Positions 1 through 22,886 of a stretch of 22,886 nucleotides of DNA are shown here, piece after piece (the first letter of the stretch is position 1; every line of letters starts with the position of its first letter). The notes beneath the pieces were generated by a model. It had not been told where the DNA came from, made no database searches, and worked only from the letters and a program-made list of their open reading frames with translations. Position numbers and translations under genes: made by a program. This stretch comes from a virus. The stretch covers positions 1-22,886 of the IMG/VR virus record IMGVR_UViG_3300025469_000156. One strand, 5' to 3'.

Positions 1-975
1 ATCGTGCGAGGCTCCACAGTCTCTACAGACCCACTGCCTTACCGACAAGCCTGCAAACCCTGTAGGACCAGATTGGCTCCCACATTCGCTACAGGTTTTG
101 GTGGAAAACTTGCTCTCAGGTTCGACATACGTCCCACCGCTTTTGGGCATCTTGTAGGACAGCATTTGTCTCAACTGATAGTGTGCTGACGAAGCCACAC
201 TCTTACCGAATCTCTTTGCCATTCCCTTGATGTTATCTTTGGTGAATGCGATGAAAATGTTCTCTGACACCAATCGGTGTGACAACTTGTGGTTCCTATC
301 TCGTTTGCGATTGGCAATCCGTTCCTGAATGCGTGCAGCAAGTTGCTTGTTGTGCCCGCGCTGGGCTTGAGCAAGGCGTTCTGCTGATGCTTCTAACTCC
401 CGTGGATGCTCGATAATCTCGCCGTCAGAAGTGGTGAGCAGATTAGAGAACCCAGAATCTATCCCAATCTTGCCGAAGGCAACACGCTCAATCGCTTTTG
501 GTTCTGCGTCTATAAAGAGACAGAGATACCAACCCGATGCACGTTTGACAACTCGCCCACACTTTATCTTCCCCTCTGGCAGTTCCATCTTGTGAAACCG
601 GATAGAGCCAAGAGCAGGCAGGGTGATACGATTTCCCTTTGGTGCTTTGATGGGGTCAGGAAACGGAATGCTTGTCATCCTATTCCGCATTCCCTTGAGT
701 CTTGGTTTACCACCAATCTTTTTGAAACAACGCTTCCACGCATCGTGAACTGTGCAGATGACACCCTGTAACGTGTGGCTTGGAATCCCTATCCTCTCGC
801 TGTGATTGGCTAGGAAGTTCTGAAACTCCATCTTAGAGAAATAGATGTGGTCTTTGGCACTGAGTTCTATCTTCCTCACTGCCCAGTTCCAGACAGAGGA
901 CAGGTGATAGAGAAACTGTTCGCATTGTTGTTCTTGCGCTTTGCACATTCGCAACTTGAGTTGGTATTGAATCAT
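1..975 (-). CDS. tnpB: TnpB-family RNA-guided nuclease homologue, partial (C-terminus beyond the window), RuvC-II Glu apparently absent
   Basis: This reading frame is open for 325 codons from ATG 975 to the window edge, with GGGGG just upstream as ribosome site. TnpB proteins are RNA-guided DNA nucleases of IS200/IS605 elements and ancestors of Cas12. Visible features are an N-terminal helical/WED-like region (residues 1-165), RuvC-I GIDSGFSN with Asp173, the basic helix region 195-235, and a zinc ribbon of two CxxC pairs (295-298, 317-320), ending in SHD where the family has HDRDxNAA. The RuvC-II segment reads IFIAFTKDNIKGM (240-252). The family norm is VVVEDLNVKGM, so Thr245 stands where the catalytic Glu is expected. 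It may be a nuclease-dead, TldR-like protein, a decayed copy, or a TnpB with a relocated Glu (Glu238 is nearby). The third Asp is outside the window. Confidence 0.85.
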   Translation of the reverse strand, partial: MIQYQLKLRMCKAQEQQCEQFLYHLSSVWNWAVRKIELSAKDHIYFSKMEFQNFLANHSERIGIPSHTLQGVICTVHDAWKRCFKKIGGKPRLKGMRNRMTSIPFPDPIKAPKGNRITLPALGSIRFHKMELPEGKIKCGRVVKRASGWYLCLFIDAEPKAIERVAFGKIGIDSGFSNLLTTSDGEIIEHPRELEASAERLAQAQRGHNKQLAARIQERIANRKRDRNHKLSHRLVSENIFIAFTKDNIKGMAKRFGKSVASSAHYQLRQMLSYKMPKSGGTYVEPESKFSTKTCSECGSQSGPTGFAGLSVRQWVCRDCGASHD

Positions 976-1053
976 TGTGTCCCCCTTTCTGGTCTAAGAC
1001 CGTCGCTAACCCAGACTAAAGGTCTGGGATTGCGCTCCTCAACTTCCGTTCAT
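1..1053 (-). mobile_element. TnpB-only IS1341-like element (IS200/IS605 family), left part; right end outside the window
   Basis: The element holds a tnpB frame on the minus strand with no tnpA beside it. Upstream of tnpB is a hairpin (CCCAGAC/GTCTGGG, plus-strand 1010-1028) inside a block GAGCGCAATCCC...GGGTTAGCG. The same block, preceded by ATGAACGG, occurs at the left end of the second IS200/IS605 copy near 9712, so both are taken as left ends. The outer boundary at about 1053 is inferred from where the two copies stop matching. The right end, where the guide RNA would be encoded, lies before position 1. The element interrupts a small phage gene (see 1039-1119). Confidence 0.75.
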
Positions 1054-1119
1054 ATTCCCATCAGCAGCCATTGCCGCATCATATCTTTCCCAATCTTCTT
1101 GCAATATTCCATCACTCAT
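1039..1119 (-). pseudogene. 5' fragment of a small early gene, cut by the TnpB element
   Basis: ATG 1119 overlaps the RNase H stop (ATGA) and has a strong GAGGAGAGC ribosome site, as expected for the next gene in the operon. It encodes 26 residues beginning MSDGILQEDWERYD. The last residues and the TGA stop fall in the left end of the TnpB element at about 1053. I infer that a longer phage gene was interrupted by the insertion. Its remaining part should lie beyond the element's right end, outside the window. The fragment is too short for a family call. Confidence 0.5.
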
Positions 1120-1556
1120 TTTGCTCTCCTCTTCCTTACGATTCCTTGGTACTTATCTAATGTCTCATTCAGGCGACAGTCGATGTATTCGTTTCCTTCA
1201 TTCCCTGCATGACCTTTGGTGTGCAGCAGTATGTGGTTACCTTCCGTAAGCAATTGAAATGCTTTTGCGGCGTAGGGTCTCAGTTTATCACAGATGCCCC
1301 AACGAGCTTGACTTGATTCAACTACCAGTTTTGAATCACAGTAAATTGTAATCTCAGTGCAGTGTGCAAGCTTGGCCCACTCAAGTAAATCAATTAAACC
1401 ACAAAACTCACTGACGTTGTTTGTGTTGAGTCCTGGAAGAATGTGGGTGCGCTCATGAAAGAATTCTGAGCCTCGATAAACGACAAATCCGCAGCAGCAC
1501 AAACCTGGGTTGCTCAGACGACATGCTCCGTCAGTATATGCTGTATATGTACTCAT
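1116..1556 (-). CDS. rnhA: Ribonuclease HI
   Basis: The protein has 146 residues, typical of RNase HI, which cuts the RNA strand of RNA-DNA hybrids and in phages removes lagging-strand primers. The catalytic set is visible: Asp9 in YTDGACR, Glu50 in VSEFCGL, Asp74 in YCDSK, His116 in KGHAGNEGNE and Asp126. ATG 1556 is preferred over an upstream in-frame ATG at 1595. It is preceded by AGGAAC at good spacing, overlaps the stop of the upstream gene as ATGA, and places the first catalytic Asp nine residues in, which is usual. Its place downstream of the DNA polymerase in the same leftward operon fits a replication role. It lacks an N-terminal hybrid-binding domain. Confidence 0.93.
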   Translation of the reverse strand: MSTYTAYTDGACRLSNPGLCCCGFVVYRGSEFFHERTHILPGLNTNNVSEFCGLIDLLEWAKLAHCTEITIYCDSKLVVESSQARWGICDKLRPYAAKAFQLLTEGNHILLHTKGHAGNEGNEYIDCRLNETLDKYQGIVRKRRAK

Positions 1557-1915
1557 TTTATGTTCCTGATGCGCCAAAGTTCTGTTGCTTGGCATGCATG
1601 TCCTGGTTGTCCAAAAATATCACTTAGTCCTGTTGCTGCTTTCAACACAAGTAACAATTCTGGATGTTCATAGATGTATCTATCCCAAAGATGTGAGTAG
1701 AGTACCCGAAGCTCTTCCTGATTTACAGCTTTCTTTCCTTTGGCTTGTCGCCAATCAAGGCCGGTGCTTCCATCCTCAAATATCTTTGCTGCTTGATATA
1801 AGGTTTCAATACTACGCAACCCATCATCAGACATGATGATAGCACAAAAAGCGCTGAAGCGCTTGTCACCTTTGCTACTGCATTCGAGAAATGGCGCTTC
1901 ACCATGACGTATCAT
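1553..1915 (-). CDS. Conserved-looking unknown protein, 120 aa
   Basis: The protein starts MIRHGEAPFLECSSKGD and has an alternation of charged and aromatic segments: YQAAKIFEDGSTGLDWRQAKGK, then LYSHLWDRYIYEHPELL, then a GLSDIFGQPGH segment. It looks like a compact cytosolic alpha/beta protein with no signal peptide or membrane helix. I have seen similar small phage proteins but cannot name a family with certainty. ATG 1915 has AGGAT eight bases upstream, and the gene starts 17 bases inside the end of the preceding gene. Its TGA stop overlaps the RNase H start as ATGA, so the two are probably translationally coupled. A nucleic-acid or nucleotide-related role is only suggested by position. Confidence 0.75.
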   Translation of the reverse strand: MIRHGEAPFLECSSKGDKRFSAFCAIIMSDDGLRSIETLYQAAKIFEDGSTGLDWRQAKGKKAVNQEELRVLYSHLWDRYIYEHPELLLVLKAATGLSDIFGQPGHACQATELWRIRNIK

Positions 1916-2144
1916 CTTTGCATCCTATCGGGCATTTGTAGTGCTCTTCATAAATCATATCGAATGGTGACATGCCAGTATCAACCCAATCGAATTCTCT
2001 TTTACGTCCACAGATTACACAATTATTCCAACGGTTCCAAACTGGACCCCAATATATCGGTCGGTCCTTTTGGCAGCGGTCACACCACCCTCCACCTATT
2101 GCATTTGAATAGCAACAACCAAACAACCAACATAGGAATCTCAT
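1899..2144 (-). CDS. Small Cys-rich zinc-ribbon-like protein
   Basis: This 81-residue protein has CxxC pairs at WCDRCQKD and CVICGRKREF and a further Cys pair in YKCPIGCKDD, a pattern that usually binds zinc. The N-terminus, MRFLCWLFGCCYSNAIGGG, is hydrophobic and Cys-rich. Start 2144 overlaps the stop of the MazG-like gene as TAATG, and the 3' end overlaps the next gene by 17 bases, so it sits in the middle of a coupled early operon. No known family was recognised. Short phage zinc-ribbon proteins often bind host proteins or nucleic acid, but nothing here shows which. Confidence 0.65.
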   Translation of the reverse strand: MRFLCWLFGCCYSNAIGGGWCDRCQKDRPIYWGPVWNRWNNCVICGRKREFDWVDTGMSPFDMIYEEHYKCPIGCKDDTSW

Positions 2145-2545
2145 TAAAACTTCTTTCCGTTGGGTTTTAACCGTTCTTCATTCGTGTGATCTTTGCGCAC
2201 ACGGTTATACTCCAACTTTTCAACAAAGGCACCACCCAAGTCTAATTCATGCTCCCCAGCATAGTCAAAAAGACGAATCAGCTCATCAGCAAGTTCTACC
2301 TCAACCATTTTGCGATGGGGTAGTTTGTCATCCATGAGGTTCTTGCGCACACCTTCCATGGCTTCTGCAATCTCACTCACCATAAGCATGAACAGTTCAC
2401 CATGGTTTCGAGTAATACGCTCTCCAGTAGCGGGGTTTCTCCACCATCTATCATTTTCTGCGCGGCAAAGTTTGCTTAATTCGTTTATGACTCGTGCTGT
2501 ATATACCTTTGGATCGGCAGTTGCATCATTTTCTCTAAACATCAT
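2144..2545 (-). CDS. MazG-like nucleotide pyrophosphohydrolase
   Basis: The protein has about 133 residues and an all-alpha NTP pyrophosphatase signature. SEIAEAMEG supplies the ExxE metal-binding pair, and VEVELADELIRLFDYA supplies the second acidic pair (ExxD) on the following helix. Family members hydrolyse NTPs or dNTPs to monophosphates and pyrophosphate; phage versions adjust nucleotide pools or (p)ppGpp signalling. I chose the ATG pair at 2545/2542 because GAGGA lies directly upstream. A longer frame back to 2632 exists, but it would duplicate most of the upstream small gene and has no good ribosome site. The stop is shared with the next start as TAATG. Substrate cannot be told from the sequence. 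Confidence 0.85.
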   Translation of the reverse strand: MMFRENDATADPKVYTARVINELSKLCRAENDRWWRNPATGERITRNHGELFMLMVSEIAEAMEGVRKNLMDDKLPHRKMVEVELADELIRLFDYAGEHELDLGGAFVEKLEYNRVRKDHTNEERLKPNGKKF

Positions 2546-2714
2546 TTTCCTCGTAAGTAGATATACCCAAACCATGCGCTCGAATGATATCATGTGCATT
2601 GAAAAGTGCTTGAAAAGAAATGTTTGGTTCACCTAATATAAGCCCCGCATAATCTTCTCCAAGAAGAGCTTGATAATCGCGGAACCTTTGACGACAATCC
2701 TCATCCATTTTCAT
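2535..2714 (-). CDS. Small unknown protein, 59 aa
   Basis: The frame starts at ATG 2714, which overlaps the stop of the DUF4326 gene as ATGA, and ends ten bases inside the MazG-like gene. The product begins MKMDEDCRQRFRDYQALLGE and is acidic, mostly helical by composition, without Cys clusters or membrane segment. The tight overlaps on both sides match the coupling of the whole operon and are the main reason to believe it. Without it there would be a 165-base hole in an otherwise gapless operon. No family was recognised. Alternatively, the MazG-like gene could start further upstream and replace it, but the ribosome site at 2545 argues against that. Confidence 0.7.
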   Translation of the reverse strand: MKMDEDCRQRFRDYQALLGEDYAGLILGEPNISFQALFNAHDIIRAHGLGISTYEENDV

Positions 2715-3031
2715 AGTAACTGCTCTTTACGAACCTTGATAAGAATATCACCATGACAATAGGGCTCGCCTGATCCATCAGACGGGGTTTCGTGGCACCA
2801 ACAACCTAATATCTGATCATCAATCTCATGCAATGCTGCCATGAGTTCAGGATGAGACCGTAGGTATGCTTCATATTTAGCAAGGGTAATACCACGAGAC
2901 TCTCCCGCACGCAGATGAAACGGATTCTGCCATTTCGATGCTGGAATGCCTGCCCACTCACGTCCAATGTAAAGAGTGAAGTTATAATGGAAATCAGGTT
3001 TGATTCTGCGAACTTTTACAACTGTGGTCAT
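2711..3031 (-). CDS. DUF4326 family protein
   Basis: The protein has 106 residues and the DUF4326 layout: YIGREWAG near the N-terminus, SKWQNPFHL, then a YEAYLRSHPEL helix, then GCWCHE and a final YCHGDILIKV. DUF4326 occurs widely in phages and bacteria and its biochemical function is unknown; the conserved Cys/His residues could bind metal. ATG 3031 has GAGGAAGA directly upstream and overlaps the stop of the preceding gene (ATGA). A longer frame from 3079 would overlap that gene by about 50 bases. It is part of the early operon between the DNA polymerase and the MazG-like gene, in the company of nucleotide-metabolism genes. Confidence 0.85.
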   Translation of the reverse strand: MTTVVKVRRIKPDFHYNFTLYIGREWAGIPASKWQNPFHLRAGESRGITLAKYEAYLRSHPELMAALHEIDDQILGCWCHETPSDGSGEPYCHGDILIKVRKEQLL

Positions 3032-3348
3032 TTCTTCCTCTTTACCATGAGAGTAGCAACTGGAGCCGCGCTTGGGCAAACATCTGCTTCGACAGGTTTA
3101 GGTTCTATCTGTTTAATCTTTTTTCCTGTCTCATCAATCACAAATTCTAGATCATAAGAACTGAAATCTTCTAAATGCCCACCCTCGAACTTAAGTTCTA
3201 CCCTGCGATTCCATTCAGGTTCGGGCTTACATCCTGGCCCACCAATAATCTTAACAGTGCGCTCAGCAACAGAAGAGTTGTGTTTATAATGATTACGACT
3301 TTTTAAAACAGCATGAAGCCCTGTTATATCCCGCCCAAAATCATTCAA
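3028..3348 (-). CDS. Unknown protein, 106 aa
   Basis: The product begins MNDFGRDITGLHAVLKSRNHY. Its middle part holds alternating charged and hydrophobic residues (KIIGGPGCKPEPEWNRRVEL, DLEFVIDETGKKI), suggesting a small beta-rich fold, and it ends in a basic tail MVKRKK. There is no signal peptide or membrane segment. The start has GGGG eleven bases upstream, rather far, and a 12-codon mini-frame ends (TGA) right at this ATG, which might couple translation from the end of the polymerase gene. The stop overlaps the DUF4326 start. I do not recognise the family. Its place directly after the DNA polymerase suggests a replication-associated role, which is only inference. Confidence 0.7.
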   Translation of the reverse strand: MNDFGRDITGLHAVLKSRNHYKHNSSVAERTVKIIGGPGCKPEPEWNRRVELKFEGGHLEDFSSYDLEFVIDETGKKIKQIEPKPVEADVCPSAAPVATLMVKRKK

Positions 3349-3383
3349 GATATTTCCCCTTTCATCTCAACAGTTGTGCACAT

Positions 3384-6140
3384 TTACTTGCTCCAACATG
3401 GACCGATGTTGCCATCATATTCCATGACCACTTTTTTCATTACCTCAGCACCCGCCCGTGTGAAAGCATCACCAACGGTTTTGAATACTTGCTCACCAAA
3501 ACGTTTCGGACACTGTACGATAAGTTCATCGTGAACCATTGACAGAATCTTTGCTTTTAGTGGTGGCAGTAAATGCCAGAGATAACCTTTGCCATTTCTG
3601 TCAAAGCCACATCCCATAGCACGCTTGATGATAGAAGCATTGGTTCCCTGAATGCACATGTTCTTACCACGCCGCTCAATTGACCCATACATGCCTCTAT
3701 AGGCAGATGAGATTTCCTTGGTTGATGGCTTACGGTGTGTGAGCAGGTATTCTTCTTCTTCAGTAGGGTTACGGAATTCCCGCGTCTTGAATGCGAGTAT
3801 CTGTGCTTCTGCATCTTCATCTTCAAGAAGAAGTCTATCTTCATGCTCCTGAATGAAAAACTCACGCGCAGTTTCCCATGTAGGCTCCAAGAATAAACGA
3901 CGGCGACCAAACATATCGCGTGCTTCTTTTCTAAAACGCGCCTGTTGACCACTTTTTTTCAAGTAACCCCAGATATCAGGGAACTTAGCTTCGTGAAGCT
4001 CCATCAGCGCTTTGGCTTCATCTACCGTGCAACCGATAGCATCTGCCAATGCTGCAGGACCACCACCATAAGCAAGCAAGAAATTCGTAGCTTTATTTCC
4101 ATCACGACGCTTCTTATGCTTCGGGCATTCACACTTTTGCCTGGATAATGAACCGTCAGGCTTGAGTGCAAAGTAAGCGCAAGGAGGGACGTGCACATGT
4201 TCGAGCACACCCTTCTTATTCTTCTTCATCAACGGAGTGCCATCAGCATTGAAGCATGGTATCCGTTCACCTTTCTTATCGTTCGATTCTTCTACTGTCC
4301 ATCCATTAGGGTGTATAAGAGATTTTATTTGCTCAGCAGGCCATTCAGCAGGATACAAAATTTCTGTACCTACAGAGTGAACATCGTGGCCTTGAGCAAA
4401 AGCTCTAATCCACGTCTCTGCATTTGCAAGTTCTGCGATGATGCGCAGCTCGGCACCTGACATATCAACAGTAACGATGACATATTCTTCGGCTTTCGTC
4501 TCACAGTCTTCACCACACTTCGGGCACTTCCAAACGGTGTACTCTGGGCCGCTCGCACATTCGAGGATGTATGCTTCCTCTTCACAACAGGTTGATATGC
4601 GGATCGACTCATCGGGTGGATCACATATGAAGCACTCTCGAACATCATCATCCTTCGGCAAGTTCTGGCCGTTGGGTTTTGAAGATGAGGAGCGACCCGT
4701 TTCTGCTTCAAGTTGATTGTACTTACAATGCAGACGACCGTCGCCTGGATTTAGCCAACCCTCTTCTTTGCACGGATGGGTAGTCCATTGCTTTGTCCAT
4801 GACTCACCATAAGTTCCAATTTCCTTTTTCAGTTTGTTCAAACTAAGTAGTGGCGGAATCAATGGTCTATCGAAAAAGTTCTGAAGAGTATCCTTGTCGG
4901 TTTTAGTGATGGTTTTATAGCCATGCATCCGTGAAAAGGCAGCAAGTAGTTGTTTGCCTGAATTGTAGTTAATGAAGGCTTCGCCTTGGCACTTGCCGAT
5001 TTTCTCCTTGGCTTTGGTTCTCTTCTTGGATAACTCCATGTAAGTTACGCGGGCTGCTGCTTTCTGATCCCTGCGCAACTGTTCCATATCTTCATACTTC
5101 TTCTTCAACTCTGCACGAAGTATGGGTTCCTTCTTAGCATTGACGGCTTTATAAGCGGAACAGGCTTCGCGCTCTTCGGGTGTGGCAATGTCAAACGCAC
5201 GCCATTTGTTTTCCAGAATGTTAAGCCGTGTCTCGTCGATAGCCATGCTCTTACTGCCGACGATAGGAATGAAGAATGTATCCAGCGTAGTCAAGGCTTC
5301 AACTAACTCAGCTTTGCGTTTGGTAATACGCTCCATCCAACGCGCGGTATCAAGGCGCTGTCCCCAGATACCCATATCCGTATAGGAGCCGATAGCATCA
5401 TTTTCAATTTGGGAAGTGTAAACGAGATTGTCTTTGTTGATAATCTTTAGCTGCTGCTGGCGAATAGCAAGCGGCAGATAAGTATCAAGGCATGCGTATT
5501 CAATCTGAGCTTGAGTCAGAGGGGTACTGAGATCAAATGATTCTTGCAGAGTTTTGTCGATTTGCTTCTTGAAGTAACGCGCAGTGATCTTTTCCAAAGA
5601 AAAGAAGGGATAATCTTTCAGAGAGTGTGCACCTGCCTGGATCACGCGCTCAACGAGATCAGCAGAATAGAGGTGCCAGATTCTCATACCGAGATTCCAG
5701 CAGAAGATTTCGTACTCGAATGGTAGGTTCAAACCAACCTTAAGGAATCGGTTAGTACATAAGGCTGGATGCAGGATTTTCTTTACCGGATTGAAAATGC
5801 TACTATCCCTACCGATATAACCTTGGGAAGCAGTCAATTTCTCAGGGCTACCAGCAAAAGCAAGTAGGTCAATACAGAACTGTTGCTCGTGATTTCCTAG
5901 TTGGAGGGTGCGGGCACGTCGATAGTAGAAGTCTGAACAAAAGTTGGTTTCAGTATCGAGCCCAATCACCGGGGAACGATCCCAGGATTGCAATGGTGTG
6001 GATGCAACTCTGGCTAGGAACTTCTCTACCCTATCCAGACCAGCACCATCGGTAATCAACTCTGGGGCAAAACCCTTGAGTGCTTTAACATTCAAAGCAG
6101 GAAGAGCCATTGGTGCCCCGACTATCGGTTGCGTTCCCAT
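3384..6140 (-). CDS. polA: Family A DNA polymerase (Pol I-like) with 3'-5' exonuclease
   Basis: The protein has 918 residues and is the phage replicative polymerase candidate. The exonuclease domain shows GLDTET (Asp62/Glu64), KVGLNLPFEYE (134-144) and YACLDT (Asp219). The polymerase domain shows TGRSSSSKPNGQNLP (481-495), motif A VDMSGAELR (Asp559), motif B R..NKATNFLLAYGGG (Lys683, Phe687, Tyr691) and motif C MVHDEL (868-873). There is no 5' nuclease domain. Two stretches are longer than in E. coli Pol I. A Cys-rich insertion at about 503-546 precedes motif A (eight Cys, including CPKCGEDC). About 70 extra residues lie between motifs A and B, with CxCxxH at 670-675. ATG 6140 has only a weak, distant GGAG; ATG 6110, ten codons on, is an alternative start. 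It lies 29 bases after the repressor-like gene in the same operon. Confidence 0.96.
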   Translation of the reverse strand: MGTQPIVGAPMALPALNVKALKGFAPELITDGAGLDRVEKFLARVASTPLQSWDRSPVIGLDTETNFCSDFYYRRARTLQLGNHEQQFCIDLLAFAGSPEKLTASQGYIGRDSSIFNPVKKILHPALCTNRFLKVGLNLPFEYEIFCWNLGMRIWHLYSADLVERVIQAGAHSLKDYPFFSLEKITARYFKKQIDKTLQESFDLSTPLTQAQIEYACLDTYLPLAIRQQQLKIINKDNLVYTSQIENDAIGSYTDMGIWGQRLDTARWMERITKRKAELVEALTTLDTFFIPIVGSKSMAIDETRLNILENKWRAFDIATPEEREACSAYKAVNAKKEPILRAELKKKYEDMEQLRRDQKAAARVTYMELSKKRTKAKEKIGKCQGEAFINYNSGKQLLAAFSRMHGYKTITKTDKDTLQNFFDRPLIPPLLSLNKLKKEIGTYGESWTKQWTTHPCKEEGWLNPGDGRLHCKYNQLEAETGRSSSSKPNGQNLPKDDDVRECFICDPPDESIRISTCCEEEAYILECASGPEYTVWKCPKCGEDCETKAEEYVIVTVDMSGAELRIIAELANAETWIRAFAQGHDVHSVGTEILYPAEWPAEQIKSLIHPNGWTVEESNDKKGERIPCFNADGTPLMKKNKKGVLEHVHVPPCAYFALKPDGSLSRQKCECPKHKKRRDGNKATNFLLAYGGGPAALADAIGCTVDEAKALMELHEAKFPDIWGYLKKSGQQARFRKEARDMFGRRRLFLEPTWETAREFFIQEHEDRLLLEDEDAEAQILAFKTREFRNPTEEEEYLLTHRKPSTKEISSAYRGMYGSIERRGKNMCIQGTNASIIKRAMGCGFDRNGKGYLWHLLPPLKAKILSMVHDELIVQCPKRFGEQVFKTVGDAFTRAGAEVMKKVVMEYDGNIGPCWSK

Positions 6141-6169
6141 TTTTATTTTTGCGCTCCGCGAATTTCTGT

Positions 6170-6409
6170 CTACGGTCTCAAGGATTTAGTAAGATTACTT
6201 ACTTCTGCTGCCACATCACCAGTGGTCATTCCGAGGGCCGCAGCGATTTTTTCAAGAGCAGCAACAGTGTTCGGAACTCGTCGCCCTTCAAGGTAATGAT
6301 AAGCGCTGGCCCTGGAAATTTTAGCAGAGATGGCGAAGTCTGCTCCTGTCTGATATGGTTTTTCGAGTTTAGATTTTAGCCACTCGCTGAACACCTTTGG
6401 TTCACTCAT
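6170..6409 (-). CDS. Cro/CI-type helix-turn-helix regulator
   Basis: This 79-residue protein is essentially one HTH domain of the XRE type: TGADFAISAKISRASAYHYLEG forms helices 2 and 3, followed by RRVPNTVAALEKIAAALG, the typical fourth and fifth helices. Such proteins bind short palindromic operators as dimers. The gene overlaps the preceding small gene (ATGA), and both follow a strong promoter at 6685-6713. A palindrome at 6601-6617, between that promoter and this gene, is a plausible operator, so autoregulation of the early operon is likely. The target is inferred, not shown. No dimerisation or cleavage domain follows, so it is more Cro-like than CI-like. Confidence 0.88.
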   Translation of the reverse strand: MSEPKVFSEWLKSKLEKPYQTGADFAISAKISRASAYHYLEGRRVPNTVAALEKIAAALGMTTGDVAAEVSNLTKSLRP

Positions 6410-6603
6410 TGATTTTTTTCCTTCGAGTTCATGATTTTATTTTCGAGTTCTTGTTTTTCTAGGTCTTGACGCTCATATTGCTTACGAAGCTCTGCTGCAT
6501 TCCTCTCGTGGGTCTTCCTGTTGGTCTTCCTGAGGATTTTCTTTCCTTCAGAAAAATAATTGAGGAAATCAAAGAGAGAAGATTGTGAAATAGAAGGTAT
6601 CAT
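6406..6603 (-). CDS. Small basic helical protein, first gene of the repressor operon
   Basis: The 65-residue product begins MIPSISQSSLFDFLNYFSEG. From residue 20 on it is highly charged (KKILRKTNRKTHERNAAELR, then ERQDLEKQELENKI) with a pattern that suggests a single long helix or short coiled coil. The start codon lies within the palindrome 6601-6617, and its stop overlaps the HTH gene as ATGA. No clear ribosome site precedes ATG 6603, so a later start or weak translation is possible. No family was recognised. As the promoter-proximal partner of a Cro-like protein it may modulate that regulator, which is inference. Confidence 0.6.
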   Translation of the reverse strand: MIPSISQSSLFDFLNYFSEGKKILRKTNRKTHERNAAELRKQYERQDLEKQELENKIMNSKEKNQ

Positions 6604-6617
6604 GTAAATTTTACATG
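6601..6617. promoter_or_regulatory. Perfect palindrome over a start codon, candidate operator
   Basis: CATGTAAA-T-TTTACATG is an 8-bp perfect inverted repeat with a one-base centre. It covers the start codon of the 65-aa gene (ATG 6603) and lies about 70-85 bases downstream of the -10 box of the leftward promoter. A second, looser repeat, GTGCA...TGCAC, lies at 6623-6638. Both are sized like half-sites of Cro/CI regulators, and the HTH gene is the next one in the operon. Bound protein could block transcription or initiation of translation. Confidence 0.5.
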
Positions 6618-6684
6618 CTTCTGTGCATTGTTGTGCACAAATGCTCTGATTTTACCTCTCTTATATATATATGCCGACGGTTTT

Positions 6685-6713
6685 ATTGTCTCACACTTAT
6701 TTATTTTTGTCAA
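6685..6713 (-). promoter_or_regulatory. Sigma70-type promoter for the leftward early operon
   Basis: On the minus strand, TTGACA (6713-6708) is a perfect -35 box. It is followed after 17 bases by GACAAT (6690-6685), which matches four of six -10 positions. An AT-rich run including TATATATATA follows at 6661-6672. Transcription would start near 6678 and read the 65-aa gene, the HTH gene, the DNA polymerase and probably the rest of the block down to about 1040, since no terminator was seen between those genes. Confidence 0.75.
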
Positions 6714-6729
6714 GCTTTATTTTTGGGAA

Positions 6730-6960
6730 TTATCTATTTAACTCCTCGCTTGAGTTTGTAAATTGTTGGACTCCCGCACGTTCATCCTGCCTTCCACGAG
6801 TGTAGGAATCTTGCATCGCTTTATAAACGAGCGCCCTAATCGCCATCATACGACCACTGAGAATGTCATGTGGGAGTTGACGACAGGCTTCAAAACTCCA
6901 ACACAGTCCGAAGTGCTCTTGTGCCAACTTTTCAATGTCTTTTTCATATGGATAATTCAT
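6730..6960 (-). CDS. Unknown small protein, 76 aa
   Basis: The product begins MNYPYEKDIEKLAQEHFGLC and contains helical segments with mixed charge (MMAIRALVYKAMQDSYTRGR) and a polar tail. There is no Cys motif, signal peptide or membrane segment. The start is well supported by AAAGGAG seven bases upstream of ATG 6960. It follows the Cys-rich gene at 6989-7234 in the same direction and is probably transcribed from the promoter at 7241-7269. I do not recognise it; early phage genes in such positions are often host-takeover or accessory proteins. Confidence 0.7.
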   Translation of the reverse strand: MNYPYEKDIEKLAQEHFGLCWSFEACRQLPHDILSGRMMAIRALVYKAMQDSYTRGRQDERAGVQQFTNSSEELNR

Positions 6961-6988
6961 AACTATCTCCTTTGTTTTGTTGAGGGGG

Positions 6989-7234
6989 TTAAATGGATAA
7001 TTCCCTTATTTTTGGATAAAGGATTTGCAAAGCTTCTGCAATTGAGGGCTGCGGTAATCCGGACTGTTCTGCAGCTTTGGATTTCCTATTGAATTCTTCC
7101 TGCGCTGCAGCCGCACGTTCACAGGAGCAGGAGCAAAGTGAATTATCCAATCGGGGACGACATCCCAGGTGTGCCCCTGCTTGGCAACGGCCACACGGTG
7201 CATCCCCTAGCTTGTACCTTCGGCGCGATCTCAT
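6989..7234 (-). CDS. Small Cys-rich protein, putative zinc binder
   Basis: From ATG 7234 the product has 81 residues: a basic start MRSRRRYKLGDAPCGRCQ, then a Cys/His cluster (CGRC, AHLGC, and CSCSC within residues 14-37), then a helical Ala/Glu-rich stretch and a short C-terminal helix. The cluster should bind one or two zinc ions. An overlapping frame (7006-7203) also encodes 65 residues, but it lacks a sensible ribosome site and a recognisable pattern. The ATG lies only six bases after the -10 box of its promoter, so the message may be leaderless or a later start may be used. No family was recognised. Confidence 0.6.
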   Translation of the reverse strand: MRSRRRYKLGDAPCGRCQAGAHLGCRPRLDNSLCSCSCERAAAAQEEFNRKSKAAEQSGLPQPSIAEALQILYPKIRELSI

Positions 7235-7240
7235 GTGAAA

Positions 7241-7269
7241 AGTATAGCACAAGTGTAGACTGAAGTCAA
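7241..7269 (-). promoter_or_regulatory. Sigma70-type promoter, leftward
   Basis: TTGACT (7269-7264), a 17-base spacer and TATACT (7246-7241) each match five of six consensus positions. The expected transcription start, about seven bases beyond the -10 box, falls on or next to ATG 7234 of the Cys-rich gene. It lies back to back with the rightward promoter at 7348. Confidence 0.75.
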
Positions 7270-7347
7270 GGTGATGATGCGACAGCAACTTGCTGTCGGA
7301 TAGTATATAAATATTTAGGTTGTTGATTCCAAAGCATTTGCACTGCT

Positions 7348-7377
7348 TGACAAGAGCATTACAGGTGTGCTATTATA
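7348..7377 (+). promoter_or_regulatory. Sigma70-type promoter, rightward
   Basis: TTGACA (7348-7353), an 18-base spacer and TATTAT (7372-7377). Transcription would start near 7384 and read the nuclease gene at 7409. With the leftward promoter at 7241-7269 it forms the divergent control region of the phage early genes. Confidence 0.7.
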
Positions 7378-7408
7378 AGTATGTCAGGAATTATTCTGGA
7401 TAAAACCT

Positions 7409-7894
7409 ATGAAGTATCTATGTAAAGAATGTGATAAGTATAAAGAAACAAAGGACTTTTCTAAAAGTAGTGACCGTTATGGAATGCCATCCAGCTCTAG
7501 GGTATGTGATGAATGCCTGCGAAAGTGTAACACAAGTTTAGGTGCATCAGAAGATGTACCCGTTATGGTGGATGTTGATAATCTTTTTCCTCATCACACA
7601 GATCGTTTTGATGGTCTTACTAACGCAGAGGGTAATGTGGTTTGTGCGCTTAACTCCATTGGTGTTACTAAGATACTGAGGAATGGATGGCCTGATTTTG
7701 TTGCTGTGATTAAAGGTTTTCCAGTGTTCATAGAGGTAAAAAGCGGACCTGATGATTTACCAAGACCAAATCAAGTTAAGATGCATAACTTGTTAAAGGG
7801 GCTTGGTTTAGATGTAATTGTAATAAATGGCGCACAAAACAGCGCTACTTTGAGCAATAAATTAAAAGTACTATTTCATAAGTACTTTCAATAA
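7409..7894 (+). CDS. PD-(D/E)XK nuclease (VRR-NUC-like) with N-terminal zinc ribbon
   Basis: In this 161-residue protein, residues 5-8 (CKEC) and 33-36 (CDEC) with KETKDFSKSS between them form a small zinc ribbon often seen in phage HNH and related nucleases. The C-terminal part holds the nuclease core: GWPDFVAV (Pro95-Asp96), FIEVKSG (Glu109, Lys111), then RPNQ (Gln122) and a final LDVIVINGA strand, as in VRR-NUC domains. Such enzymes cleave DNA junctions or act as repair or mobile endonucleases. It stands alone between the divergent promoter and the RNA island. The ribosome site is weak (GGATAAAACCT). Whether it is a resolvase or a selfish nuclease cannot be decided here. Confidence 0.85.
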   Translation: MKYLCKECDKYKETKDFSKSSDRYGMPSSSRVCDECLRKCNTSLGASEDVPVMVDVDNLFPHHTDRFDGLTNAEGNVVCALNSIGVTKILRNGWPDFVAVIKGFPVFIEVKSGPDDLPRPNQVKMHNLLKGLGLDVIVINGAQNSATLSNKLKVLFHKYFQ

Positions 7895-7909
7895 CTTACA
7901 GACAAGTGC

Positions 7910-7939
7910 TTAAGTGTGTAAAAATTACATGGTATAATT
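7910..7939 (+). promoter_or_regulatory. Extended -10 promoter for the first noncoding RNA
   Basis: A perfect TATAAT at 7934-7939 is preceded by TGG, giving an extended -10 element. A poor -35-like TTAAGT lies at 7910-7915, 18 bases upstream. Transcription would start near 7946, after the end of the nuclease gene, and no gene begins for the next 490 bases. Confidence 0.7.
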
Positions 7940-7945
7940 AATAGA

Positions 7946-8410
7946 GTGGGGAAAGGTGTCTCCACTGGTAATACTGTGCATTATCTGCACTGATCTTCGT
8001 ACTTGCCCAATGCAAGGGTCGCCGCCTGCGGTTGGGTACTAATACGGGCCGAGTTCGCCGTCGCCGTCGTGCGATTGCCTCGGCCATTCTTTTGGGCTAA
8101 GTCATTGAATTGATTGGGGCTGTGTTAACCGACCAGCCCGCCCAAGCGTTCTTGGTGGTCGTCGGGACTTGCCCCGCCTTCGAGCATAGTGGCAGTCATA
8201 GACCACCGAATCACCGTGTTGATGACACCCCACTCTGCCATCATCCCCAGGGTGGTATGCCGTGCACGGCGGTCTGAGCCACCCTAAGTTTAGCTTTTGC
8301 GCCGATTGAGTAAGTCGCAATGAAAACCCATAATGCACAGAGAGTGCAAGCATATGTTTCGCCAGTAAGTTTGGCCTCCCCATGGGCGCGGGTATAACAG
8401 CGCCTTTTTT
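7946..8410 (+). ncRNA. Candidate large structured noncoding RNA 1 (about 465 nt)
   Basis: The stretch lies between an extended -10 promoter and a rho-independent terminator and has no plausible gene. It is full of perfect helices: GGCCGAG/CTCGGCC, GGTGGTC/GACCACC, AGGGTGG/CCACCCT enclosing GCCG-TGCA-CGGC, CCAAG-CGTT-CTTGG, GGGCTG/CAGCCC, GTGCA-TTATC-TGCAC and TGCAC-AGAGA-GTGCA. Near its 3' end a TTGCG/CGCAA stem (8297-8320) with a GAGTAAG loop recurs in the second RNA at 8853-8876 with compensatory changes. Large RNAs beside tRNA genes are known from phages (GOLLD, ROOL), but I cannot match this to either. It is unlikely to be a leader of the membrane gene, since the terminator intervenes. 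Confidence 0.6.
8385..8410 (+). terminator. Rho-independent terminator of noncoding RNA 1
   Basis: GGCGC (8385-8389), a ten-base loop and GCGCC (8400-8404) are followed directly by TTTTTT (8405-8410). The stem is short but all G-C. It ends the transcript started near 7946. Confidence 0.75.
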
Positions 8411-8442
8411 ATCATTCTGTTAGGTAGTATTTGGAGGCAGAT

Positions 8443-8625
8443 ATGGTAGTGCTACTTGTTCTTTTTACATTTGCATTTTTCTTTGGTGTTGATTGGCTCA
8501 TGTCTCACCCCATTCACCTAAGCATCCCGCGCGGTACAGAATATACCACGCCTGGGTTTGAAATGCTTGGTGCTCTCGCACAAGATGGTGGTGAGAAGAA
8601 AGAAAAAGATTCTAAGCCAGTATAG
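8443..8625 (+). CDS. Small membrane protein, 60 aa
   Basis: ATG 8443 follows a near-ideal GGAGG at five bases spacing. The product begins MVVLLVLFTFAFFFGVDWLM, one clear transmembrane helix at the very N-terminus, followed by about 25 mixed residues and a charged tail (GGEKKEKDSKPV), so the bulk would face one side of the inner membrane. Size and layout resemble small phage membrane proteins such as spanin or holin accessories, but there is no lipobox and no lysis gene nearby, so the role is unknown. The stop codon lies inside the tRNA-Thr gene: the last ten bases of the gene are the 5' acceptor strand and next bases of the tRNA. Confidence 0.7.
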   Translation: MVVLLVLFTFAFFFGVDWLMSHPIHLSIPRGTEYTTPGFEMLGALAQDGGEKKEKDSKPV

Positions 8626-8691
8626 CTCAGTTGGCAGAGCAGGGGTTTTGTAAACCTCAGGTCGCGGGTTCGATGCCTGCTGCTGGCTCCA
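8616..8691 (+). tRNA. tRNA-Thr(TGT)
   Basis: The gene is 76 nt with encoded CCA. The acceptor stem GCCAGTA/TGCTGGC has seven pairs with one G-T. The D arm is GCTC...GAGC. The anticodon arm is GGGGT-TTTGTAA-ACCTC (anticodon TGT, reading ACA), and the T arm is GCGGG-TTCGATG-CCTGC. All arms fold, so the tRNA should be functional. The upstream membrane gene ends within it. Confidence 0.93.
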
Positions 8692-8694
8692 CAT

Positions 8695-8770
8695 TGTCAG
8701 GTAGCTCAATAGGCAGAGCCCCATACTGTTAATGCGGTCGTTGGGGGTTCGAGACCCTCGGGGCCAGCCA
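8695..8770 (+). tRNA. tRNA-Asn(GTT)-like, degenerate acceptor stem
   Basis: The gene is 76 nt with CCA. The D arm (GCTC/GAGC), anticodon loop CTGTTAA (GTT, Asn), five-base variable loop and T arm (GGGGG-TTCGAGA-CCCTC) are normal. The acceptor strands TGTCAGG and GGGGCCA form only three of seven pairs, and the anticodon stem has one A-C mismatch. It is probably a decaying gene, or a tRNA-like element serving another purpose. It lies three bases after tRNA-Thr and was presumably cotranscribed. Confidence 0.65.
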
Positions 8771-8791
8771 TTTGATTTTGTAAGATAGTGT

Positions 8792-8797
8792 TATAAT
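8792..8797 (+). promoter_or_regulatory. -10 box upstream of noncoding RNA 2
   Basis: A perfect TATAAT lies 21 bases after the tRNA-Asn-like gene. No convincing -35 box is seen at 16-18 bases (TTGATT lies only 14 bases upstream). If used, the transcript would start near 8804. Confidence 0.45.
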
Positions 8798-8803
8798 ACC
8801 TTG

Positions 8804-9490
8804 GCCGCTCGACTTGTCGCAAGACCTCGGGCGGTCTATTAATTTCAGCTCCCCGCGCCGACCGAGTAAGTCGCGGTTAAAGTCCTACCAGAAGGCAGAG
8901 CATAAAGATTCGCCCGTAGGTCGCATAGCGACCCGCGAGGGGTTGCTAAGCAACCCCGTGGCGAACAATTCCTCAGCCTGCTTGCGCCGAACTGCTGCTT
9001 ATATGCTGCACGTGGCCTAGATGCGAGTGAGGAATGTCGGGCGTCCCCAATGGCTTATTGCCTACGTGGGCTCCGCGCCGATTGGAGTTGCACATGGATG
9101 CAACACTTGCTCGGCGAAACTCCGAGCATCCCCCCCCCCGAGCATCACTGGCTATCGATACGACTTTGCCTTAGAGCAATTTGCCGTTCTCGATGCTGAA
9201 GTTCTGGTTGTCCGTTCAATTATTGTGCCGTGCATGACACGGACTGTATGATCGGACTTTATAAGGCACCGTACTGCATGCACCTCTCCATTGTGAAGTG
9301 CGCAGAGTGCCTCAGCGCGTGCTCCACGCGATAATAGGTCGGGAAGCGTGCCCTTGCCTGATCAAAAACTGACTTTCACCTATGGCACACACGGGTGAGT
9401 CAGTAGGAGTTATGGGTTTGGTAGTTTACCCTGTGCACGAAAGACTACCACACATCTGAATCATTCTGCGACTGATCCTCGCAGATATGT
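8804..9490 (+). ncRNA. Candidate large structured noncoding RNA 2 (about 690 nt)
   Basis: No credible gene fills these 690 bases; the frames present are short and cross the helices. Strong hairpins include GGCCGC/GCGGTC, CCGCG/CGCGG (8853-8876), CCTAC/GTAGG, GGTCGC-ATA-GCGACC, GGGGTTGC-TAA-GCAACCCC, GTTGCA/TGCAAC, TGCTCGG/CCGAGCA, CTGAC..TCACC/GGTGA..GTCAG, GGTAGT/ACTACC, and TCTGCGA/TCGCAGA (9465-9485), which ends six bases before tRNA-Ala. The segment 8840-8921 matches 8284-8370 of RNA 1. The 3' end is unclear: the RNA may stop before, or run through, tRNA-Ala. The size and position beside tRNAs suit a GOLLD- or ROOL-type RNA, or a new class. Confidence 0.55.
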
Positions 9491-9566
9491 GGGCCTGTGG
9501 CGCAGACGGGAGCGCGCTTCCTTTGCACGGAAGAGGCCGCTGGTTCGATCCCAGCTAGGTCCACCA
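9491..9566 (+). tRNA. tRNA-Ala(TGC)
   Basis: The gene is 76 nt with encoded CCA. The acceptor stem GGGCCTG/TAGGTCC pairs fully with two G-T pairs. The D arm is GCGC/GCGC, the anticodon arm CTTCC-TTTGCAC-GGAAG (anticodon TGC, reading GCA), the variable loop AGGCC and the T arm GCTGG-TTCGATC-CCAGC. It appears functional. A 7-bp hairpin ends six bases upstream. Confidence 0.92.
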
Positions 9567-9712
9567 AGTTCATCCCTGTATACATGTTATGCGGCCCCCG
9601 TTCTTTCAGGAGAGCGGGAAACTATCTGAGATGATGTGATTGATTATCTCTTATACTCTGCTGGCGCGGGATAAGAGTAAGTTCACACATCGGTATCACC
9701 AGCAGATATTAA
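9567..9712 (+). other. Noncoding spacer with hairpin and candidate pseudoknot
   Basis: No gene is seen. CCCGTTCT-TTCAGG-AGAGCGGG (9597-9618) is an 8-bp hairpin without a T-run. Next, CTCTTAT (9648-9654) pairs with ATAAGAG (9671-9677), and CTGCTGG (9658-9664) pairs with CCAGCAG (9699-9705). The pairs interleave, which is the arrangement of an H-type pseudoknot. The spacer ends at the left end of the IS remnant. Confidence 0.5.
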
Positions 9713-9753
9713 TGAACGGCTCAACGAGCGCAATCCCGCCCTTTTAGGGTGGG

Positions 9754-9942
9754 TTAGCGAGTGCCTTGGTTCTCAACATATTTCTTGAGAACGTCGAGAG
9801 TTACTCCACCAGTGGAGGCGGCAAAGTAACCACTGTTCCAAAGTGTTCGGGAATGGTCGCCCCAGAATTGAGAGCCATAGCGATTGAGGAAGAATTTGGA
9901 GGACACGGATTTGAGACATTGCGGCAGTTGAGCCGCAAGCAG
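9754..9942 (-). pseudogene. tnpA: TnpA (Y1 HUH transposase) C-terminal fragment
   Basis: On the minus strand, a frame of 62 codons ends at TAA 9756-9754. It reads LPQCLKSVSSKFFLNRYG, then FWGDHSRTLWNSGYFAAS, then TGGVTLDVLKKYVENQGTR. This is the C-terminal third of IS200/IS605 TnpA, including the helix that in the whole enzyme carries the catalytic Tyr region (the family has YIENQ at the end). The HUH motif and the N-terminus are absent: an in-frame stop lies at 9945-9943, and the tnpB sequence begins there. Y1 transposases cut and join single-stranded IS ends. This fragment cannot be active. Confidence 0.75.
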
Positions 9943-10404
9943 TCAAGACGCACAAAACACGAGAATCACATAGTGTCGAAGCAAATCGTTTCCTACGCCA
10001 AATTACACCGCAGAGCAATCGCTGTGGAGAACCTTGAGAACGTCCGTAAGCCGAAGAGCAAAATCCGTGGCTATGTCGAGCGTTCGCAGTGGGCTTTCTA
10101 TCAGCTATTGCAGTACATCACGTACAAGGCTGCTTTGCTTGGCGTTCCCGTAATCAAGGTCAATCCTGCATACACATCGCAGGATTGCTCACGATGCGGA
10201 CAGAGGACAAAGCCCAACGGGAAAATTTTCGTTTGCGCTTCTTGCCGACACAAAGACCACCGGGATAGCAACTCAGCCTTTAATATCGGCATGGGCGGCA
10301 ATCGGATACTCGACGTGGGATTGCTTGCGGACTCAGTGAGCCGCAGGTCGGGTGTATTGGTGACCCCGTTTCTGGCGACTACGGAGGCATACGCTTATGC
10401 CTAA
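9919..10404 (+). pseudogene. tnpB: TnpB C-terminal fragment
   Basis: From about 9919 the frame shows TnpB homology: LRQLSRKQSRRTKHENHIVSK, RuvC-II IAVENLENVRK with its Glu, TSQDCSRCG and FVCASCRHK as zinc ribbon, and HRDSNSAFNIG with the third catalytic Asp. The N-terminal half, including RuvC-I and its Asp, is missing. The frame stays open upstream to 9766, but that part is the antisense of tnpA and not TnpB. No ribosome site and no ATG precede the homologous part. Such 3' ends of tnpB also encode the guide RNA scaffold, so the DNA may still produce an RNA even if no protein is made. Confidence 0.8.
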
Positions 10405-10449
10405 CCAAGGTTCAAAGAATCCCAGAGTTTACTCTGGGAGCATCAAGTA

Positions 10450-10547
10450 ACCCCTGGGGCTGGGGTTTACCCGACACCGTATAGGTTAGGTGTGGCCCCC
10501 ACAATTTAACTACATCCCCGACGTGAAGAACGGCGGGTCCATAGCTC
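10450..10547 (+). other. GC-rich hairpin-forming spacer after the IS remnant
   Basis: No gene is seen. GGGGC/GCCCC encloses ACACC...GGTGT, and CCCCG...CGGGG-like arms follow around 10517-10537. GGGTCCA and TAGCTCAG at 10535-10549 resemble the first 15 bases of a tRNA, but the rest of a tRNA is absent. The first bases after the right end (TAACCCCTGGGG...) would be the guide segment of any omega RNA read out of the element. Confidence 0.4.
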
Positions 10548-10577
10548 AGCCCATTAGGGTTGGGCTATTCGTGTTTT
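10548..10577 (+). terminator. Probable rho-independent terminator closing the RNA island
   Basis: AGCCCA (10548-10553), loop TTAGGGT and TGGGCT (10561-10566) are followed by ATTCGTGTTTTT. The T-run starts a few bases late, so it is weaker than the one at 8385. It lies just before the first gene of the late small-protein cassette and could also act as a leader hairpin for that gene. Confidence 0.5.
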
Positions 10578-10587
10578 TGGAGCAATC

Positions 10588-10959
10588 ATGGCAAAGTCAG
10601 ATTCGGCATTTACCGATCCATCATATCGCAGGCCGAAGACTTTCACTAAGTCTCCTAAGATTGATGCACGAACTTTGGGTCTTGGCAATAACAACGTTGC
10701 CGCAGCCGCAACGGATCGTAGAAACAATTTCAATGAAGTTGATTTGCTTCAAGTACCACAAGCAACCGAAAGAACTCTTAATCAAAACCTTGGTGATGTG
10801 GGCATGCGCACACATGCTCAAGAGTCCTTGAATGCCTCTCTTACAGTAGGCAGGGGTCCAGATATGAATCGTCCAAACGGTGCAAATACCAATGGCCCTG
10901 GTACAGTTCAAGTAGGAACAAATGAAATGTCTTCCTACAGTGATCGGATAAGACGTTAA
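10588..10959 (+). CDS. Unknown late protein with LNQ-GD-MR repeat motif, 123 aa
   Basis: The protein is polar, Asn/Thr-rich and low in hydrophobic residues, with no membrane segment, and looks largely disordered. Residues 61-85 carry the motif ERTLNQNLGDVGMRTHAQES followed by LNASL, which recurs in the next two genes. The C-terminus ends SSYSDRIRR. ATG 10588 has GGAG six bases upstream. It opens a rightward run of small genes leading to the terminase, so a structural, packaging or procapsid-associated role is likely. The family was not recognised. Another frame at 10490-10831 overlaps it but has no ribosome site. Confidence 0.7.
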   Translation: MAKSDSAFTDPSYRRPKTFTKSPKIDARTLGLGNNNVAAAATDRRNNFNEVDLLQVPQATERTLNQNLGDVGMRTHAQESLNASLTVGRGPDMNRPNGANTNGPGTVQVGTNEMSSYSDRIRR

Positions 10960-10981
10960 CAAACTTTCAGGAGATAATGCT

Positions 10982-11266
10982 TTGAAAACCAATCCTAATA
11001 GTTCAAGCATAAAACAATCCCCGAGAGTAGGTCAGATTCCAGACGCCGCTAGTGCTGAACGTCCACATAGTATCAATGGACAAGGTGCTCCAATGGAGCG
11101 TGTATTGAATCAACCTGGTGATACTAAGATGCGGGATAACTCACAAGAAGCCTCTAAGGTTTCAGTAACTAAGTCCAGACCAGAACCTACTAAAGTAGGT
11201 GGTGGTGCCTCTCACGCAGGACAAGGTGACCAAGCATTTGGTGGGGTTTACAATAAGATTTATTAG
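10982..11266 (+). CDS. Unknown late protein, 94 aa, TTG start, paralogue of the C-terminal part of the next gene
   Basis: TTG 10982 has AGGAG at eight to nine bases and gives a start MKTNPNSSS. The same MKTNP occurs at an internal ATG (11471) of the following gene, and from there the two proteins run collinearly (94 and 95 residues) through RVLNQPGDTKMRDNSQEAS, the shared motif at residues 40-58. This supports the TTG start. The product is polar and Gly/Ser-rich, probably disordered, ending VYNKIY. Function unknown; it sits in the small-protein cassette before the terminase. Confidence 0.7.
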   Translation: MKTNPNSSSIKQSPRVGQIPDAASAERPHSINGQGAPMERVLNQPGDTKMRDNSQEASKVSVTKSRPEPTKVGGGASHAGQGDQAFGGVYNKIY

Positions 11267-11275
11267 TGGGGCAAC

Positions 11276-11758
11276 ATGAAAAAGCTTGGGATATCTAAAA
11301 GCACGCTTCAGAGTCGTATCAGTGATGAGCAGAAAGCGCAGCGTGATTATAAGAAAAATGCTGCGCAGGCCAAGAGTAATGGCGACACTAAAACTGCCAA
11401 TGTCATAATGCACATCGAGCGTGAAGAAGAAGAGCATGAAGGTATGCTCAAAGGCTTAAAAGGAAAAGGCATGAAAACAAATCCTCCTATGAGAGAAGTG
11501 CAGAAAAGTAAAACTGGAGCACAGTTTCCTGCACCTAAAAATAAACCTGCCATTGCAAAAGAAGCAAGTATACCACAGACTTTATTTACAGATAGACCAC
11601 TGAATCAACCAGGAGATTCAGGAATGCGTCCACACGCTCAGGAAGCATTGCAAGCATCACTTGAAACAGGTCTTGGTAATGAAACGTTTCGCAGTAAGGG
11701 TGGGAACAAAAGTAGTTATTCACCAGATTCTTCAACGGGACACGTTTCACGTTATTAG
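11276..11758 (+). CDS. Ferritin-like helical domain fused to a MKTNP/LNQ-motif protein, 160 aa
   Basis: Residues 1-65 form charged helices with SRISDEQKAQRDYKKNAAQ and IMHIEREEEEHEGMLKGLK. A Glu-x-x-His helix pair like this is seen in small ferritin-like domains of phage structural proteins. Residues 66-160 begin MKTNPPMREVQ and match the preceding 94-aa protein, including RPLNQPGDSGMRPHAQEALQ at 107-126. ATG 11471 (residue 66) has its own AAGGA a few bases upstream, so a second, shorter product may be made. GTGGGGC precedes ATG 11276. Metal binding is not proven, since half of a four-helix bundle would need to dimerise. Role probably structural. Confidence 0.7.
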   Translation: MKKLGISKSTLQSRISDEQKAQRDYKKNAAQAKSNGDTKTANVIMHIEREEEEHEGMLKGLKGKGMKTNPPMREVQKSKTGAQFPAPKNKPAIAKEASIPQTLFTDRPLNQPGDSGMRPHAQEALQASLETGLGNETFRSKGGNKSSYSPDSSTGHVSRY

Positions 11759-11870
11759 AAGCATTAAAGTTTTGAAATAAAAGTAATAAAACAGTTTGGG
11801 GAGTTTGCTTTTACGAACTTCCAAGAAGTAACCGCGAAGGCGGAACTCCAGCACTCATAGAGGAAATCAT
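11759..11870 (+). other. Leader region with long-range stem
   Basis: An A/T-rich start (11759-11795) is followed by GGAGTT (about 11801) pairing with AACTCC (about 11846), which encloses CCGC-GAAG-GCGG. No protein gene is seen. The stem is close to the ribosome site GAGGAAATC of the next gene and might influence its translation. A promoter in the A/T-rich part is possible, but no clear boxes were seen. Confidence 0.35.
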
Positions 11871-12290
11871 ATGGAAGCAGCACGTCTTAAGCCTGTCGAG
11901 GATAGAATCGACCGGGGAATCAATGGCCTGCCAACAGCGGGTTCAGTAGAAACAGGCAAAGCAGTTAATTATCCAGGGGGCAGCGTTATTGGTATTCCAG
12001 CACCTCTTTCCGCTGCAACACCGGCTCCAGAAAAAGCAATTAACTCTGGTTATGCTAATGTTGTTGACGGCAGAGTGACACCAGCTCTTTCCACCGATAT
12101 GCTCAGCCCAAGCCAAAAAATTAGCAATGGGCAAGGCAAATTGTATGGTGGGCAACCTGACAACGATGAAGATGATGTTCCTTTGAGTGTTGAAGGCACC
12201 GGCACGCAGGAACTCGAAAGTTCGTTCGCATCGCATCGCGATGTAGCAGCGAGCCGTGGCACTGCACCGGCCAACGTAGCAACAGAGTAA
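11871..12290 (+). CDS. Unknown late protein, 139 aa, low complexity
   Basis: The protein is rich in Pro, Ala, Gly, Ser and Thr (VIGIPAPLSAATPAPEKAIN) and has an acidic patch (GGQPDNDEDDVPLSVEGTG). It has no membrane helix or Cys. The composition points to a disordered virion or procapsid protein. ATG 11871 is preceded by GAGGAAATC at good spacing. No family was recognised and no LNQ motif was found. It follows the repeat-motif genes and precedes five further small genes before the terminase. Confidence 0.65.
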   Translation: MEAARLKPVEDRIDRGINGLPTAGSVETGKAVNYPGGSVIGIPAPLSAATPAPEKAINSGYANVVDGRVTPALSTDMLSPSQKISNGQGKLYGGQPDNDEDDVPLSVEGTGTQELESSFASHRDVAASRGTAPANVATE

Positions 12291-12318
12291 TAACTTATTC
12301 CCAAAAAGGAGCATTAAC

Positions 12319-12432
12319 ATGAAATCGAATCCGGCACCCGCAGTTGCAAAGCCAAGTCCCGCTGGGAAACAGTTTCCGCTGTCCGGCGCACACCAGCCTG
12401 TGCAACAGCAATCAGCCCCAAAGAAAGGGTAA
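12319..12432 (+). CDS. Very small late protein, 37 aa
   Basis: AAGGAG lies eight bases before ATG 12319, and the frame ends at TAA 12430-12432, three bases before the next gene. The product begins MKSNPAPAVAKPSPAGKQFP and is Pro/Gln/Lys-rich. Its first 20 residues resemble the MKTNPPMREVQ...GAQFP start of the internal product at 11471 (MK-S/T-NP, then G-x-QFP), suggesting the same N-terminal module without the LNQ motif. Function unknown. The ribosome site, the fit between neighbours and the shared module support it as a real gene. Confidence 0.6.
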   Translation: MKSNPAPAVAKPSPAGKQFPLSGAHQPVQQQSAPKKG

Positions 12433-12435
12433 CCA

Positions 12436-12762
12436 ATGGCAGACCGAGTAGACCAGAACAAAAACCTCACTGTCAAAGGTGGACCCGACGTTGCAGTGAA
12501 GAAAGTAGATCAAGTAGTGCTTAGCTATCCGCAGTTTGATGTCAATGCTGATAATCGAACAATGGAAGCAAAGTCCGCGACTAAGAGTGGCAGCGTAGAT
12601 GCAGTAGGTGATGTTGCCCGCAAGACGCTGGACGATCTGGCCAACCTGCCTCAACCGCGTAAGCAGATGACGGGTCAACGGAACAGCAAGCACTATGATG
12701 AAAATGGTAAGGCATTCAAAACCTTCCCAGGAAATCTCACCGATAGTGACCAAGGAAACTAA
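12436..12762 (+). CDS. Unknown late protein, 108 aa
   Basis: The product begins MADRVDQNKNLTVKGGPDVAV. It is hydrophilic with evenly spread charge, contains a helical stretch (GDVARKTLDDLANL) and ends in a polar tail. It has no membrane segment or Cys. GAAAGGG stands six bases before ATG 12436, inside the end of the 37-aa gene, so coupling is likely. Two bases separate it from the next gene. No family was recognised; position suggests a head or packaging accessory. Confidence 0.65.
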   Translation: MADRVDQNKNLTVKGGPDVAVKKVDQVVLSYPQFDVNADNRTMEAKSATKSGSVDAVGDVARKTLDDLANLPQPRKQMTGQRNSKHYDENGKAFKTFPGNLTDSDQGN

Positions 12763-12764
12763 TC

Positions 12765-12968
12765 ATGGCAAAACCAGTGTTTAAGTTGAAAAAGGGCGCA
12801 CTTCACAAGCAAATGGGTGTGAAGCAAGGTGAGAAGATTCCTGTTGCCGATTTGCACGCAAAACTCGCTGCTGCTAAAAAGCGCGGCGATGTGACAACGG
12901 AACGTCGCGTAGTGTTCGCACTTAACGCGCGTCATTTTCATCATGGCAAAGGGCACGGGGGTTCTTAA
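12765..12968 (+). CDS. Small basic protein with His-rich tail, 67 aa
   Basis: The product is Lys-rich (MAKPVFKLKKGALHKQMGVK), with a helix PVADLHAKLAAAKKRG and the tail FALNARHFHHGKGHGGS. AAGGAA precedes ATG 12765. The next gene ends in a similar NHKHLHHNKGDG segment, so the two look like diverged tandem copies, or partners with the same H-x-HH-x-KG motif. The basic charge would suit nucleic acid binding, the His cluster metal binding. Neither is demonstrated. The stop is followed directly by the next ATG. Confidence 0.7.
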   Translation: MAKPVFKLKKGALHKQMGVKQGEKIPVADLHAKLAAAKKRGDVTTERRVVFALNARHFHHGKGHGGS

Positions 12969-13181
12969 ATGCCTTATGTCAGCCTAGCGCAAGAAGGATT
13001 CATGCACGAGCATCCTGAAGTGCTTGGCAAGAAGGGACTCAAAGAGTGGGACAGTGCAACGAAAGGGATGCACCTTCCGAAGCATGTTCATGCAGTACGC
13101 ACTGCCCCACCCGAAGCACGCCATGCACTTGTAGTAAATCATAAACATTTGCATCACAACAAAGGCGATGGAACGCCGTAG
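12969..13181 (+). CDS. Small protein with His-rich tail, 70 aa
   Basis: ATG 12969 follows the preceding TAA with no gap, and GGGGG of the upstream gene serves as ribosome site. The product begins MPYVSLAQEGFMHEHPEVLG, has several His residues throughout, and ends RHALVVNHKHLHHNKGDGTP, resembling the tail of the preceding protein. No family was recognised. It stands 31 bases before the terminase small subunit, so a packaging accessory is a reasonable guess but no more. Confidence 0.7.
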   Translation: MPYVSLAQEGFMHEHPEVLGKKGLKEWDSATKGMHLPKHVHAVRTAPPEARHALVVNHKHLHHNKGDGTP

Positions 13182-13212
13182 TTAACTGCGACTTGTAGCA
13201 GGGAGAAATACC

Positions 13213-13944
13213 ATGGCTGAAACCACACCACCAGTAATAACATCCAATCTCTTAATGATCATTTCTCCTTTTCCGACGCGGAGTGAAACCTTAGTACTCC
13301 GCGCCGAGAAACTTTTTAATGATGGTGGAGAAGAGAAATTAGAGACGGACGAAAGACGCGATGCAGTTCAGTATTTGATGCTGATGCGCCCTGACCTGAG
13401 TAACGTAGAACTCGGTCGTATCTTCAAAGTGGGCGAGCAGACAATACGAAATGATAAGGAACTTATTCGCAAGCGTATGGCAGAGGAAGTAACTGACAAA
13501 GATATTTCTCTTGTTATATCCGATCTGATGCGAGGGCACGAATTGCTTAAGGTTGACCTAGCAGCCTCTAAGAAGGCTTGTAAAAAAGGCACCCCAGCAT
13601 ACCTGAACCATCTGAAGTTCGAGCAGGAAGCAGAATATAAGCTCATTGAACTTTTGCAGAGTTTAGGGGTTTACCCAAAGAACTTGGGTAACATGACCAA
13701 AACAGAGTTTATTTACAAAGCACACGTTGCCAAAGGTGGTGCGGTCAACGTGGCTACTATCCAATCGAGTGATGAACTCAAAACCATTGAGGCACAGGAA
13801 GTCAAACTGCTGCCTGGGGCTTTTGAGACCGATGAGGATAAAGAGATACGTGCTGCATTAGCAGCGGAGTTCGCAGAAACTACTGCAGTGCAGGAAAAAG
13901 AAGCTCCCACACTAATGGGGCCAACGAGGATACAACGTGGGTAG
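13213..13944 (+). CDS. terS: Terminase small subunit (putative)
   Basis: The protein has 243 residues. Residues 61-88 (DLSNVELGRIFKVGEQTIRN...) are a helix-turn-helix of the type small terminase subunits use to bind the packaging site. The middle is a long helical, charged region that may form the ring-building core, and the C-terminal part is acidic. The overall sequence is not a clear match to a named family. The call rests on the HTH, the length, and overlap by eight bases with the large subunit gene. GGGAGAAATACC precedes ATG 13213. Small subunits recognise concatemeric DNA and hand it to the large subunit at the portal. Confidence 0.75.
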   Translation: MAETTPPVITSNLLMIISPFPTRSETLVLRAEKLFNDGGEEKLETDERRDAVQYLMLMRPDLSNVELGRIFKVGEQTIRNDKELIRKRMAEEVTDKDISLVISDLMRGHELLKVDLAASKKACKKGTPAYLNHLKFEQEAEYKLIELLQSLGVYPKNLGNMTKTEFIYKAHVAKGGAVNVATIQSSDELKTIEAQEVKLLPGAFETDEDKEIRAALAAEFAETTAVQEKEAPTLMGPTRIQRG

Positions 13945-15382
13945 GCATTCCGCGCCACACTTTGAAGGTGCGGCGAGTGCAATGCTGACTAAGTTGACTA
14001 GGCAAGTTCCAATCGAACTTCACCTGCCAGCAGCACACCCAAGGCAAGCAGAGTTGATCAACGCATTTGATGCGCGTCGATTACCTGATGGTAAGGTAAT
14101 CTTTAACCCAGGAACAGGTGGGTTTGATTATGCTGCATATTATGCTTTGCCTTTAGCATATCCTGAACTCAAGTTTGTAGTTGGAGCTTGCGGAACTAAG
14201 TTTGGTAAGACATACGGTTGCTCAATTCTTATGACCCGTATGGCATGGGATGTGAAAGACTCACTGAACTGGTGGGTTGCTCCTTCATATCGGCAGTCAG
14301 AGATGGCATACCGACTTGTGAAGAGGCTTCTTCCCAAAGATACTTATGTTGAGTATAAAGCAGACCTACGTTTGGAACTGATAGAGCCCGACGGTGGTTT
14401 TCACTCAGCAGTTGAGTTTAAGTCGGCAGAGAACGATGATAACCTAAGAGGATTCGGAGTTCATTTCGCTATCTTAGATGAAGCGGCCCGCATTGCTCAA
14501 GCTTCGTATGAGTCCGTTTGGACTACTATGACGCAGACTGATGGCCGCATGGTCATCATTTCTACACCAAAAGGCCGAAATTGGTTTTATGATGAATACC
14601 AGAAAGGCGAAAAATCTGGGCTGTTGCCTGGAGATGTGGATGAGAACCCAGAATGGCTCTCGATCCGAATGCCTACCTGGACGAATCCATACGTCAAGCC
14701 TCAGCGCATAATGACGATGAAGAAGAACATGCCTGGAGATGTGTTCGAGCAGGAAATTGCTGCTCGATTCATGTTGGAATCGGCTGGCGTCTTCCGTGGA
14801 ATCGAAGGCTGTATCAGGAAAGGGCTGCTCAATCAATTTGGACAGCCACAAAACGAAACACCGCTCGCTGGACACCGTTATATCATGGGTGTTGACTTAG
14901 CGCGTAAGAAAGATTACACAGTAATTTTTGTGATTGATATTCTCCGTCGTCACGTTGTGTATTACGAGCGGTTCAATGATATGGCGTGGTCAGTGCAAAA
15001 GCGCCGCATCATCGAAGTATCGAACCATTATAACAGGGCAACCTGCTGGATGGACGGTACAGGCGTTGGTGATCCTATCGTTGAGGATGTACGGTCGGCT
15101 GGTGTCAGAACAGAATGCTTCATCATCTCGAATCGTTCTAAGCAGGAACTTATCGAGAAGTTGAGAGCAGATATCGAGTTCGGACGTATTACTTTCCCGC
15201 AGCTTCCAGTGCTCATCAAAGAACTAAGAAACTATGAGTACGAAATCAACAGCAACGGTAACATCAAGTATAGTGCACCTCCTGGGCAGCATGATGATAC
15301 TGTAATTGCTTTAGCCCTTGCAGGTCACGGTTTGAATGTTAACCACGGCTTCGCTCGTGCAATGCAAGTGCGCGGCGTATAA
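13937..15382 (+). CDS. terL: Terminase large subunit
   Basis: The protein has 481 residues. The ATPase domain shows a Walker A-like GACGTKFGKT (83-92), a Walker B HFAILDEA (176-183) with Glu182, and motif III IISTP (207-211). The RuvC-like nuclease domain shows GVDLARKKDY (Asp320), WMDGTGVGD (Asp373) and QHDDTVIALA (Asp453/454). It packages DNA into the procapsid through the portal and cuts it. GTG 13937 overlaps the small-subunit stop and has GAGG upstream; ATG 13982 would remove 15 residues without hurting the domains. The Walker A has an extra Lys (TKFGKT), within the range seen in phage terminases. Confidence 0.96.
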   Translation: MGRHSAPHFEGAASAMLTKLTRQVPIELHLPAAHPRQAELINAFDARRLPDGKVIFNPGTGGFDYAAYYALPLAYPELKFVVGACGTKFGKTYGCSILMTRMAWDVKDSLNWWVAPSYRQSEMAYRLVKRLLPKDTYVEYKADLRLELIEPDGGFHSAVEFKSAENDDNLRGFGVHFAILDEAARIAQASYESVWTTMTQTDGRMVIISTPKGRNWFYDEYQKGEKSGLLPGDVDENPEWLSIRMPTWTNPYVKPQRIMTMKKNMPGDVFEQEIAARFMLESAGVFRGIEGCIRKGLLNQFGQPQNETPLAGHRYIMGVDLARKKDYTVIFVIDILRRHVVYYERFNDMAWSVQKRRIIEVSNHYNRATCWMDGTGVGDPIVEDVRSAGVRTECFIISNRSKQELIEKLRADIEFGRITFPQLPVLIKELRNYEYEINSNGNIKYSAPPGQHDDTVIALALAGHGLNVNHGFARAMQVRGV

Positions 15383-15390
15383 AACTTAAT

Positions 15391-15411
15391 CGGGCGGTGC
15401 CTCAATCACCG
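15391..15411 (+). terminator. Hairpin after terL, weak terminator or attenuator
   Basis: GGCGGTG, loop CCTCAAT and CACCGCC form a 7-bp perfect hairpin eight bases after the terL stop. Only TGTTCACTT follows, so there is no true T-run. It may lower read-through or protect the terL message 3' end. Confidence 0.4.
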
Positions 15412-15436
15412 CCTGTTCACTTAGTGGGGTGGGCAA

Positions 15437-15769
15437 GTGCAGAGCGACCGACAGTTGTTGCTATGGTATCGAAAGTTCAATAAGCTTTATTGGAACGGGG
15501 AATTACCAGATAACACCGTAATCCATTGGGAACCTTGTTCTGCAGACAATGCTACTACTTGTCCTGTTTATCAAGTTGCAGACAATTGTTTCAAGATATT
15601 GGTTGATCCCGCTATTAGTGGGCAGCCTAAATGGTGGAAGATCATTCTTCTACATGAGATGTGCCATATAGCATTATGGCCTAAGCATTTACATCATGAG
15701 CATGGAAAGTTATTCAAAGAAGAAAAGAAGCGCATCTTTTTGATGGGTGCACTCGATAATTTGTGGTAA
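15437..15769 (+). CDS. SprT-like zinc metalloprotease
   Basis: The protein has 110 residues. The zinc site HEMCH (His73, Glu74, His77) is followed by HHEHGKLF, where His89 is likely the third ligand, as in SprT/Spartan proteins. The N-terminus LLLWYRKFNKLYWNGELPDN is typical of the SprT fold. Spartan homologues cleave proteins crosslinked to DNA; small phage versions are common but untested. GTG 15437 lies after GTGGGGTGGGC, and no ATG gives a better length. Its place directly behind terL suggests a link to packaging or prohead processing. It could be a maturation protease, though no such role is known for this family. Confidence 0.87.
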   Translation: MQSDRQLLLWYRKFNKLYWNGELPDNTVIHWEPCSADNATTCPVYQVADNCFKILVDPAISGQPKWWKIILLHEMCHIALWPKHLHHEHGKLFKEEKKRIFLMGALDNLW

Positions 15770-15792
15770 ACAAGATGCGTGGGGCATCCTGA

Positions 15793-16791
15793 ATGAAAAT
15801 ACCAAATTTAATTCCAATGCAGTCCGTAGGCGCGGCTAAGCCATGTGACATTTCGGTAATCATCGCACACCGTGGCCCAGAAATGGGTTTGTGGTTTACG
15901 ATGGAGAGCTGCATGATGGGTTTGGAAAAAACTGGCCTCACTTACGAGTTCAGAATTTGTGCTAATGGTGAAGAGACAATCAGCGATGATATGCGCCGTA
16001 TTCAGCACTGGACGGAGCAGGAAGGACACATAGGAGAGTTTTTCCATAGTGTTCAGCCTTTGGCTCCTCCAACCGCTCGGCAAATGGTCACAGAACACGC
16101 AAACGGAAAATATTTGTTCTTTTTTGATAATCACTGCCTACCGACGCCAGGATATTTCCTGCGCGGGGTACAGTCGATGGAAAAGTACAATATTGACTTT
16201 TTGCACTCAACTACAAAGTTCTTCTCTGGTGAAGGTACTGATTACGAGTATAAACTAAGCCTGAAGCGTGATTTTTGGACGCTTGAGCCTTATAAGAAGC
16301 CACTTGATCCTGAAAATCCATATCGCATCGCTTGTGCTGGTCATGGTGGGTTTGTGGTACGCAATTCTGCGTGGAAAGAGTGCAGAGGTTATTGGGAAGG
16401 CTTTGAAGGATATGGTGGTGAGGAAACTTACACCGATTTGAAATTTTGGTTGTTTGGTAAACAAGTGTGGTTGGACCCGTTAATGATTCACAAGCATTGG
16501 GCAGGAAAGCGGGAATACACACGACACTTCACTGATGACTTTTTCAGGAACATGTACATGGCTGCTAACTGTATTGGCGGCGAAGCATGGCTTGCAAGAG
16601 TGTTCAGTAGTACAATGAAATGTTCCAGATTTGTGAATAAGCGGGAGCTGATAAAAATAAAACCGCTTTATGACCTAATGGTGGAAGCACAGAAGAAATC
16701 ACAATCGCATTCAGAATGGATCGCATCGCGCCGCACAAAAACACTTGATGAGTTGCTTGTTTGGTTTGATGAGAATGGCATTCGCAGGTAG
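15793..16791 (+). CDS. GT-A fold glycosyltransferase (GT2-like)
   Basis: The protein has 332 residues. CDISVIIAHRG (18-28) is the first strand and nucleotide-binding turn. ANGKYLFFFDNHC (103-115) has Asp112-Asn-His114 at the DxD position, the metal and sugar-nucleotide site. GHGGFVVRNSAWKECRGYWE and then FEGYGGEETYTDLKFW (about 193-230) form the acceptor region with the usual Glu pair. No membrane helix is visible, so it acts in the cytosol. Possible targets are phage DNA bases, virion proteins or host surface sugars. The location between the terminase and portal genes is unusual and favours a virion or DNA target. GGGGC lies upstream of ATG 15793. Confidence 0.9.
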   Translation: MKIPNLIPMQSVGAAKPCDISVIIAHRGPEMGLWFTMESCMMGLEKTGLTYEFRICANGEETISDDMRRIQHWTEQEGHIGEFFHSVQPLAPPTARQMVTEHANGKYLFFFDNHCLPTPGYFLRGVQSMEKYNIDFLHSTTKFFSGEGTDYEYKLSLKRDFWTLEPYKKPLDPENPYRIACAGHGGFVVRNSAWKECRGYWEGFEGYGGEETYTDLKFWLFGKQVWLDPLMIHKHWAGKREYTRHFTDDFFRNMYMAANCIGGEAWLARVFSSTMKCSRFVNKRELIKIKPLYDLMVEAQKKSQSHSEWIASRRTKTLDELLVWFDENGIRR

Positions 16792-16796
16792 TGAAA

Positions 16797-17006
16797 ATGG
16801 CCGATATGTTGAGTGGGAAAACACGAAAAGGCAAGCCGTTAGCTGACGGACTCAGCCAAACTGAATATGACAGCATGATGCATACTTGGACTAGCCGATT
16901 CCCTAACGGGTTAAGCGGTTCAGATTTAGAAGAGAGATTTTTACGCGGTGGCATCGGCGCTGATCTCCACAGAACTTCACTTAATAGGACAGCACCTAAT
17001 AATTAG
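16797..17006 (+). CDS. Unknown small protein, about 69-71 aa
   Basis: The frame begins at GTG 16791 (overlapping the glycosyltransferase stop as TAGTG) or ATG 16797. I prefer the ATG, but neither has a clear ribosome site. The product contains MLSGKTRKGKPLADGLSQTE and FPNGLSGSDLEERFLRGGIG, mixed charged and Gly-rich, with no membrane helix or Cys. Family not recognised. A longer frame of the HNH gene overlaps its end, but that gene starts later at 17086. Confidence 0.55.
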   Translation: MADMLSGKTRKGKPLADGLSQTEYDSMMHTWTSRFPNGLSGSDLEERFLRGGIGADLHRTSLNRTAPNN

Positions 17007-17085
17007 AGTATCCCAAGGCTTAGCGGCTTTGGAACAGAGTGGGGAGAGACCCGAATCCCTCCCCTCTCGCCTTTCGGGAGGCAAA

Positions 17086-17652
17086 ATGGAAGAGATAAAA
17101 ATTTGTAGTAAGTGCAAAGAGCCAAAACCAATAGGTGAGTTCTACACTTGGCAGCGCAAAGGAAGAAGCAAGCGCACAGTCGATGCTAGATGTAAGGTAT
17201 GTACAAACTCCAAGAACAGTTCCTATAATAATACTCACGCAGATATTGTTAAGAAAACAAAGAATGCTTGGGATGAAAGTAATTGGGATAGGGTATTAGA
17301 ATGTGCACGACAGCGTAGAGCAGAGAACCCTCAACCAGCCAGAGATGCAGAGAAGAAATGGGCAGTGAATAACCCTGCTAAAGTCCGCATGAAGAGACAT
17401 CGCCGCAGATGCGCGGAAGGGTCATTCACAAACGAACAGTGGGCGGATTTGAAAAAGAAGTATGATTATTATTGTTTGTGTTGTGGTAAGAAAGAGCCCG
17501 AGATTAACTTAACAACGGATCATGTGATCCCTGTAGTTCTCGGCGGCACAAATAATATAGACAATATCCAACCGTTATGTCAACCCTGCAATTCCAGCAA
17601 GGGAATTAAGACTACGGATTTCCGCCTGACGCATCGGGCACAGGAGTCATAA
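17086..17652 (+). CDS. HNH endonuclease with N-terminal zinc ribbon
   Basis: The product from ATG 17086 (GGGAGG just upstream) has 188 residues; upstream in-frame starts lack ribosome sites and overlap the previous gene. Residues 7-39 hold CSKCKEPKPIGEFY and CKVC, a zinc ribbon common in freestanding phage HNH enzymes. The HNH core is CLCC (130-133), TTDHVIPVVLGG (143-154), NIDNIQPLCQPCNSSKG. It is likely a homing-type or nicking endonuclease inserted before the portal gene, two bases from its start. Hairpins (CCAAGGC/GCTTTGG and GGGGAG/CTCCCC) lie at 17009-17065. A role in DNA packaging, as for HNH partners of some terminases, is the alternative. Confidence 0.9.
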   Translation: MEEIKICSKCKEPKPIGEFYTWQRKGRSKRTVDARCKVCTNSKNSSYNNTHADIVKKTKNAWDESNWDRVLECARQRRAENPQPARDAEKKWAVNNPAKVRMKRHRRRCAEGSFTNEQWADLKKKYDYYCLCCGKKEPEINLTTDHVIPVVLGGTNNIDNIQPLCQPCNSSKGIKTTDFRLTHRAQES

Positions 17653-17653
17653 A

Positions 17654-19471
17654 ATGGCCGACTTGCCTATGGGGACGACGGGCACGCTCACATACCCTGG
17701 CTCTTCAGTGAACACCGGGAATGAGGCTTCCTTTCCTACTAGTGTTGTAAACGTCAAGACTCCTAGTATTGGAGTAGCAGACGAAAAGTTAGATGCAGAT
17801 AAACGGGAGATTGAGCGACTGCGTGGGCAATGTGCTCTGTATCAGAAATATTCTCCTCTGTGGAACTTTTATTTGGCCGCTTATGAAGGCGGCAAGGATT
17901 TTGCATCACCATCTAATATCTTCCGTCATCCCCGTGAACACCCGGATGATTTCAACGAGCGGGCAAAGCGACTTTATTATCACAATTATTGCTACCCAAT
18001 AGTGGATTTCTTTACCACATTTATCTTCACCGAAACAATTCAAAGAGACGGTGATTCTGATCGTGATACCTATGATGAATTCATAGGGGATGTGAATAAG
18101 AAGGGTGATGATATCACTACGTTCATGTCTCAGGTATGCGATGACATGCAGATTTTTGGTATGTCCTATGTCCTTGTGGATTCTCCTAAAATAGACGCCA
18201 CAAACTTGACCAAAGCTCAGCAAGATGAATTAGGGATAAAGCCTTATTGGGTGTTGGTAAAGCCGACCGAAGTTTTGGATTGGGCACATGACTCGTTTGA
18301 CAACCTGATTTACATGAAAAGGGTTGAGCATCAAACACGTATTGGCGCTGGAATGTTTAAGCAGTGTATCGAGCGCTACAGCGAATGGTCTGAATCCGAG
18401 ATTAAGATTTCAGAAGTAGATGTGACTAACCCAGATGAACCTGTTTTAATTAAGAAGGGTGAAGTAATGGCTAATCAGATGGGGAAAATTCCCATCAAGA
18501 TAGCACGTTACAAACGTAGCAAAACAGATAAGTACATGGGGTTATCGTTCCTTACTGATTTGGCATGGATTAGCCGTGAGGTAATGAATCTTACATCTCT
18601 GTTGCAGGAATTCCTCTATCGCCAGTGCTTCAACATTCTAGCTATGGAGAGTGATCCCAACGTGCCTGAGATTGAGCAGATGCAAGGCGAAATTAGTACC
18701 GCCAACATGCTTAAGTATGCTCAGGGAACCAAAGAACCGAAATATATCACACCTCCCACCGAGCCCGCAAAATTCTTGCAGGAAGAGCGGTCGAGCAATG
18801 TGATGTCGATGTACAAGATTGCAGCACAGGATACGCAGAACGACCTGTTCAATGGTGGTAAGTCTAGCGGGTTCTCGAAAGCGGTATCCTTCCAAACTAC
18901 AGTTCCAAAGATTGCCACGCGCGCCGAAACATTGGAGCATTTGGAAATGGAATTGATGACACTTACCTTTGAATATATGGGTAAAGAATGGAAAGGCTCA
19001 GTCAAGTACAAAGATCACTATCAGATTACAAACCTAACTGATGCGCTGTCTCAGCTCAGCACTATGTTTAAGGACTTGCAGATTACTTCAAAGACATTTG
19101 CGGAAATGCAAATGAAGAGGATGATCGATGAGTTTGATGGCAAGATGACTCCTGAGCAACGTAAGAAGGTTTATGAAGAAATTGAAGCCATCGACTATGA
19201 CGAATGGTTTGACGTTATGAAGTTAGGCTTCTTGGGTCGCGCTGCTCTGGCACCCGAGACCGCGCTTCTGATGGATGAACCAGCAGTTCGTGCAAAGTCT
19301 GCGGAAGCCTTGGGTGTACAGCCTGGGGTTGGCAGTTCCAAAACCCCCATAACCAAAGGGAAGGATACAGCTACCGCAGCTTCAACACCTACACGAGCGC
19401 AGTCTGGTTCCGCCGAACTTAAGAAAGAGTCGGCAAAGAGCGGCAGAAAGAAACTTACCGTCAGGAGATAA
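17654..19471 (+). CDS. Portal protein
   Basis: The protein has 605 residues, within the usual portal range. It forms the dodecameric channel at one capsid vertex, where the terminase docks. Typical portal features are an early helical and alpha/beta region (YQKYSPLWNFYLAAYEGG, YYHNYCYPIVDFFTTFIFTE), a beta-rich middle with PYWVLVKPTEVLDWAHD, then the long helix region after GLSFLTDLAWISREVMNLTS, and a charged, partly disordered Ala/Thr/Lys-rich C-terminus. I assign it on length, architecture and position two genes before scaffold and capsid rather than on one signature. ATG 17654 follows the HNH stop by one base. No signal peptide is present. Confidence 0.85.
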   Translation: MADLPMGTTGTLTYPGSSVNTGNEASFPTSVVNVKTPSIGVADEKLDADKREIERLRGQCALYQKYSPLWNFYLAAYEGGKDFASPSNIFRHPREHPDDFNERAKRLYYHNYCYPIVDFFTTFIFTETIQRDGDSDRDTYDEFIGDVNKKGDDITTFMSQVCDDMQIFGMSYVLVDSPKIDATNLTKAQQDELGIKPYWVLVKPTEVLDWAHDSFDNLIYMKRVEHQTRIGAGMFKQCIERYSEWSESEIKISEVDVTNPDEPVLIKKGEVMANQMGKIPIKIARYKRSKTDKYMGLSFLTDLAWISREVMNLTSLLQEFLYRQCFNILAMESDPNVPEIEQMQGEISTANMLKYAQGTKEPKYITPPTEPAKFLQEERSSNVMSMYKIAAQDTQNDLFNGGKSSGFSKAVSFQTTVPKIATRAETLEHLEMELMTLTFEYMGKEWKGSVKYKDHYQITNLTDALSQLSTMFKDLQITSKTFAEMQMKRMIDEFDGKMTPEQRKKVYEEIEAIDYDEWFDVMKLGFLGRAALAPETALLMDEPAVRAKSAEALGVQPGVGSSKTPITKGKDTATAASTPTRAQSGSAELKKESAKSGRKKLTVRR

Positions 19472-19473
19472 AA

Positions 19474-20169
19474 GTGTCTAAAACATTATTGGCACTAATA
19501 CTCCGTCACGGTGAAAGTGATGCGAACGCGACTGGAGTATTCCGGTCGCGTTTAGACTCTTGCTTAACCGATAATGGAATTTCGCAAGCAGAAAAAGCTG
19601 CAGCGTTCATTGCTAAGAACTTTGATGTAAAGCGTATTGTATCTAGCCCAATGCTTAGGGCAATGCAAACGGCAGACATTGTTTCTGAAGAGATAGGTAT
19701 AGAAGTTATACAAGATCGAGGATTGATGTGTTGGAATCTTGGATTCCTATCTGGTAGAGATAGAGAAGTCTATGGTCATATCCTTGAATATTATGTGGAT
19801 AATCCAGAACAGGTAATACCTGAGGGAGAATCCCTAGAATATTTTACAACACGCACTCAGGATTTCTTTGAGAAGAATTTATTCTTAAAGGAAAGCACTG
19901 GAGGCAAGCATGAAGTTCAGCATGAGAATGCATCAGGTCCATGGACATACTATGGTGAAGATGCCCCTCAAGAGTTAATACTTTTTGTTTGCCATACATC
20001 CAATCTGGTCTGCCTCGAAAATATCGTGGTAGAAAACCCAGAAGGACGGCCTGAGTCGGGCGAAGCAGCAGTTGGCACTGGAGGCATGGCAGCAATCTAT
20101 GCAGACGGTGAAGACATTATTGTTGAACCCATCTTTGGTGAAAGTCATAGGGCTGAATTCGGAAGCTGA
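19474..20169 (+). CDS. Histidine phosphatase (phosphoglycerate-mutase-like)
   Basis: The protein has 231 residues. LRHGESDAN (Arg11-His12-Gly13-Glu14) carries the catalytic His, VSSPMLRAMQTA gives Arg62, and VCHTSN gives the second His at 174. This is the full phosphate pocket of branch 1 histidine phosphatases. A 40-residue insertion (about 130-170) lies before the last motif. GTG 19474 has AGGAG at good spacing, two bases after the portal stop, so it belongs to the head operon. Substrate is unknown: candidates are phosphosugars, nucleotides or phosphoproteins of the host. Such an enzyme amid head genes is unusual; with the upstream glycosyltransferase it may form a sugar-modification pair, which is speculation. 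Confidence 0.9.
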   Translation: MSKTLLALILRHGESDANATGVFRSRLDSCLTDNGISQAEKAAAFIAKNFDVKRIVSSPMLRAMQTADIVSEEIGIEVIQDRGLMCWNLGFLSGRDREVYGHILEYYVDNPEQVIPEGESLEYFTTRTQDFFEKNLFLKESTGGKHEVQHENASGPWTYYGEDAPQELILFVCHTSNLVCLENIVVENPEGRPESGEAAVGTGGMAAIYADGEDIIVEPIFGESHRAEFGS

Positions 20170-20175
20170 GAGAGT

Positions 20176-20673
20176 ATGGGAAGACCAAAAATTTATCCTA
20201 ATGGCCCTAGAAACACTCCTGGAAAATGCAGAGATTGTTCTCTTCCTTCTGTAGAAGGAAAAGGTTTTTGCTCTAAGCATTTAGAGAGGGCAAGAATAAA
20301 ATCTGCCACCAATAGAATTAAGAATCCTACTTATCAGAAACAGTATTACAGGAATAATGTAGAGGCATTTAAAGCTTATGATGCTAAACGTAGGCCCAAA
20401 GGTAAAGCTTATCTTCAGCATAATGTGACCGAAAAGAAATGGTTAGATAAACTAGAAGAACAAAAGTATCTTTGTCCTATATGCAAAGAATTTTTACCGG
20501 AGAATGATAGGGTTACAGATCATAATCATACCTGTTGTCCTGGTAATTATAGTTGTGGAAAATGTTTTAGGGGAATTTTGCACGGTGTTTGTAATGCTGC
20601 AATTGGAGGGTTAAAAGATAACCCTATAAGAGCCGCAAACGCCGTAGAATACCTCAGTAAATACGGACAATGA
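20176..20673 (+). CDS. Endonuclease VII-like HNH nuclease
   Basis: The protein has 165 residues. Zinc-binding CPICK (100-104) and CGKC, the DHNH motif (115-118) and RGILHGVCNAAIGGLKDNP (132-150) with a final AVEYLSKYG match recombination endonuclease VII proteins (T4 gp49 family). These cut branched DNA before packaging, though many family members in phages are freestanding mobile HNH enzymes. The N-terminal part adds a second Cys/His cluster (Cys18, Cys21, Cys32, His35). The ribosome site is weak (GAGAG). The A/T-rich, lysine-rich coding differs somewhat from its neighbours, which may hint at separate acquisition. It sits just before the scaffold gene. Confidence 0.9.
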   Translation: MGRPKIYPNGPRNTPGKCRDCSLPSVEGKGFCSKHLERARIKSATNRIKNPTYQKQYYRNNVEAFKAYDAKRRPKGKAYLQHNVTEKKWLDKLEEQKYLCPICKEFLPENDRVTDHNHTCCPGNYSCGKCFRGILHGVCNAAIGGLKDNPIRAANAVEYLSKYGQ

Positions 20674-20727
20674 AAGTTGTACCGGACAACGGGACGCCGT
20701 TGTAAAATAATACGGAAGGGACACCTT

Positions 20728-21477
20728 ATGGCAGAAGCACCAGCGGTAGCACCAGCAGCACCAGCTGCACCCGTAGTGGAATTCACAGCGGAGCAGCAAG
20801 AGCACATTAACAAACTGTTCAATGCACGCTTTGCAAAAATTAATGAGAAGCATGAACAGGAAATCAAAGGTTTGTCGGATTCGATTGAAGCTTTGAAGAA
20901 AGAGACAAAACCTGCCGTTGCTCCAGTAGCTCCAAAGACTGAAAATACGACGGATGAAAATGTGCGGCAGATGCAAGGGTTCTTGGCGCAAGAAAAAGAG
21001 AACTCTAGAAACCTCAAGGGCCTACTCGACGCAGAGAAGGTAGCGAAGGATAAGGTCATCGAGGAAAACAAGAAAATTTTGAAGGACCAAGCTATCACGG
21101 AAGCTGCTCAGACCCTCCCCAACGGAGCGGAGTTCCACGAGCTGAAGACCGTGAAGAAGTTAGTTGAAGACGACATTTCGTTTGACTCTGACGCTAACCA
21201 GTGGGTCATTAAGGAAAACGGCGTAACAAAGATGAATAGCTCTTTGCTGCCGATGTCCCTTACTGAGTATTTCGCAGCGTTTGCCGCCTCTCGTCCTTAC
21301 CTTGTAAAAGGTAATGTGAAGAGCGGGGCAGGCTCAACAGAAAGTGGCAACAGCGGTCGTGTTAACCTCGGTACCTCGGTGGTTAGAACGAAGGCTGACA
21401 TCAAGACCACTAAGGATAAGGTTGCTTATATCTCATCCTTTGGTTACGATGCATGGGCAAAATTGCCCTCGAAATAA
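20728..21477 (+). CDS. Capsid scaffolding protein (putative)
   Basis: From ATG 20728 (AAGGGAC upstream) the product has 249 residues. It starts with an Ala/Pro-rich segment, then a long charged helical region at about 20-125 that should form a coiled coil (EQQEHINKLFNARFAKINEK, QEKENSRNLKGLLDAEK), then a compact C-terminal part with DANQWVIKENGVTKMN and a basic end. This layout and its place directly before the major capsid gene are typical of scaffold proteins, which guide shell assembly and then leave. No protease motif is seen, so removal without self-cleavage is assumed. The frame extends upstream to TTG 20677 but without a ribosome site. Confidence 0.8.
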   Translation: MAEAPAVAPAAPAAPVVEFTAEQQEHINKLFNARFAKINEKHEQEIKGLSDSIEALKKETKPAVAPVAPKTENTTDENVRQMQGFLAQEKENSRNLKGLLDAEKVAKDKVIEENKKILKDQAITEAAQTLPNGAEFHELKTVKKLVEDDISFDSDANQWVIKENGVTKMNSSLLPMSLTEYFAAFAASRPYLVKGNVKSGAGSTESGNSGRVNLGTSVVRTKADIKTTKDKVAYISSFGYDAWAKLPSK

Positions 21478-21627
21478 CAAGTTTCCAAGCTAAGGGGCAT
21501 CTAACCGATGCCCTGGTGTTTGGTTCGGCGCTTATCTTGCTTCTTGCCGAATAATATCAAAAAGAAGTAAGGTAAGTGGCTAGCACAAGTTTTCTGCACT
21601 TATATCTCTAAATAAAAGGAAACACAA
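21478..21627 (+). promoter_or_regulatory. Leader of the capsid gene with two hairpins
   Basis: GGGCATC-TAACC-GATGCCC (about 21497-21515) is a perfect 7-bp hairpin. TTCGGC and GCCGAA (about 21524-21551) form a second stem over a 16-base loop. Neither has a T-run. The following A/T-rich stretch leads to AAAGGA before ATG 21628. The 150-base gap is long for this tightly packed operon, so it may hold a capsid-gene promoter or an mRNA processing or stabilising site. No clear promoter boxes were found. Confidence 0.4.
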
Positions 21628-22623
21628 ATGCCAGGAACCATCGGTACAGAAGCGGATTTCGTCATTTATAACGCCCAGTTCTGGGGTGGCGTAGTCGAAA
21701 CTCTGCAGCAAAATACAGAGGCTTTCAATGCAGCCTCGCAGAACGCAGTCCGTCTCGTAACTCGCAGCATTCTGGGCGATTTCGAGCGTGAATCGTTCTT
21801 GAAGTCAACTGCGTCTCTTATCTCTCGGCGTGATATCACGTCTGTGAGCGCAGTAAACGACAGCAATCTGAACGCCACTGAAATGGTCGGCGTGAAGATC
21901 AACCGTCGGCTTGGGCCAGTAACCCAATCCCGCGATGCATTCCGCAAGATCGGCGTCTCGCCTGAGGAATTCAGCTTCATGCTGGGTCAACAGAGCGGTC
22001 CCGCGATTGCCGTTGATTATATCAACTTGGCTATCGGTGCGGTGCGCGCTGCGGTTTCCAATGCGGGTTCCGCATTGCAGTATGATGCGCAGAATGACAG
22101 CGTTAACACGCTGAATCACACTGCCATGGTAAAAGGTCTAGCCAAGTTCGGAGATCGCGCGGCACGTATCGTGTGCTGGGTTATGCACTCCAAGAACTAT
22201 TTTGACCTGATGGCGCAACAGATCACTGACAAGCTGTATGAAGTGGCTGGCGCTACCGTGTATGCAGGCACCATCGCCACATTCGGCAAGCCCGTTGTGG
22301 TTCTGGACAGCCCGAACCTTTACACGGGTACGGCGGGCTCTGTTGGTGACTCGTATGACGTTCTCGGTCTGGTTGAGAATGCCGTCGAAGTTGCGGAGTC
22401 CGAAGAGCGTGACATTATCTCGCAGCCCGTCACAGGGTTGGAGAACTTGGTGGACAGGATACAGGGCGAGTATGCCTTCAACCTGCGAGTCAAGGGTTGC
22501 GCTTGGGACATGACCTACGGTGGAGTCAACCCCGCAGACAGCGCTACCCTCACGGGTCAGTACTGGAAGCAGATCGTTGCCGACATCAAGGAAATGCCTG
22601 GAATCCGTATCACCGTATTCTAA
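21628..22623 (+). CDS. Major capsid protein (putative)
   Basis: The protein has 331 residues. It is the last gene before a strong terminator, directly behind the scaffold, with a good AAAGGA ribosome site and higher-GC, more regular codons than its neighbours, all expected for the most abundant virion protein. It begins MPGTIGTEADFVIYNAQFWG and has a long helix near 125-150 (IAVDYINLAIGAVRAAVSN), which would be the spine helix of the HK97 fold. Later come beta-rich stretches (KPVVVLDSPNLY) and a C-terminal GYAFNLRVKG-like region (EYAFNLRVKGCAWDM). I assign it on position and architecture. No fusion or protease site is seen. Confidence 0.85.
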   Translation: MPGTIGTEADFVIYNAQFWGGVVETLQQNTEAFNAASQNAVRLVTRSILGDFERESFLKSTASLISRRDITSVSAVNDSNLNATEMVGVKINRRLGPVTQSRDAFRKIGVSPEEFSFMLGQQSGPAIAVDYINLAIGAVRAAVSNAGSALQYDAQNDSVNTLNHTAMVKGLAKFGDRAARIVCWVMHSKNYFDLMAQQITDKLYEVAGATVYAGTIATFGKPVVVLDSPNLYTGTAGSVGDSYDVLGLVENAVEVAESEERDIISQPVTGLENLVDRIQGEYAFNLRVKGCAWDMTYGGVNPADSATLTGQYWKQIVADIKEMPGIRITVF

Positions 22624-22629
22624 TCATTT

Positions 22630-22649
22630 GGGCAGGAGCAATCCTGCCC
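22630..22649 (+). terminator. GCAA-loop hairpin after the capsid gene
   Basis: GGGCAGGA, tetraloop GCAA and TCCTGCCC form a perfect 8-bp hairpin six bases after the capsid stop. Only CTTGATCTT follows, so it is more likely an mRNA 3'-end stabiliser or first part of a double terminator. Confidence 0.55.
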
Positions 22650-22683
22650 CTTGATCTTACCATCTGAAACATAATAGGAATAT

Positions 22684-22717
22684 GAGCCACGTAGCGCTGA
22701 GCGCGCGTGGCTCTTTT
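22684..22717 (+). terminator. Strong rho-independent terminator
   Basis: GAGCCACG pairs with CGTGGCTC over 8 bp. The interior GCGC-TGA-GCGC extends the stem, and TTTT follows at once. It ends the head operon transcript. Confidence 0.85.
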
Positions 22718-22766
22718 CGTCTCAATAAGCAGGCAGGATGCACAGCGGTTATGCAGGATAAATAAC

Positions 22767-22886
22767 ATGAGTGACCTACTTATACCGCCACAGAAATCTC
22801 CAGGAGTAATAACACCTACTGTTACATATACAGCTCCTCCTGTTAATCCCGATGCGGTAGCCTTAACTGGCACACAAATTGTAGTA
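22767..22886 (+). CDS. Unknown protein, N-terminal part only
   Basis: ATG 22767 has AGGA nine bases upstream, and the frame is open for all 40 codons to the window edge. The product begins MSDLLIPPQKSPGVITPTVT and continues with Pro/Thr/Val-rich residues, a composition common at the start of head-completion or tail-adaptor proteins. No family can be named from this much. As the first gene after the capsid terminator it needs its own promoter or read-through; none is obvious in 22718-22766. Confidence 0.6.
   Translation, partial: MSDLLIPPQKSPGVITPTVTYTAPPVNPDAVALTGTQIVV

Follow-up and report, generated by a model that had tools for sequence, protein, structure and literature searches.

The stretch of DNA considered here (the window) is a linear 22.9-kb IMG/VR virus fragment in which genes for PolA, TerL, the major capsid and a portal-like protein can be recognized. 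TerL shares 63% identity with its counterpart in Tunturiibacter phage Tunturi_4, and PolA shares 43-44% with those of Tunturi_3 and Tunturi_4 (the Tunturi phages are described in PMC11924767). Because of these identities, the host is likely to be acidobacterial (soil Acidobacteria), and the clade probably comprises tailed phages of Acidobacteriota. The - strand encodes, at 1-975, a TnpB-like protein (OrfB_IS605 and TNB domains) that runs off the start of the window and, at 1553-1915, an ORF weakly matching the DarT1-associated NADAR antitoxin (Pfam, 29.4 bits, cut-off 27), possibly a counter-defence gene. A remnant of an IS200/IS605-like element occupies 9758-10445, with the C-terminal part of tnpB (Pfam TNB domain) on the + strand and the C-terminal part of tnpA on the - strand, the latter recognized by eye only and with no Pfam match. 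Another locus, L033, is 100% identical to the window from 10445 on and differs leftward, where it has tRNA-Gln and tRNA-Met.

Two noncoding stretches lie among the tRNA genes of the window, which is also the setting of the GOLLD and ROOL RNAs; all of the features that follow are on the + strand. RNA1, a leader noncoding RNA of ~465 nt (7944-8411), is preceded by a candidate extended -10 promoter, TGGTATAAT (7930-7938, a sequence match only), opens with an 8-bp hairpin with the loop AAGGUG (7945-7966) and closes with an intrinsic-terminator-like end, GGGCGC..GCGCC followed by T6 (8384-8411, as read from the sequence). RNA2, of ~690 nt (8803 to an inferred 3' end at 9490), extends up to tRNA-Ala(TGC) (9491-9566) and has a candidate extended -10 promoter of its own, TGTTATAAT (8789-8797, again a match to sequence). 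The motif TGNTATAAT occurs four times in the window, compared with 0.76 expected, and two of the copies precede RNA1 and RNA2; in relatives, TTGACA...TATAAT-like promoters are found upstream of the RNA1 domain D1 that is described below. Between the two RNAs lie a small ORF (8431-8625, listed at 64 aa, with a likely start at ATG 8443 and GGAGG upstream), tRNA-Thr(TGT) (8616-8691) and a degenerate tRNA-Asn (8697-8772) with broken acceptor and anticodon stems, which scores 30 bits against the Rfam tRNA model over model positions 8-63 only and is not called by ARAGORN. This tRNA-Asn, decayed in the window, is intact in relatives such as L039. The ORF product, predicted as a possible one-helix membrane protein, ends in a GTEYTTPGFEMLGALAQDGG-like sequence and has a SecE-like match below cut-off only; the ORF is conserved in L095 (between the leader and tRNA-Thr) and in L072 (inside the operon). 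A run of ten Cs in RNA2 (~9131-9140), between two copies of CGAGCATC, is possibly an assembly-sensitive spot. The probable end of the operon is a 3' hairpin, CCGACGU-GAAGA-ACGGCGG, with a strong terminator (10518-10568), which is conserved in L039 and has similar counterparts in L072 and L074.

BLAST of the region against phage and plasmid records returned nothing, or tRNAs only, a VRR-NUC-like neighbour gene used as anchor yielded no relatives, and none came from a search of genome contigs. The terminase as anchor led to L033-L035, and PolA alignments gathered ~60 relatives' loci, in many of which tRNA genes, often Thr, Asn and Ala, are clustered in divergent orientation to polA and separated by long noncoding gaps. 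Sequence similarity between these gaps is low and their turnover is rapid, so that BLAST detects almost nothing; what persists is structure. L039 is the closest PolA relative of the window, and its leader aligns with RNA1 over 156 nt (z 4.8). RNA2 resembles the intervening RNA of L095 (z 19.7). In Tunturi_3, a relative in culture, noncoding stretches around tRNA-Asn (at ~93,190-93,700 and ~94,380-94,760 of its record) form a comparable locus that is unassigned.

One part of RNA1 is D1 (8092-8150, 59 nt), a three-way junction made of P1 (UGGGC/GCCCA), a P2 hairpin and a P3 hairpin whose loop contains AACC. It lies at the corresponding position, ahead of the first tRNA, in ~10 distinct relatives, with one copy in each strongly matching record; it was not found in many other relatives. 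Its fold is predicted singly in six sequences, a descriptor scan for its plan picks out L039, L056, L071, L073, L078, L080, L082 and L095, and a first covariance model, built on three relatives, led to L071, L073, L078, L083 and L095. The later model R2, trained on eight relatives with the window and L039 left out, recovers D1 in the window (E 2.8e-4 when 651 kb are searched, 9.9e-6 when only the window is) and in L039 (3.4e-6 in an unfiltered search of its locus); these matches are modest, at 27 bits, and both fall at the place predicted by synteny. In the eight-sequence alignment (A12), 8 of 16 pairs are doubly changed, 96% of cells are paired (80 ± 2.5 when shuffled) and the covariation score is 0.473, compared with 0.18 for shuffled and at most 0.145 for slid controls; since A12 was fitted to the structure these counts lean upward, and the slid controls lie far lower. 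A pattern scan of IMG/VR for D1 returned known contigs of the clade and one new contig, L110, that also matches the model.

RNA2 carries a different domain, D3 (8904-8965), in which UUCGCC/GGCGAA closes two hairpins. It is 87% identical to a 62-nt segment of L095 that begins at the end of tRNA-Met, and a model built from these two sequences (R3) finds the held-out L078 at 6e-8, where the match begins at the end of tRNA-Thr. Of the 23 pairs, 5 are doubly changed across these three sequences, whose alignment comes from the model built on only two of the three, and slid controls have none. Apparent analogues of D3 can be seen by eye after tRNA-Gly in L071 and after tRNA-Thr in L056. Also by eye, a helix, AUUCCUCA/UGAGGAAU, follows D3 (8968-9035) and is found at the same place, with different sequence, in L095 and L078. 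An initial fuzzy structural search that allowed up to four mismatches gave mostly chance matches and was set aside.

Attention had been drawn to the locus by a sequence-only reading, in which the two RNAs were said to share a segment whose stem had changed on both strands. The two repeats are where that reading placed them, and the similarity of RNA1 and RNA2 is confirmed: their local alignment (7944-8412 with 8802-9490), with ~105 nt in common, scores 26.5. Dinucleotide shuffling of the pair, repeated 500 times, gives 13.2 ± 1.85 (maximum 21.5), and RNA1 never exceeds 19.5 when aligned with 121 windows from elsewhere in the record. The alignment spans ~8268-8371 and 8830-8921, so that it takes in GGCGGTCT on the 5' side and GCATA..TTCGCC on the 3' side, and GCGCCGA-NN-GAGTAAGTCGC recurs at 8299-8318 and 8855-8874. 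The first copy of this domain, D4 (8288-8371), has a P2 of UUGCG/CGCAA with the loop CCGAUUGAGUAAGU, a hairpin UGCAC/GUGCA and then UUUCGCC; the second (8844-8908) has GCUC/GAGC, CCGCG/CGCGG with the loop CCGACCGAGUAAGU, and CCU/AGG. Two pairs do differ on both sides between TTGCG(8297-8301)/CGCAA(8316-8320) and CCGCG(8853-8857)/CGCGG(8872-8876), as reported, yet to call them direct evidence for a conserved structure was too strong: with the 8 observed mismatches placed at random, two or more double changes that leave all five pairs intact arise in 0.9% of trials, and in ~3% when the post hoc choice among three possible 5-bp stems is allowed for, so that the stem change in these two copies is suggestive of conserved structure only. 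A further helix, GCUU/AAGC (8293-8296/8348-8351) in one copy and GCUC/GAGC (8848-8851/8898-8901) in the other, would make D4 a three-way junction. The RNA2 copy folds as one alone and the RNA1 copy in isolation does not, and A8348 competes with the neighbouring hairpin; the five-pair stem is present in the whole-RNA fold of RNA1. GACUUG, upstream of D4 at 8166 and 8811, could pair with UAAGUC of the D4 loop as a pseudoknot, a match that is weak in comparison with chance. A tRNA-like identity for D4 was considered and rejected, there being no tRNA match at D4.

Scanning IMG/VR for the D4 loop motif gave 31 matches, the chance expectation, none with the flanking context, and a stricter pattern gave none; no homologue of D4 was thus found there outside the window, and its covariation therefore rests on two copies. 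In L039, GCATAAGTCGCAAC fits a third D4 by position, as a 10-nt match that is not significant. The lack of D4 in IMG/VR lends some weight to the reading of D4 as a recent segmental duplication and nothing else, its stem changes being chance transitions (two such double changes fall to chance in ~1-3%) in a segment with no conserved structure of its own, as the failure of the RNA1 copy to form the junction in isolation would also have it. We regard this as a minority possibility, though one to be taken seriously. Against it, GAGTAAGT and the GCG/CGC core have been kept while the flanks diverged, and all four stem changes (4/4) are complementary. The reading is in any event compatible with what is proposed below for the remainder of the RNAs. 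D4 itself is real homology, present in both RNAs because a segment was duplicated or copied between them. Internal duplication is its most plausible reading, and the signs of structural constraint on it are suggestive only. The sequence-only reading had left the choice between a new class of RNA and a tandem duplication: segmental duplication explains D4, while D1 and D3 show RNA1 and RNA2 to be part of a broader family of RNAs from phage tRNA operons, one not described before. Covariation among homologues is provided by the D1 and D3 models and not by D4.

Taken whole, the predicted folds of RNA1 and RNA2 are more stable than expected (MFE z -2.7 and -4.4, respectively). The excess is slight in 150-nt sliding windows (mean z -1.1 over the two RNAs, -0.7 elsewhere), which do not single out the region, and the case therefore rests on D1 and D3, about 1/10 of the length. 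Because the D1 and D3 folds recur in relatives with compensatory pair changes, the conclusion that RNA1 and RNA2 are genuine RNA genes, of a kind not described before, that encode folded RNAs and not proteins is well supported, and with it the original suggestion of two structured noncoding RNAs beside tRNA genes. We lean, with some reserve, towards a fuller account in which they belong to a phage tRNA operon as noncoding RNA genes, their products being folded chains of domains that may act in the manner of GOLLD and ROOL. The tRNA/noncoding RNA operon, ~2.6 kb and oriented divergently to the DNA polymerase gene of the phage, would yield two RNAs, each a chain of small self-folding domains, with compensatory change keeping D1 (in RNA1) and D3 (in RNA2) across relatives. 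Transcription of each RNA would start from a separate extended -10 promoter, RNA1 would stop at its terminator and RNase P would free RNA2 from tRNA-Ala. During infection both may then act as folded RNAs, scaffolds or docking RNAs like GOLLD and ROOL, and not as messages, with the GAGUAAGU-loop domain D4 as one putative binding site carried by both.

The same parts could instead be folded leader and spacer segments within a tRNA precursor, there in cis to direct cleavage by RNases, stop exonucleases or cause transcription attenuation, and with no independent role after the tRNAs are excised. That tRNA 3' ends are directly followed by D3 in L095 and L078, that RNA2 continues into tRNA-Ala, that a terminator-like end separates RNA1 from the next ORF and that sequence turns over rapidly among relatives are all what such spacers might show. 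We nevertheless think this unlikely, if far from negligible: RNA1 has what appear to be its own promoter and terminator and is separated from the tRNAs by the small ORF, conservation of D1 exceeds the needs of a spacer, and D3 in the window follows D4 and not a tRNA. As the probable function, a GOLLD/ROOL-like structural RNA is favoured over a processing spacer, at low certainty.

GOLLD is a large structured noncoding RNA of phages, found near tRNA islands and sometimes with tRNAs within it, in which the 3' part is conserved and the 5' part variable; ROOL is a phage and prophage RNA of ~600 nt, also near tRNA islands and with extensive secondary structure (PMC12286853). RNA1 and RNA2 resemble the former as structured phage noncoding RNAs near tRNA genes and differ from it as two shorter RNAs, of ~465 and ~690 nt, with other domains; they share with ROOL the tRNA-island setting and the presence of structure, and again their domains are different. 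They have no Rfam match to either. An Rfam cmscan of the window at E up to 1 found only tRNA over the RNA1/RNA2 region (and, at 20333, a sub-threshold BTnc005), and L095, L072 and L074 likewise gave only tRNA at meaningful scores. RNA1 and RNA2 are therefore not GOLLD or ROOL as these are modelled in Rfam, and the earlier inability to place them in either family is borne out. Setting and similar size (PMC12286853) would fit a very divergent GOLLD or ROOL; the idea is highly improbable, as neither model matches the window (E up to 1) or L095, L072 and L074 (E up to 2). Hardly any credence attaches to a region encoding small proteins: ORFs of 93, 68 and 76 aa do overlap the RNAs, but among overlapping ORFs of at least 60 aa no tested frame matches a protein family in Pfam or PHROGs, and it is base pairing that is conserved.

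Other structured RNAs occur in the wider phage clade. Permuted tmRNA genes (RF04321), like RNA1 and RNA2 structured RNA genes near polA, score above the gathering threshold in Tunturi_3 (L037, 3173-3397, - strand), L044, L051, L052, L053 and L055; none was found in the window, and D1, D3 and D4 do not match them. The text of the Tunturi paper (PMC11924767) makes no mention of tmRNA. YrlA (Y RNA-like, RF02553) is likewise a tRNA-associated structured RNA, with weak YrlA-like matches in the operon of some relatives, but it is absent from the window by cmscan (E up to 1), and D1, D3 and D4 are not YrlA. In L040 (reverse complement, 6927-6776) and L080 (reverse complement, 3528-3427) there is a tRNA-like element with its 3' half ahead of its 5' half, which scores 34.7 and 25.4 bits, respectively, against YrlA (cut-off 69), a model that also gives weak matches in control genomes. 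In the L083 record (G002:15483-16199) a gene for a TROVE (Ro60-like) protein lies inside an island of 26 tRNAs; this phage also has a D1 leader.

Just 5' of D1, or of its place, most relatives have a long leader hairpin whose apical loop contains CUCCUU(UC), which we take to be the sequence of the 16S rRNA 3' tail (anti-Shine-Dalgarno). It is seen in L040, L056, L071-L075, L077-L080, L082-L084, L086, L087, L092, L095 and L101 and is absent from RNA1 of the window; an action of this hairpin on translation is speculation. A bolder account, which we offer tentatively and think rather improbable, would have these as a new class of ornate phage RNAs with interchangeable modules, encoded by an operon devoted to them and acting together on host translation, composed of the D1 leader, the CUCCUUUC hairpin of most relatives (with CUCCUUUC as the 16S 3'-tail, anti-Shine-Dalgarno, sequence) and D3 and D4 modules placed after tRNAs or replacing them.

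GOLLD and ROOL are known as large structured phage RNAs beside tRNA genes and are unexplained. An independent, uncatalogued set of RNAs in phages probably of Acidobacteriota provides a second case for comparison. With its domains delimited, covariance models and synteny available and a similar locus in a cultured relative, the set lends itself to tests by deletion and expression; its domain-by-domain turnover between relatives, which includes the copying of a domain between two RNAs in a single genome, is informative on the evolution of such RNAs.
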